From: Flavobacteriaceae bacterium F08102
Lineage (GTDB): Bacteria; Bacteroidota; Bacteroidia; Flavobacteriales; Flavobacteriaceae
Reading direction: 5' to 3'
DNA length: 64,000 bases
NCBI GenBank assembly: GCA_023015935.1
Contig: JALKAY010000003.1
Span: forward strand, 124,001-188,000
The notes under the pieces are model-generated. The model was not told the origin of the DNA. It searched no databases and saw nothing but the letters and a program-made list of their open reading frames with translations. Position 1 is the stretch's first letter; every line of letters begins with the position of its first letter. The translations under genes and the position numbers were made by a program. Shown in pieces: positions 1 to 64,000 of this stretch.

Positions 1-2
1 TG

Positions 3-350
3 CAAAATGGGGATTCCACACTTATTAAACAAACCATGGATCGTACTACGATTAAAATTCAAACAACAGGAACGAATAGGGCTGGAAATGAGGTATTAAT
101 CACGCAAAAAGTGGATGACTTCCTGAAGGCAGTTGCTTCGAAAAAGCCAGCAGATACTTATGAAGAGCGGTGTTTATCCTATTCCTATAGAATTGATGGA
201 GCAATGGCACATGTTTGGATTCCATACGAGTTTTATTATAATGATGAGTTTAGTCATTGTGGTGTTAATTCTTTTCAATTTTTTAATGACGGAAACCAGT
301 GGAGAATTATCTATTTAATTGACACAAGACGTCGTAATAATTGTAAGTAA
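3..350 (+). CDS. NTF2-like (SnoaL/lumazine-binding type) protein, 5' end missing
   Basis: The reading frame is open from the left edge of the window (frame starting at base 3), so this is the C-terminal part of a longer gene. The first ATG, at 36, is internal to the fold. About 115 residues are visible. The closing segment carrying FSHCGVNSFQFF and WRIIYLIDTRRR resembles the last strands of the NTF2-like cone fold found in many Bacteroidota proteins. The specific role is unknown; such proteins are small ligand-binding or enzymatic domains. The stop codon overlaps the ATG of the next gene by one base (TAATG), which suggests translational coupling to the polyphosphate kinases. Family call moderately sure, function unknown. 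Confidence 0.7.
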   Translation, partial: QNGDSTLIKQTMDRTTIKIQTTGTNRAGNEVLITQKVDDFLKAVASKKPADTYEERCLSYSYRIDGAMAHVWIPYEFYYNDEFSHCGVNSFQFFNDGNQWRIIYLIDTRRRNNCK

Positions 351-1207
351 TGGCAGAAGAAAATAAAATCACAGGGGATGAATTTTTATCTTGTTCATCA
401 CAAGAGGACTTATTGGCCTTAATTAAAGAAAAAAAACTAAATATTGATTCAGTTATGGCTGAATTGAAATACCAAGAAGAATTGAGGAATCTTCAAATCG
501 AATTGGTAAAACTTCAACAGTGGATCGCAAAGAATAAGAAACGAGTCGTTGTTATTTTTGAAGGGCGTGATGCCGCTGGTAAAGGAGGAAACATTCGTCG
601 TTTTTCTGAACATTTAAATCCGAGAGCTATGAATTTAGTCGCTCTTTCTAAACCGAGTAAAATTGAACAAGGGCAATGGTATTTTCGGAGGTATATTAAA
701 GAGCTTTCAAATCCGGGTGAAATAGTTTTCTTTGATAGAAGTTGGTATAACCGTGCGGTGGTTGAACCAGTTATGGGATTTTGTACTGATGAGGAGTACA
801 AGCGTTTTATGTTGCAAGTACCCGAATTTGAACACATGCTTTATGAAGACGGTGTAAAAATTATTAAATTTTGGTTTTCAATTTCGAAAGAAGAGCAGCA
901 AAGACGTTTTGAATCACGGTTAAAAACACCATTAAAACGATGGAAGTTTAGTCCTGTTGATCAAAAAGGGCAAGAGTTATGGGATAAATATACGACCTAT
1001 AAATTGCAAATGTTTAGTAAAACACATACAGCCTATAGCCCGTGGATTATTGTCAAGGCCAATCAAAAGAAAATCGCACGTTTAGAAAGTATGCGTTATG
1101 TGTTGTCTCAATTTGATTATGACGGAAAAGACGATGCAAACACGACCTTAGTGCCTGACCCAAATATCGTAATGCGTTATTATAGATCAGCTGAACAAAT
1201 TGATTAA
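350..1207 (+). CDS. ppk2: Polyphosphate kinase 2 family protein (first of a tandem pair)
   Basis: PPK2 enzymes use polyphosphate to phosphorylate nucleotides, or run the reverse reaction, in the cytoplasm. The 285-residue protein has one PPK2 domain: Walker A GRDAAGKGG at residues 72-80 and the Walker B/lid region FFDRSWYNR at 127-135, followed by AVVEPV. The length fits single-domain PPK2. The roughly 40-residue N-terminal extension is acidic/helical and absent from the next gene. The start ATG overlaps the preceding stop and the next PPK2 starts 5 bases after this stop, so the three genes form one operon. Whether it prefers NDPs, NMPs or both cannot be read from sequence with confidence. 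Confidence 0.93.
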   Translation: MAEENKITGDEFLSCSSQEDLLALIKEKKLNIDSVMAELKYQEELRNLQIELVKLQQWIAKNKKRVVVIFEGRDAAGKGGNIRRFSEHLNPRAMNLVALSKPSKIEQGQWYFRRYIKELSNPGEIVFFDRSWYNRAVVEPVMGFCTDEEYKRFMLQVPEFEHMLYEDGVKIIKFWFSISKEEQQRRFESRLKTPLKRWKFSPVDQKGQELWDKYTTYKLQMFSKTHTAYSPWIIVKANQKKIARLESMRYVLSQFDYDGKDDANTTLVPDPNIVMRYYRSAEQID

Positions 1208-1212
1208 TTCAT

Positions 1213-2001
1213 ATGGAACATCATTCATTAACTCCTTCACAAATCGCTAAATTAAACACGAAAAAGGGTTTGGTAGCCCTAATGTCGAAACGACCCTATA
1301 ACGTGTTTAGAGCACTGCGCTATTATGATTATGAGCGGAATCTTAAAAAATTACAGATAGAATTAGTGCGATTACAAACTTGGGCTCTCAAGGAAGGGGA
1401 GCGTATTCTAATTGTTTTTGAAGGTAGAGATGCTGCAGGAAAAGGGGGAGCAATTCGTCGATTAACAGAACGGATAAATCCACGTCATGTGCGTATTGTG
1501 GCATTACCAAAGCCAACAGAGGAAGAACGATCGCAATGGTATTTTCAACGCTATGTTCAGCATTTCCCTACTGCTGGAGAGATGGTGATATTTGATCGTA
1601 GTTGGTATAATCGTGCTGTAGTAGAGCCGGTGAATGGTTTTTGTACCCAAGCAGAGTACGAATCTTTTATGAATCATGTCAATGAATTTGAACAAATGAT
1701 TGTTGAATCAGGAATCCGCTTGGTTAAAATATATATGTCAATTTCAAAAACAGAACAAGCTGAGCGGTTTGAAGAATTACGTAATGATCCATTAAAACAA
1801 TGGAAAATGACACCTGTAGATGAAAAGGCACAAGAACTTTGGGATCAATACACCAGTTATAAGAATAAGATGTTTGCAAATGCTAACAATGGTGGAATTC
1901 CTTTTAATATAATTAAAGCGAATCGAAAAACACAGGCGCGAATCTCGGTGATTAAGCATATACTTAAATCGATTCCTTACGACAAGAACTTAGAGGTCTA
2001 G
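1213..2001 (+). CDS. ppk2: Polyphosphate kinase 2 family protein (second of a tandem pair)
   Basis: A second PPK2 domain protein, 262 residues, clearly paralogous to its upstream neighbour. Walker A GRDAAGKGG lies at residues 71-79, followed by the lid/Walker B motif IFDRSWYNRAVVEPV. The two proteins share motif order and C-terminal layout (PVDEKAQELWDQYTSYK) but differ over long stretches, so this is an old duplication or paired specialisation, not a recent copy. Expression is presumably from the same mRNA as the upstream gene. The tandem may split NMP and NDP phosphorylation, or donor/acceptor directions; that is inference. The gene converges with the DUF2752 gene, 27 bases away. Confidence 0.93.
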   Translation: MEHHSLTPSQIAKLNTKKGLVALMSKRPYNVFRALRYYDYERNLKKLQIELVRLQTWALKEGERILIVFEGRDAAGKGGAIRRLTERINPRHVRIVALPKPTEEERSQWYFQRYVQHFPTAGEMVIFDRSWYNRAVVEPVNGFCTQAEYESFMNHVNEFEQMIVESGIRLVKIYMSISKTEQAERFEELRNDPLKQWKMTPVDEKAQELWDQYTSYKNKMFANANNGGIPFNIIKANRKTQARISVIKHILKSIPYDKNLEV

Positions 2002-2028
2002 CCATTGGCTTTTCGTATTTTAGGGTGC

Positions 2029-2496
2029 TCATGGAGCAAGCCATGTCCCTAATGGTGAAGAGGTATTTCTTAAAATCCAAAAGGTAAGTATACATGTACC
2101 AATGAAAATTAGACAGCGTCTATTTTCGAAAACTGAACAATGGTTTGTTCGTGATTTTTGGTATAAAATTTTGGTTGTAAAATGATAAAGACTTCCTAGT
2201 ATAGCTATTACGAAAAGAAAATTTGAAGAGAGGGCTTGGATAAATTCACCGTGTAATAGTTGGTGAAAAGCTCGCTGACTTCCACATCCAGGACAATAGA
2301 TTCCAGTGGTAATGTACAATGGGCATTTTAGTGAAAAAACAACCAGATTTGGATCAATAAAAAAATAGAGCAAGACAATACTACCAAATATCAGGAGAAT
2401 CCACTTGCGTTTGCGATCTGAATTATAGTTCGGTAACAATCGATTTTGTTGTGGTTTTTGTTCCAAAATTGTAGGTGTCAAATTGAATGGTTTCAC
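2029..2496 (-). CDS. DUF2752 membrane protein
   Basis: A 155-residue inner-membrane protein with the DUF2752 hallmark KCPLYITTGIYCPGCGSQRA at roughly residues 55-75, flanked by hydrophobic helices (ILLIFGSIVLLYFF before; FLFVIAILGSLYHF after). The CPGCGS motif is the conserved core of this family, whose function is unknown. The annotated ATG lies 74 bases inside the upstream lipoprotein gene. The first 25 residues are hydrophilic, and the TTG at codon 20 (2439) would still overlap, so translation is probably coupled to the upstream gene. Confident about the family, uncertain about the start. Confidence 0.8.
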   Translation of the reverse strand: MKPFNLTPTILEQKPQQNRLLPNYNSDRKRKWILLIFGSIVLLYFFIDPNLVVFSLKCPLYITTGIYCPGCGSQRAFHQLLHGEFIQALSSNFLFVIAILGSLYHFTTKILYQKSRTNHCSVFENRRCLIFIGTCILTFWILRNTSSPLGTWLAP

Positions 2497-3223
2497 CCTT
2501 GGCGTTTTCTAATTTCAATAATTCTATTGTAAATGTACTAGTAAACGTTTGTGTATAGCTATTTGTTAGCGATCGTGCTGGAAGAAAAATTTTGGTATCC
2601 GGATCTAAGTAATCTTTAATTCCATCACCATCAATATCACTGGTAATAGATTCGTTCAAGGTGGGTATCCCATCATTGTCGTCGTCGTCGTCTAAATAAT
2701 CGTCAATTCCGTCCCCGTCCGAATCTTCATCAAATTCATTTTTGGTTGGGATGCCGTCGTTATCATCATCTGAATCGATATAATCAGGGATAGAATCTCC
2801 ATCGCTATCCTTCAGTAAATCTAGTTCTTCTACCGTATCATTATCGTCTTGCGTTAGCACTGTTGTAATGTAAAGGTTTCCAGTTCCAGTCCACTCGTCA
2901 ATAAGTAATGGTTTTGCGGGCGGAATTGATTGACAAAAATAACTCGTATTTGGTTCACTCTCAAAAGTTCTATAACTAATCATTGATACGCTCACTAATT
3001 CGTCAACTCTTTCTTGATTGAGGAAGGCGTTATCTGTATTATCCTCATCGACTTCCAAGGCAATGGCTTCATTTTCATTGATTTTGAAAAGCGTAAGATC
3101 TCCACAGGTATTCACGGTTGAATCAAAACTAAAAACAGGGATATTTATATTGCCATCATCACAAGAAAAGAAAAGCAATAGGCAAGTGAATACAACTAAT
3201 TTTTTCATAAATCTCATTTTCAT
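2423..3223 (-). CDS. Exported lipoprotein with thrombospondin type-3-like calcium-binding repeats
   Basis: The protein starts with a lipoprotein signal ending in LLLFFSC, so it is predicted to be membrane anchored outside the cytoplasm. The middle holds Asp-rich repeats of the TSP3/EF-hand-like type (DSDGDSIPDYIDSDDDNDGI, then DSDGDGIDDYLDDDDDNDGI, then DIDGDGIKDYLDPD), which in known proteins bind calcium. The C-terminus (NSYTQTFTSTFTIELLKLEN) reads like a beta-rich domain. I begin at the ATG at 3223; ATGs at 3217 and 3208 are also good, and 3208 gives a classic MKKLVVF signal. A TATTTTTG box lies just upstream. Function unknown. It is followed by, and overlaps, the DUF2752 gene. Confidence 0.8.
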   Translation of the reverse strand: MKMRFMKKLVVFTCLLLFFSCDDGNINIPVFSFDSTVNTCGDLTLFKINENEAIALEVDEDNTDNAFLNQERVDELVSVSMISYRTFESEPNTSYFCQSIPPAKPLLIDEWTGTGNLYITTVLTQDDNDTVEELDLLKDSDGDSIPDYIDSDDDNDGIPTKNEFDEDSDGDGIDDYLDDDDDNDGIPTLNESITSDIDGDGIKDYLDPDTKIFLPARSLTNSYTQTFTSTFTIELLKLENAKGETIQFDTYNFGTKTTTKSIVTEL

Positions 3224-3416
3224 TGTGCAGCAAAAATAATGCAATTCGGTCGTAATCTGTGATTAGCTCCCGTTAAATTTTACTTACTTTTGCATGGTTA
3301 CCTAATTTTACGGATGAACTACCACATACGTTCAGTTTAAATTAGATGAGAATTGGTATGTTCTTTATACAAGATAAAACACAGTATGAGAACCGTAAAC
3401 TTAAAATTGAAGACTT

Positions 3417-4547
3417 TTGAAAAAAGTGTATTTAGACAATGCGGCTACAACACCAGTACATCCTGAGGTGTTAGAGGTGATTACTCATGAATTGCAAGAT
3501 AATTTTGGCAATCCGTCTTCGTTACATCAATTTGGTAGGTCGGCCAAAGCAAAGTTAGAAGGAACAAGAAAATTGATTGCAAGTTATTTTAATACTGCGC
3601 CTTCAACCGTTTTGTTTACTTCTGGAGGTACTGAAGCAAATAATTTTATTTTATACAACGCGGTAGTAAATTTAGAAGTTAAGCGAATTATTTCAAGTGC
3701 TATTGAACATCATGCCGTATTACACACCCTCGCGCATTTAGCGACGGTATATAAGATAGAGCTCGTCTATGTGGCCTTAGATTCAAACGGAAGTATTGAT
3801 CTCAATCATTTAGAGGAATTGCTTAAGGATGGACCTAAGACATTACTAAGCCTTATGCATATTAATAACGAAATTGGAAACATTTTGGATATTCAACGTG
3901 TAGCCCAATTAAGTCAGCAATATGAGGCGTATTTTCATTCAGATACGGTGCAAACCATTGGGCATTACCCTTTAGATTTAGTAAAAACTCCTGTTGATTT
4001 TATCACCGCAAGTGCGCATAAGTTTCACGGACCGAAAGGGGTGGGGTTTGCTATTGTTAAAAAAGGCATTCCTGTCAAGTCGTTGTTGTTTGGTGGAGCT
4101 CAGGAGAAAGGAGTTAGAGCTGGAACGGAGAACGTTCCGTATATTGTTGGGATGGGAAAGGCTTTAAGTTTGTCAATGGAACGATTAGAGACAGATCAAA
4201 TGCGATTGTCAAAGCTAAAATTATCGTTTATGGAAGGTTTAAAGGAATTGGATAGGGAGATTTGTTTTAACGGATGTTCAGGAGATGTATTACAAAGTAC
4301 TTACACACTTTTAAACGTTCGATTTTCAAGACCAATCCCTATGATGTTGTTTCAGTTAGATCTAAAAGGAATTGCAGCATCTGGAGGTTCTGCCTGCCAA
4401 AGTGGAAGTGATAAAGGGTCACACGTGTTACGCGAAATTCTCAATGAAGAAGAGGAGAAAATGACATCAGTACGTTTTTCATTTGGACATGATACCAGCC
4501 AAGAAGAGATAGCCTATACCCTTGAGGTAATCCAATCATTGATATAG
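3417..4547 (+). CDS. Cysteine desulfurase family protein (NifS/IscS-like, PLP-dependent)
   Basis: A class V aminotransferase-fold enzyme expected to convert cysteine to alanine plus an enzyme-bound persulfide for Fe-S or thio-cofactor synthesis. Visible features are the N-terminal YLDNAATTPVHPEV, the PLP pocket SAIEHHA near residue 94, the PLP lysine K202 in SAHKFHGPKG, and the catalytic-loop cysteine C327 in SGGSACQSGS. Length (376) is usual. The start is TTG at 3417, chosen because it places the family's MKKVYLDNAATTP start exactly. A TACTTTTG promoter-like box lies at 3285-3292. No IscU, SufE or SufBCD gene is next to it, so the sulfur acceptor is unknown. Confidence 0.93.
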   Translation: MKKVYLDNAATTPVHPEVLEVITHELQDNFGNPSSLHQFGRSAKAKLEGTRKLIASYFNTAPSTVLFTSGGTEANNFILYNAVVNLEVKRIISSAIEHHAVLHTLAHLATVYKIELVYVALDSNGSIDLNHLEELLKDGPKTLLSLMHINNEIGNILDIQRVAQLSQQYEAYFHSDTVQTIGHYPLDLVKTPVDFITASAHKFHGPKGVGFAIVKKGIPVKSLLFGGAQEKGVRAGTENVPYIVGMGKALSLSMERLETDQMRLSKLKLSFMEGLKELDREICFNGCSGDVLQSTYTLLNVRFSRPIPMMLFQLDLKGIAASGGSACQSGSDKGSHVLREILNEEEEKMTSVRFSFGHDTSQEEIAYTLEVIQSLI

Positions 4548-4624
4548 GGGTTTAGGGGTTAAGGACATCGAATTCCTTGTGTTATTCTGTATAGAAATAA
4601 GGAATAAATAGTTTTTAAAGCAAA

Positions 4625-4654
4625 AATAAACGGTCGTATTTACGACCGTTTATT
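4625..4654. terminator. Bidirectional intrinsic terminator between cysteine desulfurase and yidC
   Basis: A perfect 14-bp inverted repeat with a 2-base centre (arms AATAAACGGTCGTA and its complement) lies between two convergent genes, with A-rich DNA on the left and TTGTTT on the right. It can serve both strands. Confidence 0.8.
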
Positions 4655-4672
4655 GTTTAACCGTTGGTAATA

Positions 4673-6595
4673 TTATTTTTTACCTTGTCTCTTTTGTTGA
4701 GCTTGTTGTTCTTGTGCCTGTTTCATGGCTTCGTCTAAACGTTGTCTAAATTTGCTTTTCTTTTTTTCAGGCTTGGCTTTATTCTCTTGAATTTGGGCAT
4801 GAATCTTTTCTTCATCAATAATGAAATGTTTAATTACTAACATGATAGCAATGGTAAGCAAGTTTGAAATAAAGTAGTACAAACTTAAACTACTCGCATA
4901 ATTATTGAAGAAAAATAGCATCATGATGGGTGAGAAATACATCATGTATTTCATCATTTTTCGCATGTCAGGCATTCCTTCTTGTGGAGGTTGTTGCATA
5001 CTCATTTGTTGACCCTGTGACATTTTCATATAAAAGAAGATAGCAACAGAGGCGAGAATAGGAAATAAACTTACGTGTTCGCCGTAAAATGGAATCTTAA
5101 ATGGTAAGTGTGCAATAGTATCATAAGATGATAAATCATCTGCCCACAAAAAGCTCTGTTGTCTTAAATTTATGTTTGATGGGAAAAATCGAAATAGGGC
5201 GAAAAAGACAGGCATTTGTAACAATGCAGGTATACACCCAGACAACATACTAACACCGGCTTTTCGTTGTAAGGCCATCGTCTCTTGTTGACGTTTCATG
5301 GCATTTTCTTTTCCTTTGTAGCGTTCATTTATCTCCTGTATCTCAGGGCGAAGCACTTTCATTTTTGCAGACGATAAATACGATTTATACACGACTGGAG
5401 ACATAATTATTCGGACTACAATGGTCATTAAGATGATGATAAGTCCGTAATTCCCAATGAATGAGCTCAAAAAACCAAAGACAGGAATAAAAATAATTCG
5501 GTTAATCCACCCAAAAATCCCCCAACCTAAATCAGAAACATCCTTAATATCAGTGCCTTTATATTTTTTAAAGACGTTATAATCGGTAGGCCCATAGTAC
5601 CAATTCATGTTGTAATTTAAATTTCCATTATTCATTACTAGGGGCGTAGATATGGCAAATTCTTTGGTAAATACGGTATCGATATCTTCGTCTTGGACTA
5701 AATTTTTTGAACTTACTTTCGCTATTTCAAAAGGTGTATCGGTTTTTAATAGGGATGTAAAGAAGTGTTGCTTAAATGCGACCCAGTCTACATCCTTTAA
5801 TTCATCACTTTCGTCTTGACTTAAATAACTGACGTCATCTTCACTTTTATAGTAATAATAAGAATACATTCTATTTTCGGTATAGATACTCTTCTCATTA
5901 CGTAAACCTTTAAGATTCCAGTTTAAGTTCACATTTTGGCTACTGTTAATTGCCTGATCCATCCCCTTACTTGCGATGGCGAAATCAAGCATATAATCTG
6001 TCGGTTTTAATTCATAGCGATATTCTAAGTATTGATCTTCAGAAACTTTTAGTTTCATCGACAAAACTTGATTTTCTCCATTTTGGCTTAAACTTGGTTC
6101 AAAGTATAAATCTTTGGTTTGTAGAATTCGATTATCATTTGTTGAAAAGCTCAGGTTGAAATTTGCATTTCCATCTTTTACAAGATAGAGCGGAGTCTTG
6201 TCAAACCGTTTGTATTTTAATAATTCTACTTCTGTAATTTGGCCTCCTAAGTTTGATACTTTTATTCGTACTAAGTCATTTTGTAATACCGTTTCGTGGT
6301 CTGTTGCTGACGGTAGGCTTGCACTATACGCAAAACTGCCCAATTTACTTTGCGCTTGTGCCACGGCCGCTGAATCAGTTGGATTTACCGATTTTATTGG
6401 CGTATTTTCTAATTTTATGGTACTATTTTGTTGCTGTAAAGCATCTGCTTTTTGAATTGAATCAAGGCGTTGTTCGGTTCTTTGTTTAGCTAACTCTTCT
6501 GGAGTAGGTTGATTGGTATAAAGATACCAAATCATAATAGCACCTAATAATATAAAACCAATTAGAGAATTTGTGTCGAATTTTTTTTGTTCCAT
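4673..6595 (-). CDS. yidC: Membrane protein insertase YidC
   Basis: YidC inserts and folds inner-membrane proteins, alone or with Sec. The 640-residue protein has the Gram-negative layout: an N-terminal helix (about residues 10-27), a large periplasmic beta domain (about 85-360), then the five-helix insertase core. The core contains IVVRIIMSPVVYKSYLSSAKM, with the groove arginine, and the coiled hairpin MKVLRPEIQEINERYKGKE. The C-terminus is a long Lys/Gln-rich tail, which in Bacteroidota probably contacts the ribosome. A small inverted repeat sits in its leader (6603-6617). The gene stands alone, without rnpA, rpmH or pyrG neighbours in view. Confidence 0.97.
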   Translation of the reverse strand: MEQKKFDTNSLIGFILLGAIMIWYLYTNQPTPEELAKQRTEQRLDSIQKADALQQQNSTIKLENTPIKSVNPTDSAAVAQAQSKLGSFAYSASLPSATDHETVLQNDLVRIKVSNLGGQITEVELLKYKRFDKTPLYLVKDGNANFNLSFSTNDNRILQTKDLYFEPSLSQNGENQVLSMKLKVSEDQYLEYRYELKPTDYMLDFAIASKGMDQAINSSQNVNLNWNLKGLRNEKSIYTENRMYSYYYYKSEDDVSYLSQDESDELKDVDWVAFKQHFFTSLLKTDTPFEIAKVSSKNLVQDEDIDTVFTKEFAISTPLVMNNGNLNYNMNWYYGPTDYNVFKKYKGTDIKDVSDLGWGIFGWINRIIFIPVFGFLSSFIGNYGLIIILMTIVVRIIMSPVVYKSYLSSAKMKVLRPEIQEINERYKGKENAMKRQQETMALQRKAGVSMLSGCIPALLQMPVFFALFRFFPSNINLRQQSFLWADDLSSYDTIAHLPFKIPFYGEHVSLFPILASVAIFFYMKMSQGQQMSMQQPPQEGMPDMRKMMKYMMYFSPIMMLFFFNNYASSLSLYYFISNLLTIAIMLVIKHFIIDEEKIHAQIQENKAKPEKKKSKFRQRLDEAMKQAQEQQAQQKRQGKK

Positions 6596-7044
6596 AATGT
6601 GGATGTCAAGCTGACATGAATAGTTTTAAAGTTTGTCAAAATTGATAGACAAATCGTCAATAGTACTATGGTGTTTTTGCAGATGCGAAAGTATAAAAAA
6701 CATATCAGATACCCTGTATGTTCAACGAATTTTTCTAGAGAACATAGTTTGTTTACTCGCTTGTGCTGGTTTACAGTCATAGAATGCATCATAATTGATG
6801 GCTAAACGGCTATTTTCTATTGAAATTTGTTGATGTTTTTTGCCTTACCATTTTATGAAATATACCGGTCGATAGCTATAATTTTTAGAACCTGTTATAT
6901 TACTCAAATAGAGATCCTGTTTAACTGGATTTATGGCCTTGACCTTTTACCTCGGATTTTAGAAGCTAAAAGTTCGGTATATTTTTTTACAAATCCTTAT
7001 TTTTATTTCTGTAAGATTATAATTAGTTCATGCAATGCTGAATG
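6596..7044. other. 449-bp intergenic region upstream of yidC
   Basis: No convincing gene. It should hold the yidC promoter; a TATACTTTCGC sequence on the minus strand (near 6680-6690) resembles the Bacteroidota -7 region. The inverted repeat ATGTCA-AGC-TGACAT at 6603-6617 sits 8 bases before the yidC ATG. Frames of about 75 codons are present but look random. Confidence 0.5.
6603..6617 (-). promoter_or_regulatory. Inverted repeat in the yidC leader
   Basis: Six-base arms (ATGTCA / TGACAT) with a 3-base centre, ending 8 bases before the yidC start codon. It could be an operator or a small hairpin over the ribosome entry site. There is no direct evidence for either, and a chance occurrence is possible. 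Confidence 0.3.
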
Positions 7045-7941
7045 TTAGGTGCGTAATTTATCAATTCCGTCTGCCAATCGATCTGCTGCTTCTGGGCAGA
7101 GTCTAAACCACAATTCGGGCTCTATAAGTTCTAATTCGGCAATGGCTAATTGATTATCATTGTCATAAAAAATGTCAACGCGGGCATAGACTGGTTTTTC
7201 ATGGCATGCTGCTACTGCCTTTTCAGCAAAAGCTATTTCAGCTTGACTAGGTATATGTGGGTGAACCGTACCTCCAAAATCATCTTGAACTCTAAAATCA
7301 CCTTCCTTGGCTATTTTTTTAACCGCATGTGTAAAATGACCGTCGATAATCATCAAGGACAATTCGCCTTGGCTGACAATATTTTTTTGAAAGGGTTGTA
7401 GCATATAACTTTCACTGCGAATGAGTTTTCTAAAGGTCGGTTCAAAGGCCACAAGGTCTTCTTGTTTCAATTGATAGGTGTGTCGTCCACCTCCTGAAAC
7501 CACTGGTTTTAAAACGGTATGTGTCCAGCCTTGGGACTTGTGAAGCTCAATTAAGCTTTGTTTAGAGCCGATGTCAATAAAAAGTGTTGGCGCAATATGC
7601 ACGCCCGCTTGTTGTAAATCGGCCAGGTAATGCTTGTCCACATTCCAACGAATTAATTGCTCCGAGTTGATCAATTGGGTTTGTTGGTTAACTTGATCTA
7701 GCCAGCGAGAAAACTCATTGTATCGATCAAAATAGTCCCAGGTTGTACGGAACAGTGCAAAACGGGTCGATGACCAGTCAAAGATTGGGTTATCCCATGC
7801 TTCTCGTCGGCATTTGAGGCCGCGGCGTTCAAAGGCTTTTTGTACTAATTCATCCTCTAATAGAACATTGTTTACATAGGGATTTCGGATTTCCGGATTG
7901 ACATAACGTCGATCGGTTAGAATTACGAGATCATATTTCAT
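7045..7941 (-). CDS. ATP-grasp domain protein (glutathione-synthetase/RimK-like ligase)
   Basis: A 298-residue cytoplasmic ATP-grasp enzyme; the family activates a carboxylate as acyl phosphate and joins it to an amine or thiol. Motifs visible: TVLKPVVSGGGRHTY (nucleotide-binding lysine and glycine loop), VSQGELSLMIIDGHFTHAVKK, and the metal-binding end YARVDIF...ELELIEPELWF. The start is the ATG at 7941, 10 bases after the ggt stop; an upstream in-frame ATG would run into ggt. The substrate is unknown. Operon association with gamma-glutamyltransferase suggests a peptide-like or gamma-glutamyl product, but that is inference. Confidence 0.85.
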   Translation of the reverse strand: MKYDLVILTDRRYVNPEIRNPYVNNVLLEDELVQKAFERRGLKCRREAWDNPIFDWSSTRFALFRTTWDYFDRYNEFSRWLDQVNQQTQLINSEQLIRWNVDKHYLADLQQAGVHIAPTLFIDIGSKQSLIELHKSQGWTHTVLKPVVSGGGRHTYQLKQEDLVAFEPTFRKLIRSESYMLQPFQKNIVSQGELSLMIIDGHFTHAVKKIAKEGDFRVQDDFGGTVHPHIPSQAEIAFAEKAVAACHEKPVYARVDIFYDNDNQLAIAELELIEPELWFRLCPEAADRLADGIDKLRT

Positions 7942-7951
7942 ACAATAGGTA

Positions 7952-9664
7952 TTAATATCCAGCTGCGGCATCGTCCCCTCTCGGGTCGGCACCAGCTTCT
8001 AATTTTCCGTTAGATAATACTAAGATAGCATCAACTTTACCAATAATCAAGGAGTTGCTTTGATTTATCGTGTAGCCTAATTTTTTAAGTGGATCAAATA
8101 TCTCTTTGTTAAAACTAGGTTCAAATTTGATTTCGTCAGGAAGCCATTGGTGGTGGAATCGCGGTTGGTTAACCGATTCTTGCATTCCCATGTCAAAGGC
8201 TAAGACGTTTAAGATATTTTGAGCGACTGACGTAATAATTGTTGAACCTCCAGGGGTTCCTACGACCATTTTTAAGGCATTATTTTGTTCTACGATGGTT
8301 GGTGTCATTGAGCTTAGCATACGTTTTCCAGGAGCAATGGCGTTTGCCTCAGCACCGATAAGTCCAAACATATTTGGTTCGCCTGGTTTTGCACTAAAAT
8401 CGTCCATCTCATTATTTAAGAAAAAACCAGCTTCTTCTACGTATACTTTAGATCCATACCCTCCGTTTAAGGTGGTGGTTACCGAAACGGCGTTTCCAAA
8501 GGGATCAACAATAGAGTAGTGTGTAGTTTCTTCACTTTCATAGCCTGGTATTTTTCCATGTCCTACACTCGTAGAAGGGGTTGCTTTATCCCAGTTAAAA
8601 TCGGCCATACGATGGTCTAAATATTGTGGACTCATCAATTCTTCTGCTGGAATTTTTACGAAATCAGGGTCTCCTAAATAGTAGGCTCGATCAGCATAGG
8701 CTCTTCGTTCTGCCTCTACAATTAATTGGACATATTTCTCAGAATTATGCGCGTATTGTTCGGGGTGATAGGGTTCAACACTTTTTAAAATTTGTGCGAG
8801 GCAAATTCCACCACTCGATGGAGGAGACATCGAAATGATTTTATTACCATGATAGGTGAAGGTAATAGGATCTCGCCATTTCGCTTCATACATTTCTAAA
8901 TCCTTTAAGGTGATGATTCCTCTAAGGTTGTTGAGGTAGTTTACCATGATCTCGGCGGTTTTCCCCTTATAGAATCCATCTTTTCCTTTATCTCTAATTC
9001 TAGCCAGTGTTTTCGCTAAAGCAGGTTGCTTTAAGATGTCTCCAGCTTTCCATTCCTTATTAAAGTAAATAGCACCTTTATTTGCTTTTCTAAAGTCTTC
9101 TTGTTTTTCATTTAAACCCTTTGCTTGATTTTTGGTGATGATTATTCCAGTTGTTGCAATATCAATCGCAGGTTGTATTAATGTTGACATGGGTAATGTG
9201 CCAAATTTTTCATGAATTTTAAACAGTCCAGCAATTGATCCAGGAACACCTACAGACATGGCTCCCAGCGTACTTAAGTCCTTGATTACATTTCCTTGGG
9301 CATCTAAATACATGTTTTTGGTCGCTGCGAGTGGTGCGGTTTCTCGGAAGTCTATTCCACCAATGCGTCCATCCTCCATCCGATACACCATAAATCCACC
9401 ACCCCCAATATTGCCAGCAACAGGGTAGGCTACGGCTAGTGCTAAATGCGTAGCTACCATGGCATCAAAAGCATTTCCACCTTGTTTCATAATTTCGATA
9501 CCAATTTCGGATGCTTCTACGCGTGCCGAAACTACCATTGCTTTCTCTGCTATGAGTCCACGCGGAATACTAGGATTGAGTTGTTCTTGTCTTGCAAGTG
9601 CTGTTTTCTGATCATTACAACTCACACAGAGGCATAAAGTCAATATAAATAGCAGGTTTTTCAT
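7952..9664 (-). CDS. ggt: Gamma-glutamyltransferase (exported, likely lipoprotein)
   Basis: GGT cleaves or transfers gamma-glutamyl groups from glutathione-like compounds outside the cytoplasm. The 570-residue proenzyme has an N-terminal signal with candidate lipobox CVSC at residues 13-16, and the large-subunit motifs AYPVAGNIGGGGFMVYR and DFRETAP (R107). The self-cleavage/nucleophile site TTHYSIVDPFGNAVS has T380 as the expected nucleophile, and the small subunit carries LSSMTPTIV. Length is normal. The ATG overlaps the stop of the upstream gene by four bases (ATGA), so the operon order is acpH-like, ggt, ATP-grasp. Its natural substrate here is uncertain because nearby genes point to bacillithiol, not glutathione. 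Confidence 0.95.
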   Translation of the reverse strand: MKNLLFILTLCLCVSCNDQKTALARQEQLNPSIPRGLIAEKAMVVSARVEASEIGIEIMKQGGNAFDAMVATHLALAVAYPVAGNIGGGGFMVYRMEDGRIGGIDFRETAPLAATKNMYLDAQGNVIKDLSTLGAMSVGVPGSIAGLFKIHEKFGTLPMSTLIQPAIDIATTGIIITKNQAKGLNEKQEDFRKANKGAIYFNKEWKAGDILKQPALAKTLARIRDKGKDGFYKGKTAEIMVNYLNNLRGIITLKDLEMYEAKWRDPITFTYHGNKIISMSPPSSGGICLAQILKSVEPYHPEQYAHNSEKYVQLIVEAERRAYADRAYYLGDPDFVKIPAEELMSPQYLDHRMADFNWDKATPSTSVGHGKIPGYESEETTHYSIVDPFGNAVSVTTTLNGGYGSKVYVEEAGFFLNNEMDDFSAKPGEPNMFGLIGAEANAIAPGKRMLSSMTPTIVEQNNALKMVVGTPGGSTIITSVAQNILNVLAFDMGMQESVNQPRFHHQWLPDEIKFEPSFNKEIFDPLKKLGYTINQSNSLIIGKVDAILVLSNGKLEAGADPRGDDAAAGY

Positions 9665-10251
9665 GTGGTCATTTTAATATATTCGAGGCTTGAATGTTTC
9701 ACTAAATCTTTAAAAAATAGGGTGAAATCTTCTTTGAATTCTTGGTAGTATTTATGTAAATCTTCAATAGCTAAGTCCATTTTAGATACATATTTAGTCC
9801 TTTTATTCATTCCTATAAGGACGTTTTGAATTCCTTCAAAAGTACGATAATTATACAACCAATTGTCAGAAATCATATAGGGCATCATGTTTAATACCTT
9901 TAAAGGAAGGATGGCTTTGTTTTTTTCGAGAATTGTGTAAAAATCACTTACATAGCTTTCTAAAGGTTGAGTAGAATAATCTAACCAGTTTACCGCTAAG
10001 AAATGATCATATAAAATATCAATAATGACGCCATCGTAATGTTTATAACGAGGATGTAATCGTCTTTTACTAACTTTTACAGTGGGATGTTGGTCAGTAT
10101 AGGTATCAATAAAACGATGTAATCGAATACCTATTTGCACTAATTCGGGAAAATGCGCATAATTCTTTCCTTTAACGCTGTCGGCGATAAAATTCCCGAT
10201 TTTCACTTGATCAATTCCTGATGACAAATAAATATGTGCTAAATAATTCAT
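9661..10251 (-). CDS. Acyl carrier protein phosphodiesterase (AcpH family)
   Basis: A 196-residue protein of the ACP phosphodiesterase family, which removes 4'-phosphopantetheine from holo-ACP. It shows the conserved blocks NYLAHIYLS, IGNFIADSVKG, GIRLHRFIDTYTDQHP and DGVIIDILYDHFLAVNW, containing the His/Asp residues typical of the family's HD-like metal site. The start is the ATG at 10251 (MNYLAH); an upstream in-frame start adds five unlikely residues. It is the first gene of the ggt/ATP-grasp operon and begins directly after a terminator for the preceding gene. The metabolic link with ggt is not obvious. Confidence 0.85.
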   Translation of the reverse strand: MNYLAHIYLSSGIDQVKIGNFIADSVKGKNYAHFPELVQIGIRLHRFIDTYTDQHPTVKVSKRRLHPRYKHYDGVIIDILYDHFLAVNWLDYSTQPLESYVSDFYTILEKNKAILPLKVLNMMPYMISDNWLYNYRTFEGIQNVLIGMNKRTKYVSKMDLAIEDLHKYYQEFKEDFTLFFKDLVKHSSLEYIKMTT

Positions 10252-10263
10252 CGTGTGAAGATA

Positions 10264-10293
10264 CAAAAAACTCCTTCAAAATTAGAAGGAGTT
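10264..10293 (-). terminator. Intrinsic terminator after the triplicated exported-protein genes
   Basis: On the minus strand: stem AACTCCTTC / GAAGGAGTT with a 7-base loop, followed by a run of six T. It ends 13 bases before the acpH-like start, separating the two transcription units. Confidence 0.75.
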
Positions 10294-10323
10294 AAAGATG
10301 GTTATTACTATTTCAGGTTGACT

Positions 10324-11022
10324 TTAAGGTACGGGAGTTTCAAATTCCATTTCTAGTTTTGAAAAGAGGCTCACTAAATCATCTTTCTTGTCAGATAAGC
10401 AAACAAAATAGTGAAAGCCTGCAAGTTGTACAGAAAGTCCCTTGCGTTTAATTTGTTCATTAACGGAGTTCAAATAGGCACTGGTCCAATCATTACTACG
10501 AACAGGACGGAAAGCCATTTTATGCGTGTATTTTAATTTTTTAAGATCTGATTTAGTGCTTTTTGCATCCTCTGAATACCCCATTAATCCGTAATATGTT
10601 AATAGTCGACCGATGGTTTCCTGATAATATGGAACTTCTTCAACGGCTTTTGTCCAAAATTTTCTGTAGGGAAATGGTTCAATAACAATTTCTCCTTTAT
10701 AATTTGGTTTACTCCAGTCGGGTAGAGACCGCACAGCTAAATCCTTAAAGACATAATCAAATTTTTCTGGATCACGTAGGGCTAACCAAATTTTTTCTGT
10801 GATATCTTCAATTTCGGTTTCTGAATAAAACTGATCACCTAATAAGGTAACAATGGTTTCTAATTCGTCTTTTGTTAATTTTAACTGGGTCTCATCAGGT
10901 TTGTCTTTTTTGTATTCTTTTAAGTAACTCTTAAAACGAATTTTTGTATAATCAGGTTCTTCTTGAGCTGTAATTTTTGTTAAACTTAGACTACAAATAA
11001 GAAGTAAAAGGAATCGTTTCAT
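10324..11022 (-). CDS. Exported protein of unknown function, paralogue 3 of a tandem triplet
   Basis: About 232 residues with a Sec signal peptide (MKRFLLLLICSLSLTKITA, cleavage before QEE). The mature part shares with its two upstream neighbours the pattern YxKIxFKSxxxEYK, a WLALxxPxxFDYVxKDxAV block, EGxIVxEPxPY, and a C-terminal DW-AYLxxVN--KxKGL-V---GxxYFxVC. It is the most diverged copy. I chose the ATG at 11022 by alignment with the paralogues; ATG 11037 is also possible. I do not recognise the family with certainty. Some features recall DUF6630 (helical, with a closing strand pair), but that needs a profile search. Probably periplasmic or secreted. Confidence 0.75.
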   Translation of the reverse strand: MKRFLLLLICSLSLTKITAQEEPDYTKIRFKSYLKEYKKDKPDETQLKLTKDELETIVTLLGDQFYSETEIEDITEKIWLALRDPEKFDYVFKDLAVRSLPDWSKPNYKGEIVIEPFPYRKFWTKAVEEVPYYQETIGRLLTYYGLMGYSEDAKSTKSDLKKLKYTHKMAFRPVRSNDWTSAYLNSVNEQIKRKGLSVQLAGFHYFVCLSDKKDDLVSLFSKLEMEFETPVP

Positions 11023-11079
11023 GGGTTGTTTTTTCATTGCGTTATTTGAATAACGATAGTTAGACAAAATTAGTGCCAT

Positions 11080-11775
11080 TTAAGGCTGAATAAAATCCCA
11101 CTCTAATTTTTTGAATAAATCTGTCAAGGTTTGCTTTTGCTCTAACTTGCAGACAATGATATTGTAATAGCCTTTTGTTACTAGCGCTACCAACCCTTTT
11201 TTGTTTAATTCGGTATTGACTCGCGTTAGGTAGGAGTAGGCCCAATCATCATCTGTGGGATCTTGAAATTTTAAATTTTGAGTGATTTTTAACTCGTTAA
11301 AAGATGATTTAACACCCTCAGCGTCATCGCCATAGGTAATTAGTTTAAAATACTCCAGAATTTTACTTAATGCAAGTTGAAAATAGGGAAATTCTTTATC
11401 GCTGATGGTCCATTCGGTCAAATACGGATTTGGCTCAAGAACCAATTCACCTTTTTCATTTTTATAGCCCCAATTCTTGATGGTTTTGACAGCAAAATCT
11501 TTGTAAACAAAATCAAACATTTTCGGGTTTGTCAAAGCTAACCACGCTTTGTTTACGATTTCATGTTTTTCAACGTCGTTGTAAAAATCGGCTCCTAAAA
11601 GATCGATAATTTTGGCAATTATATCGCGATTGACCCCCAATTCAGTTGTTCGGGGCACAACATCTTTATACGCGTAAATTTTACTTTTGAAAACAACGTT
11701 AGCATAATCTTCTTGTGCGTATACAGTTATGTGAACGTATAGTGTTGTGATCAAAAGCAATAACAGCTTTTTCAT
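11080..11775 (-). CDS. Exported protein of unknown function, paralogue 2 of a tandem triplet
   Basis: A 231-residue protein with signal peptide MKKLLLLLITTLYVHITVYA (mature start QEDYANV). It is very close to paralogue 1 upstream: both contain NKAWLALTNPKMFDFVYKDF-like and YLTEWTISDKEFPYFQLALS-like runs and end in KxLEWDFIQP or a near match. Such long identical stretches imply relatively recent duplication or gene conversion. No catalytic motif is visible. Helices dominate, with a short conserved final segment (YYNIIVCKLE). The three genes are co-directional, 58-84 bases apart, and end at one terminator, so they are probably co-transcribed. Function unknown. Confidence 0.8.
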   Translation of the reverse strand: MKKLLLLLITTLYVHITVYAQEDYANVVFKSKIYAYKDVVPRTTELGVNRDIIAKIIDLLGADFYNDVEKHEIVNKAWLALTNPKMFDFVYKDFAVKTIKNWGYKNEKGELVLEPNPYLTEWTISDKEFPYFQLALSKILEYFKLITYGDDAEGVKSSFNELKITQNLKFQDPTDDDWAYSYLTRVNTELNKKGLVALVTKGYYNIIVCKLEQKQTLTDLFKKLEWDFIQP

Positions 11776-11859
11776 TTCATCAATCCTTACGGTTTAGTTC
11801 GTTGTTAATTTTCCCGCTTAATTAAAACGATTAATACGCCAATAAATTATACAGCAACC

Positions 11860-12555
11860 TTATGGCTGTATGAAGTCCCAATTTATTTTTTTAAATAAAG
11901 CGGTAATTTCTTCTTGTTTTTCAATCTTGCAAACAATGATGTTGTAATGCCCTTTCGTGACTAAGGCAACAAGACCTTTGTTTGATAAATCTTTATTTAC
12001 ACTTTCTAAATAAGAATAAGCCCAATCGTCATCTTTAGGATCAGAAAACTTGATGTTTTGTGTTATTAAAAGTTCGTTAAATGAATTTTTAACACTTTCT
12101 GCATCGTCTCCATAAGTAATGAGCTTAAAGTGATCAAGTATTTTACTTAAAGCTAATTGAAAATAGGGAAATTCTTTATCGCTAATAGTCCATTCCGTTA
12201 AATAGGGGTTTGGCTCTAAAACCAATTCACCCTTTTCGTTGAGTTGTCCCCAATTTTTAAGGGTATTTACCGCAAAATCTTTATAGACAAAATCAAACAT
12301 TTTCGGATTTGAAAAAGCGAGCCAAGCTTTATTGACAATTTCAACTTTTTCTTGAGGGCTATATAGAGAACCACCTAATAAATTGACAATTGAAGCCAAT
12401 AGATCTCTATCTACACCTAGTTCTTTTGTTCTAGGAGTCTCTTCTTTATATTCATATATTTTACTAGAAAATATAACCTTATCATAATTCGTTGATTGCG
12501 CAGCGATATGAATTGTGAATATACAAAATGTTAAGGGGAGTAATCTTTTTATCAT
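11860..12555 (-). CDS. Exported protein of unknown function, paralogue 1 of a tandem triplet
   Basis: A 231-residue protein starting at the ATG at 12555 (MIKRLLPL); a TTG two codons upstream is less likely. Signal peptide of about 20 residues, with the mature protein beginning QSTNYDKV. The body is nearly collinear with paralogue 2 (YEYKEETPRTKELGVDRD, YLTEWTISDKEFPYFQLALS, DDDWAYSYLESVN). The conserved aromatic and acidic residues cluster in the middle and the C-terminal third. No zinc, lipobox or known enzyme motif is visible. It is the promoter-proximal member, 218 bases downstream of the dnaN 3' end. Confidence 0.8.
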   Translation of the reverse strand: MIKRLLPLTFCIFTIHIAAQSTNYDKVIFSSKIYEYKEETPRTKELGVDRDLLASIVNLLGGSLYSPQEKVEIVNKAWLAFSNPKMFDFVYKDFAVNTLKNWGQLNEKGELVLEPNPYLTEWTISDKEFPYFQLALSKILDHFKLITYGDDAESVKNSFNELLITQNIKFSDPKDDDWAYSYLESVNKDLSNKGLVALVTKGHYNIIVCKIEKQEEITALFKKINWDFIQP

Positions 12556-12726
12556 AGGCAATTTTTAGTTAAACATTGAATTTAACAGAATAGTATTAAA
12601 CAGGTATCTGTATACTGCTTAAATTGCTTATTGATAGATTGTAGTAGTTAGTGTTGTAATAGACGTCAAATATAAGAAAAATATTTGAATAGTCCTTAAA
12701 ATCTTATGAATAACATGTTTTGAACA

Positions 12727-12756
12727 ACCAATGGTTGTGTTTGAACAACCATTGGT
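12727..12756. repeat. Perfect 12-bp inverted repeat downstream of dnaN
   Basis: Arms ACCAATGGTTGT and its exact complement flank a 6-base loop (GTTTGA). It can form a strong hairpin 22 bases past the dnaN stop. There is no T-run directly after it on either strand, so it is not a textbook intrinsic terminator. It may stabilise the dnaN 3' end or bind a protein. Confidence 0.6.
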
Positions 12757-12778
12757 GCTCTAAGTCTTGTAGTTGTTT

Positions 12779-13897
12779 TTAATTGTTTAGCATTACAGGC
12801 ATTACTAGCATGGTAATGTGTTCACCTTCTTCAACACCGTCAATAGGTGTTAAAATACCAGCTCTATTAGGCAGTGACATTTCGAGTAATATTTCATTGG
12901 CACTGAGGTTGTTTAACATTTCAGATAAGAATTTAGAGTTAAAACCTATCTGCATATCATCTCCTTCGTAGCTACATTGAAGCCGTTCATCTGCTTTGTT
13001 TGAAAAATCAATGTCTTCGGCAGAAATGTTAAGTTCAGTTCCCGCCATTTTTAAGCGGATTTGATGTGTTGTTTTACTTGAGAATATAGAGACTCTTCGT
13101 ACTGAATTTAAAAAAGAACTACGCTCTAACGTGAGTTTGTTGGGGTTTTCTTTTGGTATAACCGCTTCATAATTTGGGTATTTCCCATCAATTAAGCGAC
13201 AAATAAGAACGCTGTTGCCAAAGGTAAATTTAGCATTTGATTCATTATACTCTATTTTTACTTCTTCTTCCTTATCGGATAAAATATTTTTTAATAGCGT
13301 TAATGGTTTCTTTGGCATGATGAATTCAGCACTTTCGTTTGCTGAAACATCGGTTCGCGTGTATTTTACTAATTTATGCGCATCTGTTGCAACAAAAGTT
13401 AATCCTTCAGTTGAAAATTGAAAAAACACGCCACTCATTACTGGGCGTAAATCATCGTTTCCAGAGGCGAAAATAGTTTTAGAAATGGCAGTTGCTAAAA
13501 TATCTCCTTTCAAATTTGTAGAACTTGGAGCTTCCAATTCAACAGATTTGGGGAATTCTTCACCATCTGCGTATGCCAATGCATATTTACCACTATCAGA
13601 GCTAATTTCAATGGTATGATTATCTTCAACTACGAATGTCAATGGTTGTTCAGGGAACGTTTTTAATGTGTCTAACAACAATCGTGCATTTACCGCAACC
13701 ATACCTGATTCATCTGCTTCAACGTCTACCGTGGTACTCATGGTCGTTTCTAAATCAGATGCTGATATTTTCAAGGATTTAGCACTAATTTCAAATAAAA
13801 AATTATCTAAAATAGGAAGTGTATTGTTGTTATTAATAACTCCACCTAATATTTGAAGTTGTTTTAATAATTGAGCGCTTGAAACGATAAATTTCAT
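12779..13897 (-). CDS. dnaN: DNA polymerase III subunit beta (sliding clamp)
   Basis: DnaN forms the ring-shaped dimer that tethers replicative polymerase to DNA. The 372-residue protein shows the start MKFIVSSAQLLKQLQILGGV, the domain-1 motif NTLPILDNFLFEI, the mid-protein ATDAHKLVKYTR, and the C-terminal hydrophobic pocket segment ending ITMLVMPVMLNN, which binds client peptides. Start ATG 13897 is preceded directly by an in-frame TTG. A canonical Bacteroidota promoter lies at 13924-13954. It is not next to dnaA or recF, as is common in this phylum, so it does not mark the replication origin. Confidence 0.97.
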   Translation of the reverse strand: MKFIVSSAQLLKQLQILGGVINNNNTLPILDNFLFEISAKSLKISASDLETTMSTTVDVEADESGMVAVNARLLLDTLKTFPEQPLTFVVEDNHTIEISSDSGKYALAYADGEEFPKSVELEAPSSTNLKGDILATAISKTIFASGNDDLRPVMSGVFFQFSTEGLTFVATDAHKLVKYTRTDVSANESAEFIMPKKPLTLLKNILSDKEEEVKIEYNESNAKFTFGNSVLICRLIDGKYPNYEAVIPKENPNKLTLERSSFLNSVRRVSIFSSKTTHQIRLKMAGTELNISAEDIDFSNKADERLQCSYEGDDMQIGFNSKFLSEMLNNLSANEILLEMSLPNRAGILTPIDGVEEGEHITMLVMPVMLNN

Positions 13898-13923
13898 CAA
13901 ATGTATATTTATTATAAGGAATA

Positions 13924-13954
13924 CAAATATATCACATAATACTACAGCGACAAA
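13924..13954 (-). promoter_or_regulatory. dnaN promoter, Bacteroidota primary sigma type
   Basis: On the minus strand: TTTG (13954-13951), 19 bases, then TATATTTG (13931-13924), an exact match to TTTG-N19-TAnnTTTG. The predicted transcript begins about 20 bases before the dnaN ATG. Confidence 0.7.
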
Positions 13955-14173
13955 AATTTAATTTAAGTGACTTATTCACATTTTATCATCAAATGTTAAG
14001 TTTTTCTAAAAGCCCACTTTTTAAACGTATTAATGTCTAAATTTGTTCGAACTCATCCTAAATTAATAGATTCTCTGTTCGAGCTATCTCATAGTAAGTA
14101 AAATATTCGTGGTCTTATGTATGATGAGTGGTTTTGGCAATAGACTCGAAATGTAATATTTAAATCTAACTCA

Positions 14174-16681
14174 ATGAAACACCTTTTAATAGGATTATGT
14201 ATAGTGCTTTTAGCTCCAAGGGGATATGCACAACAACCCGATAAACCAAATGTTGCTGAAATTTATGAAGCTATTCAAAAATTAAATTTTTTAGGATCAG
14301 TACTGTATGTTGCGGCTCATCCGGACGACGAAAATACACAGATGATTTCTTATTTCTCAAATAAAGTTCATGCCAGAACAGCGTATTTATCAATTACGCG
14401 AGGCGATGGTGGTCAAAACTTGATTGGTCCTCAATTACGGGAACAATTAGGGGTTATTCGTACAGAAGAACTTTTAGCAGCACGAAGAATAGATGGGGGT
14501 GAGCAATTTTTTACACGAGCGAATGATTTTGGTTACTCTAAACACCCGGATGAAACATTGGCATTATGGGAAAAGGATGAAGTCCTAAAGGATGTTGTTA
14601 GCATAATGCGAAAATTCAAACCCGACGTGATTATTAATCGATTTGATCATCGTACTCCGGGGACAACACATGGTCATCACACAAGTTCGGCAATGTTAAG
14701 TGTAGATGCCTTTGATAAATTAAACGACCCTAGTTTTAAGGCACATGGCTTGTACGATACTTGGGAAGCAAAACGCCTCTTTTTTAATACTTCACCATGG
14801 TTTTATGGAAGTCAAGAAAAGTTTGATGCAGCTGATAAATCGAATTTATTTTCAATAGATGTAGGTGTGTACTATCCATTATTGGGTAAATCTAATAATG
14901 AAATTGCGGCATTGAGTAGAAGTCAACATCAATCCCAAGGTTTTGGTAGTACTGGAAGTCGTGGGACGCGTATGGATTATGTAGAGTTTTTAAAAGGGTC
15001 TATTCCTAAAGATAAAACAAACATTTTTGATGGGATAGACACCTCTTGGAATCGGCTTGAAGACGGAGCGGGTATTGGTAAAATTTTGAAACGCGTTGAG
15101 CAAAATTTTGATTTTACCAATCCAGCAGCGAGTATTCCTGATTTAGTTAAAGCGTATAGTCTAGTTCAGAAGCTTCAAGATGAGCATTGGAAGGAAATTA
15201 AAATTAAGGAATTGCAAGGTGTTATTTCGGCATGTGCTGGATTGTATTTAGAAGCTGCTGCTACAGCACAAATTGCAGCGAGAGGAACAACGGTAAAGGT
15301 GAATTTAGAAGCGATTAATCGAAGTGATTATGCAATAAAATTACGAGAAATTAAAGCAGCTACTCTTCAACCTATACGCTTGGATCACAGGTTACAAAAT
15401 AATGTGATCTTTGAGCATCAAGTAGATCTTACAATTCCAATGAGTGAAGCTTATACATCTCCCTATTGGTTACATAGCACGGGGTCTATTGGAATGTATA
15501 AGGTGGCTAATCCAACGTATATTGGCATGCCAGAAACCCCAAAAAAAATGACTGTGCAGTTTGTCATTGACTTAGATGGCGTACCAATTCATTTTGAACG
15601 ACCTATTGTGTACAAATTTAATGATCCCGTTAAAGGCGAGGTATATCAACCTTTTGAAGTAGTTCCGGCTTACACATCAGCAGTCAAAGAAGATGTAACT
15701 ATTTTTTCAGATAATACAGCTAAAGAAATGGCGGTAACGGTACGATCTTCAGTGAATAATGGGCATGGAAAGGTTGTGTTGCAGGTGCCTAATTCTTGGG
15801 AGGTTGAGCCCACTGAGATCTCATTTAGTGGGTTGGATAAAGAAACCGAGCGCGTAGTGTATTTTAAGGTTACACCACCCGCTTTTCAAAATTCAGGAGA
15901 GGTAAAGCCTGTTGTTTTTAGCGATGGCAAAAAATTCACTGAAAAACGAATTGATATTGACTATGATCACATTCCAAAGCAGACAATGATTGTTCCTTCT
16001 AAAGCTGATGTAGTTCGTTTAGATATTGAGAAAAGAGGGCAACGTATCGGATATATACAAGGTGCGGGTGATCAAGTACCTACAAGTCTACGGCAGATTG
16101 GGTATACGGTAATTGAATTAAAAAGAGATGAAATAACCGGGGCCAATTTACAAGATTTTGATGCTGTCGTTTTGGGAATTCGGGTCTATAATGTGGATGA
16201 AACTGCACAAAGTTATCAACCCATCTTACACGAGTATGTCAAAAATGGAGGAACGTTAATTGTTCAGTACAATACGAATCGTGGATTAAAAGTAAAGGAA
16301 GTAGCACCATTGCCTTTAACGTTGTCTAGAGACCGGGTAGTTGAAGAGGATGCTGAAGTTGAATTTTTAAATCCTAAACACGAATTACTTAACCGTCCTA
16401 ATATAATTGAAAAAGCAGACTTTACGGGATGGGTGCAAGAAAGAGGTTTGTATTTTCCCAACAAATGGTCTGATGATTATACCCCCATTTTAGGGATGCA
16501 TGACCATGGGGAAAAACAAACAAAGGGCAGCTTACTGGTTGCAACCTACGGAAAAGGATATTTTATTTATACTGGCATTAGTTTCTTTAGAGAACTTCCT
16601 GCAGGCGTGCCTGGTGCCTATAAACTTTTTGCAAATATGCTTTCAATTGGTAAATCACCCTCAGATAACTTAAAAAATTAG
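14174..16681 (+). CDS. Exported PIG-L (LmbE-like) family deacetylase, large multidomain form
   Basis: PIG-L enzymes are zinc-dependent N-deacetylases of GlcNAc-type substrates. This 835-residue protein has a signal peptide (residues 1-19) and the zinc/catalytic motif AAHPDDE at 48-53. GDGGQNLIG and a later HGHHTSSAML block (third metal-ligand region, near residue 175) complete the N-terminal deacetylase domain. The C-terminal 500 residues are beta-rich, with a late ThuA/GATase-like stretch (DAVVLGIRVYNVDE, VKNGGTLIVQYNTNRG). It is probably periplasmic and acts on an imported amino sugar or glycoconjugate. Its operon continues with a 34-residue membrane peptide and a sodium symporter, which suggests product uptake. 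Confidence 0.9.
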   Translation: MKHLLIGLCIVLLAPRGYAQQPDKPNVAEIYEAIQKLNFLGSVLYVAAHPDDENTQMISYFSNKVHARTAYLSITRGDGGQNLIGPQLREQLGVIRTEELLAARRIDGGEQFFTRANDFGYSKHPDETLALWEKDEVLKDVVSIMRKFKPDVIINRFDHRTPGTTHGHHTSSAMLSVDAFDKLNDPSFKAHGLYDTWEAKRLFFNTSPWFYGSQEKFDAADKSNLFSIDVGVYYPLLGKSNNEIAALSRSQHQSQGFGSTGSRGTRMDYVEFLKGSIPKDKTNIFDGIDTSWNRLEDGAGIGKILKRVEQNFDFTNPAASIPDLVKAYSLVQKLQDEHWKEIKIKELQGVISACAGLYLEAAATAQIAARGTTVKVNLEAINRSDYAIKLREIKAATLQPIRLDHRLQNNVIFEHQVDLTIPMSEAYTSPYWLHSTGSIGMYKVANPTYIGMPETPKKMTVQFVIDLDGVPIHFERPIVYKFNDPVKGEVYQPFEVVPAYTSAVKEDVTIFSDNTAKEMAVTVRSSVNNGHGKVVLQVPNSWEVEPTEISFSGLDKETERVVYFKVTPPAFQNSGEVKPVVFSDGKKFTEKRIDIDYDHIPKQTMIVPSKADVVRLDIEKRGQRIGYIQGAGDQVPTSLRQIGYTVIELKRDEITGANLQDFDAVVLGIRVYNVDETAQSYQPILHEYVKNGGTLIVQYNTNRGLKVKEVAPLPLTLSRDRVVEEDAEVEFLNPKHELLNRPNIIEKADFTGWVQERGLYFPNKWSDDYTPILGMHDHGEKQTKGSLLVATYGKGYFIYTGISFFRELPAGVPGAYKLFANMLSIGKSPSDNLKN

Positions 16682-16682
16682 T

Positions 16683-16787
16683 ATGGAAAAAGTTAAATAT
16701 CAATGGAAGAAAATGTACACTGTCGTATTAGTTTGTAATGCGATTTACATCATATTATTTTATTTACTCACCTTAGCCTACTCATAA
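16683..16787 (+). CDS. 34-residue single-helix membrane peptide upstream of a sodium symporter
   Basis: An ATG frame of 34 codons plus TAA fits exactly between the PIG-L stop (1 base before) and the symporter ATG (1 base after). The peptide begins MEKVKYQWKKMYTVVLVCNA and continues as one strongly hydrophobic helix, ending LLTLAYS: a basic N-terminus, then one membrane span. Tight packing on both sides argues it is translated. Small companion subunits are known for several SSS transporters (DUF4212, DUF3311, YhdT types); I infer a similar role here. No homology to a named family can be claimed. Confidence 0.7.
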   Translation: MEKVKYQWKKMYTVVLVCNAIYIILFYLLTLAYS

Positions 16788-16788
16788 A

Positions 16789-18522
16789 ATGCAATTATTT
16801 GACTGGATTATTTTAATTGGAACCCTCGGGTTTATTGTAGGATACGGATCTTGGAAAACAAGGCAAAGCAAAGACGTTGATGATTATATCAAAGGTGGAA
16901 GTGATAGCAAATGGTGGACCATTGGGCTTTCTGTAATGGCAACACAAGCGAGTGCCATCACGTTTCTTTCAACCCCGGGCCAAGCATTTCATTCAGGAAT
17001 GGGATTTGTTCAGTTTTATTTTGGACTTCCCATTGCCATGGTTGTGATTTGTTTGGTGTTTATACCAATTTATCACCGATTAAAGGTATATACTGCCTAT
17101 GAGTTTTTGGAAGGCAGATTTGACTTGAAGACAAGGAGTTTAACAGCGATCTTGTTTTTAATTCAACGCGGTTTAGCTGCTGGAATTACCATATTTGCAC
17201 CCGCTATTATTTTATCGGTTGTGTTAGGTTGGCCATTACTTTATTTAATTGTTGGGATTGGTGGATTGGTTATAATATATACCGTGTCTGGCGGGACCAA
17301 AGCAGTGAGTATTACACAAAAACAGCAAATGGCCGTCATATTTTTTGGCATGTTTGTCGCTTTTTTCATCATTGTGTATTCTTTACCTGAAGGAATTACC
17401 TTTTCAAATGCATTGGATATTGCCAATGCGAGTGGAAAAATGAATATTCTAGACTTTTCTTTTGATTGGAACAACCGTTATACATTTTGGAGTGGTATCA
17501 TTGGTGGAAGTTTTCTCGCCCTGTCTTATTTTGGTACAGACCAAAGTCAGGTACAGCGATACCTCTCTGGAAAATCAGTGAAGGAAATGCGTATGGGGTT
17601 AATATTTAATGGGCTCTTAAAAGTACCAATGCAATTTTTTATTCTGCTTGTTGGGGTTATGGTCTTTGTTTTTTATCAGTTTAATGAAACCCCCTTAAAT
17701 TTCAATCCAAATTCGACCGAAGTTGTTTATAATTCTTCACAAGCTGATGATTACAAAGCCTTAGAGAAGGAGCAAGAAAATATCTTCGATACTAAGAAAG
17801 CAGTGATTGAAGCCTATGTTAAAGCGCCAACGGAGCAGTTAAAAAATGAAATAGCAGAAATAACAGAAGCACAGGCGAAATTGCGTACAGAAGCTCGTAA
17901 ATTGATAGATGAGACGGCAAAGCAAGAAAAAATTAAATTAGAATCGAATGATAAAGACTATGTTTTTATTCATTTTATTTTAACGAATTTACCAAGAGGT
18001 TTAATAGGCTTATTGTTAGCGGTAATTTTATCTGCAGCCATGTCGTCAACCGCCTCTGAGTTAAATGCGTTGGGGACCACAACTACCATTGATTTATATA
18101 AACGTAATATACGTGGAAATCGAACAGAGAAGCATTTTGTGAAGGCTTCTAAATATTTTACTTTAGGGTGGGGAATTTTGGCTATTTTGTTGGCAAGTGT
18201 AGCGAGTTTAGTCGAGAATTTAATTCAACTAGTGAATATTATTGGTTCGTTGTTTTACGGCAATGTGTTGGGGATATTTTTACTCGCCTTTTTTGTGAAA
18301 TACGTAAAAAGTAATGCCGTATTTACTGGGGCTATTATAACGCAAATTTTCATTTTACTCCTGTATTATTTTGCTATATACCAATTTGAAAGTGTAGGTG
18401 ATACTCCTTATTTTAGCTTTTTATGGTTAAATGTGATTGGCTGCTTGGTTGTAATTATCACCGCTCTTTTAATACAAACTATGACGGGAAATTCTTCGAA
18501 AGAGGATGTTGTGAGGACCTAA
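16789..18522 (+). CDS. Sodium:solute symporter (SSS family)
   Basis: A 577-residue inner-membrane transporter of the SSS family. It opens with DWIILIGTLGFIVGYGSWKTR and the family's early GGSDSKWWTIGLSVMATQAS motif, where substrate and sodium sites form. Later comes SGGTKAVSITQKQQM, then YFGTDQSQVQRYLSGKS. Between about residues 310 and 395 a hydrophilic, Glu/Lys-rich, coiled-coil-like insertion interrupts the membrane core, before the AMSSTASELNALGTTTTIDLYKR segment. The substrate is unknown; location behind an exported PIG-L deacetylase suggests a sugar-like product. Translation is probably coupled to the 34-residue peptide gene. Confidence 0.92.
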   Translation: MQLFDWIILIGTLGFIVGYGSWKTRQSKDVDDYIKGGSDSKWWTIGLSVMATQASAITFLSTPGQAFHSGMGFVQFYFGLPIAMVVICLVFIPIYHRLKVYTAYEFLEGRFDLKTRSLTAILFLIQRGLAAGITIFAPAIILSVVLGWPLLYLIVGIGGLVIIYTVSGGTKAVSITQKQQMAVIFFGMFVAFFIIVYSLPEGITFSNALDIANASGKMNILDFSFDWNNRYTFWSGIIGGSFLALSYFGTDQSQVQRYLSGKSVKEMRMGLIFNGLLKVPMQFFILLVGVMVFVFYQFNETPLNFNPNSTEVVYNSSQADDYKALEKEQENIFDTKKAVIEAYVKAPTEQLKNEIAEITEAQAKLRTEARKLIDETAKQEKIKLESNDKDYVFIHFILTNLPRGLIGLLLAVILSAAMSSTASELNALGTTTTIDLYKRNIRGNRTEKHFVKASKYFTLGWGILAILLASVASLVENLIQLVNIIGSLFYGNVLGIFLLAFFVKYVKSNAVFTGAIITQIFILLLYYFAIYQFESVGDTPYFSFLWLNVIGCLVVIITALLIQTMTGNSSKEDVVRT

Positions 18523-18972
18523 AAAAAATAGGGAGTTAGTTTTTATGGTTGTATTTTGGAGAAAGAGGTCGTCTAGTACAAAAAAAATGAGGGTGCGTTC
18601 TCGTTTATGAGAAAAAAATAATTACAGCATTTCAAATAGGTGTTGACCTTATAAGAAGATCAATTCTACCTGAGAATTAAGCTTCACCATAGCGGCGAAA
18701 AACATGCGTAAAATTGTTTGTTTTTGCGTATCGCGGCTGGTGTTAAAATGAATTCTAATAGTCGAAATTGGCGATTTGTTTTATACTAATGCACACGCAT
18801 ATTTTAAGAGAGCAGGTAAATGAGGGTATGTTTTCATTTGTAATCATCTTAGGTAATAGGATAATCTACAGGATGTTAAATGTGTGTGTTGTTTGTTCTT
18901 GTTTTGAAAATTCATGTTAGGTAGTATTATTAGCAATAAATACTGTAATTTTACAGGTATAAAATTCTTACT
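18523..18972. other. 450-bp intergenic region before gapN
   Basis: No gene is supported. The region holds short A-runs after the symporter stop (CCTA-A7-TAGG, a weak hairpin) and, near its right end, the CTGTAA-TT-TTACAG inverted repeat at 18943-18956. The gapN promoter should lie in the last 100 bases, but no exact TAnnTTTG match is seen there. Confidence 0.45.
18943..18956. promoter_or_regulatory. Inverted repeat CTGTAA-TT-TTACAG upstream of gapN
   Basis: Perfect 6-base arms with a 2-base centre, imperfectly extended on both sides (ATAC / GGTAT), ending 16 bases before the gapN ATG. The position suits an operator overlapping the promoter or start site. A dimeric regulator is inferred only. 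Confidence 0.4.
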
Positions 18973-20553
18973 ATGTATGCTATTCCTACACCCTATAAAA
19001 TAAGCGCTCTGTTAAATCAAACTACCTACTTAGTTGGAGGAGAATTGAAAACATGGACTGGTCAAATGACTGATGTATACTCTACAATTTCATCTACGGA
19101 AGTATATAAACCGACTCATTTGGGAGCCATTCCAGATATGGGAGAAGCTGCCGCGCTAGAGGCTTTAGATGCTGCGTGTGAGGCTTATAATCAAGGTCAA
19201 GGTGATTGGCCAACCATGAAGGTTGAGCAACGCATTGAATGTATGGAAAAATTTGTTACTGCATTTAAGGAACAACGAGAAACGATTGTAAAGTACTTGA
19301 TGTGGGAAGTTGGAAAAACATTAGAGGATTCTCAAAAAGAATTTGATCGCACCGTAGTTTATATCTATGATACGATTGAAGATTACAAAAAATTAGATCG
19401 CGATAGTGCGAAATTTAGTAAGCAAGACGGTGTATATGCACATATACGACGCGGTCCATTAGGGGTTGTATTGTGCCTTGGCCCTTATAATTATCCATTA
19501 AATGAAACCTTTGCTTTGTTAATTCCCGCATTAATTATGGGGAACGCGGTGATTTTCAAACCTGCAAAACACGGAGTTTTGTTGCTTTCTCCTTTATTAA
19601 AAGCCTTTCAGGAGAGTTTTCCGAAAGGGGTAGTTAATATTATTTATGGTCGAGGAAGAAAAGTGGCAACGCCCATTATGAAAACGGGCCGGGTAGATGT
19701 ATTAGCCTTGATTGGTAACAGTAAATCGGCTATTGCTTTACAAGATGAACATCCAAATAAAAACAGGTTGCGATTAGTTTTAGGCTTAGAAGCAAAAAAT
19801 CCTGCCATTGTGTTACCTGATGCTGACTTAGATTTGGCAGTAAACGAATGTATCTCGGGGTCTTTGTCCTTTAATGGACAACGATGTACGGCGTTAAAAG
19901 TTTTTTATATACACGAAGATATTATTGAAGAATTTAACAAGCGGTATGTAGCCAAGGTAGATGCGTTGAAATTTGGAAACCCTTGGGAGGAAGGTGTGCA
20001 ATTAACCCCATTACCTGAACCAGGTAAACCTGCTTATATTCAAGAGTTAATTGATGATGCCTTGGCAAAAGGTGCGCAAATAATTAATAAGAAAGGGGGA
20101 GAGCGGTGTGAAAATTATATTTTTCCAGCGGTATTGTATCCAGTAAATAAAACGATGCGGGTTTATGAGGAAGAACAATTTGGACCTGTAGTTCCTATTT
20201 TATCTTTTAAAGATATTCAAGAGCCCTTAAATGATATGGCTGATTCAAATTATGGACAGCAAGTAAGTTTGTTTGGAAACGATATAAATTCACTTGCACC
20301 GTTAATCGACACTTTAGTGAATTTAGTGTGCCGTGTGAATCTCAATAGTTCATGCCAACGTGGGCCAGATGTTTTTCCATTTACAGGAAGAAAAGATTCT
20401 GCTGTGGCTACCTTAAGTGTTCATGATGCATTGAGGTCTTTTTCTATACGAACGTTTGTTGCCGCAAAAGATAATCCGTACAATCAAAAGATATTATCCG
20501 ATTTATTGGCTTCGGGTAAATCAAACTTTATGAGTACAGATTATATTTTATAA
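18973..20553 (+). CDS. gapN: NADP-dependent glyceraldehyde-3-phosphate dehydrogenase, non-phosphorylating (aldehyde dehydrogenase superfamily)
   Basis: A cytoplasmic 526-residue aldehyde dehydrogenase best matched to the GapN branch, which oxidises glyceraldehyde 3-phosphate to 3-phosphoglycerate with NADPH production, bypassing ATP formation. Visible catalytic set: [12 protein letters not shown] (N173), [16 protein letters not shown] (general base E273) and [10 protein letters not shown] (nucleophile C305). The late [21 protein letters not shown] is also typical of GapN-type proteins. The N-terminal 40 residues are longer than in canonical ALDHs, as in plant-type GapN. Monocistronic by context. 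Substrate assignment within ALDHs is always less sure than the fold. Confidence 0.85.
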
Positions 20554-20776
20554 ACTTGTGGATAATTGTGCATACTTCTGATGCTTTCGTGTTGTCGAGT
20601 CATCGTATATATGCGAGTAAAGAAGGGGGTCTAGTTGGTTTTGCGCTATGGTCGGTACACATCGAGTTTATGTTGGTGTTGTTTAAGGCTTGATAAATGT
20701 GTGATTGCTAACGATATAATTAATGAATATTTTTCGAGGTGAACTAAAAAAATGCAGTTCATACATGGGGATTGAC

Positions 20777-22090
20777 TTAAAATGCGGTATTTAATATATT
20801 ACCACTTAGTTGAAGAATTTTAAGCTCTGCTAATTTAGCATCATATTTTGCCGCATTTTTATTGTTCTCTGCATTGATTAAGTTAATCTGAGCTTGTCTA
20901 AATTCAAGCGAATTGATTTGGCCCAGCTTAAATTGTTCTTCAGTGCGATTAAAATTATTTTGATTGGTTTGTACGTTTTTTTCTTGGGTTTTTAAAATAA
21001 AGAGTTTGTTTTGATAGTCTTCCCACGCATTATTAAAATCGGTTTCTATTTGAAGTATTGCTTCTGCTTTTATTAATTGTTGATTTTCAATTTCAATTTT
21101 AGCATTTTGAACATTAGTTTTAGTGCTACCACCATCAAACAAATTCCAACGTAAATTGAGGCCGCCAGAAAAACCACTGTTGGTAGAATACAATACATTG
21201 GATGCTGCATTGTTGTTGTTTTTATTCCAGCCATAGCTCCCTGTAAGTCCAAGGGTAGGGAGGTAGCCTGACTTATTGGCTTTTAACTGAAAATCACTAA
21301 TTAAGATTTGCTGGTCAATTTGTTTTAAGACAACATTATTCTTAAGTACTTGCTCATATAATGTTTCTCTGTCGGGGTGTAGGCTAAAATCAACTTCCGT
21401 TACCACGGTAAAATCAGGCCCTTGTTGATTTCCTAAAACGACGTTTAAATCGCGTTTCGCATTGATTAATTGCTGTCTGCTATTAAGTAAAACAATACTG
21501 TCATTATTGACATCTACTTCTGCATTAAGAACTGCTAGTTTAGTGCTTTGACCATAATCGAACATGTATTTGACCCGTGTTAACCGCTCTTTAGAAATTT
21601 GTAAACTTTGTTCAAATAGGGCTACGTTTTCCGCTAGCCTAGCCACATTAAAATAAACGGTAAACAATTGAAATACGGTATTTTCTATTGTTTCTCTTGC
21701 TTGTAACTCACTGAGGTTATATGCGGTTTTCAGGCGTTCGTAATTGTATTTTCTACCTTGCCCATCAAATAAAGTATAATTGAGGTTGATGGCAGCGTTG
21801 TAGCTGCTGCTTTCAGCTCCATTAACGGTGGTTGTAGTACCTGACGAAAACTCTGCTGTACTGTTGTTAAGGTTAAACGTGGTGCCTCCGCTTGCTGATA
21901 AGGTCGGGAGAAAACCCGAATTCAATAGACGTTGATTGTTTTCAGCAATGCGTACGTTATTCTCGGCAATTTTGATACCATAATTATTTTCGAGTGCTAT
22001 TTTCACCGCTTCACTTTTTGTGAGAATTTGTGTTTGGGCAACACTCTTTATGCTAATTGCCAGGAGTAGGTAAGTTAAAATGATTCTCAT
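20777..22090 (-). CDS. TolC family outer-membrane efflux protein
   Basis: A 437-residue outer-membrane channel component. A signal peptide (MRIILTYLLLAISIKSVAQ) is followed by two repeats of long helices and beta strands. Typical TolC signatures are LTKSEAVKIALENNYGIK near the start of the mature protein and its internal echo, plus FKLGQINSLEFRQAQINLINAENN near the C-terminus. It is the last gene of a three-gene unit, beginning 2 bases after the RND permease stop, and should form the exit duct for that pump. Confidence 0.94.
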   Translation of the reverse strand: MRIILTYLLLAISIKSVAQTQILTKSEAVKIALENNYGIKIAENNVRIAENNQRLLNSGFLPTLSASGGTTFNLNNSTAEFSSGTTTTVNGAESSSYNAAINLNYTLFDGQGRKYNYERLKTAYNLSELQARETIENTVFQLFTVYFNVARLAENVALFEQSLQISKERLTRVKYMFDYGQSTKLAVLNAEVDVNNDSIVLLNSRQQLINAKRDLNVVLGNQQGPDFTVVTEVDFSLHPDRETLYEQVLKNNVVLKQIDQQILISDFQLKANKSGYLPTLGLTGSYGWNKNNNNAASNVLYSTNSGFSGGLNLRWNLFDGGSTKTNVQNAKIEIENQQLIKAEAILQIETDFNNAWEDYQNKLFILKTQEKNVQTNQNNFNRTEEQFKLGQINSLEFRQAQINLINAENNKNAAKYDAKLAELKILQLSGNILNTAF

Positions 22091-22092
22091 GA

Positions 22093-25000
22093 TTAATTTG
22101 TTTGTGTGGATTCTGATGAATCATGTGAAAGTGCCTTTTCTTGTTCTTCTTGCGCTAATTCTACTAAGGCTTGTTCAACTTCTTCTTTGCTAATATTTTG
22201 TCCGGTACGCAACCATTTTATCCCAACTTTTATACCGTTAGAAAGGCTGAGAAACAAGGGGAGTAGAAGAAGGGTCAATACAGTGGCTATGGCTATACCA
22301 TACGATATAGATATGGCCATCGGAATTAAAAATTGAGCCTGTCTACTCTTTTCTAACATCAATGGAGCTAATCCCGCTATCGTAGTAAGTGAGGTAAGAA
22401 AAATGGCCCTAAAGCGTGATCGACCAGCTTCTGTTAAAGCAAGGTCAAATTTCATTCCTTCACGTAAATTTGAATTAAATTTTTCAATAAGGACTAATCC
22501 GTCGTTGACCATAATTCCAATTAAGGCAATAATACCCAACCAAGACAACATATTAATACTGAAATCATGTAAGAAATGGCCCCAAACAACTCCAATAAGA
22601 CTAAATGGAACTAACAAGATTAATAATAAGGGTTGGCTATAGGATCTAAAGGTAAATGCAATAACTATGTAGATTAATAGTAATATAATTGGAGCCACAA
22701 GCTTAACAGAATTCGTTGTTTTTTGAGATTCTCGATTTTGTCCCTCAAATAAAGGAGTAACCGAGGGGTATTTTGCTAAGATTTTAGCCAAAGCACCAGT
22801 CTTAATACCCTCTAGAATTTCAATGGGACTATCATCGGGTGATTTTGTATCTGCATTGACCTGTATTTCGCGTTTTCCCTGTAGGTGATTAATGGCAATT
22901 TCTCCTCGTTCAATTTCATAAGAGGCAATTTCTGCAAATGGAATTCGTTCTCCTGTAGGTGTGAGTATACGCATTTCATCTAAGTCATTTAGCGAAGAGC
23001 GATCTTTTCGCTCATAGCGTACCCAAACTTTAATTTCGTCTTGCCCTCGTTGAAATCGCTGTGCTTGAAAACCAAAAAATCCATACCGAATTTGGTTCAT
23101 GACCGATTGTAAATTCAGTCCTAGGAGGTATGCTTTATCTTTAAGTTCAATCTTTATTTCTTTAATTCCTGAAGGGTCGTTGTCACTTACATCTTTTAAT
23201 AAAGCGTGTTTTTCGAGTGCTTTTTTAAGTTCGTTCTTTGCCGCTTTAAGTTCAGCAATATTATTGCCCAACAGCGAAATAGATATCGGGCTACCACCGA
23301 AACCACGGCCAGAGCCAAATGTTAAGCTTTCAACCCCAGCAATTTTACCTACTGAATCTCTTAGGGCATTGGTAATTTGGTCTGATGAAAAATCGCGGGC
23401 TTCTCCAGGTAATAAATTCAACACAAGTTTGGCAGTAGAAGTCCCTGGGCCAATTTGCTTCACCATATTTTCAACCACATCAATTTGTCCAGTTTGTTTT
23501 TCTTTAAAAACAGTGTTGACTATTTGTGCTTTTTTTTCAATAAGGCTAATAATTGAATCGGTAATTTTCTCATTGGTTCCCTGTGGCATATTTAAACTGA
23601 CCTGAATTCGATCACTGGCTACAGAAGGAAAAAAGGACATTTTAACAATGCCTCCACCTAGGGCACCTAAACTGAAAATTAAGAGAGAAATAGCAATTGA
23701 AAAACCTAAGAATTTATTTTTTAAAAAGAATCTTAAAGATGGGACGTAAAATCGATCCCTAACTTTAACCAGCCAACCATCCGCTACAGCATTCACCTTG
23801 CTGAAAAAACGATCAAATTTACTTTGTTTGCCACCTTTTTGTTGTAGGGCTTTAGAGTGTGCAATATGAGCGGGTAAAATGATTAAAGCTTCGACGAGAG
23901 AAACACTTAGCGTCAAGATAACAATGGTTGATACTTCGCCAAAAAAGCTGCCAATTCGTCCCTCTAGAAAGAAGAAGGTTGAAAAAGCTATTAAGGTGGT
24001 AATGATGGCAGACACAATAGGGGGAAGTACCTCCATGGTTCCATCAATAGCCGCTCTCACTGGAGATTTTCCTTGCTCAAAATGATGATAAATGTTTTCT
24101 CCTATTACAATTCCATCATCGACTAAAATACCAATTACGATAATCATCCCAAATAAGGAAAGAACATTGATCGTTACTCCTACCTGTGCGGCAAAAATAA
24201 ACATACCAAAAAATGCAATTGGTAGACCTGCTGCTACCCAAAATGCCAAACGAACATTCAGAAATAATGCTAAAAAGAACAAGACGAGTAAAATTCCGAT
24301 AATAGCATTTTCTACTAATAACCAGGTACGACCTTTTAAAGTAATAGATCGATCACTCGTTATATTGAGTTGAACATTTTCGTGTTCTTGATTAAATTGG
24401 TGTATGTATGCTTTTACCTTTTCAGCTGAACTCAACAAATCTTCATTATTTGTATTGCTCACTGATATGTCTATCGCATTTTTATTGTCATAGAAGGTGC
24501 GATTTGGAGTTTCAGACCATTTGTCTTGGACGGTGGCGACGTCTTTTAAGCGAATGATGGTTCCGTTACTTTCAGTACGCACAATGAGATTTAATAATTC
24601 ATGACCGTAATACGAACGGTTGCTAGCGCGGATGAGGTAATCTTCTTCAATGGTTTTTATATTTCCACCTGTAATGAGTATGTTTGAATTTCTCACTGCA
24701 TTCGCTACTTCTGTAAAAGAAAGGTTATACGCGCGTAAATCATTTTCGCGAAGTGCAATTTCAATTTCTTCTTCTGGAAATCCAGAAAGCGTGACTTGAG
24801 AAATGCCGTCCATACTACGGATGTCATTTTCAACTTGACGTGCGTATTGTTTTAAGGATGATAGAGAAATGTTTTCTCCACTTACTGTAAAGTTTATAGT
24901 AGAACGTATGTTTTCAATTTTTTGAATAACCGGAGGTTCAAGCCCACTAGGAAGGGCAGGGACTCTGTCGACGGCATTTTTTACATCTGCCAATACGGCA

Positions 25001-25308
25001 TTTACATCTGCTCCTTCAATCACTTCAATATTGATGGAGGCCGAATTTTCACGTGATACGGAAGTCACCCGATCGATGCCTACAAGGCCTTTTAAATTGT
25101 CTTCAATTTTAAGGACAATTCCTTCTTCCATTTCTTGTGGAGAGGCACCGGGGTAAGTCATGTTTATACTAATCTGATTAGATTCTACCAGCGGGAAGTA
25201 AGATGATTTCATCGCAAATGCACCGAGAAGACCAAAAACGATAAAGGCAATAATAACCACATTAACGGCTACAGGGTATTTAATAAAATAGGTGATAATT
25301 TTTTTCAT
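22093..25308 (-). CDS. RND efflux transporter permease (AcrB-like)
   Basis: A 1071-residue inner-membrane proton-driven pump with the duplicated RND layout: a first helix (YPVAVNVVIIAFIVFGLLGA), porter domains, helices 2-6, a second porter half, and helices 8-12. The proton-relay aspartates are in GILVDDGIVIGENI (helix 4). The second half has GIIALIGIMVNDGLVLIEKF, where Asn replaces the first Asp, as usual. The C-terminal cytoplasmic tail is Glu/Gln-rich. The periplasmic pattern fits hydrophobic/amphiphilic efflux types, not heavy-metal CusA. The substrate cannot be told from sequence. Gene order adaptor, permease, TolC is standard. Confidence 0.95.
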   Translation of the reverse strand: MKKIITYFIKYPVAVNVVIIAFIVFGLLGAFAMKSSYFPLVESNQISINMTYPGASPQEMEEGIVLKIEDNLKGLVGIDRVTSVSRENSASINIEVIEGADVNAVLADVKNAVDRVPALPSGLEPPVIQKIENIRSTINFTVSGENISLSSLKQYARQVENDIRSMDGISQVTLSGFPEEEIEIALRENDLRAYNLSFTEVANAVRNSNILITGGNIKTIEEDYLIRASNRSYYGHELLNLIVRTESNGTIIRLKDVATVQDKWSETPNRTFYDNKNAIDISVSNTNNEDLLSSAEKVKAYIHQFNQEHENVQLNITSDRSITLKGRTWLLVENAIIGILLVLFFLALFLNVRLAFWVAAGLPIAFFGMFIFAAQVGVTINVLSLFGMIIVIGILVDDGIVIGENIYHHFEQGKSPVRAAIDGTMEVLPPIVSAIITTLIAFSTFFFLEGRIGSFFGEVSTIVILTLSVSLVEALIILPAHIAHSKALQQKGGKQSKFDRFFSKVNAVADGWLVKVRDRFYVPSLRFFLKNKFLGFSIAISLLIFSLGALGGGIVKMSFFPSVASDRIQVSLNMPQGTNEKITDSIISLIEKKAQIVNTVFKEKQTGQIDVVENMVKQIGPGTSTAKLVLNLLPGEARDFSSDQITNALRDSVGKIAGVESLTFGSGRGFGGSPISISLLGNNIAELKAAKNELKKALEKHALLKDVSDNDPSGIKEIKIELKDKAYLLGLNLQSVMNQIRYGFFGFQAQRFQRGQDEIKVWVRYERKDRSSLNDLDEMRILTPTGERIPFAEIASYEIERGEIAINHLQGKREIQVNADTKSPDDSPIEILEGIKTGALAKILAKYPSVTPLFEGQNRESQKTTNSVKLVAPIILLLIYIVIAFTFRSYSQPLLLILLVPFSLIGVVWGHFLHDFSINMLSWLGIIALIGIMVNDGLVLIEKFNSNLREGMKFDLALTEAGRSRFRAIFLTSLTTIAGLAPLMLEKSRQAQFLIPMAISISYGIAIATVLTLLLLPLFLSLSNGIKVGIKWLRTGQNISKEEVEQALVELAQEEQEKALSHDSSESTQTN

Positions 25309-25314
25309 AGTGAC

Positions 25315-26427
25315 CTATTTTTTGTGGGTTATGTTCACTTGCATTCCTGAAAAAGCGCCTAATACGGGTTGCGAGAGGATTAATGTGTGATCTGGAATTC
25401 CAGTAATCACGGCAGTTTCAGTTCCGTAATACACAGGGGTTACGTCAATTAACTCAAGGATTGAATCTTTGACAATATAAAGTCCTTTGTTGTCAACTAA
25501 TAGTTTTCGGGGAATTTCAATGGCATTTGGTTCGGATTTCGCAATTAAGTCAGCTTCGAGATACATTCCTTCTTTGAGATCCTCGTCTGCCACACTGATA
25601 AATACTTTAATGGTTTGTGAGGCTTGATCTACTTTACCATTTATGCGAATTACCTGTCCTTTATAACTTTTTGTTCGCTCTAAGTTATGCAGTGAAACTT
25701 GATTCCCTACCTTTAATAGGTCGGCGTAAGAGGCATTAATCGCAACTTCCAATTCATAGACCCGAGGATCAATAAATTCCCCTAATTTTTGGCCTACCCT
25801 TACTAAAGATCCTGGAGTTACTAAGGCCTCTGTTAAAATTCCACTAAAGGGCGCACGGATAGTGTATTTATTTAATTTTACCTCTAAATTTTTTACACTG
25901 TAATAACTTGAATTAATTCCTCTTCCAGAAATAAAATACTTTTCTTTATCCGATGAGAATGTGGGAAGTTTTGGTGTAGGCTTGGCTAGGTCAAAACGAT
26001 GGAGATAACTTTCCCATTTTTGAAATTGATTTGGGAAGTCTAAGCGGATATCAGGCATGATAGACGTGAGTAAGTTATACAAGTCACTTTTTTGCGCTTG
26101 TAAACTTGCATAAAATTCATCGCTATTTATGCTGAGTAAAACTTGTCCCTTACGGTATGCTGATCCTGCTTTAAAATCGATTGTTGATTGCTTGAGAAGG
26201 CCTTGTACTTCAGCATATAATTCAATCTTGTTTTTTGCTCGTAGATTCCCACTCGTCGTGATTACGATTGGAATTTCCGAATTGAAAACAGTGTCTATAA
26301 AAACGGATTTAACTACTTTTTCAAAGGTGGGTTTCGGTTGATTTTTATTTTTGACTAAGTAATAGAAAGTAAAACTAGCCATTGTTAATAATAAAAGTCC
26401 GAGTGCTATTAAGATATTTTTTCTCAT
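25315..26427 (-). CDS. RND efflux periplasmic adaptor subunit (membrane fusion protein)
   Basis: A 370-residue adaptor with an N-terminal anchor helix (ILIALGLLLLTMASFTFYYL). It has a split lipoyl domain (EVQGLLKQSTIDFKAGSAYR early and YTIRAPFSGILTEALVTPGS later), a helical hairpin between them that includes a Pro-rich stretch, then beta-barrel and membrane-proximal domains. It is the first gene of the pump operon, with 6 bases to the permease. The divergent upstream region (26428-26830) contains repeated TGGATATATATT and should hold the operon promoter and any operator. Confidence 0.93.
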   Translation of the reverse strand: MRKNILIALGLLLLTMASFTFYYLVKNKNQPKPTFEKVVKSVFIDTVFNSEIPIVITTSGNLRAKNKIELYAEVQGLLKQSTIDFKAGSAYRKGQVLLSINSDEFYASLQAQKSDLYNLLTSIMPDIRLDFPNQFQKWESYLHRFDLAKPTPKLPTFSSDKEKYFISGRGINSSYYSVKNLEVKLNKYTIRAPFSGILTEALVTPGSLVRVGQKLGEFIDPRVYELEVAINASYADLLKVGNQVSLHNLERTKSYKGQVIRINGKVDQASQTIKVFISVADEDLKEGMYLEADLIAKSEPNAIEIPRKLLVDNKGLYIVKDSILELIDVTPVYYGTETAVITGIPDHTLILSQPVLGAFSGMQVNITHKK

Positions 26428-26830
26428 GGAGTAGGTAAGTGATGGAAATTTGACCCAAATAATATTGTATACATAATTACATGTTAATTAGTGGTAGTTT
26501 TGGCATTAGAATGAATGTACGTCGTCTGTATTTTGGAATAATAAACCCGTGCTCTTTGTATACGAGTAGGGTGGTATGTTGCCTTATTGCATGTGTTTAA
26601 AATTTATCCAAAACACCAAATTACCAAAATTGGATATATATTAATATGTATAGTTTTGGTTGCAATATACGCATAACGCAAAAATAGGATGGATATATAT
26701 TGAAAAATGACCTAAATTCTTAAAAAATAGTTAAAATTTGTTTTTTATTTAATTGGGGGATTTTTATGAAATAGGCATGTATATGGTCTTGCAAATACTT
26801 AGTATCTTTGAGGGATAAATTAATAGAAAA
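26428..26830. other. 403-bp divergent promoter region between efflux operon and bshB1
   Basis: No gene is visible. It holds an inverted pair ATCCAA (26606-26611) / TTGGAT (26630-26635) and a 12-bp direct repeat TGGATATATATT (26631-26642 and 26690-26701). On the bshB1 side is a TATCTTTG -7 box (26803-26810). The repeats may be regulator sites; AT-richness makes chance recurrence possible. Confidence 0.5.
26631..26701. repeat. Twelve-base direct repeat TGGATATATATT, two copies
   Basis: Copies at 26631-26642 and 26690-26701, 59 bases start to start, in the divergent promoter region. The near-integral helical spacing and location suggest regulatory use. Not otherwise recognised. Confidence 0.4.
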
Positions 26831-27547
26831 ATGAAGGTAGATATTTTAGCATTTGGTGCACATCCAGATGATGTTGAATTGGGGTGTGCAGCGACTATAG
26901 CAAAAGAAATAAAACATGGAAAGACGGTTGCCATTGTAGATCTCACACGAGGCGAATTAGGTACACGAGGTTCTGCTGAAATACGGCAACGTGAGGCAAG
27001 TAATGCCGCAGAAATCTTAGGAATTTCCGCGAGAGAAAACCTTGCTTTTGCCGATGGGTATTTTGTAAATGACAAGGAACATCAGCTTGCTGTGATACGT
27101 ATGATTAGAAAATACCAGCCAGAAATTGTGTTGTGTAATGCGGTCGAAGATCGGCATATCGATCACGGAAAGGGAAGTGATTTGGTGAGTAATGCCTGTT
27201 TTTTATCTGGTTTACGACGTATTGAGACTACGCATGATGGGAAGCAACAAGAAAAATGGAGACCTAAATTAGTGTATCATTATATTCAATGGAAAAATAT
27301 TGAGCCAGATTTTGTGGTAGATGTTACTGGATATATGGATACAAAAATAGCTGCCGTTAAGGCGTATGCTTCTCAGTTGTATGATCCCAAAAGCAAGGAG
27401 CCAAATTCACCCATCACAAGTAAGAATTTTTTAGACAGTGTCTCTTATCGAGCGCGTGATCTTGGACGGTTAATAGGGGTTGAGTATGCAGAGGGATTTA
27501 CCGTAGAGCGATATGTCGCAGTTGATCGTCTCGAAAATTTAATTTAA
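26831..27547 (+). CDS. bshB1: Bacillithiol biosynthesis deacetylase BshB1
   Basis: BshB1 deacetylates GlcNAc-malate to GlcN-malate, the second step of bacillithiol synthesis. It is a 238-residue LmbE-fold protein: zinc/catalytic motif AFGAHPDDVELG (H11, D13, D14), DLTRGELGTRGSAEIRQREA, and the third ligand region EDRHIDHGKGSDL. The later FLSGLRRIET and the end SYRARDLGRLIGVEYAEGF are typical of this subfamily and separate it from generic PIG-L enzymes. A TATCTTTG promoter box lies 20 bases before the ATG. bshA and bshC are not in this window. Confidence 0.95.
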   Translation: MKVDILAFGAHPDDVELGCAATIAKEIKHGKTVAIVDLTRGELGTRGSAEIRQREASNAAEILGISARENLAFADGYFVNDKEHQLAVIRMIRKYQPEIVLCNAVEDRHIDHGKGSDLVSNACFLSGLRRIETTHDGKQQEKWRPKLVYHYIQWKNIEPDFVVDVTGYMDTKIAAVKAYASQLYDPKSKEPNSPITSKNFLDSVSYRARDLGRLIGVEYAEGFTVERYVAVDRLENLI

Positions 27548-27573
27548 AAATTGCGTAAATATTTTCATAAATA

Positions 27574-27604
27574 TTTGACAGATTTATTAAATAGAGTATA
27601 TTTG
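27574..27604 (+). promoter_or_regulatory. tRNA-His promoter, Bacteroidota primary sigma type
   Basis: TTTG at 27574-27577, 19 bases, then TATATTTG at 27597-27604: an exact match to the phylum consensus. The tRNA begins 29 bases downstream. Confidence 0.8.
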
Positions 27605-27633
27605 CATCCGCTTAAAGCGAAATACATTACACG

Positions 27634-27710
27634 GTGGTTGTAGCTCAGTTGGTTAGAGCATCGGTTTGTGGTACCGAGGGTCGTGGGTTCGAGCCCCATC
27701 TTCCACCCCA
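27634..27710 (+). tRNA. tRNA-His (anticodon GTG)
   Basis: A cloverleaf can be folded by eye: D stem GCTC/GAGC, anticodon stem TCGGT/ACCGA with loop TTGTGGT giving anticodon GTG at 27668-27670, T stem GTGGG/CCCAT with loop TTCGAGC, and CCA encoded at 27708-27710. A G at 27633 supplies the extra G(-1) typical of tRNA-His, facing discriminator C at 27707. The acceptor stem (GTGGTTG against CTTCCAC) has two adjacent U-U mismatches at positions 5 and 6. Confidence 0.95.
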
Positions 27711-27742
27711 AAACTCCTTGAATCTTCAAGGAGTTTTTTTTT
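27711..27742 (+). terminator. Intrinsic terminator of tRNA-His
   Basis: Stem AAACTCCTTG / CAAGGAGTTT with a 6-base loop, followed by nine T, beginning directly after the encoded CCA. It is a textbook structure. Confidence 0.9.
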
Positions 27743-27975
27743 GCTCAAGTTTGAATCAGCTGTACTTATGAGTGATGTGATATTGATTCAAAACCAATTT
27801 TAAGCATTCACATATGGTTTAAATTTCACACAGGATGGTGTCTTTCGATTAACATTTTAAACAAGTAGGTTCAAGGTTAATTTGGAAGGTAAAGTAGCCT
27901 AAATCAATAAAATAAACTTTAGGTTTTTATTAAGAACATTTTGTATAAATTTGTACACCTAAAAATCTTTATGAA

Positions 27976-28671
27976 ATGAAAAAATTTTACTTGAGTTGTT
28001 TTGTTTGTTTATCGTTAATGTCTTTTGTGACTCACGGACAAAGTGATACCTCTGTCGAGAAAAAAATGTTAGCTCAAAGTTTGAAATTTGGTGATGACGA
28101 TGTGGCAGTAAATAGTATCTACGCGATAATTGCAAAAGAAGGAGCAAACAGTACATATAAAGATAGTTTGGCTTACATCTATTTTCAAGGCAGAAAATTT
28201 TCTTCATGTTTTTTAGTATGTGCAGATATCTTATCCCGAGATGCTGAAAAATTAGATATTTTGGAGATGCAAGCTATTTCGTTAGAAAGTATTGGCGCAT
28301 ACGACAAGGCAGCCCAAGTGTATGCCAAATTAACGGTAAAGTCAAATAATAACTTTCATGCATATAAATTGGCGAACTTGTATTTTATATTGAAAAAGTA
28401 CCCAGAAGCTATGAAGGCAATTGAAAAAGCAGAAAGTTTAAACGATACGGGTAAAGTGGAAGTTACGTTTAAAATTAATAAAAATTACTCACAACAAGTT
28501 GCCTTACTTGCAGCTATTGCAAATCTTAAAGGCCTTATCTACTACGAGCAAGAACAACTCGAAGAAGCCAAGAAAAGTTTTCAGCAGGCCTTAGATATTC
28601 AAGGTGATTTTGTACTTGCGAAGGAAAATTTGGAAGCCGCTATTGAAGGGAAAGAAGTTAAAAATGAGTAA
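27976..28671 (+). CDS. Exported tetratricopeptide-repeat protein
   Basis: A 231-residue protein with a signal peptide (MKKFYLSCFVCLSLMSFVTHG, mature from QSDT). The rest is helical, with TPR-like units: AYIYFQGRKFSSCFLVCADI, AISLESIGAYDKAAQVYAKL, KLANLYFILKKYPEAMKAIE and a last good TPR, LKGLIYYEQEQLEEAKKSF. Such proteins are protein-interaction scaffolds in the periplasm. A TAAATTTG box lies at 27946-27953, just upstream. An ATG five bases earlier is out of frame and terminates at once. It converges with the metallo-beta-lactamase gene, 13 bases away. Partner unknown. Confidence 0.85.
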   Translation: MKKFYLSCFVCLSLMSFVTHGQSDTSVEKKMLAQSLKFGDDDVAVNSIYAIIAKEGANSTYKDSLAYIYFQGRKFSSCFLVCADILSRDAEKLDILEMQAISLESIGAYDKAAQVYAKLTVKSNNNFHAYKLANLYFILKKYPEAMKAIEKAESLNDTGKVEVTFKINKNYSQQVALLAAIANLKGLIYYEQEQLEEAKKSFQQALDIQGDFVLAKENLEAAIEGKEVKNE

Positions 28672-28684
28672 ACATTAACTGCTT

Positions 28685-29437
28685 TTATTCTCCTTTACTA
28701 GGATTAAAAAGTGTTTCTGTATATGAAAGGAGTTCTCTACTTCCAGTAGCACCATGACCCGGAATAGTGGTCTGTGCAGAAGGAAAGGCTTCTTTTACTA
28801 AGGCTATGGTTTTTGACCATTCCTTTAGATTGGCATCACCTAAGAATCCTCTACTAGCATTCATTGATTTGATTAAACAACCACCAAAAAGTACCTTGTC
28901 TAGCGGAAAGTAACTGACAATATTATCAGACGTATGCCCTTTGCCAAAAAATTGATTAACGACGCCCGTTGTTCCTAGTTGAAGGTCTAATCGTTTTTTA
29001 AATAGGTTTTGCGGGATAGGATAATTTGCTTTTTGGGCTAATTGCGCTGTTAGTTCATTGGCGTATGAAGGAATTCCGTGGCTGTGAAAAGTAGCCAGTC
29101 CTCCTAAACAATCTTCGTGAAAATGAGATACAACCACCCCGTTGATCTTTGAATGTTGTACCTTTTCAATCCATTCAATGAGTTCCGTAGAGACCAGGCT
29201 GTCTGTAGGTGTGTCAATAATCAAGGCTTCTTGTTGATTGAGAACAATTAAACCATTGCATGCTACGCGACCAAAATCATCGGTTTGCAAATAGGAGATG
29301 TGTACGTAACAATTTGGACTAACTTGGTTAATGATTAAGTGTTCTGATTGATATAATGGAGCTGAAGTACTGTTTTTTTTACATTGTATTAAAAGTAAAC
29401 TGAAAAGCAGGAAACATGGACATCTAAAAATTTTCAT
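28685..29437 (-). CDS. Subclass B1 metallo-beta-lactamase (lipoprotein signal)
   Basis: A 250-residue MBL-fold protein with all B1 zinc ligands: HFHEDC (H105, H107, D109), GHTSDN (H168), GGC (C187) and PGHG (H228). The B1-type cysteine and HxHxDC pattern separate it from generic MBL hydrolases. The N-terminus has a lipobox-like LLIQC (C19), so it is probably membrane anchored in the periplasm. Such chromosomal B1 enzymes are intrinsic to many Flavobacteriales. Nothing suggests acquisition: no mobile element and composition like the neighbours. It follows uvrA on the same strand, 58 bases away. Which beta-lactams it hydrolyses, if any, cannot be told from sequence. Confidence 0.9.
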   Translation of the reverse strand: MKIFRCPCFLLFSLLLIQCKKNSTSAPLYQSEHLIINQVSPNCYVHISYLQTDDFGRVACNGLIVLNQQEALIIDTPTDSLVSTELIEWIEKVQHSKINGVVVSHFHEDCLGGLATFHSHGIPSYANELTAQLAQKANYPIPQNLFKKRLDLQLGTTGVVNQFFGKGHTSDNIVSYFPLDKVLFGGCLIKSMNASRGFLGDANLKEWSKTIALVKEAFPSAQTTIPGHGATGSRELLSYTETLFNPSKGE

Positions 29438-29495
29438 GGAACAATGGGTTTACCTGAATTAAAGTACAGAGAATCTCTTTAAGATCCCTTTTTAT

Positions 29496-32285
29496 TTAAA
29501 CGTTTATTTCAGTTAACTTTTCCTTAAGGTACGTTGCTGTATACGAATCTTTAACCTTCAAGAGGTCCCGGGGAGAGCCTTGAAATAGTAATTCCCCTCC
29601 CGCTTGTCCACCATCTTTTCCTAAATCGATGATGTAATCAGCACATTTAATTAAATCCATGTTGTGCTCAATGACAATAATACTGTGACCTCGATCAATT
29701 AAGGCATTCAATGAATCAAGTAGTTTTTTGATATCATGGAAATGTAGACCCGTAGTGGGTTCATCAAATATAAATAACACTTTTTCTTTGTTGTTTCCTT
29801 TTGCTAAAAACGAAGCCAACTTAATGCGTTGCGCTTCACCGCCCGAAAGTGTAGAAGATGCTTGACCTAATTGTACATACCCCAAACCTACCTTTTGTAG
29901 TGGTATTAATTTTTGGACTATCTTTTTTTGTGCGTTTTCGGTAAAAAATTGAATGGCCTCATCTACCGTTAGGCCTAAAACATCCGCAATTGATTTACCT
30001 TTAAATTTAACGGCTAGAATTTCTTTTTTAAATCGCTTCCCTTTACAAACTTCGCAAGTTAAATGTACGTCTGCCATAAATTGCATTCCGATGGTAACTT
30101 CACCGTCCCCTTTACAATTATCACATCGTCCTCCATCAACGTTAAATGAGAAGTGTTTGGCTTTGTACCCTCGCAATTTCGAGTGTTTTTGCTCTGTAAA
30201 CAGTGCTCTAATGTCATCGTACACTTTAATGTAAGTGACTGGGTTTGATCTACTTGATCGTCCAATGGGGTTTTGGTCGATAAACTCTATTTGGCTCATC
30301 TCATTAATATCTCCAGCGAGCGCGGTGAATTGCCCAGGTTTATTACCGTGTTTGTATAAGTGTTTTTGTAAAGCAGGAAATAAAATGTCTTTGACTAATG
30401 TGCTTTTACCACTCCCTGAAACTCCAGTTACTACGGTTAAGGTGTGAAGGGGAAATTTTACATCAATGTTTTTTAAGTTGTGTTCTCTGGCCCCCTTAAT
30501 TTCAATAAACGGGCCATCAATGTTTCGTTTTTTAGGAATTTCAATGCGTTCAAGACCGTTGAGGTATTTAGCCGTGAGTGTATTTGCTTGTAGGATCTCA
30601 TTGAAATTTCCTTCTGCAACTAATTCGCCACCAAAAGAGCCCGCTTCAGGTCCAATGTCAATTATGTGATCAGCGGCTTTCATGATGTCTTCATCGTGCT
30701 CTACTACAATGACGGTATTGCCTAAATCTCGTAGGCCTTTGAGTACTTTAATGAGGCGCTTGGTATCTCTTGAGTGCAATCCGATACTTGGTTCATCCAA
30801 GATGTACATAGATCCTACCAAACTACTCCCTAAAGAGGTTGCGAGATTAATGCGTTGACTTTCACCTCCAGAAAGCGTGTTTGATGCTCTGTTTAATGTA
30901 AGGTAACTTAACCCTACATCTTCTAGAAATTGCAAGCGATTGTTAATTTCAGTCAACAGTCGTTTAGCAATGGTTTGATCGTGTTCAGAAAGGTGTAAAT
31001 TTTTAAAGAAAGTGCTAAGTTCGTGAATAGGCCTGTTGACTAAATCACTTAAAGAAGTGTCTGCAATACGGACATAATCGGTTTCAATTCGTAAACGTTT
31101 TCCCTGACACGTATGGCATTTGGTTTTGCCTCGATACCGGGATAGCATTACCCGATATTGAATTTTATAAGTCTTTTCCTCAATATGTTTAAAAAAATCA
31201 TTGAGACCTGTAAAGTATTTGTTTCCAGTCCAAAGTAATTCTTTTTGCTCTTCACTCAGTTCAAAATATGGTTTGTGGATAGGGAAATCAAATTTATACG
31301 CATTATCAATTAAGGCGTTTTTATATTCTGAAAAAGAATCCGTTTTCCAAGGGGTTATTGCGTCATTGTAAACTGAAAGAGCCGTATTTGAGATTACTAA
31401 ATCACGATCAATTCCAATGATATTTCCATAACCTTCGCATGTAGGACAGGCTCCATACGGATTGTTAAAACTAAAAAGATGAACTGTTGGTTCGAGAAAA
31501 GTCATTCCATCAAGTTCAAAGGTGTTGTTAAACCTTCGTTTTTCACCCGTGCTAACATTTTCTACCGTTAAATTTCCGTGCCCTTCATAAAAAGCGGTTT
31601 CGATGGCATCGCCTAATCGATTGTAAAAATCCTCATCACCTTTAAGTATAATACGATCAACTACAAGGTCTAATGAATCAATGGTTTCTGTTTGTATTTC
31701 ATTGATTCGCTGTACTTTATTATCAATCTTCACCCGGGAATATCCTTGTTGTTCTAAAACGCTTAGTAGTTTTTGAATGGGTCTTTCCTTTGGAATTGAA
31801 ATAGGAGCAAGGAGAAGTAGCTTGCTGTTTTCTGGCAAAGTTTTGAGATAATTAACTACATCTGCGACGGTTTCTTTTTTTACTTGTTGGCCAGAAATGG
31901 GGGAATAGGTTTTGCCAATTCGGGCAAAGAGTAATTTTAAATAATCATAAATTTCGGTTGAAGTTCCTACTGTTGATCTTGGATTTGTACTATTTACCTT
32001 TTGTTCAATAGCTATTGCTGGTGCAATTCCTTTGATAGACTCGACCTTAGGCTTGTTTAATTTCCCTAGAAATTGACGCGCATAAGAAGAAAGACTTTCA
32101 ACATATCTTCGTTGACCTTCTGCATACAACGTATCGAATGCAAGACTTGATTTTCCAGAGCCAGATAAACCGGTAATGACTACCAATTTATTTCTTGGAA
32201 TAGCAACATTCACATCTTTAAGGTTGTGCAGTGCCGCTTTTTTAATAATAATATACTCTTTCGGATTTAACTTTTCTATCTTCAC
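29496..32285 (-). CDS. uvrA: Excinuclease ABC subunit UvrA
   Basis: UvrA is the damage-sensing ATPase of nucleotide excision repair. The 929-residue protein has two ABC modules with Walker A motifs TGLSGSGKSSLAFDT near residue 38 and TGVSGSGKSTL in the second half. ABC signatures are NTLSGGESQRINLA and STLSGGEAQRIKLA. The zinc-finger cysteines are CPTCEGYG and CHTCQGKR in the first half, and CDNCKGDG with CEVCKGKRF in the second. Length is normal. Its promoter region (32286-32400) is divergent from the sigma factor gene, so joint regulation is possible but unproven. Confidence 0.97.
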   Translation of the reverse strand: MKIEKLNPKEYIIIKKAALHNLKDVNVAIPRNKLVVITGLSGSGKSSLAFDTLYAEGQRRYVESLSSYARQFLGKLNKPKVESIKGIAPAIAIEQKVNSTNPRSTVGTSTEIYDYLKLLFARIGKTYSPISGQQVKKETVADVVNYLKTLPENSKLLLLAPISIPKERPIQKLLSVLEQQGYSRVKIDNKVQRINEIQTETIDSLDLVVDRIILKGDEDFYNRLGDAIETAFYEGHGNLTVENVSTGEKRRFNNTFELDGMTFLEPTVHLFSFNNPYGACPTCEGYGNIIGIDRDLVISNTALSVYNDAITPWKTDSFSEYKNALIDNAYKFDFPIHKPYFELSEEQKELLWTGNKYFTGLNDFFKHIEEKTYKIQYRVMLSRYRGKTKCHTCQGKRLRIETDYVRIADTSLSDLVNRPIHELSTFFKNLHLSEHDQTIAKRLLTEINNRLQFLEDVGLSYLTLNRASNTLSGGESQRINLATSLGSSLVGSMYILDEPSIGLHSRDTKRLIKVLKGLRDLGNTVIVVEHDEDIMKAADHIIDIGPEAGSFGGELVAEGNFNEILQANTLTAKYLNGLERIEIPKKRNIDGPFIEIKGAREHNLKNIDVKFPLHTLTVVTGVSGSGKSTLVKDILFPALQKHLYKHGNKPGQFTALAGDINEMSQIEFIDQNPIGRSSRSNPVTYIKVYDDIRALFTEQKHSKLRGYKAKHFSFNVDGGRCDNCKGDGEVTIGMQFMADVHLTCEVCKGKRFKKEILAVKFKGKSIADVLGLTVDEAIQFFTENAQKKIVQKLIPLQKVGLGYVQLGQASSTLSGGEAQRIKLASFLAKGNNKEKVLFIFDEPTTGLHFHDIKKLLDSLNALIDRGHSIIVIEHNMDLIKCADYIIDLGKDGGQAGGELLFQGSPRDLLKVKDSYTATYLKEKLTEINV

Positions 32286-32376
32286 GGAAGCCCTTTAAAA
32301 TATGAATGAGCGCAAATATAAGGACTTCTTTTGTCAATAAAAATTTAGCTCTTCATAAAATATTTTTAAAAAAAAC

Positions 32377-32408
32377 TTGTTTAATTCATAAGTTTGTATT
32401 TATATTTG
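32377..32408 (+). promoter_or_regulatory. Putative promoter of the ECF sigma factor gene
   Basis: TTG at 32377-32379, 21 bases, then TATATTTG at 32401-32408, close to the Bacteroidota consensus. It implies a leader of about 130 bases before the ATG at 32547. Confidence 0.5.
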
Positions 32409-32546
32409 TCCCGTTGACTTAACCAGTCGATGATTGATTAACGGAACTAGTTTCCCCTTTTAACCTAAAAAACAACGCTTATAGTATAGTTCTACTTTTA
32501 TCATTAATTAACGAGGTCTCATAGCTTCATTAACAAAAAGGGAATT

Positions 32547-33131
32547 ATGCAAAAACAAAAATTAGCTGATAGTGTTTTAGTTAAAAACTACATCAACGGA
32601 AGTGAAAGGTCATTAGAAATTTTAATCGGCCGACACAAACAAAAAATTTACAGTTTTATTTATTCTAAAGTACTTGATAGAGATGTCGCAGAAGACATTT
32701 TTCAAGATGCCTTTATCAAAGTAATTAATACTTTGAAGCTTGGGAATTACAACGAGGAAGGAAAATTCCTCCCTTGGGTAATGAGAATATCTCACAATTT
32801 GGTTATCGATCATTTTAGAAAAGGTAATAGAATGCCTTCTTTTAAAAACACCGATGAGTTTGATATTTTTTCAGTACTCAGTGATTCATCGTTAAATGCT
32901 GAGAAACAACTCATCAAAAATCAAATTCACTTTGATGTTAGAAGAATTATTGAAGAACTTCCTGCTGATCAAAAGGAAGTCCTTGTGATGAGAATCTATA
33001 GAGATATGAGTTTCAAAGAAATTTCAGAAACTACGGGGGTAAGTATCAATACAGCCCTGGGTAGAATGCGCTATGCATTGATCAATTTGAGAAAAATTAT
33101 TGAAAAAAATAAAATAATTTTAACCAATTAA
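32547..33131 (+). CDS. RNA polymerase sigma-70 family factor, ECF type
   Basis: A 194-residue sigma factor with region 2 (VAEDIFQDAFIKVINTLK, then FLPWVMRISHNLVIDHFRK) and region 4 (LPADQKEVLVMRIYRDMSF, then the helix-turn-helix segment EISETTGVSINTALGRMRYA). There is no region 1 or 3, so it is ECF-like. A transmembrane anti-sigma partner, the usual neighbour, is absent. Instead a 47-residue protein follows 54 bases downstream and then a terminator. Activity may be controlled by that small protein or by expression level; both are inference. The target promoters are unknown. Confidence 0.93.
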   Translation: MQKQKLADSVLVKNYINGSERSLEILIGRHKQKIYSFIYSKVLDRDVAEDIFQDAFIKVINTLKLGNYNEEGKFLPWVMRISHNLVIDHFRKGNRMPSFKNTDEFDIFSVLSDSSLNAEKQLIKNQIHFDVRRIIEELPADQKEVLVMRIYRDMSFKEISETTGVSINTALGRMRYALINLRKIIEKNKIILTN

Positions 33132-33185
33132 CAATAATATAAATTTATCTTCGTTATACTAATAACCCTAATTAATATTTAGTAT

Positions 33186-33329
33186 ATGAAGAAAATTTAC
33201 TCTGAAGAGTTGCAAAACAAGCAGCTCACACCTAAAAAAAGCACCATTGATTTTTTGTTAAACTATTCGAAGTCAATTAAATCAGTCCAAAAAGAGGACG
33301 ATGAAAAAATATTGTTACATTTGAATTAA
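33186..33329 (+). CDS. 47-residue conserved-looking small protein following the sigma factor
   Basis: An ATG frame of 47 codons beginning MKKIYSEELQNKQLTPKKST, then IDFLLNYSKSIKSVQ, and ending HLN. It starts 54 bases after the sigma factor stop and ends 5 bases before a strong terminator, so it is the natural second gene of that operon. It is soluble, lysine/glutamate-rich, with one amphipathic helix (TIDFLLNYSKSIK). No membrane span and no zinc ligands, so it is not a classical anti-sigma factor. Function unknown; a role in modulating the sigma factor is inferred from position. Confidence 0.65.
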   Translation: MKKIYSEELQNKQLTPKKSTIDFLLNYSKSIKSVQKEDDEKILLHLN

Positions 33330-33334
33330 TAAAG

Positions 33335-33365
33335 AAGACTGTCTGAAGAGACAGTCTTTTTTTTT
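33335..33365 (+). terminator. Intrinsic terminator of the sigma factor operon
   Basis: Perfect 10-bp stem AAGACTGTCT / AGACAGTCTT with loop GAAG, followed by at least seven T. Confidence 0.9.
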
Positions 33366-33525
33366 GTTGCATTATTTTAGTAAATCTACAATATTCTTAG
33401 GCGGGTTGTATTAGGGTAATATGTTAATTCTCACGCTTTCTAAATAGGCAAACACAACGCTGTAAATTTAGACAAAATCTTATATCGTTTTAGTGTGTTG
33501 ATTCAGAAGTAGAAGGGTTTCAATT

Positions 33526-34167
33526 TTATTTCCCAACGAACAAATTTTTTCTCCCAATAGTTCGAGTAATCACGTCCTTTTCTAAATCCCATCCTCGGGC
33601 TGGTGAGTATTCTCGTCCGTAATAGATGATTTGTAGGTGAAGTTTATTCCATAATTCTTTAGGAAACAAGCGCTTTGCATCTTTTTCGGTTTGTGATACG
33701 TTTTTGCCATTGCTTAAATTCCAACGATACATCAGCCTATGAATATGGGTATCTACGGGAAATGCCGGTACGTTAAAGGCTTGGCTCATTACAACGGAGG
33801 CCGTTTTATGCCCTACACCAGGAAAAGCTTCAAGGGCTTCAAAACTTTGGGGTACTTTTCCATTATGTTGTTCAATAATCATTTTTGAGAGGCCGTAAAT
33901 TCCTTTGGATTTCATCGGTGATAGCCCGACAGGTTTGATAATTTCTCTGATTTCGTCTATGCTCAATTTGACCATGTCATATGGATTATCAGCTTTTGCA
34001 AAGAGGATTGGCGTGATGGTATTTACCCGGGCGTCTGTGCTTTGGGCGGATAGAAGTACCGCAATAAGTAACGTATAGGGATCTTTATGATCTAAAGGGA
34101 TGGGAGTTTCAGGGTAGAGTTCTTCTAAAGTTCGAATGATATAGTCTACACGTTCTTTTTTTGTCAT
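33526..34167 (-). CDS. nth: Endonuclease III-type DNA glycosylase without the iron-sulfur cluster
   Basis: Nth removes oxidised pyrimidines and nicks the abasic site in base excision repair. The 213-residue protein has the helix-hairpin-helix FPGVGHKTASVV with catalytic lysine K121, and the catalytic aspartate D139 in FPVDTHIHR. The usual C-terminal four-cysteine cluster loop is absent: the corresponding region reads YYGREYSPARGWDLEKDVIT, and the whole protein contains no cysteine. Start ATG 34167 is preferred to 34188, which would intrude on the divergent bcp promoter. Function is very likely retained, because cluster-less Nth relatives are known in other lineages. Confidence 0.92.
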   Translation of the reverse strand: MTKKERVDYIIRTLEELYPETPIPLDHKDPYTLLIAVLLSAQSTDARVNTITPILFAKADNPYDMVKLSIDEIREIIKPVGLSPMKSKGIYGLSKMIIEQHNGKVPQSFEALEAFPGVGHKTASVVMSQAFNVPAFPVDTHIHRLMYRWNLSNGKNVSQTEKDAKRLFPKELWNKLHLQIIYYGREYSPARGWDLEKDVITRTIGRKNLFVGK

Positions 34168-34201
34168 TTTTTTGAATAGCTTTGTCACAAAAATAGGAAA
34201 T

Positions 34202-34663
34202 ATGACGCATTTAAAGGTAGGAGATCAAGCTCCAAATTTCAGTTGTGAAGATCAAAATGGACAATTGAGAACATTAAGTGATTATAAAGGAAGTAAATTG
34301 GTACTCTTTTTTTATCCGAAAGCGAGTACACCTGGTTGTACAGCGGAAGCCTGTAATTTACGAGATCATGAAACAAAATTGTTAAGTCAAGGGTTTAAGG
34401 TAGTAGGAGTAAGTGCTGATTCTGCTAAACGACAAGCTAATTTTGCAGCTAAAAACGAATTACCTTTCCCGCTTTTAGCAGATGAAGACAAAAAAGTGAT
34501 TCATGCGTATGGGGTTTGGGGACCAAAGAAATTTATGGGAAGAGCCTATGAAGGTATTCATAGAATCACTTTTATCATTGATGAAAAAGGGATAATTATA
34601 GACATTATAAGCAAGGTGAAAACCAAAGATCATGCTGCACAGATTTTGGCGGAACACGATTAA
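34202..34663 (+). CDS. bcp: Thioredoxin-dependent thiol peroxidase (Bcp / peroxiredoxin Q)
   Basis: A cytoplasmic 153-residue peroxiredoxin that reduces hydroperoxides. Peroxidatic C46 and resolving C51 sit in PKASTPGCTAEACNLRD, the Bcp/PrxQ pattern with five-residue spacing; the later RITFIIDEKGII is also typical. The start is the ATG at 34202 (MTHLKVGDQAP); in-frame upstream codons would overlap the nth start. A TAGCTTTG -7 box lies at 34177-34184, so the transcript leader is very short. It is divergent from nth with only 34 bases between starts, so two promoters must share that space. Confidence 0.95.
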   Translation: MTHLKVGDQAPNFSCEDQNGQLRTLSDYKGSKLVLFFYPKASTPGCTAEACNLRDHETKLLSQGFKVVGVSADSAKRQANFAAKNELPFPLLADEDKKVIHAYGVWGPKKFMGRAYEGIHRITFIIDEKGIIIDIISKVKTKDHAAQILAEHD

Positions 34664-34731
34664 GGTGAAAATATTAATTTACCTTATTGCCAAAGTATCA
34701 TAACGGTCGTTATAGGTTAAAAGAGGTTTCT

Positions 34732-34790
34732 AATAAGGGGTTTTGTACGATGGTATGTAAAGTACATCGTTCGAATTACCCTTATTTTTT
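34732..34790. terminator. Two-part hairpin between bcp and the convergent 484-residue gene
   Basis: Outer stem AATAAGGG (34732-34739) / CCCTTATT (34779-34786), inner stem ACGATG / CATCGT, with T6 after it on the plus strand. The outer right arm overlaps the stop codon of the minus-strand gene. It probably ends bcp transcription. Confidence 0.5.
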
Positions 34791-36236
34791 GTTTATAAAA
34801 TGTCTTCTTGAATAACCAAATAAACGTTGTTCTTTAATGGTTTCTGCGATACCTTCTGGAAGCATTTCTTCCCAACCTTCTTCACCTTCTGCAATCATTT
34901 GAAGTACTTTTCTTGAGAAAATGTCTAAAATATTAGGGTTGAAATTTTTAATATCCTGCATTTTACCATTGTATTTAAAGAATTTATACAATTCTTTCAT
35001 ACGAGGGTGGACTTTTAAGGTTTCGCTGGTAATGAAATTACCCGTTTCTTTATCTTTTAATGGGTAAAGATATACCTTCAAATCTTTAAAGAATAATTTA
35101 CCAAAAGCTTCTAAGATTCCACCACTTAGTTCACGGTAGTATTTTTCGTCAAAGATTTGAACTAAATTGTAGACACCCATGGCCAAAGCCATTCTCTTTT
35201 TTGTGAATTCAGAAAAGTATTCAACGAGTTTGTAATATTCTTGGAAATTAGTAATCATTACATTTTGTCCAAGAGAACAAAGTAATTCAGCTCTATCTAA
35301 AAAATCACGTTCATTAATTTCTCCTTCTGCGCGCAAATTGGTTAAGGTAATCTCAAAGATGATTTGTGCAGTATCTGGATCGACCGTTTTTTCTGCAAAA
35401 AACATTTCTCTTGCCCGTTCGTACATGTCCATATTCACATTAGTCACAGGTCTAAAACTTCCGCGTAACGCAAGTATGTTTCGTTTGTACAGGACTTGTG
35501 CAGGGAGTAAATTATTACCGTCTGGACCGAACATTACGGCATTAGTCATGCCATTTTTGACTAAATTTAAACTCATTAAACGATTGTCAACATACATAAA
35601 TCGTGGTCCAGCAAAATTGATCATATCAATTTCTATCTGATCTTTATCGAGGTGATGATAAAAGGATTTCAGTAATTCTTTTGGGCGATCGTTCATGTAA
35701 AAGGCACCGTAAATAAGGTTTACCCCTAAAATACCTAAGGTTTCTTGTTGTAATCGTGCATCGGTTTGTTTAAAACGGATGTGCATGATTATTTCATTAT
35801 AATCCTCTAAAGGATCTAATTGAAATTTAATACCAACCCAGCCATGGCCTTTGAATTTTTTTGCAAAATCAATAGTCGCTACGGTATTAGCATACGAAAA
35901 GAATAATTTATCAGGATGCTTACGACGGCTTAAGCGATCTTCCATCAATTCAATTTCATGTATGAGCATCCGCTTTAAGCGAGATTCTGTCACATAACGT
36001 TGATCGGGCTCTATTCCGTAAATAGCGTCAGAAAAATCCTTGTCATAGGCTGACATTGCCTTTGCAATGGTTCCTGATGCGCCCCCTGCTCTAAAAAAAT
36101 TTCGTACTGTTTCTTGACCAGCACCAATTTCTGCAAAGGTGCCATAGATGTTGTCATTTAGGTTAATACGAAGCGCTTTACGCTTAAGGGAGGGGATGTT
36201 TTCAATCTCTTTATCCCCTTTGAGGGTCACTGACAT
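34782..36236 (-). CDS. Conserved cytoplasmic protein of unknown function (484 residues)
   Basis: I do not recognise an experimentally defined family. The protein has no signal peptide or membrane helix and a mixed alpha/beta look. Distinctive stretches are YGTFAEIGAGQETVRNFFRA near residue 33, FFSYANTVATIDFAKKFKG, GWVGIKFQLDPLEDYNEI, LGILGVNLIYGAF and NAVMFGPDGNNLLPAQVLYK. The first stretch, EIGAGQE, recalls a nucleotide- or SAM-binding glycine loop, but no complete motif follows. Its length and even conservation suggest an enzyme. It is divergent from the PhnP-like hydrolase, with 78 bases between starts. An automatic name such as receptor or adenylyltransferase would not be supported by what is visible. 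Confidence 0.75.
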   Translation of the reverse strand: MSVTLKGDKEIENIPSLKRKALRINLNDNIYGTFAEIGAGQETVRNFFRAGGASGTIAKAMSAYDKDFSDAIYGIEPDQRYVTESRLKRMLIHEIELMEDRLSRRKHPDKLFFSYANTVATIDFAKKFKGHGWVGIKFQLDPLEDYNEIIMHIRFKQTDARLQQETLGILGVNLIYGAFYMNDRPKELLKSFYHHLDKDQIEIDMINFAGPRFMYVDNRLMSLNLVKNGMTNAVMFGPDGNNLLPAQVLYKRNILALRGSFRPVTNVNMDMYERAREMFFAEKTVDPDTAQIIFEITLTNLRAEGEINERDFLDRAELLCSLGQNVMITNFQEYYKLVEYFSEFTKKRMALAMGVYNLVQIFDEKYYRELSGGILEAFGKLFFKDLKVYLYPLKDKETGNFITSETLKVHPRMKELYKFFKYNGKMQDIKNFNPNILDIFSRKVLQMIAEGEEGWEEMLPEGIAETIKEQRLFGYSRRHFINKK

Positions 36237-36314
36237 TTCGTATGTTTTTTATGTCTTACAAAGGTAAGAACAATTATTAAATTATTTAACGTTATTTTTG
36301 CGAAAACATTGAAT

Positions 36315-37076
36315 ATGAAAGTCACTTTTTTAGGAACGGGAACCTCACAAGGGATCCCGGTTATTGGGAGTAAACACCCCGTTTGTCTTTCTGATGACAG
36401 TCGTGATAAGCGATTGCGTAGTTCAGTAATGCTCACTTGGGATAACTATCGAATAATTATCGATTGTGGTCCTGATTTTAGGCAACAGATGTTGAGAGAA
36501 AATGTAGCAGAAATAAATGGAATTATTTTTACTCACGAACATGCTGACCATACAGCTGGGCTTGATGATATCAGACCATTTACACATAGAATGGGGAATG
36601 TACCACTCTATGTCCCAACGCGAATTGTTGAAAATATAACAGAACGTTTTTATTATATTTTTACCAAAGTAGATCGATATCCAGGGGCGCCTAATGCTGA
36701 AATTACGCCTTTGACCAACGCGCCTTTTACGCTAGGTGGAAAAACCTTTCAACCTATAGAGTTTTTACATGGAAAATTACCCATTTTTGGATATCGAGTT
36801 GATAATTTTGCATATTTAACGGATTTAAAAACGATCACTGAAAGTGAAATGCGAAAATTAGAAAATTTGGATGTATTGGTGTTGAACGCATTGCGAATTG
36901 AGCCACATCCAACTCATAACAATTTAGAAGGTGCCCTTGAATTGATCTATAAATTGAAACCAAAACGAGCTTATCTTACGCATATAAGTCATTTACTAGG
37001 ATTCCATGCCGAAGTTGCTGCTCAATTACCAGAACAGGTATTTTTGGCATACGATGGGTTGCAATTAGAGGTTTGA
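36315..37076 (+). CDS. MBL-fold metallo-hydrolase, PhnP-like
   Basis: A 253-residue metallo-beta-lactamase-fold hydrolase with the two-metal motif THEHADHTAGLDDIRP (H74, H76, D78, H79), an N-terminal FLGTGTSQGIPVIG typical of PhnP/RNase Z-like phosphodiesterases, and late YLTHISHLLGFH. PhnP acts on cyclic phosphodiesters; related proteins act on nucleotide or RNA ends. The exact substrate here is unknown. Start ATG 36315 is chosen over the TTG two codons upstream. It converges with the esterase gene, 57 bases away. Confidence 0.88.
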   Translation: MKVTFLGTGTSQGIPVIGSKHPVCLSDDSRDKRLRSSVMLTWDNYRIIIDCGPDFRQQMLRENVAEINGIIFTHEHADHTAGLDDIRPFTHRMGNVPLYVPTRIVENITERFYYIFTKVDRYPGAPNAEITPLTNAPFTLGGKTFQPIEFLHGKLPIFGYRVDNFAYLTDLKTITESEMRKLENLDVLVLNALRIEPHPTHNNLEGALELIYKLKPKRAYLTHISHLLGFHAEVAAQLPEQVFLAYDGLQLEV

Positions 37077-37133
37077 GCGTGATGTTTTAACGTGTTGGTA
37101 TCAAAGCTCAAACCACAGGTAGTTCCACAATAA

Positions 37134-37787
37134 TTACAATCGTTCTTCGATCCATTTTTTAAAGGCGAAGAAGTTTTGTGGAGCAACGCCATGACCAACA
37201 TTGTACTCTTCAAATACGTGTTTAATGTGTAATTTATTTAAATATGGGGCAGCTTCGCGTGCCATTTGTATGGGGAGTACCTGATCAACGCTTCCATGAG
37301 AGATGTAAAAATCAAGATGTTGATATTCGGTTATATTTGAGGGTTCTACAAGGATGTCTTTATCGATATATCCACTTAAAGCAATGATATGATGCACTTT
37401 TTCTGGATAGCTTAAAGCAACTGCATAACTTAAAATTGTACCTTGACTAAAGCCGAGTAAAAAAAGCTTATCGGCATCGACCGAATAGGTAGCTTTGACT
37501 TCGTCTATGAACTTGGCGATTAGTTCTCTAGCTTGGATAGCTTCTGGGATGTCTGAGAATTTCCCATGCTTATCATCGAGGTGTAAGGAATACCAAGCAT
37601 AGCCTCCCATCCCTAGAGAAATAGGTGCGCGAGCACTAATAATGACAAGTTCTTCGGGGAGTTCGGATGCAAATGAAAAGAGGTCTTCTTCATTACTTCC
37701 ATATCCGTGTAACAAAATAAGAACGGGGGGATGTGCCGATTTAATTTTTGGTTCGCGAATGATGTAGGTTAAGGATTGTGGTTTCAA
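37134..37787 (-). CDS. Alpha/beta-hydrolase, carboxylesterase/phospholipase type
   Basis: A cytoplasmic 217-residue serine esterase: oxyanion region ILLHGYGSNEEDL, nucleophile elbow LLGFSQGTI, acid in SHGSVDQVLP and catalytic His in YNVGHGVAPQ. The family includes YpfH/EstB-like carboxylesterases and acyl-protein thioesterase relatives. The start is TTG at 37787, overlapping the TGA of the upstream dihydroorotase-like gene (TTGA), so translation is probably by re-initiation. Natural substrate unknown. It is the last gene of the unit BatA protein, dihydroorotase-like, esterase. Confidence 0.88.
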   Translation of the reverse strand: MKPQSLTYIIREPKIKSAHPPVLILLHGYGSNEEDLFSFASELPEELVIISARAPISLGMGGYAWYSLHLDDKHGKFSDIPEAIQARELIAKFIDEVKATYSVDADKLFLLGFSQGTILSYAVALSYPEKVHHIIALSGYIDKDILVEPSNITEYQHLDFYISHGSVDQVLPIQMAREAAPYLNKLHIKHVFEEYNVGHGVAPQNFFAFKKWIEERL

Positions 37788-39040
37788 TTTATATGCAATT
37801 TATTATTGTTAAATACTCCATAAACTTTTCCTTTTAATGTTTTTCCTAAAAAGGCTGAATTTTTGGACGTTGATAAAAGGTGTTTTTCTGAAAATGTAAA
37901 GGTTTCATCGGGATTAAAAAAGGTAAGATTTGCACTTTCACCAACGGCAATTGTCGAAGGAGCAAGTCCAAATCGCTTTCGCGGATGTTTTGTTATGGCA
38001 GCAATTAGGATTTCTAACGGTAGTACTTTGTTTGCCACTCCGAAAAGACTTTCTAATCCAAGACTTCCATCCATGGCAAGTTCAAAGGCTACTTTTTTAT
38101 TTTCAATATCTACAGGAACATGATCAGATACCAACATATCAATAGTTCCATTGATAAGTCCTTTTCGGAGCGCTAAGAGATCTGATTTACTACGAAGGGG
38201 GGGATTTATCTTGACGTTGGTGTTGAAATCTTCTATTTCTTTATCGGTCAACGACAAATGAAAGGCGGATACACTACAACTGATATCGAGTCCTTTTTTC
38301 TTTGCTTCAGCGATTAACCTTACACTTTTGGCTGTAGTTATGGTAGGAATATGCAATTTTCCACCGGTATATTCTAACAGAAAAAGATCGCGACTTACTT
38401 GAAGTTCTTCTGCTAAAGCAGGATTACCTTTAAGGCCTAACACGGTGCTTTGCTCACCTTCGTTAACATACCCATTGTTGCGAATACTTGAGTTTTGTGG
38501 GAAGCTTAAGGTAAGCCCATTAAAATTTTGGCAGTATTGTAACGCAATTTTAAGCAAATTTGCATTGTCAATAGGGTGGTTATAATCGCCAAAAGCAATG
38601 GCGCCAGTTTGGCTCATATCATACAGTTCGGCCAATTCTTTTCCTTGACCTCCTTGGGTTAGGTTTGCAATAGGATGTAAATCAACCAGTGATTTATCCG
38701 CTGCATTTTTAAGGAATTTGACAGCCGATTTATTATCGATGACTGGATGGGTATTAGGGTTGAGAGCGATGGTTGTAAACCCACTACTCGCTGCTACACG
38801 CAATCCGTTTTCTAAGGTTTCTCGTTCTTCAAATCCTGGTTCTCCAAAGCAAACAGCACTGTCAAACCATCCTGAAGAAACGTGTAAATTGGGTTCGTTT
38901 ATTTCTTTATACCTAGTTTCATTTTTTAGCGTAGGACCAATGGCGGTTATTTTACCATTTTCAATACGGATATCACATTTTTGTTTGTGAAATTGACTGT
39001 CCTGATCAATGATCGTGGCCGCTTTAATCAATACATTCAT
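37784..39040 (-). CDS. Dihydroorotase-like protein lacking the metal-binding residues
   Basis: A 418-residue amidohydrolase-fold protein collinear with bacterial dihydroorotase, but the DxHxH metal motif reads D60-S-A-V-C64. The carbamylated-lysine region reads AIAFGDY, the first His-containing strand reads LSFPQNSS, and the second reads KLHIPTITT. Retained are EPGFEERE, the substrate-contact INPPLRS and the DH of SDHVPVD. With both His pairs and the Lys lost it should not bind the usual zinc pair, so it is probably not a working dihydroorotase. Related ligand-less forms exist as partners of aspartate transcarbamoylase in other bacteria. Its neighbours, a membrane BatA protein and an esterase, suggest another role here. 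Confidence 0.88.
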   Translation of the reverse strand: MNVLIKAATIIDQDSQFHKQKCDIRIENGKITAIGPTLKNETRYKEINEPNLHVSSGWFDSAVCFGEPGFEERETLENGLRVAASSGFTTIALNPNTHPVIDNKSAVKFLKNAADKSLVDLHPIANLTQGGQGKELAELYDMSQTGAIAFGDYNHPIDNANLLKIALQYCQNFNGLTLSFPQNSSIRNNGYVNEGEQSTVLGLKGNPALAEELQVSRDLFLLEYTGGKLHIPTITTAKSVRLIAEAKKKGLDISCSVSAFHLSLTDKEIEDFNTNVKINPPLRSKSDLLALRKGLINGTIDMLVSDHVPVDIENKKVAFELAMDGSLGLESLFGVANKVLPLEILIAAITKHPRKRFGLAPSTIAVGESANLTFFNPDETFTFSEKHLLSTSKNSAFLGKTLKGKVYGVFNNNKLHIN

Positions 39041-39043
39041 ACA

Positions 39044-40975
39044 CTATACTTTACTCTTTAATAATAGAATTTCAATTAATAAAAACAGGAGGGTTAATCC
39101 TACAAACAGTTTCCATAAATCACTAGTTTCGTATTTTTCACTTAGGGTATTAAAGGAATTTTTTACGTTTGATTCATAAAAAATGTGTTCACCTTCTCCA
39201 AAGAGGGTGGAGGCATCTACAAAGTGGAGGTTACTCTCTTCTCGACTATAATTATATGCGAGGGTTTTTAGTTGTTGCCCATTCGCAACCACGTTGATAA
39301 ATCCACTTTGTTTGGGGTCATTTTCTGTTGTTATATTCACTTTTTGTTTAAATATTTGCTGTAAAGGGATGAAGTCTTCTTGTTCATTTACCAAGTGGAT
39401 GACCTGATCTTTCTCAAGTGTTATATTGATGTCAATGCTGTTCGGTGTACCAATAGTATAGTACAAGGCCGAAGGTTGGTGGCTGAAGATTCCAAAATTA
39501 TAGAATACAGGAACAACTAAAGGAGAATTGATAAAGTTTGAATTAGCTGAAGAGAGTGGTGCTGAAATCCAATAGACCTTTCCTGGATGTTGTCTCACCT
39601 GTGAAATTAATGGAAATCCGTTTTCAAAACTGATAACGGTACTCGCGTTGTTTAGTTTACTTTTATAGGTTGTTGAAGCACTGGGGTATTGAAAGTTTTG
39701 AACTTCTTTTTCAAAGACTCCTTTTAGTAAAGGGTGTCCAAAATGGATGGTTGTAATGGAGAGTGGTGATTTGTAAAGCCCCTCAATTTGTCCAAGGTTT
39801 AATCCGTTAAAAAGAGCGTTATAATGTCCTAAATCAGCATTGATGGGAGGTATGACTACTAAATCGCCCCCTTTATTAACAAAGGAGATTAAGGCAGATT
39901 TTAAACTTTCTGTAGGGTCTATTTCATTGAGAACAATCAAATGTTGATCAGATAAACGATTGTAATCTAAGCTCGCTAAGGGAGTTGAGGTAAACTCAAA
40001 TTCGTCTTCGGTGTATATTTTTTTTAAAAAGTTATTTTTGTCTCCTATAGCTGTTACTTTGATTTTTTTTGGTTTTTGAATGGTGAAATACAATTGGTTG
40101 TCAAAGGGTAAACTTCTATCTTCTATTTGGAATTTCCCTATAAATTCATGGTTGTTCGGAATGTCAAAAGTGGCTGTTTGAATCGGTTCGCTAAAAGTAA
40201 CCGTAGATTTCCCAACAAGCATATTTTTATTGTTTAATAAGGAAATAGACAGGTCCTTTACTGTGGCTTTGTCATTTTTTAATACGATCGTCAAACTTAT
40301 GGTTTCATTGTTTTGATTTGTAATATAGAGACTGTCAAGGGAGACATTACTCGTGTTTTTGGGACGGAGTTGACTGATGAAATAGTTGTCTAAGCTATCT
40401 ATTGCGAGTGGTCCTTCAATAGGTGCTTGGAAATCTGAGATGATGAAAATATTTTCTTTTTTCGATTTGTCATTTTTCATTTTTATCAAAACCGAAGAGA
40501 GATCTATAGATTTAGGACTGTATTGTAAATTTAAAAGTGTGTTTTTTAAATCCTTTCCATTGAGATCTAAATAGGTGCCATCATTCGTAAATAGATTAAA
40601 ATTTGTAGACTCATCACCTTCAGCGATAATGTCTTGTAAGGCGCGTTTAAACAATTCGCCACTTTCTCCTTGAGCTTGCATGCTAAAGGAATTGTCTAAA
40701 TAAATATGGGTTTGTGTAGGTTTTTGTTGTTTAGAATTAGCCAGGTATGGTTGAGCAAAGGCGAATATTAATGCCGTAAACAGCAGTAAGCGCGTAAAGA
40801 GAATTAACCATTTTTTTAGGGTTGCACTTTTTCGAGTTTGTAATTCAACTTCCTTTAAAAATTGAACGTTGGTAAAAGGAACTTTTTGAAATCGTCTTAA
40901 TTGAAAGAGGTGAACAACGATAGGGATAATCAGCAAAAATAAGGCGAAAAGAATTTCAGGGTGCTTAAATTGCAT
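39044..40975 (-). CDS. BatA-domain membrane protein with VWA-like region
   Basis: A 643-residue protein with two N-terminal membrane helices (FALFLLIIPIVVHLFQL and LLLFTALIFAFAQPYL) typical of the BatA/aerotolerance N-terminal domain. An exposed domain with a MIDAS-like DNSFSM follows, then a long beta-rich periplasmic part containing a DJ-1/GATase-like stretch (SFVNKGGDLVVIPPI). A C-terminal helix (WKLFVGLTLLFLLIEILLL) closes it. Proteins of this type occur in Bacteroidota next to, or apart from, the MoxR-BatABD locus. The role is unclear; envelope stress or complex assembly is inferred. The downstream dihydroorotase-like gene starts 3 bases later. Confidence 0.88.
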   Translation of the reverse strand: MQFKHPEILFALFLLIIPIVVHLFQLRRFQKVPFTNVQFLKEVELQTRKSATLKKWLILFTRLLLFTALIFAFAQPYLANSKQQKPTQTHIYLDNSFSMQAQGESGELFKRALQDIIAEGDESTNFNLFTNDGTYLDLNGKDLKNTLLNLQYSPKSIDLSSVLIKMKNDKSKKENIFIISDFQAPIEGPLAIDSLDNYFISQLRPKNTSNVSLDSLYITNQNNETISLTIVLKNDKATVKDLSISLLNNKNMLVGKSTVTFSEPIQTATFDIPNNHEFIGKFQIEDRSLPFDNQLYFTIQKPKKIKVTAIGDKNNFLKKIYTEDEFEFTSTPLASLDYNRLSDQHLIVLNEIDPTESLKSALISFVNKGGDLVVIPPINADLGHYNALFNGLNLGQIEGLYKSPLSITTIHFGHPLLKGVFEKEVQNFQYPSASTTYKSKLNNASTVISFENGFPLISQVRQHPGKVYWISAPLSSANSNFINSPLVVPVFYNFGIFSHQPSALYYTIGTPNSIDINITLEKDQVIHLVNEQEDFIPLQQIFKQKVNITTENDPKQSGFINVVANGQQLKTLAYNYSREESNLHFVDASTLFGEGEHIFYESNVKNSFNTLSEKYETSDLWKLFVGLTLLFLLIEILLLKSKV

Positions 40976-41188
40976 TGTTTAAAAGATTTGTCAAAAATAG
41001 TAATAATTAGGAGATTAGAAATTTAAAATGTCGGATTTTTAACCATTTGATGATTCGTATGGTTTAAAGTATTGAGATTCATATAAATGCATTGTGTGCT
41101 TTTTGTAAAGAATCAACTAAATAGGGACAAGGCTAGGTAGAAAAAGGGACGATAGCGCAGGTGTTTAGTGAAGAGTAACAAAAACTAC

Positions 41189-41689
41189 TTATTCCATATG
41201 TAGTAAAACGTGTTCAATGGTATTTCCACGAAAAGTAACGACGTAAAGATTTCCATTATTAGCATCGTCTATGTCTTTATAAATTTCGTTTCCAATGAGG
41301 TTGTTTGCGAAAGAAGCTGTGGTATTACTATGACCAACAACAAGTATATTTTTACCTTTGGTTTCAGCTAAAAATTGAACCATATCTATGTGGGTGGGAT
41401 GATATAATTGAATTGATACGTTTTTAGCTTTTGCCGTTGGTGTACCTGTTTCTATAGTTCTTTTAAAGTTTGTAGAATACACTGCGTCTAGCGGGAGATT
41501 TTTAAAAATTTCGGCCCAACGCAGTGCTCTTTCTTTACCATGAACAGCTAAATGCGGGTCTTTTTCTGTTTTATCCGACCTGTCTTTTTCGGCATGACGT
41601 ATTAAATAATACGTAGACGTTTCGAGCGCTTGAGCTACCCCTGAAAAGGAATAGCTTAGAAATAAACAGAGTAGGACGAGCTTTTTCAT
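41189..41689 (-). CDS. Exported histidine phosphatase family protein (SixA-like)
   Basis: A 166-residue protein with a signal peptide (MKKLVLLCLFLSYSFSGVAQ). Its phosphohistidine motif is YYLIRHAEKDRSD, followed by the second half-site LVVGHSNTTASF, which carries the other catalytic His. It resembles short phosphoglycerate-mutase/SixA proteins but is predicted to lie outside the cytoplasm, where it could dephosphorylate small molecules or sugars. It is second in an operon, 4 bases after the BNR-repeat exoprotein. Confidence 0.87.
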   Translation of the reverse strand: MKKLVLLCLFLSYSFSGVAQALETSTYYLIRHAEKDRSDKTEKDPHLAVHGKERALRWAEIFKNLPLDAVYSTNFKRTIETGTPTAKAKNVSIQLYHPTHIDMVQFLAETKGKNILVVGHSNTTASFANNLIGNEIYKDIDDANNGNLYVVTFRGNTIEHVLLHME

Positions 41690-41693
41690 GGTT

Positions 41694-44465
41694 TTATTTT
41701 ATGGTTAACGTTTTTGTACTTTTACTGTTTCCACTTGAAATGGTTAAATTGTACTCGCCTTTTGGTAAGTAATATGTACCATTATCTCCTTTACGAATGT
41801 TAGTGTTTTGTTTGTCAAAATAGCGTTTTGCCATATTTGAATCTACCTGTAAACCATAGGTCATGAAATTATATCCCCGATTTACTTTTTCTGATTTACT
41901 AAATAATTTTGTACCGTCTTTTGCGGAAACCGTTAGGGAATATGTACCGTTTTTGGCTACGAAAAAAGGGATTTCAACATTCGGTTCCATTATTTCTGAG
42001 AATTGGTTTCTAGCGCTACCCCATCGTGGTGAACTTCGTACCACAGGGACGTCTAATAAACTTATTGGACGATCCTTAATGTTTTGATATTGGTGTAAAA
42101 GACTAATATTTGCCTTGTAGATTGATCGACCATGTGTTCCTACTAATAAATCATTTTCGGTAGTTTGAATTACTACATCATGAATGGCTACTTTAGGTAA
42201 GCCATTTTCGAAAAGGTTCCAGCTATTACCACGATCTAAGGAAACATATAATTCATTGTCTGTTCCTACATATAAAATATTGGGGTCTACTGGGTCTTCT
42301 TTAATTACATTTACGGGGTGGTTTGTTATGCCATTTGCAATAGAAGTCCACGTTTTTCCCATATTTTCACTTTCAAAAACATAGGCGGTAAAGTCATCAT
42401 TTCTGTATCCATTTAAGGTGACATAGACTCTTGATTTCTCATGAGAAGAAGCTACGATTCGAGATACCCATAAGTCTTGCGGTAAATTATCTGAAATAAG
42501 TGTCCACGTATTACCACCATCGTTAGTAACATGAATATACCCATCATCACTTCCTGTATAGATTAATCCAAATTGTAATGGGCTTTCAGCAATGGTTGTT
42601 AGTGAACCGTAAGGAACATTCCCTGGCTTTCCTCCTTTTGTTAAGTCATCAGAGATAACGGTAAAGTTTTCACCTTGATCCATTGATCTCAATAATTTAT
42701 TGGCTCCCATATAAAGGATGTCTTGATTGTGTGGTGAAAGTAAAATGGGCGTTTGCCAATTGAAGCGATACGGAGTGTCGCCTAGTTCATGTTTAGGGTG
42801 AATCCTAATGCGTTCACCAGTTTTTAAGTTGACACGAAAATAAGAACCAAATTGCGACCCAAAATAAACGGTGCTATTATCGCGGTTATCTATTTGCACT
42901 TGCATACCGTCACCACCACCAATTCGTTTATAGGGATATTGACCTGTCGCTTCCCAAGCCTTAGAATCTTCGTAGGTATTTGGACCATACCACGTACCGT
43001 TGTCTTGTAATCCACCATATACATTATACGGTTTGTTATTATCTACATTAATGTAATAGTATTGCCCTACAGCAGGTTGATTGTTTTTAATCCAATTTTC
43101 TCCATCGTCATAACTGATATTTACTCCGCCATCATTTCCATCAATTATATGTCCTGGTAATTTTGGATTTACCCATAAGGCCTGATGATCGGCATGTACA
43201 TTTTCTTTAGTGATATTTGTAAAAGTTTTTCCACCGTCATCTGAACGCAATAAGGGGACACCACCAATGAATACTTTGTTTTGATTGCTCGTATTTACCG
43301 CAATGATGCCAAAGTAATAACCATAAGAACTGTAGACACCATCAAGATATCCACGATGGGTTTTTTTCCATGTTTCTCCTCCGTCCGTGGATTTATATAG
43401 TTCGGCGCCAATTACTGGGCTGTCAAAAAGTTGCGTATTAGCATCTTCTAAATAGGTAGCCAAATCACTTACCTTTATTTTTCCATTGAGGATGCCAACT
43501 TCTAAATACTTAGGTGTATATTTTTTATCAAACCCATTCGATCTTAAATATTGGGTTAAGTCTTTTTTATCGAGTTTAAAAAATTCTTTGGGGGTCATGG
43601 ATTTAAAATCATCCTTTTTGAGGCCTGGATTTTTTCTCTTTTTTTCTACGGGTCTTCGGTCTTGATTGTCAAGAAAGGCATAGACGATCTTATCGTTAAA
43701 AGCAGAAAGACCTATGCGCCCAACTCCACTGGTTGTAGGGAAGCCTCTAACCGCTAATTTTTTCCATGTAGCCCCACCATCTGTACTTTTATAAATACCG
43801 GAATTAGGACCATTTCCTTTGAAATCCCATGCTTTTCGAGAACGTTCCCAAGCAGCAGCGTAGAGGATGTCCGGATTGGTTGGTGATGCACTTATGTCGA
43901 TAACACCCGTATGTTCATTGATAAATAGCGTCTGAGTCCATGTTTTTCCACCATCTTTGGTAAGGTAAATTCCACGCTCTTTATTTGAACTATATAAATT
44001 ACCAATAACCCCTACGACTAGATGGTTAGGATTGTCACCGTGAATGACCATTCTACCAATGTGTTGCGAATTTGGTAAGCCTATATTTGTCCAAGTTTTT
44101 CCGTTATCCGTACTTTTTAAAATGCCTATTCCTGCATAGGAAGACCGAGAGGAGTTACTTTCTCCGGTGCCAATGTAGATGGTCCCAGAGTTCCATTCCA
44201 CGGCAATGTCACCCATGTTTTGGGTTGGGGCATTTTCAGTAATTGAAGTAAAAGAGGTTCCATTATTATTTGTATACCATAGTCCACCAGAAGCATAAGC
44301 TACATAAAATTCAGAGGGTTTGTCAGGATTTACATCAAGATCTACTACCCGACCACTCATAATTGAAGGACCGATGTTCTTAAATGGAATGTTTTTGACT
44401 AAGGATTGGGCTTGAGCTTGAAAGATAAAAAGGCTCAAGCTAATAAACAGTACTAATTTTTTCAT
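41694..44465 (-). CDS. Exported BNR/sortilin-like beta-propeller protein
   Basis: A 923-residue secreted protein: signal peptide (MKKLVLFISLSLFIFQAQAQ), then many BNR/Asp-box repeats with the S-x-D-x-G-x-x-W signature (KSTDNGKTWTNIGL, LTKDGGKTWTQTLF, KSTDGGATWKKL, KSTDGGETWKKTHR, VTNDGGNTWTLISD, ESENMGKTWTSI, VSLDRGNSWNLFE). These build one or two beta-propellers of the VPS10/sialidase-like type. The C-terminus ends in a short beta domain. I see no clear type IX secretion signal. Such proteins are often called glycosyl hydrolases, but no catalytic site is visible, so the activity is unknown. Confidence 0.85.
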   Translation of the reverse strand: MKKLVLFISLSLFIFQAQAQSLVKNIPFKNIGPSIMSGRVVDLDVNPDKPSEFYVAYASGGLWYTNNNGTSFTSITENAPTQNMGDIAVEWNSGTIYIGTGESNSSRSSYAGIGILKSTDNGKTWTNIGLPNSQHIGRMVIHGDNPNHLVVGVIGNLYSSNKERGIYLTKDGGKTWTQTLFINEHTGVIDISASPTNPDILYAAAWERSRKAWDFKGNGPNSGIYKSTDGGATWKKLAVRGFPTTSGVGRIGLSAFNDKIVYAFLDNQDRRPVEKKRKNPGLKKDDFKSMTPKEFFKLDKKDLTQYLRSNGFDKKYTPKYLEVGILNGKIKVSDLATYLEDANTQLFDSPVIGAELYKSTDGGETWKKTHRGYLDGVYSSYGYYFGIIAVNTSNQNKVFIGGVPLLRSDDGGKTFTNITKENVHADHQALWVNPKLPGHIIDGNDGGVNISYDDGENWIKNNQPAVGQYYYINVDNNKPYNVYGGLQDNGTWYGPNTYEDSKAWEATGQYPYKRIGGGDGMQVQIDNRDNSTVYFGSQFGSYFRVNLKTGERIRIHPKHELGDTPYRFNWQTPILLSPHNQDILYMGANKLLRSMDQGENFTVISDDLTKGGKPGNVPYGSLTTIAESPLQFGLIYTGSDDGYIHVTNDGGNTWTLISDNLPQDLWVSRIVASSHEKSRVYVTLNGYRNDDFTAYVFESENMGKTWTSIANGITNHPVNVIKEDPVDPNILYVGTDNELYVSLDRGNSWNLFENGLPKVAIHDVVIQTTENDLLVGTHGRSIYKANISLLHQYQNIKDRPISLLDVPVVRSSPRWGSARNQFSEIMEPNVEIPFFVAKNGTYSLTVSAKDGTKLFSKSEKVNRGYNFMTYGLQVDSNMAKRYFDKQNTNIRKGDNGTYYLPKGEYNLTISSGNSKSTKTLTIK

Positions 44466-44625
44466 GAGATGAATTGGGTGGTTTATAAACGATAAAAATA
44501 CATTTTTTTATTTTAGATTAATGTCTTGATCTTAGAAAGTAGAAAGAGCCCTGTTTGTTAAAAGAAAAAATACGGGAGGGATAGCTTACGGAAATAAACC
44601 TTTAAAAGCCTGTATTTGACCGTTG

Positions 44626-45012
44626 TCAACGAAGCACAAATTCCCAAAATAAATCTTTCAATTCGTTTTCAGGATTGGTAGTTAAGCCTGTATGGGGCGA
44701 TGAACTTTGAATAATCGTGCTTCTACAAGCAGTTAACCATCTAAACCGATCAGCTAAATCGAGTTCACCAATTTTTCCGCCACGCGGCGCGCCTTGACAT
44801 ACATCATCCCATGCTTTGAGATAATTTTCTAAAGTGTCAATTTCGATTTCTTCTGTGAAGGCTTTTAATTTTATCGGGTTTATCTTGTATTTTATTCCCA
44901 AGAATTTATGAGGTTTAGAGAAAACAATTACGCCTACATTAAAAAACTCTTCTCGTTCTACTTTAGGAACGACTCGGATGATTGCGTATTCAAAGGTTGC
45001 CTTATTGTTCAT
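44626..45012 (-). CDS. DUF3037 domain protein
   Basis: A 128-residue soluble protein matching DUF3037 by its opening FEYAIIRVVPKVEREEFFNVGVIVFS and middle RFRWLTACRSTIIQ. Function is unknown in general. Start ATG 45012 (MNNKATFEYAI) is preferred; a TTG two codons upstream exists. It overlaps the end of the HipA-like kinase gene by 11 bases, so the two are translationally coupled and very likely work together. It is last in the operon. Confidence 0.85.
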   Translation of the reverse strand: MNNKATFEYAIIRVVPKVEREEFFNVGVIVFSKPHKFLGIKYKINPIKLKAFTEEIEIDTLENYLKAWDDVCQGAPRGGKIGELDLADRFRWLTACRSTIIQSSSPHTGLTTNPENELKDLFWEFVLR

Positions 45013-45781
45013 CTTCAACTTCTTTACGTAAGGTTGCTATTTTGTCTATTCTAGATTGGATAAAGGAAACATAAGCGGTACGCATTTTGTTTGGACTAAG
45101 GCTATCCCCTTTGTCAACTAACCAATCATCGGGAATGTGATTGACGATTTCTTGAAGTGTTGACGGAGTTAAAGCGGTCATTATTTTTGCTTCTGCTTGA
45201 TCTAAATTTTTTGCTCGATCAATGAATACATGGTCTTTTATAGCAGGAAAGCTTTGCGTTAAATGACGTTCCCAGGTTTTCCAATTGTGATGAAAATAAA
45301 AGCTAGAACCGTGATCTATGAGCCACAATTCATTATGCCACATCAATAAATTGGTGTTTTTACACGTTCGATCGATATTGCTAATTAAACTATCTAACAA
45401 AACTACCAATGAAGCCGTTAATGAATCTACTTTGGAAACTAGTGGGTCGTAGGTAATTGCTCCTGATAAATAGTGTAATCCAATATTAAGGCCCACACTA
45501 AATTTTAATAAATCTTGAATTTCCTCATCGGGTTCTGTTTTGCTAAAAGAATCATCCAGATTCATAAAGACAATTTCGGGGACATTTAATCCTAATTTCC
45601 TAGCGAGCTCACCCCCAATAAATTCGGCAATCAAAGCTTTCTTTCCTTGTCCAGCACCGCGAAATTTTAATACGTATAAAAAACCGTCATCTCCCTTGAC
45701 AATGGCAGGTAGCGAGCCTCCTTCGCGCAAAGGTTTAATGTATTGTTTTACTTCTACGTTGCGAATATTGATGGGTTTCAT
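45002..45781 (-). CDS. HipA-like kinase-fold protein (HipA_2 type)
   Basis: A 259-residue protein with features of HipA-family kinases: VLKFRGAGQGKKALIAEFIG (ATP-site lysine and glycine-rich turn), catalytic-loop-like NIDRTCKNTNLLMW and DFG-like LIDHGSS. It lacks the N-terminal couple domain and is shorter than E. coli HipA. The start at ATG 45781 (MKPINIRNVEVKQYI) is chosen because the 23 codons upstream are low complexity. No HipB-type helix-turn-helix antitoxin is present; the partner is DUF3037. Kinase activity and target are inference. It need not be a toxin. Confidence 0.85.
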   Translation of the reverse strand: MKPINIRNVEVKQYIKPLREGGSLPAIVKGDDGFLYVLKFRGAGQGKKALIAEFIGGELARKLGLNVPEIVFMNLDDSFSKTEPDEEIQDLLKFSVGLNIGLHYLSGAITYDPLVSKVDSLTASLVVLLDSLISNIDRTCKNTNLLMWHNELWLIDHGSSFYFHHNWKTWERHLTQSFPAIKDHVFIDRAKNLDQAEAKIMTALTPSTLQEIVNHIPDDWLVDKGDSLSPNKMRTAYVSFIQSRIDKIATLRKEVEDEQ

Positions 45782-45973
45782 AGGGCCGAAGATAGTGAAA
45801 AGATGGAAGTTTGCCGTTGAAGTCGAAATTGAAATTGAAGTCAAAAGCATTTTGTAAATTTAGCAGCTGTTATTAAGTCTTTGAAATTTCAATAGTTACC
45901 ATAGCAGCAAAATTACTCGTTCAATAGTATTCCACGGTTAAAAGGCCTAGAATTCGGAATAAGCAATACACAC

Positions 45974-47302
45974 ATGACAAACAACAAGATTGGATTAAAA
46001 GAAGCGATTTCTATTGGTATTGGCGGAATGGTAGGCGGAGGAATATTCGCTGTATTAGGGTTAGCAGTAAATTTAGCTGGTGGAGGCACCCCAATTGCTT
46101 TTTTAATAGCAGGAGTATTAGCCTTGTTAACAGCGTATAGTTACACAAAATTATCTTTAGCGTTTCCAGATCGCGGAGGAACCGTAAAATTTATCAATCA
46201 AGGATTTGGGAAAAATGTAGGTAGTGGCGGGTTGAATAACCTACTTTGGGTGAGTTATATTATTATGCTCGCGCTTTACGCATCAGCATTTGGATCCTAT
46301 GCGCCTAATTTAGTTGAACTTACGGGGGATAAGGTACTGGATGCTCACGTATTTTCAAGTCTTGTTGTTGTGGTAGCAACGGCCATTAATTATTACAGTA
46401 TATCTGTTGTTGGAACCATAGAATCTTATGCGGTCATTATTAAATTAATTATTTTAATCTCCTTTATCTTTGTAGGGGTGTACGGTCTCTTTGGCAACCC
46501 CAATCGCTCTCAATTAGCAATGTCTACATGGGAAAATCCGATTCAATTGTTGGCTGGAGGCATGGTGATTTTTGTCGCTTACGAAGGGTTTGAACTCATT
46601 GCTAATGCAGCTCCTGATATTGTTAATCCTAAAAAAAATATCCCAAAAGCCTATTTTTATTCCGTTATTTTTGTCATTCTGTTATACCTCATTATTGCCG
46701 TTGTTACCGTTGGGTCTTTACCTTTTGATCAAATTGCGAAAGCAGAAGATTATGTGTTAGCTGAAGCTGCAAAACCGTTGTTGGGTAAGATTGGCTTTAC
46801 CATCATTACCATCGCTGCGTTGATTTCTACTTTTTCAGCCATTAATGCCTCGTTATATGGAGGCAGTAGGGTAAGTTATGAATTGGCAGAAGACGACGAA
46901 CTACCACATGAATTGACCAGTCAATTGTGGAATCAGCCGGTGGGACTCCTCATTACTGCAACAGCCACGTTAATCCTTACGAATACCTTAAAATTAGCGA
47001 GTATTTCTACAGCGGGTAGTTTAGGGTTTTTAGTCATTTTCGGGATGGTGAATTTGGTTGCGTATCGATTGGCGAGGGACATCAAAGCGTATAAAGTGAT
47101 TCCTTTTATGGGGGCAATTTTTTGTTTTATAGCCCTTGTGGCGCTTATCGGTCAACAATATGACTCAAATCGTACGGGTATATTGATTTCACTGGCCATC
47201 ATGACTAGCTGCTTTTTATTAGAATGGCTGTATAAACAACGCAGTAGGAATAGAAGGTTGATAAAAGCAAAACCTAATTCATTCGATAAAGGCGTTAGTT
47301 GA
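45974..47302 (+). CDS. APC family amino-acid/amine permease
   Basis: A 442-residue inner-membrane protein with about 12 helices. It opens with the APC hallmark ISIGIGGMVGGGIFAVLG in helix 1 and continues with DRGGTVKFINQGFG and YEGFELIANAAPDIVNPKKN (helix 6 region). Such carriers move amino acids or polyamines by proton or sodium coupling. Substrate unknown. It is divergent from the HipA-like/DUF3037 pair and probably monocistronic. Confidence 0.92.
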   Translation: MTNNKIGLKEAISIGIGGMVGGGIFAVLGLAVNLAGGGTPIAFLIAGVLALLTAYSYTKLSLAFPDRGGTVKFINQGFGKNVGSGGLNNLLWVSYIIMLALYASAFGSYAPNLVELTGDKVLDAHVFSSLVVVVATAINYYSISVVGTIESYAVIIKLIILISFIFVGVYGLFGNPNRSQLAMSTWENPIQLLAGGMVIFVAYEGFELIANAAPDIVNPKKNIPKAYFYSVIFVILLYLIIAVVTVGSLPFDQIAKAEDYVLAEAAKPLLGKIGFTIITIAALISTFSAINASLYGGSRVSYELAEDDELPHELTSQLWNQPVGLLITATATLILTNTLKLASISTAGSLGFLVIFGMVNLVAYRLARDIKAYKVIPFMGAIFCFIALVALIGQQYDSNRTGILISLAIMTSCFLLEWLYKQRSRNRRLIKAKPNSFDKGVS

Positions 47303-47619
47303 GCCAGTAGACCTTAAGAGCTGTAGGTTTTTTGCGCTTATAACGACTCCCTCTGGGGTGATTTTTGTCGGTATTAGAACTACAACATACCAGGTTCTTT
47401 TGCGTGTAAATTTCAGGGAGAACCGACAAAAATCCGCGTCAAAATTCGTATCTTTATCAAGTCTTAAGGACCTAGTTTTTACACCTTATTTTTATTGGAG
47501 ATACAGGAGAGTTGGTGGGTGTGATTTAAAATCGATTTATGTGGAGGTATTTCTGTAAGTTGGACGGTTACTGGGTTTGGGAGATGTTTAATTTAAATTC
47601 ATGCTAAATACATCAAAAA
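47303..47619. other. 317-bp intergenic region with a spaced 13-bp inverted repeat
   Basis: No convincing gene. It holds GATTTTTGTCGGT (47360-47372) and its exact complement (47422-47434), separated by 49 bases, and also CTCCCT (47347-47352) facing AGGGAG (47415-47420). A 66-codon frame at 47358-47558 crosses both arms and looks random. Could be a structured RNA, a decayed element, or operator arms. Confidence 0.45.
47360..47434. repeat. Spaced 13-bp perfect inverted repeat
   Basis: Arms at 47360-47372 and 47422-47434 with a 49-base internal segment; see the surrounding region. There is no T-run, so it is not an intrinsic terminator. Confidence 0.55.
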
Positions 47620-48516
47620 ATGACCTATAAGGATTATTACAAAATTTTAGGGCTAACGAAAAATGCAACGCAGGCTGAAATAAAAAAAGCATATCGGAAA
47701 TTGGCTCGAAAATATCATCCTGATGTGAATCCAGGAGATGCTGAAGCTGAAAAGAAATTTAAAGAGATTAATGAAGCTAATGAGGTGTTAAGTCATCCAG
47801 AGAACCGTAAAAAATATGATCAGTACGGTAAAGATTGGCAACATGCTGAAGCCTTTGAAAAAGCCCAACGTGAACAGGGTCATCAGCGAAGTAGTTATTC
47901 AAGACAAAGTGGCGGAAGTGCCGGGTTTGAAGAGGATGATTTTTCTGATTTTTTTAATGCGATGTTTGGTGGAGCTGCTGGAGCAAGAAGGGGTGGTTCA
48001 GTCAAATTTAGAGGACAAGATCTCAATGCGGAATTGCAACTTACTTTACGAGATGTCTATACAACACACAAACAAACCTTAACCGTAAATGGAAAGAAAA
48101 TTCGCTTGACAATTCCTGCGGGGGTTAAGGATGGTCAAACGATTAAGATTAAAGGACATGGTGGACCAGGTGTTAATGGTGGGCCTAAAGGGGATTTACA
48201 TATTACCTTTAGAATTATTAATAATACACCATTTAAACGTCACTTAAATAATTTATACACGACGGTTGAAATTGATCTATACACGGCCATATTAGGGGGA
48301 GAAGTATTGGTAAATACCTTTGATGGAAAGGTGAAATTAAAAATTGCTCCGGAAACACAACACGGAACCCAAGTTAAACTCAAGGGAAAAGGGTTTCCAA
48401 TATATAAAAAAGAAGGGCAATTTGGAGATCTATACGTAACCTATGAAATTAAAATACCTACGAATTTAAGTACTGAAGAAAAGAAATTGTTTGAACAACT
48501 CGCTAAATTAAGATAA
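47620..48516 (+). CDS. cbpA: DnaJ-class co-chaperone CbpA
   Basis: CbpA is a DnaJ paralogue that stimulates DnaK and can bind DNA. The 298-residue protein has a J domain (residues 4-69) with the HPD motif in [10 protein letters not shown], a Gly/Ser-rich linker (about 85-125), and two C-terminal beta domains ([17 protein letters not shown]; then [20 protein letters not shown]). It lacks the zinc-finger region of DnaJ, as expected for CbpA. It is followed one base later by cbpM, its known modulator. Confidence 0.93.
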
Positions 48517-48517
48517 A

Positions 48518-48811
48518 ATGGACCAACGCTATATTTCGATAACCGAATTGTGTAAATACTACGAATTAGAAATTACCTTTTTTGATGAACTGCAAAATGC
48601 GGGCTTGTTAGAATTAACAGTTATTGACCAAGCTCCATACGTAGAAGAAGAACGTTTAGGCGATCTAGAGAAAATGATTCGAATGCACCGTGAATTAAAT
48701 GTGAATTTAGAAGGGATAGATGTTGTGTTAAATCTCCTAAATAAAATGGATGAAATGCAACAAGAACTAACCAATTTGCATACCCGATTAAGGCTGTATG
48801 AATCTAAGTAG
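48518..48811 (+). CDS. cbpM: Chaperone modulator CbpM
   Basis: A 97-residue MerR-like single-domain protein which, in the known family, binds the J domain of CbpA and blocks its action. It has the typical form: ISITELCKYYELEITFFDEL near the N-terminus, the middle DLEKMIRMHRELNVNLEGID, and a C-terminal coiled coil (MDEMQQELTNLHTRLRLYE). It follows cbpA by one base, the usual arrangement. Confidence 0.92.
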   Translation: MDQRYISITELCKYYELEITFFDELQNAGLLELTVIDQAPYVEEERLGDLEKMIRMHRELNVNLEGIDVVLNLLNKMDEMQQELTNLHTRLRLYESK

Positions 48812-49038
48812 GTTGATCCAAAAAAATGTCCAAATTATTTTTGTCAATGTAAAATGATGTACATTTTTTAAAAGGAGGAACGCTTATTTTAAACTAAGGC
48901 AAAAGCAAGTAACGCTTGGAGGGGGGAATTGACGTATTGCGTAAATGCTAATTTAACAAGGCTTTCACACAAAGAAAATATAATTTGATTATCTTGTTTG
49001 GGTCTTTAAAAGGTTTTTTCGGAGTTTAATTTACGCAT

Positions 49039-50130
49039 ATGATTCGCAAGTATTTCCTGTTGATTCTATTATTTTTTTCATCACTAACTTGGTGCCAAAA
49101 GGGGTATCACTATTCCAAACCAAAACAAGTAAATGATGGATGGCATACCAAGAGTTTAAATTTGGCGGGCTATGACACTTCTTTAGTTGCTAAACTCTTT
49201 AATCAATTAGCAACAGGCAAGCACAAATTACATAGCGTATTGGCCGTGTATAAAAATTCCTTAATGCTTGAGGAATATTTGAATGACCAACGCCCAGAGG
49301 AATTACACGATATGCGGTCGGCAACGAAAAGTGTCATCGCTATCTTAGTTGGGATAGCTATCGATCAAGGCCTTATAAAAAGTGTAGAAGATGTTATTTC
49401 ACTGTATCTTAAAAAACCAATTCCCAAAAAAAATATAGATCCGAGAAAGGATAGAATTAGAATTAAAGATTTGTTAACCATGTCTTCGGGACTCGATTGT
49501 AATGATTGGGATCAAAAATCTGTAGGTCAGGAAGATAAGGTTTATCGAAAAAAAGATTGGTTACAATTTACATTAGATTTACCCATGTTGCATGAACCAG
49601 GTGAAGTAAGTGCATATTGTACCATGGGGGTAGTTTTATTGGCAGAAATTCTTCAACAAGTTTCTGGTAAGTCGCTCGATGAATTTGCCAATACCTATTT
49701 GTTTGAACCCTTAGGGATTGTTGATGTTAAATGGGGTCATACAAATTCCGAAGAGGTTATTACCGCGGGGAAACGCTTGTATATGACGCCTAGAGATATG
49801 GCTAAAATAGGGCAACTGGTTTTAAATAGAGGAAAAAATAACAAGACGCAACTTGTCAGTGCGGTTTGGATTGATACCATGCTGACTAAACACACTGCGA
49901 TAAGTACCATCGATTATGGGTACTTATGGTGGAACTTACCCTTTAAATTCAATAATAAACAAGTGCTTACGTGGGCGGCCATGGGAAATGGAGGACAATA
50001 CATCATGGTTTTTAAAGAGCTAGATTTGGTCATTGTCTCTACAGGTGGAGCCTATAATTCAGCAGATGATCAGTTGGCATTTGCGATTGCACAAGACGTC
50101 CTACTTCCTACATTTATGAGGAAAAATTAA
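49039..50130 (+). CDS. Serine hydrolase, class C beta-lactamase fold
   Basis: A 363-residue exported protein (signal MIRKYFLLILLFFSSLTWCQ). It has the beta-lactamase/penicillin-binding fold: nucleophile S94 and K97 in MRSATKSV, then the second motif at Y193 in SAYCTMG, where YxN would be expected but YCT is seen. The third motif is not a clear KTG; the late AAMGNGGQYIMVF stretch contains a GNGG turn, as in EstB-type esterases. Activity is more likely esterase or D-aminopeptidase than beta-lactamase. Monocistronic. A cysteine at position 19 makes a lipobox possible but weak. Confidence 0.85.
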   Translation: MIRKYFLLILLFFSSLTWCQKGYHYSKPKQVNDGWHTKSLNLAGYDTSLVAKLFNQLATGKHKLHSVLAVYKNSLMLEEYLNDQRPEELHDMRSATKSVIAILVGIAIDQGLIKSVEDVISLYLKKPIPKKNIDPRKDRIRIKDLLTMSSGLDCNDWDQKSVGQEDKVYRKKDWLQFTLDLPMLHEPGEVSAYCTMGVVLLAEILQQVSGKSLDEFANTYLFEPLGIVDVKWGHTNSEEVITAGKRLYMTPRDMAKIGQLVLNRGKNNKTQLVSAVWIDTMLTKHTAISTIDYGYLWWNLPFKFNNKQVLTWAAMGNGGQYIMVFKELDLVIVSTGGAYNSADDQLAFAIAQDVLLPTFMRKN

Positions 50131-50329
50131 GACCATGACCATTACACAAATTTTATTGGGACAAACTTTTAGTAATATTTACACCATTTTTTGATTCACT
50201 TCACCTAATTTTATGCTTTTGTAAGTGCTGTTATTGGATTGAAATTAACGTCAGTTTTCAAAATAGATACATGTTTGAAATGTATTTAAAAGTGCTTCGT
50301 CTAAGTATTCACAAACCGTTTAAAATTTG

Positions 50330-51499
50330 ATGATTTCCGAAACAACACCTCCTGATTTTTTACAAAAATTCATAGAGACACGCGCGTATTCTGTGACCCT
50401 ATGTGAGCCGTTGAATGCAGAAGATTATATTCCGCAACCACGCGATTTTGCCAGTCCACCTAAGTGGCATTTGGCGCATACTACTTGGTTTTTTGAGGAG
50501 ATGATTTTGTCAAAATATGTAGCTGATTACATAGTTTTTCATCCGAAGTTTAGTTTTTTGTTTAATTCATACTATCAAACTATCGGTGATCGCGCAGTAC
50601 GTGCTGAACGAGGTGCCATTACTCGACCGAATGTGGATGAAGTCTATGCTTATCGTGACTATGTCAATGAGCATATGTGTCGTTTGCTGACTGCAAAACC
50701 AAGTCAAGCGGTTTTAGCTTTGGTAGAGTTGGGTATTCATCATGAACAGCAACATCAAGAATTGTTGTTAACGGATTTAAAACATACCTTTTCGTTAAAT
50801 CCAATTTTTCCAGTGTATCGAACGGATTTTAACCTAGTTGATACTGTGAATCAAACAGATGGATGGTTACGCATAGAGGAAGGTTTATATGAAATTGGAT
50901 ATGAAGGGGATGGATTTTGTTTTGATAATGAACTAGGGAAGCATACTGTGTTTTTACCTTCTTTTGAGATTTCGAAAAGCTTAGTTACCAACGGAGCGTT
51001 TATAGAATTTATGGAAGACGGAGGGTATGAAACTTTCAGTTATTGGTTAGACAAAGGGTGGACTTGGGTAAGAGAACAGCAAATTTCTCGGCCCTTGTAT
51101 TGGTATAAAATTGAGGGAAAGTGGTATCATTATACCTTAGCAGGTCTCGTGCCTGTCAAGATGGATGCTATTTTGAGTCATATTTCATTTTACGAAGCCC
51201 ATGCGTTTGCTACGTGGAAAGGGATGCGTTTACCCACAGAGTTTGAATGGGAAGCAGCCGCTTCAAAAATGAATTGGGGACAGCGTTGGGAATGGACTTA
51301 TTCGGCCTATTTGCCTTATCCTGGGTTTAAAATAGATGATGGTGCGGTGGGAGAATACAACGGGAAATTTATGTTAGATCAACTGGTGTTACGCGGGAGC
51401 TCAGTCGCAACACCAGCAGGCCATGAACGAATTACATATCGAAATTTTTTTCCTGCCAATACAAGATGGCAGTTTAACGGAATACGCTTAGTCAAGTAA
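50330..51499 (+). CDS. egtB: Ergothioneine biosynthesis protein EgtB
   Basis: EgtB is the non-haem iron enzyme that joins a thiol to trimethylhistidine (hercynine) with oxygen to form the sulfoxide precursor of ergothioneine. The 389-residue protein has the DinB-like helical domain with iron ligands at H50 (WHLAHTTWFFE), H138 and H142 (IHHEQQHQELLL). The formylglycine-generating-enzyme-like C-terminal domain follows (GYEGDGFCFDNELGKH, GMRLPTEFEWEAAA, the closing NFFPANTRWQFNGIRL). Start ATG 50330 directly follows a TTG. It opens the operon egtB-egtD-racemase-like. The sulfur donor, gamma-Glu-Cys or Cys, cannot be assigned by eye. Confidence 0.93.
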   Translation: MISETTPPDFLQKFIETRAYSVTLCEPLNAEDYIPQPRDFASPPKWHLAHTTWFFEEMILSKYVADYIVFHPKFSFLFNSYYQTIGDRAVRAERGAITRPNVDEVYAYRDYVNEHMCRLLTAKPSQAVLALVELGIHHEQQHQELLLTDLKHTFSLNPIFPVYRTDFNLVDTVNQTDGWLRIEEGLYEIGYEGDGFCFDNELGKHTVFLPSFEISKSLVTNGAFIEFMEDGGYETFSYWLDKGWTWVREQQISRPLYWYKIEGKWYHYTLAGLVPVKMDAILSHISFYEAHAFATWKGMRLPTEFEWEAAASKMNWGQRWEWTYSAYLPYPGFKIDDGAVGEYNGKFMLDQLVLRGSSVATPAGHERITYRNFFPANTRWQFNGIRLVK

Positions 51500-51502
51500 C
51501 CT

Positions 51503-52450
51503 ATGATAGATCAATTTAAAACAGATGTTGAAGCCGGGTTGTCACAAGAACCCAAAACCATTTCTTCCAAATATTTTTATGATGCAAAAGGAGATGCGCT
51601 GTTTGTCGAAATCATGAAAATGCCAGAATATTATTTAACGCGTGCTGAATATGAAATTTTTAGCCAACAAACCGAGGCTATTATTGCAGCTTTAGGCTTA
51701 GATAAAAATCGTTATTTCGAATTAATTGAATTGGGGGCTGGAAACGGTCAAAAAACCAAAGAATTATTAAAGGTACTTGTAAATAAGGAGTTTGACTTCG
51801 CTTATTTTCCGGTAGATATTTCAGCAAATGCACTGTCAAAATTAGAAGATGATTTGGCTGAGGAAATTCCATTGTTGAATGTGCAAACTCAACAAGGTGA
51901 ATATTTCAAAGTTCTCTCACGTATCCGCGAAACACCTTTTCGAAAAGTTATTCTGTTTTTGGGCTCCAATATAGGCAATATGAAAGATGAGCTCGCTTCA
52001 AAATTCATCTATCAGCTTGGAGCGAATCTTCGTCCACAAGACAGGGTGTTTTTAGGGGTAGATTTGATTAAACCAAAATCAATCATTTTACCTGCATATA
52101 ACGATAAGGCAGGTATAACTGAAGCATTCAATCTAAATTTACTACATCGAATAAATCGTGAATTGGATGCTAATTTTGATCTTGATAAGTTTAGACATTG
52201 TCCAGAATATTCTGAAAGGGATGGTATTGCGAAAAGTTTTATTGAAAGTAAAATTGATCAAACAGTGACGATTAATAAAGTCAATAAAACCTTTCAATTT
52301 AAAAAAGGGGAACGAATTCACACTGAAATTTCAAGAAAGTATAATGATGAAATTATAAAGAAAATTCTGCTGAGTACTGATTTTGAAATTCTCGATAAAT
52401 TAACGGATAGTCATGGGTATTTTGCCGATTATGTCTTGAATAGAAAATAG
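51503..52450 (+). CDS. egtD: Histidine N-alpha-methyltransferase EgtD
   Basis: EgtD trimethylates histidine to hercynine with S-adenosylmethionine, the first step of ergothioneine synthesis. The 315-residue protein has PKTISSKYFYDAKGDALFV and MPEYYLTRAEYEI near the N-terminus, the SAM motif LIELGAGNGQKT (about residues 75-86), and FLGSNIGNM further on, all typical of EgtD. It starts 3 bases after egtB, so co-transcription is near certain. No egtA, egtC or egtE homologue is recognisable nearby. Confidence 0.95.
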   Translation: MIDQFKTDVEAGLSQEPKTISSKYFYDAKGDALFVEIMKMPEYYLTRAEYEIFSQQTEAIIAALGLDKNRYFELIELGAGNGQKTKELLKVLVNKEFDFAYFPVDISANALSKLEDDLAEEIPLLNVQTQQGEYFKVLSRIRETPFRKVILFLGSNIGNMKDELASKFIYQLGANLRPQDRVFLGVDLIKPKSIILPAYNDKAGITEAFNLNLLHRINRELDANFDLDKFRHCPEYSERDGIAKSFIESKIDQTVTINKVNKTFQFKKGERIHTEISRKYNDEIIKKILLSTDFEILDKLTDSHGYFADYVLNRK

Positions 52451-52451
52451 C

Positions 52452-53129
52452 ATGATGAACAATACATTTGCAGGGTTAGGTTTGTTAGGGTTGGGGGCTA
52501 GATCAACGTTGTTTTATATTCATGAACTCAATGCGATGTACAACCAACAAAAAGGTGGTTATAGTACGTGTCCATTTGTAATGGTTAATACAGATTTTAA
52601 TGAGATTAATCCGTATCTGCCGAACCAATTTGATCAATTAGAAGCTTCTTTAAGTAATATTTTAACGCGTTTTGAAGAGTTAGGTGTTGAGCAATTGTTA
52701 ATTCCAAACATCACCTTACACGAAACGATTGATCGCCTTGCACCTCGTATAAACATTATTCACCCCATACATTTGGCGATAGAACACTTCCGTGAAAGCG
52801 AACAAGACCAAGCGGTTTGTTTTGGTTCTAGCTATACCATGACCGCTCCGTATGTACAAGGGTATTTTTCAGGAGCCGGAATTACTGTATTAGCGCCAGA
52901 AGAATGCGATAAAACAACTATTGATAACTTTCGTAAAAAAGTCTATTTTGGACAAGAATCAATGCGGGATATTGAGGAGTTTCAGCACTTGGTAGCACAG
53001 TATGCTTCCCAAACAAATGTGCTCATCGCCTGTACAGAATTATCATTGTTTGTGCCTAAAGGTATTCAACAGGTATGTGATATGGCGGAATTGCAAATTG
53101 AGAAGGCGGTGAAGTGTTTAACAGACTGA
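52452..53129 (+). CDS. Aspartate/glutamate racemase superfamily protein in the ergothioneine operon
   Basis: A 225-residue protein with the Asp/Glu racemase fold. The second catalytic-cysteine motif is present (LIACTELSLF, C194). The first, usually CNTxH, reads PNITLHE with Asn at the cysteine position, so only one of the two acid/base cysteines remains and ordinary racemisation is unlikely. It starts one base after egtD and the operon ends at the following terminator. I infer a step linked to ergothioneine, for example processing the sulfoxide intermediate or an amino-acid by-product. There is no direct proof. It could instead be an unrelated isomerase or hydantoinase relative. Confidence 0.82.
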   Translation: MMNNTFAGLGLLGLGARSTLFYIHELNAMYNQQKGGYSTCPFVMVNTDFNEINPYLPNQFDQLEASLSNILTRFEELGVEQLLIPNITLHETIDRLAPRINIIHPIHLAIEHFRESEQDQAVCFGSSYTMTAPYVQGYFSGAGITVLAPEECDKTTIDNFRKKVYFGQESMRDIEEFQHLVAQYASQTNVLIACTELSLFVPKGIQQVCDMAELQIEKAVKCLTD

Positions 53130-53241
53130 TGGATGCTGTTGTGTTCTGTTTTCAGTTGAACTACATCAGAAATTGAAAAAAATGAGAAGGTTAATCAGGG
53201 AGGTTCATCGTTCATAAGGTGTTTCATCGTAACAAAAACAC

Positions 53242-53288
53242 AAAAAGTGACAAGGATATACAACGGTTGTATATCCTTGTCACTTTTT
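53242..53288. terminator. Bidirectional terminator with a 23-bp perfect palindrome
   Basis: Two exact 23-base arms around a single G, containing AAAAAGTGACAAGG and its complement. It lies between the convergent ergothioneine operon and the Xaa-Pro peptidase-like gene, with A-run and T-run on opposite ends. It is the longest perfect inverted repeat I found in the window. Confidence 0.85.
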
Positions 53289-53313
53289 TAATGTAATGAA
53301 CTATTATTAATTT

Positions 53314-55146
53314 TTATTCCATAGCAGCTTTCACTGCTGCTGCACCACCCACTACGGGGAGCGTAATACTTGTCGCATCTAAATTAACGGAAAGTACTGT
53401 ACCGGGTTTTGGCCAGAGGGTAAATTCTTGATCACTCGAAAAAATCATTAACCCAATTTGTTGCCCTTTAGGAATAATTTGATCATCAGGTTGAAGGTTA
53501 AAAGAGAATTCATAAAATTGGCCTGGCTTTAGTTTTTCACTGGTGCGTAGGGAGTTGTAATTCTGTGGATCTGCCCATCCGCGGGTGATTATATTATCGG
53601 TAATTTTTGAATCCTTGGTTTTTTCTTGCCAAGGTAATGACACTAAGTATACAGATAAATTGGCAGCGGGTTTACTATTGGTCAATTTTATCTTGATGGT
53701 GGAAATTCCAGAAAGATGTAGATCCTGTTTTAAGATTGGGGTTACGTACAACAATCGGTGCTTTGAGTTGGTAGCGTTTGCTAGTTCAGCACTGGAGATA
53801 GTAACATCATCGATTAGGTTTTCTTCTCCTTGTTCAGTTACTTTTTGTGTAGTTAATGAACCAGCCATTGGAGCTCCTTTGGTGAGATAAAAAGTAATCG
53901 GTTCTGCATTCGGATTTGGATAATCTGCATAGGGGGTGGGATTTTCCCGATCGTCATGTTCTCTTACAATCCACGCTTTATTTTTTTCGTTTTCAACTCC
54001 GTTGTCAATTCCAAAAAGATAGTGGCTAAACCAACGATTCATCATAGTGACAGGCGGGGGACCACCATGCCCGTTTTGGTGATAATAAATTTTGGTTTCT
54101 AGACCCATTTCTTGTGCTTTTTTATAGATGCGATAGGAGTGTTCTGGCATTACATTCCAATCGTTAAAGCCATGTGACATAAATAGGGCTGCTTTCATGT
54201 GTTTCATTTGGTTGAGGTAATCTCTTCCTTCCCAAAAATCGTTATAATCGCCAGTTTCTCGATCTTGATATTTCATCAGTATTTCATCTCGGACACGTTT
54301 GTTGTTTCCAGCACGTTTGCTTTCATCTCCACTGTGGATAAAATCGTATAATACATCGATGTCTTCTCCTAAATATCCACCGGGACTTCTCACCAGTCCA
54401 TTGGAACGGTAATAATGGTAATAGGAGGTGTTTGGTGCAATGGGGATGATCGCTTCAAGACCTTCAACCCCTGTCGTTGCAGCAGCAAGAGGAATGGTAC
54501 CATTATAGGAGGTTCCTGTCATTCCTACTTTACCGGTAGTCCAATAAGCTTTTACTTCTTCGTTACCATCTGGCGTTGTGTATCCCTTTGCCCGTCCGTT
54601 AAGCCAGTCGATAACTGCTTTAGGAGCCAAGGATTCATTTTCGCCACCAACGGTTGGGGACCCTTGAGATAGTCCTGTGCCAGGAGAGGAAGAATGTACC
54701 ACAATATACCCTCTAGGTACCCAAGTACGGACTTGTGAATTAGCGATAATGGGGCGTTTTCCACGTCGTTGTACTTCGGGGTGGACTCTTGTAGGTGGTG
54801 TATCTCCTAATTCGTGTTCAACATTCCACATAACGCCTTCACTCAAGGCGGCAGTACCAGCAAAATAGGGACTAGATTCATAGATTACGGGTAGTTTTAA
54901 GCCTTCTGTTTCGGTTTGAGGAGGTCTTGTTACATCTACATGCATACGGTCAGGTCTCCCATCGGCATCTGAATCAAAGGTAGTTTCTACCCAAAGGTCA
55001 TGGCGAATCCAAGTGTCCGGATTGTTAAAGGCTTCAACAATTTGTGCTTCACCATTTTTAAAAACGGGTACTGTTTTAGTTTGAGCATAATTTGTACAAG
55101 CAAAAAATCCGAATGCAAGTAGTGAAATTTTAAAGGATATTTTCAT
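53314..55146 (-). CDS. Exported Xaa-Pro dipeptidyl-peptidase/CocE-type hydrolase
   Basis: A 610-residue secreted alpha/beta hydrolase (S15/CocE-NonD family). The signal peptide MKISFKISLLAFGFFACTNY includes ACT, so a lipoprotein form is possible. The nucleophile S213 lies in GMTGTSYNGTIP, the acid in SHGFNDWNVMP, and the His in YYHQNGHGGPP. A C-terminal beta-sandwich (ITFYLTKGAPMAG onward) is typical. Start ATG 55146 is chosen because the 60 codons upstream are low-quality. It would cleave X-Pro dipeptides or esters outside the cell. Monocistronic, with the terminator shared with the egt operon. Confidence 0.92.
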   Translation of the reverse strand: MKISFKISLLAFGFFACTNYAQTKTVPVFKNGEAQIVEAFNNPDTWIRHDLWVETTFDSDADGRPDRMHVDVTRPPQTETEGLKLPVIYESSPYFAGTAALSEGVMWNVEHELGDTPPTRVHPEVQRRGKRPIIANSQVRTWVPRGYIVVHSSSPGTGLSQGSPTVGGENESLAPKAVIDWLNGRAKGYTTPDGNEEVKAYWTTGKVGMTGTSYNGTIPLAAATTGVEGLEAIIPIAPNTSYYHYYRSNGLVRSPGGYLGEDIDVLYDFIHSGDESKRAGNNKRVRDEILMKYQDRETGDYNDFWEGRDYLNQMKHMKAALFMSHGFNDWNVMPEHSYRIYKKAQEMGLETKIYYHQNGHGGPPPVTMMNRWFSHYLFGIDNGVENEKNKAWIVREHDDRENPTPYADYPNPNAEPITFYLTKGAPMAGSLTTQKVTEQGEENLIDDVTISSAELANATNSKHRLLYVTPILKQDLHLSGISTIKIKLTNSKPAANLSVYLVSLPWQEKTKDSKITDNIITRGWADPQNYNSLRTSEKLKPGQFYEFSFNLQPDDQIIPKGQQIGLMIFSSDQEFTLWPKPGTVLSVNLDATSITLPVVGGAAAVKAAME

Positions 55147-55347
55147 TGAGAATCGTGTGTTTAAAAAGTAAAGGTACAAAAAGACAACTGATAAGGGATG
55201 TAATTCTCTATAGGAAAAAGGGTAGGATGAAGTGAATAAAGCCTTTGGGAGTAGAAACAGTATGGTGTGAGTTATGTAAAGGATATGGATTATTGAAATC
55301 CTATGTGCTACCTTGAGGTTGTTCAATGGAGACAGATGGAGGTTTGT

Positions 55348-55854
55348 CTAATGTTGATAGCAATGTCCACCCCCTTTGACTTTTCGTTTGCAAAATCCAC
55401 CCGACGCTGTTCGGGCGCCACAGAGCGTGGTTGTAGTTGATTCTGATGTTCGTGAATGAGAGCGATTTTGCTGTTTGGTATGCTGGTAGCAAAATCCATT
55501 TGCAAGTTTAGTTTTATGTAAACATCGACTTCCTTTTGCTGTTATTCCTTTACATCTAACCGACTCAGCGGTCCCTACTGCTTTGTTGGTAGAACTTGAA
55601 CTAAAACGATTACCGTTTTGGGGTTTGGGTTTACAAATTTTGCATGGGGTTAGGTGGTACTTTTGAATATCCGATTTCCCTATGAGCTTTTTAGAGACAT
55701 TTTCTACCATCCTACAAGAGGATAAATGGTATTTTTTACCAGAAGGCGTTTTGTATATGTTTTGAGCTTTTAGGTTAAGTTGCCAAAGCATAAAAACGAC
55801 CAACGCGAATAAAAAGGTTTTGTTGGGGGTGTTTTTCCCTAGGTAATGGATCAT
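55348..55854 (-). CDS. Cys/His-rich exported protein with repeated zinc-finger-like units
   Basis: A 168-residue protein with an N-terminal signal/anchor (FLFALVVFMLWQLNLKAQ). A YHLSSCRMVEN...LTPCKICKP unit (one C, then CxxC) follows, then two similar C-terminal units: RCKGITAKGSRCLHKT-(x7)-CYQH and LCGARTASGGFCKRKVK-x3-HCYQH. The spacing C-x9/10-C-x8/9-CxxH suggests zinc-binding knuckles, as in DUF5763-type proteins. An exported zinc-knuckle protein is unusual. The linker is Ser/Thr-rich. Function unknown. Confidence 0.8.
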   Translation of the reverse strand: MIHYLGKNTPNKTFLFALVVFMLWQLNLKAQNIYKTPSGKKYHLSSCRMVENVSKKLIGKSDIQKYHLTPCKICKPKPQNGNRFSSSSTNKAVGTAESVRCKGITAKGSRCLHKTKLANGFCYQHTKQQNRSHSRTSESTTTTLCGARTASGGFCKRKVKGGGHCYQH

Positions 55855-56276
55855 AATCCTAAAACGTGTGTACCATTTATTTATTCTTTACGAAAATTCT
55901 AAACATTATAAATGAGATTCTTTCTACGGAAAGAATATGGAAATTTTAGATACTTCATGCGTTTAAATGTACTAAAATTTAGGGACAAGGTTGGGGTAAT
56001 TTTTTTGCGTTTTGAGGTGGGGTACTATTTATTACTGTTTTGTTACTAGGGCCAATTAGTTGCTGCGCGGTACCAGAGGTAAAATCATCGAGGGTAGTTA
56101 CTTGTTTATTTGACAATGTAAATGAGAAATATTTTTTCGTGAAGGAGGTGCTGATTTCATAGATATAGGCTTTATCAACTAAACAAAATCGAAAAAAGTG
56201 ACAAAATTTTGTATCCTTTTTTAAAAAAGAGAATCAAAAGACGAAAGCAATTTATTAATTCACAAAAATTATAATT
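55855..56276. other. 422-bp intergenic region before the DoxX-like gene
   Basis: On the plus side it includes GAAAAAAGTGACA followed by the 12-bp palindrome ACAAAATTTTGT (56201-56212) and a TTTTTTAAAAAA tract before the DoxX-like ATG. On the minus strand a coding-like open frame without a start codon covers 55979-56233 (see separate entry). Confidence 0.5.
55979..56233 (-). pseudogene. Possible decayed gene fragment (3' end of a lost gene)
   Basis: An 84-codon minus-strand frame, closed by TAA at 55979-55981, with no ATG or GTG start. Its last 66 codons read like a real protein tail: VDKAYIYEISTSFTKKYFSF, then a Thr/Ser/Pro-rich end closing PQPCP. The 5' part becomes low complexity as it enters the DoxX-like promoter. 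It could be the remnant of an exported protein whose beginning was lost, or chance. Confidence 0.3.
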
Positions 56277-56663
56277 ATGAAATCAACATCACTTAGGGTA
56301 AAGAATATTTTAAAATATACGTTTGGACTTGTACCCATAGTAGCAGGTTTAGATAAATTCACTAATGTACTAACTAATTGGAGTCAATATGTTTCTGAAG
56401 GGTTTGCGTCACTATTGCCTTTTGAACCAAGTATTTTTATGATGATTGTGGGGGTGATCGAAATCGTTGCAGGAGGGATTGTCTTGACAAAAACCACATT
56501 AGGCGCTTATGTGGTATCTGCTTGGTTGGTACTCATAGCCTTAACGCTAATTTTTAGTTGGTATTATGTGGATGTTGCAGTACGTGATTTGGTTATGGCA
56601 ATAGCGGCATTTTCACTAGCAAAATTATCAGAAAGTATTGAGCATGATTTGGTAAATAATTAG
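56277..56663 (+). CDS. DoxX-like small membrane protein
   Basis: A 128-residue protein with four hydrophobic helices: ILKYTFGLVPIVAGLDKF, IFMMIVGVIEIVAGGIVL, AYVVSAWLVLIALTLIFSWY and a last one near the C-terminus. The GLDKF motif after helix 1 and overall size match DoxX/DoxD-like membrane proteins, linked to thiosulfate:quinone reduction or redox stress. The specific role here is unknown. The upstream region shares the GAAAAAAGTGACA sequence with the hsp20 upstream region. Confidence 0.75.
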   Translation: MKSTSLRVKNILKYTFGLVPIVAGLDKFTNVLTNWSQYVSEGFASLLPFEPSIFMMIVGVIEIVAGGIVLTKTTLGAYVVSAWLVLIALTLIFSWYYVDVAVRDLVMAIAAFSLAKLSESIEHDLVNN

Positions 56664-56894
56664 TTGTGAGGAGGTTGTTCAGTTTTTTAGAAATGAATGC
56701 ATATACACATCACCTGTGCATGAATGTGTTTTGATCTGGTATTTGTTTGAAGAATTGAGTTTGCTCATAAGAGAATGGTGTAGCATTTATCAGCTTCTAA
56801 GTTTAATTTTTTTGAAATAAGAGAGAAGTATAAAATTTCTTTAAAATGAATAAAATGAAATCTTCCGAGGAATCAACGCATGTGATGATTTGTA

Positions 56895-56926
56895 CGAAAA
56901 TAAACAAAAGGGCCCATTGGCCCTTT
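56895..56926 (-). terminator. Intrinsic terminator after the 145-residue lipoprotein gene
   Basis: On the minus strand: stem AAAGGGCC / GGCCCTTT with a 4-base loop, followed by T-rich DNA (TGTTTATTTT). It lies 24 bases after the stop. Confidence 0.75.
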
Positions 56927-56949
56927 ATAATCTATTATGTGAAAAAAAG

Positions 56950-57387
56950 TTAGCGAATTGGGAGTGTTTTATCTGTATCTGTGGTGGAAGGGCGATGAAT
57001 TGAATCGAATTTTTTAAAGAAATCTTCAAAGGATTTATGTGTAAAAGTACGCATGCCAAAATTGTGTTGGAAAAACTTACGGAAGTCAGATGGTATTTGG
57101 AAAGATCCAAAGTTAAAGAGCGAGTCTAGATCTGAAAAATTGGACATTTTGTTAAAATTTTTCATAAATTCTTTCAGTTCTTCAGGATCCATTGTCGTAT
57201 TTGAATAAACGTACGAATAGGTAGAATCTAGCCTGATTAAATTTCCATCTTCATCATATTCTTTATGTACTTGATAACTGGTTTTTGGCTTGTTTTCGTT
57301 TTTTTCTTGGGTAGATTTTTCGACTTGTCCTTGACAGCTCAACGATAGAAAACCTAAAAAACTACCTAATACAATTAATTTTCTCAT
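56950..57387 (-). CDS. Small exported lipoprotein of unknown function near hsp20
   Basis: A 145-residue protein with signal MRKLIVLGSFLGFLSLSC and a lipobox-like LSLSC, mature from Cys18. The first part is Lys/Glu/Asn-rich, followed by EYDEDGNLIRLDSTYSYVYS. The C-terminal half (SNFSDLDSLFNFGSFQIPSD, then RKFFQHNFGMRT) is Phe-rich and helical. I recognise no family. It is co-directional with hsp20, 184 bases downstream, and ends at a terminator, so co-expression in heat or envelope stress is possible but not shown. Confidence 0.75.
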   Translation of the reverse strand: MRKLIVLGSFLGFLSLSCQGQVEKSTQEKNENKPKTSYQVHKEYDEDGNLIRLDSTYSYVYSNTTMDPEELKEFMKNFNKMSNFSDLDSLFNFGSFQIPSDFRKFFQHNFGMRTFTHKSFEDFFKKFDSIHRPSTTDTDKTLPIR

Positions 57388-57571
57388 GATTTTTTAATTT
57401 AAAATTAATACTAAAAATTAAATCCCCAAAAATTCCAGTAGCTTTTTCAAACTTGTTGCCAATGTGTTGTCATTGCACGCGGTTGATTGAATAAAGTGTT
57501 CTGAATTTTTGAGGATTCTCTCATCTCGTAGAGATTTTTAATCTATCATCTGATACGAAATTGCCTGTATA

Positions 57572-58006
57572 TTATTTTACTTCAATAGCACGTAATGCTT
57601 TTGGTTTTACTTCCTCGCGTTTTGGTAAGTTTATTCTTAGTTCTCCATTGACATAGGTTGCTTCAATATCATCTTCAGCAATACTGTCTTTAGGAAGTGT
57701 AAAACGTCGCTCGAAAGAACTATAACTATATTCTTTACGGGTATAGTTGTCGTTCTTATCTTCGGTTTGTTCTTCTTTTTCTGAGGAAATGGTCAATATG
57801 TTCTCATTTAAATCAATCTTAAAATCTTTTTTATCCATTCCTGGAACAGCAACTTCTACTACATACGCATCGTCATTTTCTTTAACATTGACAGCAGGTA
57901 CATTTCTTGTTGTTTTTATATACACAGGAGAATCCCAACGATCAAAAAAATCAGAAAACAGACTTGGAAATACAGGAATATTATCGTTTTTCTTAACTAA
58001 CATCAT
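57572..58006 (-). CDS. Small heat-shock protein, Hsp20/alpha-crystallin family
   Basis: A 144-residue cytoplasmic holdase. The alpha-crystallin domain (about residues 40-130) includes VPAVNVKENDDAYVVEVAVP and FERRFTLPKDSIAEDD, and the conserved GELRINLPK near the C-terminus. Two consecutive ATGs (58006, 58003) are possible starts. The upstream region contains GAAAAAGTGACA. It follows clpB across a terminator, so it is a separate unit on the same strand. Its proximity to clpB suggests a shared heat response. Confidence 0.93.
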   Translation of the reverse strand: MMLVKKNDNIPVFPSLFSDFFDRWDSPVYIKTTRNVPAVNVKENDDAYVVEVAVPGMDKKDFKIDLNENILTISSEKEEQTEDKNDNYTRKEYSYSSFERRFTLPKDSIAEDDIEATYVNGELRINLPKREEVKPKALRAIEVK

Positions 58007-58173
58007 TTTTATATATTTTTAGATTATACTTTATATTCTATCTGTTATATAGCAAATTAAATACCAGTCTTTACGGTATGAAAAAGTGACAGTTTTTTTA
58101 ACTATTTTTTAAGAGATACTGCCTGATTGTCAGGGTGATAGGTAGTGAATTTCGAAGGTGTGAATAAGGGTGT

Positions 58174-58213
58174 ACAAAAAAAAACCTCTGTTGAAATCAG
58201 AGGTTTTTTTTGT
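58174..58213. terminator. Intrinsic terminator after clpB
   Basis: Stem AAACCTCTG / CAGAGGTTT with a 7-base loop, flanked by an A-run on the left and a T-run on the right. It terminates minus-strand clpB and could act on both strands. Confidence 0.85.
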
Positions 58214-58243
58214 GAAATTAGTAGGTATGGCTGCTAGACGAAA

Positions 58244-60850
58244 TTATAGTTTCACCGCAGCATTTTTATTTCTAAAGACCAATTCATCATCAAATGCATC
58301 TAATAAAATGGCGCTGTTTTCTTTGACGGCTCCTGAAAGTAATTCTTTAGACAATGCATTTAACACTTTGCGTTGGATTACACGCTTTATTGGACGTGCT
58401 CCGTATTGTGGATCAAATCCTTGACGGGATAAACTTATGATAGCTTCTTCAGTAGCTTCTAATTCAATTCCTTTATCGGCCAACATTTCAGCCAACTGAT
58501 CTAATTGAAGTTTTACAATTTGTGCGACTTCTTTTTTACTCAATGGGCTAAACATTATTACTTCATCTATTCGGTTCAAGAATTCTGGACGTAATTGCTG
58601 TTTTAATAAACCGAGAATATCAACTTTTGTAGTCTCTAAAATTTGCATTTTATTTGCTTCTGTATATTCTTTAAAGTTCTCTTGAATGATATGAGAACCC
58701 AGATTTGAGGTCATAATAATAATGGCATTTCTAAAATCAGCTACACGGCCTTTATTATCGGTTAATCTTCCTTCATCTAATACTTGTAAAAGTATATTAA
58801 ATGTATCTGGATGTGCCTTTTCAATTTCATCCAAAAGCACTACTGAATAAGGTTTTCGTCTAACAGCTTCTGTTAACTGACCGCCTTCATCATAGCCTAC
58901 ATATCCTGGAGGTGCACCAATTAATCTACTTACAGAATGACGTTCTTGGTATTCGCTCATGTCAATTCTAGTCATGGCACTTTCATCGTCAAATAAATAA
59001 GCCGCTAAGGTTTTAGCCAATTCGGTTTTACCTACCCCAGTGGTTCCTAAGAACAAGAAGCTACCAATAGGTTTCTTTTGATCTTGTAAACCAGCTCTTG
59101 AACGTCGTACGGCATCAGATACAGCTTGAATAGCTTCCTCTTGACCAATTACGCGTTTGTGGAGTTCATCTTCTAGGTGAAGTAATTTTTCACGTTCACT
59201 TTGGAGCATTTTACGCACTGGTATTCCTGTCCATTTAGCCACTACTTCAGCAATGTCTTCAGCGGTAACTTCTTCTTTTATCAAAGCACTTTCTTGATTT
59301 TTCGCTAAGTTTTGTTGAAGTTCATCAAGTTTTTCTTCTTCGGCTTTGATTTTTCCATAGCGAATTTCTGCAACTTTTCCGTAATCACCTTCGCGTTCTG
59401 CACGGTCAGCTTCCAATTTATAGGCTTCAATGTTTTTTTTGGTTGCTTGTACTTGATCAACAATTTCTTTTTCGCTTTTCCATTTTGTATAGATAGATTC
59501 GCGTTCTTCTTTAAGATTCGCTAATTCTTTAGATAAATTTTTTAATTTTTCTTTATCATTTTCTCTTTTAATGGCTTCCATCTCTATTTCGAGCTGCATA
59601 ATCTTTCTATCTAAAACATCGAGTTGTTCTGGCTTAGAATTGATTTCCATACGCAGTTTAGAAGCAGATTCATCCATTAAATCGATGGCTTTATCTGGTA
59701 GAAATCGATCAGTAATATATCGCTGAGATAGTTCAACTGCGGCAATAATCGCTTCGTCTTTAATCCGCACTTTGTGATGTGCTTCATATTTGTCTTTTAT
59801 TCCTCGTAAAATGGAAATGGCACTTTCTTTATCTGGTTCGGCCACCATTACTTTTTGGAATCTACGTTCTAAGGCTTTATCTTTTTCAAAGTGTTTTTGG
59901 TATTCATCAAGGGTAGTAGCTCCGATGGCTCTGAGTTCTCCTCTGGCTAACGCTGGCTTTAGGATATTTGCAGCATCCATGGCTCCTTGACCACCACCTG
60001 CACCCACTAAAGTGTGAATTTCATCAATGAATAGGACGATTTCTCCATCAGCACCGATGACTTCTTTGACAACTGCTTTTAAACGTTCTTCAAACTCTCC
60101 TTTGTACTTAGCTCCAGCAATTAAGGCGCCCATATCTAAGGAAAATATAATTTTATCCTGGAGATTTTCAGGGACGTCTCCATTGACAATTCGATGCGCT
60201 AAACCTTCGGCAATAGCTGTTTTACCAACTCCTGGTTCTCCGATGAGAATTGGATTGTTTTTTGTACGTCTAGACAAAATTTGAAGGATGCGTCTAATCT
60301 CTTCATCACGACCTATGACAGGATCTAATTTACCGTCAATGGCGAGTTGGTTTAAATTTTTAGCGTACTTGCTTAGAGACTGATACGTTTCTTCAGCATT
60401 TTGCGAAGTTACTTTTTCTCCTTTTCTCAATTCTGCAATAGCCGCAGCAAGGTTTTTTTCAGTAAGTCCGCTATCTTTTAATAACTGAGCAGTATCTCCT
60501 TTTGATTTTACAATAGCCAATAGTATATGTTCTAAGGTCACATACTCATCCTTCATTTTCTTAGCTAAATTTGCTGCATCTGTGAGGGTTGTATTGGCAT
60601 TTCTAGACAACATCATTTCACCTCCCGTAATTTTTGGGAAACGCGTTAAAATCTTGTCAACTGCTTGTTTTATGTGTTCTACATTTGCGCCTACCTTTTG
60701 TAATAAAAAGGGAACAACGTTTTCATCAACCTCAAAAATGGCCTTTAATAAGTGAGCATTTTCAATTTGTTGATGCCCAAAACCCTGTGCAATTTGTTGA
60801 GCTTGTTGTAGAACTTCTTGTGATTTTATGGTGTAATTGTTAAAATTCAT
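58244..60850 (-). CDS. clpB: ATP-dependent disaggregase ClpB
   Basis: ClpB resolubilises aggregated proteins with DnaK. The 868-residue protein has an N-domain ([20 protein letters not shown]), AAA-1 Walker [19 protein letters not shown], then the coiled-coil middle domain (about residues 405-525, with [20 protein letters not shown]). AAA-2 Walker A is [14 protein letters not shown], followed by the Walker B region [13 protein letters not shown]. Absence of an IGF loop separates it from ClpA/ClpC. Length is normal. It is divergent from ytxJ across 383 bases. Confidence 0.97.
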
Positions 60851-61233
60851 AGTCTGTTGTTTTCATGGATAGGGTCAATAAGTATTCCATTGGTAATTTA
60901 CAGATTAAAAAAGACAAAATGTCGGTTATAATGCGAAAAAATATGACGATATGGCGTTGTTTTCGGAAGTTATGGCAACGAGTTACCAAGAGGTAGATTT
61001 TGTATTTTGGAATGAAAAAGATTGGTAAGGATAAATTAAATTTGCGACTGAAGTGTTGTACATGCGCTAAAGGCATTGGATTTTGGCGGTGATTTTTATA
61101 AAAATCGTCAAAAAACACGTATAGCTGATTGCGCCAATTTAGGTCGTTCGCCCTGGGTTATGTGAAGTGTATACCATCACCTAACTATAAATTGGACATC
61201 GTAAAAAAAATTAACAACGTAGAAACGAAAGAA
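60851..61233. other. 383-bp divergent region between clpB and ytxJ
   Basis: No gene supported. It holds the 11-base inverted repeat GACAAAATGTC (60913-60923), 63 bases before the clpB ATG, and the 16-base perfect palindrome GATTTTTATAAAAATC (61091-61106). Either may be a regulator site; neither matches CIRCE. Confidence 0.45.
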
Positions 61234-61602
61234 ATGGGAATTTTAAAAAAACTATTTGGAGAGCAGAAACAACCGGCACAAACGCCTAGTCATTGGGTTG
61301 TATTGGATGAATTAGCACAATTAGAAACCATTCGAGAGAAATCTCATGAAAAGTTACAGCTTATCTTTAAACACAGTCGTACTTGTGGGATTAGTCGGGG
61401 TGTTATCAAGCAGTTTGAGAAATCGATAGATCCAGATAAAGCCACATATTATTACTTAGATTTATTAAGTTACCGTGCTATTTCCAATGCTATTGCTGAA
61501 CAATTTGGCGTACGACACGAGTCACCACAATTATTGGTGATTAAAGACGGTAAAGTCATTGCGCATGATTCTCATTATGAAATTGTGAATCTAGCGTATT
61601 AA
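61234..61602 (+). CDS. ytxJ: Bacillithiol-system redox protein YtxJ
   Basis: A 122-residue thioredoxin-fold protein of the YtxJ family, thought to act as a monothiol bacilliredoxin. The active-site segment is FKHSRTCGISRG with a single cysteine, C51. LLSYRAISNAIAEQFGVRHE and SPQLLVIKDGKVIAHDSHYE are typical. Start ATG 61234 (MGILKKLFG) is chosen because the 35 codons upstream look non-coding. It complements bshB1 in the window. Confidence 0.92.
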   Translation: MGILKKLFGEQKQPAQTPSHWVVLDELAQLETIREKSHEKLQLIFKHSRTCGISRGVIKQFEKSIDPDKATYYYLDLLSYRAISNAIAEQFGVRHESPQLLVIKDGKVIAHDSHYEIVNLAY

Positions 61603-61769
61603 TTATTGCTGCGATTTAGCTGGGGCGTATAGTGAAGGTTGAGTTTTTTAGAATTGTTTCCAAGGCACGGTGAGATAAAACGAGCTTATCGTTGCCTCTC
61701 ATACTATGTGGGCAGTGTAAAGGGATTGTAGAAAAGTGACTTCCCTCTTTAATTAAATAGATTCACTGT

Positions 61770-62930
61770 TTAAAATTCTTGTTGACTTAAAAACTGTTCT
61801 ACATTTTTCTTGAAGTTGGACATTGCAAAATTTACAAAGGCGTATTCTGGTGGGAATTCCATTTCTTTGCGTTGAATGGCTTCGTAGTATTTTTCTTCAA
61901 TGGCGCGTTTATCACCGCGGTATTTAGCATAGGTATTTTGAAATTTTGCCTCACCACTAATGGGTTTTGTGACCTGTGGTTTTCCAGCAGATAAAACAGT
62001 AATTTGACCTTCAAGTTTTGCATTGCGCACTTGTTGGTATAGAACCACTTCGGCAAGTACTGTTTTGTAGACAGGCGTTTTGAGATTATTTCCTTTTTCG
62101 TCCTTCATTACATTGCCGTCACTATCCTTTTGGTATGTCCAGCCGTCTTGAATTCTCGCTTCTTGGCGGATGGTTTCGGGTTGTATAAGGGGTGTTTCCA
62201 TGGTCATTTTATTAAGCGCGATGGAAATTTCTTTTGAATAGGTAATACTGCGATCCTTTTGATGGTGGAAAATGACCCATGGATTACTAAAATTGTTTGT
62301 ATTAATTTGCGTAAAGATTGTTAAACTATCTTTTGCGATACGCGTGTTGTTTTTTAGCGAGATATATACAAAAACGCTACCTCGTTTTTTAGCGCGTTGA
62401 AGGAGTTCGTTGAGGTTCGGCTTATAGGTAGGGTCTACGTAAATTAGATCTTCAAGATACGCATATGCCACGCGCGCATCTTCCATATTTCCTTTTAGTT
62501 TACGTTGGGCTTCATTGTATAAATAGGCAGCATAGCGAGCTTTAGCGGCGTTAATTTCATCGCTGTAGTCGTCAAATTCAAAGTGAACTTCTTGGTCTTC
62601 AAAGAACAAGGGTTGAAGTAGTTTTATTTCGTCTTGACGTAAGTCGAGATTGAGGTAATTGCCATAAATTTTTTTCAGATTATTGGCATTAACCGTTTGT
62701 TGTAACTTTTTTATTTCAGCAAGATCTTGCAGTGCAGCTTTATCGTAGGCCTCCTTAAGCAAGGGAATGTTTTTCTGATTTGCTTTTTTAGTTTTATCTT
62801 TATTGAGTGATGCCACTGCCGTATTAAACGCAGCTTTGTAGTTTCCCGAAGCTAATTGATTGGAGGTTTTTTGTACAGAACCACAGGCCAATAAAAGACT
62901 AAAGCAGGCAATTACAAGAAATTTCTTCAT
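61770..62930 (-). CDS. Lipoprotein of unknown function (386 residues)
   Basis: A lipoprotein with signal MKKFLVIACFSLLLAC (lipobox LLAC, Cys16). The mature part is helical with TPR-like turns in the first half (QLASGNYKAAFNTAVASLNK; DARVAYAYLEDLIYVDPTYK), then beta-rich (GSVFVYISLKNNTRIAKDSL). Start ATG 62930 is chosen over a TTG/ATG 15 bases upstream. It may be outer-membrane anchored. No catalytic motif is visible. It is the gene downstream of fahA, 47 bases away, but a functional link is not evident. Confidence 0.75.
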   Translation of the reverse strand: MKKFLVIACFSLLLACGSVQKTSNQLASGNYKAAFNTAVASLNKDKTKKANQKNIPLLKEAYDKAALQDLAEIKKLQQTVNANNLKKIYGNYLNLDLRQDEIKLLQPLFFEDQEVHFEFDDYSDEINAAKARYAAYLYNEAQRKLKGNMEDARVAYAYLEDLIYVDPTYKPNLNELLQRAKKRGSVFVYISLKNNTRIAKDSLTIFTQINTNNFSNPWVIFHHQKDRSITYSKEISIALNKMTMETPLIQPETIRQEARIQDGWTYQKDSDGNVMKDEKGNNLKTPVYKTVLAEVVLYQQVRNAKLEGQITVLSAGKPQVTKPISGEAKFQNTYAKYRGDKRAIEEKYYEAIQRKEMEFPPEYAFVNFAMSNFKKNVEQFLSQQEF

Positions 62931-62977
62931 GGTTGTATGGATCAATGATTATTCCAAAGTTACGGTTTTACCCGCAA

Positions 62978-64000
62978 CTAACGAGCGGGTAAAACCTTAC
63001 CTGAACATTCACCGAATCCAATTCGTACTTTTTCATTTTCACAATATCCTCGTAAAATTACGGTATCGTGATCATTAATGAATTTTCGTTCTGTACCATC
63101 AGAAAGTTTTAAAGGTTGTGTACCTTTCCAAGTTAACTCTAACATTGAACCATAACTGTCTTTGGTAGGTCCAGAAATGGTACCTGAACCCATCATATCT
63201 CCAGTACGCACATTACATCCGTTACTTGTGTGATGCGTTAATTGTTGTGCCATCGTCCAGTACATGTATTTAAAATTCGATTTCGCTACAAGGTTTTCTT
63301 CACCATTTAAAGGTTTGATATACGCATGAAGATGAATGTCAAAACTATTGTTCGGTTTTTGTTGAAGATAAGGGAGTGGTGCAGGGTCTTGTTTGGGACT
63401 TTCAACACGGAAAGGCTGTAAGGCATCTAAAGTAACAATCCATGGAGAAATGGTAGAAGCAAAACTCTTTCCTAAAAATGGCCCGAGGGGGACGTACTCC
63501 CATCCTTGAATATCTCTTGCACTCCAATCGTTAAATAAGACGAGTCCAAAAATATAATCTTCTGCTTCTTCTATAGAGATTGATTCACCTAAATGATTGA
63601 CATCGGTAGTGATAAAGGCCATCTCAAGTTCGAAATCCAATAATTTACTTGGACCAAAAGTGGGTTGGGCTGCATTAGGCGCTTTGGTTTGCCCCATAGG
63701 TCTTCGAATGGATGTACCTGAAGGGACTATGGATGAACTTCGGCCGTGATAACCAATTGGGATGTGTAACCAATTAGGCATTAATGCATTTTTAGGGTCT
63801 CTAAAAATACTTCCTACATTGGTAGCATGCTCTTTACTCGCATAAAAGTCAGTGTAATCTCCTATATCAACGGGTAGTTGCATTTCAACTTCGTTAACGT
63901 CAAAGATAACTACTTCACGGTGTTCTGGCTGATCTTGTAGGGTTCTATTGTTGATATCAAACAAATTTGCAATTCGATTTCGGACTAATCGCCAAGTTAT
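62978..64000 (-). CDS. fahA: Fumarylacetoacetase, 5' end outside the window
   Basis: FahA hydrolyses fumarylacetoacetate to fumarate and acetoacetate, the last step of tyrosine and phenylalanine breakdown. About 340 residues are present; the full enzyme is near 420, and the frame stays open to the right edge (WRLVRNRIANLFDINN), so the N-terminal domain is cut off. The C-terminal catalytic domain has DIGDYTDFYASKEHATNVG, HIPIGYHGRSSSIV, FELEMAFITTDVNHLG (metal glutamates), FNDWSARDIQGWEYVPLGPF and GSGTISGPTKDSYGSMLELT. The TTG at 63964 is internal, not the start. Confidence 0.95.
   Translation of the reverse strand: MTWRLVRNRIANLFDINNRTLQDQPEHREVVIFDVNEVEMQLPVDIGDYTDFYASKEHATNVGSIFRDPKNALMPNWLHIPIGYHGRSSSIVPSGTSIRRPMGQTKAPNAAQPTFGPSKLLDFELEMAFITTDVNHLGESISIEEAEDYIFGLVLFNDWSARDIQGWEYVPLGPFLGKSFASTISPWIVTLDALQPFRVESPKQDPAPLPYLQQKPNNSFDIHLHAYIKPLNGEENLVAKSNFKYMYWTMAQQLTHHTSNGCNVRTGDMMGSGTISGPTKDSYGSMLELTWKGTQPLKLSDGTERKFINDHDTVILRGYCENEKVRIGFGECSGKVLPAR

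Follow-up and report, generated by a model that had tools for sequence, protein, structure and literature searches.

An Asp/Glu-racemase-fold protein encoded behind egtB and egtD is a candidate PLP-free lyase for ergothioneine synthesis

The egtB-egtD-rac operon

Ergothioneine is an antioxidant. The window analysed here is a stretch of 64,000 nucleotides from Flavobacteriaceae bacterium F08102 (contig JALKAY010000003.1), in which the ergothioneine genes egtB and egtD are followed by a third gene, hereafter rac. The features of the locus are as follows.

50330..51499, + strand: egtB, 389 aa; sulfoxide synthase of the cysteine-using (Chloracidobacterium) type (TIGR03440, 512.9 bits; PDB comparisons)
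51503..52450, + strand: egtD, 315 aa; histidine N-alpha-methyltransferase (PF10017, TIGR03438, PDB 4uy6)
52452..53129, + strand: rac, 225 aa; egt-linked protein of the Asp/Glu racemase fold, proposed PLP-free C-S lyase (fold and linkage)
52704..52721, + strand: PNITLH motif, Rac residues 85-90; Asn86 is the first catalytic position, and Ile87 stands where relatives have Asn
53031..53033, + strand: codon for Cys194 of Rac; equivalent to EcL-DER Cys197 by alignment and, as judged from the shared fold, probably to MurI Cys185
53242..53288, no strand assigned: perfect 23-bp inverted repeat, resembling an intrinsic terminator on both strands

A single base separates the egtD stop codon from the rac ATG. 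The three genes form one tight operon closed by a perfect hairpin, and the inverted repeat is the likely operon end; matches to sigma-70 promoters were not in excess (13 versus 11.9 in shuffled sequences). The coordinates given in the initial annotation for egtB, egtD and a racemase-fold third gene one base downstream were right, and the fold was borne out by an AF2 model and Foldseek.

EgtB passes the cut-off of TIGR03440 (512.9 bits against 360), whereas on SenA, the model for selenoneine synthase, it reaches 334.9 bits and stays below the cut-off of 420. The donor type was judged through alignments to EgtB entries in the PDB, which gave E-values of ~1e-116 for 8qf6, 6qki and 6o6l versus 2.9e-25 for the EgtB of 4x8b. 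The nearest type is the Chloracidobacterium thermophilum enzyme (6o6l, 6qki), described as preferring cysteine as the donor (PMC10903977). On these alignments the window EgtB is assigned to the cysteine-using type, such that EgtC should not be needed. EgtD passes PF10017 (325.2 bits, cut-off 23), scores 290.8 bits on TIGR03438 against a cut-off of 290.9, and aligns with PDB 4uy6 at an E-value of 1e-50.

The initial annotation also saw no egtA, egtC or egtE, in agreement with our scan of six neighbouring proteins (48518-55326), in which none of the three was present. Across the organism's own genome, the best match to the EgtE model TIGR04343 scored 89.6 bits, where the cut-off is 400. In 14 control genomes the same model returned sub-cut-off matches only, in all 14 at an E-value of 10 and in none at 1e-30. 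The idea of an EgtE encoded elsewhere in the rac genomes gains no support from TIGR04343, a model without a positive control here.

Linkage of rac to egtB-egtD and exclusion of a class-V PLP gene

Among 299 genomes of the same family, the close relatives of rac form a sharply separated group of 20 (the window gene included), all of which lie directly behind egtB-egtD. A second collection, drawn from genome contigs with an alignment as the query (a single-protein query gave no loci), comprises 80 rac loci, 73 of them in the order egtB-egtD-rac. Twelve of the 80 are common to the first 20, leaving 88 distinct loci, and the order is found in 81 of these, spread over five Bacteroidota families and extending to Pseudomonadota. 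Three rac loci have no egtB or egtD nearby, and in each case egtD is present elsewhere in the same genome. The top matches across the phylum also lie behind egtBD (4/4, with G444 the only new genome), whereas the next-best racemases have no egtB, egtD or PLP gene within 1.5 kb (0/36). Over 71 loci, the distance correlation is 0.82 for EgtD-Rac and 0.74 for EgtB-EgtD. A search at 1e-40 of 274 genomes from the class of Pseudomaricurvus found rac solely in the Pseudomaricurvus genome itself. The linkage of egtBD to rac is far above chance. The assignment of the third gene to the ergothioneine operon in the initial annotation, open to the objection that the gene might lie mostly away from egtBD in other genomes, therefore holds in the genomes searched.

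Many marine bacteria with ergothioneine genes have a conserved rac right behind egtB-egtD. Redox-type genes recur near rac, encoding NAD(P)-binding proteins at 22 of 76 loci and an FMN reductase at 12 of 76.

Because TIGR04343 also misses the flavobacterial class-V PLP gene, we used this gene itself as the query for EgtE-like enzymes. The family includes 127 genomes with egtD: 20 carry rac, 87 carry the class-V PLP gene (within 10 kb of egtD in 75 of these), none carries both and 20 carry neither. The PLP gene was likewise absent at 1e-40 from 29 further rac genomes (0/29). This exclusion tracks two EgtD clades, so that few independent events lie behind it, and the value of 1.4e-12 attached to it ignores the clade structure. 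One genome nested in the rac clade (G184) has the PLP gene and no close rac. The PLP gene, which is present as well in 32 genomes that lack egtD and gives no match to TIGR04343, is itself only a presumptive local EgtE.

Seven of the genomes with neither gene (G121, G013, G244, G253, G025, G033 and G259) branch within the rac clade. The 20 loci of this kind contain, up to 3.5 kb from egtBD, 38 frames of 250-479 aa. Seven of these are alpha/beta-hydrolases fused to OsmC, and 30 of the other 31 were scanned against Pfam, the one omitted being the counterpart of a scanned glycosyltransferase. The sole PLP enzyme among the scanned frames is of the cysteine-synthase type (PF00291, locus L233); class V or other PLP lyase types were absent from the scanned frames of this length at the 20 loci. 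In these genomes the C-S step either falls to a lyase encoded elsewhere or requires no gene of its own and, given that they make up 20 of the 127, ergothioneine may be made normally without rac.

Fold and active-site residues of Rac

The AF2 model of Rac (pLDDT 95.7) has the two-domain, pseudosymmetric alpha/beta fold of the Asp/Glu racemase superfamily. Its best Foldseek match is the E. coli L-Asp/Glu racemase EcL-DER/YgeA (5ell; E-value 2.6e-14, TM 0.79), and the near-identical entry 5hra gives a TM of 0.85. Rac and EcL-DER (5ell, 5elm, 5hra) are alike in fold, in retaining the second catalytic cysteine and in lacking the first. They share only 22-23% identity, however, and Rac differs in its tie to egtBD and in the residues Arg161 and Gln215, found where related racemases have Tyr/Phe and His, respectively.

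The two-cysteine pattern of racemases is absent from Rac, which has Asn86 (aligned with EcL-DER Thr83) at the first position and Cys194, within the motif CTELS, at the second; each is invariant across the 75 aligned Rac members. The one-cysteine description in the initial annotation is thus correct for the two catalytic positions but not for the protein overall, which contains six cysteines. Absence of the first cysteine is also ruled out as a special mark of Rac, as Ala, Thr or Ser occupies this position in 36 of 36 aligned rows of the nearest racemases outside the egt group. In 26 of the 36 a Cys lies one place before, where Rac has Pro. All 36 have Asn at the position of Ile87, equivalent to Asn84 of EcL-DER, so that the Asn86-Ile87-Thr88 stretch of Rac departs from the residue pattern of EcL-DER and RacX. 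The egt-specific marks of Rac are PNIT, Arg161, Gln215 and others.

In profile scans Rac matched only racemase models, each below its curated cut-off (TIGR00035, 54.7 bits against 93.1; the CuyB cysteate racemase model NF052483, 42 against 190; PF01177, 23.7 against 31; and a further model, 40.9 against 417), and gave no match to PLP families. At 1e-5, 74 of 75 Rac members match TIGR00035, and the same proportion matches the CuyB model. CuyB, the second-best NCBIfam match after TIGR00035, acts, by the name of its model, on an alanine bearing oxidised sulfur at the beta carbon.

Other members of the superfamily catalyse reactions besides racemisation. Arylmalonate decarboxylase (2vlb, 3eis), which has one catalytic Cys, shares the fold with Rac at a TM of only 0.52-0.54 and carries out a decarboxylation. 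The algal DMSP lyase Alma1, placed in the Asp/Glu/hydantoin racemase superfamily, cleaves a C-S bond to yield DMS and acrylate and is reported to require two cysteines, C108 and C265 (PMC10349084). Alma1-type enzymes are defined there by a canonical cysteine in each of two motifs, DCGF/NCGF and ECTE/ECTQ, in place of which the window Rac has PNIT and ACTE. Set beside Rac by its published description as opposed to its structure, Alma1 is further unlike it in being eukaryotic and in acting on a sulfonium substrate.

A possible role for Rac in the last step of ergothioneine synthesis

We lean towards the view that Rac is a PLP-free hercynylcysteine-sulfoxide lyase, and thus an analogue of EgtE, the PLP-dependent C-S lyase for this sulfoxide, which it would resemble in reaction and pathway position despite belonging to an unrelated family. 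The direct basis for this is the operon, the predicted fold, the conservation of residues, the linkage and co-inheritance, and the complementarity with the PLP gene; the substrate, the reaction and the role of Asn86 are what we infer. The operon would then encode a three-enzyme ergothioneine cassette, in which EgtD would convert histidine to hercynine, EgtB would join hercynine oxidatively to free cysteine to form hercynylcysteine sulfoxide, and Rac would take the place of EgtE. The Cys194 thiolate would remove the alpha proton from the L-cysteine moiety and, there being no acid thiol on the Asn86 face, the carbanion would expel the sulfoxide sulfur by beta-elimination instead of racemising. 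The products would be ergothioneine sulfenic acid, converted to ergothioneine via thiol reduction, and aminoacrylate, which would give pyruvate and ammonia.

Analogy with related enzymes suggests that a racemase-fold protein keeping the L-face base could beta-eliminate the sulfoxide product of EgtB. Cys185 of glutamate racemase is described as deprotonating L-Glu, one-cysteine mutants of that enzyme as beta-eliminating chloroglutamate, and a Cys-to-Thr change as turning hydroxyproline epimerase into a dehydratase (PMC8142540), although the dehydratase and EcL-DER have each lost a different cysteine of the catalytic pair. Alma1 offers a further precedent, though one that depends on both of its cysteines. 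The one-cysteine enzymes EcL-DER (Thr83) and RacX (Ala79) are nonetheless reported to be working racemases (PMC12838360, PMC8142540), and loss of the first cysteine therefore does not by itself imply a lyase. The suggestion in the initial annotation that the third gene could take over a missing step is thus weakened in its one-cysteine argument but gains from the genome context, and the complementarity with the class-V PLP gene strengthens the idea of a missing EgtE. Overall, gene context strongly supports the operon membership of rac and a possible missing-step role. We consider evenly balanced the wider account in which a cofactor-free C-S lyase of the racemase fold, once an amino-acid racemase, replaces EgtE in a number of Bacteroidota families and has spread to Pseudomonadota in a cassette with egtB-egtD.

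To our knowledge, the known ergothioneine pathway needs inversion at no step, and this counts against an alternative in which the C-S bond is cleaved by an unlinked lyase and Rac, as an amino-acid racemase or epimerase like EcL-DER or RacX, assists the pathway, for instance by correcting the handedness of a precursor or intermediate. We judge this unlikely: the fold, the nearest structures, the matches of nearly all members to TIGR00035 and the CuyB model, and the reported racemisation by enzymes that pair Cys with Thr or Ala (PMC12838360, PMC8142540) are in its favour, but the window Rac misses all curated cut-offs and carries Ile87, Arg161 and Gln215 in place of Asn, Tyr/Phe and His, and a racemase role would not explain why rac genomes lack the PLP gene. 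Less likely still is a task further along the pathway or on one of its by-products, in which Rac would reduce or trap ergothioneine sulfenic acid, remove aminoacrylate or recycle ergothioneine that has been damaged. The product freed by EgtE is described as a sulfenic acid that has yet to be reduced (PMC4493562), and the recurrence of redox-type genes near rac would fit; a reductase built on a racemase fold and an L-face base would, however, be odd, and the complementary pattern of rac and the PLP gene would again go unexplained. It is improbable that the cassette leads to another end product, such as a modified ergothioneine or a relative that contains selenium, whose amino-acid side chain Rac would act upon: EgtB does score on SenA and rac accompanies one EgtD clade, but the SenA score stays under a cut-off that EgtB clears for TIGR03440. 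Finally, a chance neighbour with no ergothioneine role, as the genomes within the rac clade that kept egtBD without rac might suggest, is rejected as very improbable by the 20 of 20 family relatives, the 81 of 88 distinct loci over families and phyla, and the co-occurrence with egtD of even the three rac genes away from egtBD.

If Rac is the PLP-free sulfoxide lyase proposed here, the last step of ergothioneine synthesis could be carried out by an enzyme that needs no PLP and has no name among current family models, giving another way of releasing the ergothioneine sulfur. The operon would constitute a compact three-gene cassette for ergothioneine synthesis, and Rac a natural case of a one-thiol racemase fold redirected to elimination.

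Organisation and conservation of the rac operon

The three genes lie head to tail, with gaps of 3 bases between egtB and egtD and 1 base between egtD and rac, the gene for the racemase-fold protein Rac. An inverted repeat begins about 110 bases 3' of rac, and the next gene past it, encoding a Xaa-Pro dipeptidyl-peptidase, has the opposite orientation to rac.

50330-51499, + strand: egtB; TIGR03440 match of 512.9 bits (cut-off 360)
51503-52450, + strand: egtD; passes PF10017 widely and falls 0.1 bit under the TIGR03438 cut-off
52452-53129, + strand: rac, third gene of the operon
53242-53288: perfect 23-bp inverted repeat, with a terminator score on both strands

The genome is 3.3 Mb in size and 99.5% complete. 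On the 5' side of egtB are a serine hydrolase of the beta-lactamase/penicillin-binding fold (49039-50130) and, at 47620-48811, a DnaJ/CbpA-like gene and, behind it, a MerR_2-family gene, which together we take to be a CbpA-CbpM-like pair.

We searched 299 genomes of the same family for relatives of Rac at a threshold of 1e-5, and 65 had some match. Twenty of these, the window included, form a separate group (E of 6e-37 or better, the 19 others 34-48% identical), after which the next match is at 4.7e-16 and 26% identity. All 20 rac genes lie on the same strand behind egtB and egtD, with an egtD-rac spacing of -4 to 7 bases in 18 and of 20 and 65 bases in the other two. Across the phylum (395 genomes) there were four matches at 1e-90 or better, three of them (G000, G119, G125) already within the family 20, and egtB and egtD adjoin in all four; the fifth-ranked match drops to 1.5e-26. 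The 1.5-kb flanks of the 36 next-best racemases from both searches contained no egtB, egtD or PLP gene (the class-V PLP enzyme discussed below).

A profile-guided scan of the genome_contigs set confirmed 103 relatives, of which 80 were retained, from Flavobacteriaceae, Weeksellaceae, Crocinitomicaceae, Saprospiraceae and Ichthyobacteriaceae in the Bacteroidota and from Pseudomaricurvus, Endobugula, a Thiotrichaceae, Ghiorsea and Hellea in the Pseudomonadota. The order egtB-egtD-rac on one strand was found at 73 of the 80, about a dozen of which have other genes or longer spacers inside the cassette. Twelve scanned loci duplicate DNA already in the family set, and the order holds across both sets at 81 of 88 distinct loci, near-duplicates counted. 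The seven exceptions are three Flavobacterium loci with rac alone and egtD elsewhere in the genome, one egtB-rac locus whose 2.4-Mb assembly yielded no egtD, two loci of Kaistella, nearly identical to each other, that show egtD-rac but have no egtB inside the locus, and a Brumimicrobium oceani locus (L138:3765-4979) where egtB and egtD are apparently cut and fused into one 405-aa frame directly before rac, which could be an assembly error.

Pairwise distances over 71 loci correlate at 0.82 for Rac-EgtD and 0.74 for EgtB-EgtD (shuffled maxima 0.20 and 0.16), and on this basis the three genes travel together. At the Thiotrichaceae locus (L139:3368-5657), rac follows an EgtD 38% identical to that of the window, and egtB is partly masked; here rac may have joined an egt operon a second time and independently, although the EgtD branch is very long. 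It is very probable, and well supported, that rac is a conserved third gene in one branch of ergothioneine operons. Among the open-licence papers retrieved by full-text searches on ergothioneine genes and racemases, no title or abstract opening reported an egt-linked racemase-like gene.

Redox-type genes near rac, named by the Pfam match of one representative of each family, comprise NAD(P)-binding proteins (22 of 76 loci), FMN reductases (12), ferric-reductase-like membrane proteins (12) and disulfide oxidoreductases (6); a SnoaL-like gene is present at 14.

L116:5749-6624, L130:4204-4935, L165:1222-2103 and L119:4279-4923: neighbours of the rac cassette, namely NAD(P)-binding (NmrA-like), FMN-reductase, SnoaL-like and ferric-reductase-like membrane genes

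The FMN reductase sometimes sits between egtD and rac. A pyridine-nucleotide-disulfide oxidoreductase lies 5' of rac at L183 (2504-3865), where it is placed between egtB and egtD, and at five other Flavobacterium loci.

Fold and active site of Rac

Rac is a protein of 225 aa, and its AlphaFold2 model, built from a 75-sequence alignment, has a pLDDT of 95.7 and a pTM of 0.91. Its best Foldseek matches are the E. coli L-Asp/Glu racemase EcL-DER (5ell, 5elm and the near-identical 5hra; TM 0.79-0.85 by query length, 22-23% identity), followed by further aspartate racemases, by glutamate racemases and, as a weak match, by arylmalonate decarboxylase. The window protein scores under the cut-off of every racemase model (TIGR00035 54.7 against 93.1, CuyB 42 against 190, PRK10200 40.9 against 417, PF01177 23.7 against 31); at a threshold of 1e-5, rather than at model cut-offs, 74 of 75 Rac members match TIGR00035 and 74 match CuyB. 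Coordinates, fold and linkage thus bear out the initial annotation of a racemase-fold third gene behind egtB and egtD.

Residues L14, T19, F49, N53, L56, P57, P85, N86, T88, H90, R161, C194, E196 and Q215 are invariant across the 75 aligned members. Rac shares the second catalytic Cys with 35 of the 36 nearest non-egt racemases. The first had been described as changed to Asn: Asn86 is indeed present, but Cys as the starting state does not hold, the 36 racemases having Ala (22), Thr (7) or Ser (7) there and never Cys. Since these relatives already lack Cys at position 86, the change is better put as Ala/Thr-to-Asn together with loss of the neighbouring Asn, position 87 being Asn in 36 of 36 racemases and Ile in all 20 family members; in RacX of a Flavobacteriales strain, the corresponding residue, Asn80, and the Thr after it were found to be important (PMC12838360). 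Rac further differs at positions 85 (Pro; Cys in 26 of 36), 161 (Arg; mostly Tyr or Phe), 198 (Ser; Pro in 31) and 215 (Gln; His in 27, gap in 9). PNITLH- and ACTELS-type motifs are both kept at 80 of 80 scanned loci, a figure partly built in because the scan was seeded with such peptides; PNIT(L/I)H and C(T/S)ELS also occur in all 20 family members, which were found without a motif seed. One-Cys relatives are real racemases, which counts against reading Rac as a lyase; judged by its residues, the pocket looks rebuilt for another substrate.

Complementarity with a class-V PLP gene

EgtD is present in 127 of the 299 family genomes (E up to 1e-20), and in many of these a class-V PLP enzyme (PF00266; for example L067:2963-4045) adjoins egtBD. 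With the G211 copy as query at 1e-40, this PLP gene was found in 119 of the 299 genomes, 32 of them without egtD. Among the 127 egtD genomes, 87 have the PLP gene, 20 have rac, none has both and 20 have neither; the PLP gene lies within 10 kb of egtD in 75 of the 87, and within 1 kb in 63 of those. At the same threshold it was absent from all 29 further rac genomes, none of which shares a rac locus with the family 20, although two have a match of 24-27% identity at about 1e-20. Thus rac stands where the PLP enzyme is missing. We infer that the PLP gene is the candidate EgtE of this family, a label qualified by its occurrence in genomes without egtD and by the lack of a match between the flavobacterial gene and the EgtE model TIGR04343.

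In a 73-row EgtD tree, the rac-linked EgtDs group with nine nested rac-less ones in a clade of 52 rows (100/98), apart from a 12-row clade (100/98) that holds the PLP-linked EgtDs; a single rac row, that of the Thiotrichaceae, falls outside the rac clade on its very long branch. The two clades imply few independent events behind the exclusion, so its figure of 1.4e-12 should not be read literally. From the tree, rac seems to have been lost several times. Of the rac-less genomes, G184, nested beside Aureibaculum flavum, carries a PLP gene of 54% identity that lies 26 kb away from egtD, and G178 has a 36% identity match on a different contig. At 1e-40, seven rac-less clade members lack a PLP match: G121, G013, G244, G253, G025, G033 and G259. 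In G121, where egtB and egtD appear intact, a weak rac-like stretch just after egtD (L082:3655-3771; 39 residues, 41% identity, E 9e-5) is probably a rac remnant.

The 20 loci with neither gene contained no substitute-lyase-like neighbour except one cysteine-synthase-type PLP gene. An alpha/beta-hydrolase fused to OsmC lies beside egtBD at 9 of 29 loci examined (L080, L081, L224, L227-L230, L232, L240), 7 of them among these 20.

A possible lyase role for Rac

The window EgtB matches structures 8qf6, 6qki and 6o6l (the last named as Chloracidobacterium EgtB) at E of about 1e-116 and 4x8b at 2.9e-25, and is thus far nearer to the 6o6l group. According to a review, Chloracidobacterium EgtB prefers cysteine and mycobacterial EgtB gamma-Glu-Cys (PMC10903977). 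An EgtB of the cysteine type would yield a product with free amine and carboxylate, suiting a racemase fold.

EgtE cleaves the sulfoxide, releasing ergothioneine sulfenic acid along with pyruvate and ammonia, after which the sulfenic acid is reduced by a thiol (PMC4493562). In glutamate racemase, Cys185 deprotonates L-glutamate, and one-Cys mutants act by chloride elimination, the Cys that remains deciding which 3-chloroglutamate reacts; human hydroxyproline epimerase becomes a dehydratase through a Cys-to-Thr change (PMC8142540), although the base replaced there is the opposite one to that of EcL-DER. Since cofactor-free racemase enzymes are capable of such eliminations, we propose that Cys194, taken as the equivalent of Cys185, would deprotonate the L-cysteine moiety of hercynylcysteine sulfoxide, whereupon the sulfur would leave. 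The redox-type neighbours might, at a guess, help to reduce the sulfenic acid. Given the 20 egtD genomes with neither enzyme, a dedicated neighbour gene is not indispensable, and an unlinked lyase could serve in rac genomes. Where rac is present, the best single explanation, which we favour with modest confidence, is that Rac acts as a PLP-free lyase.
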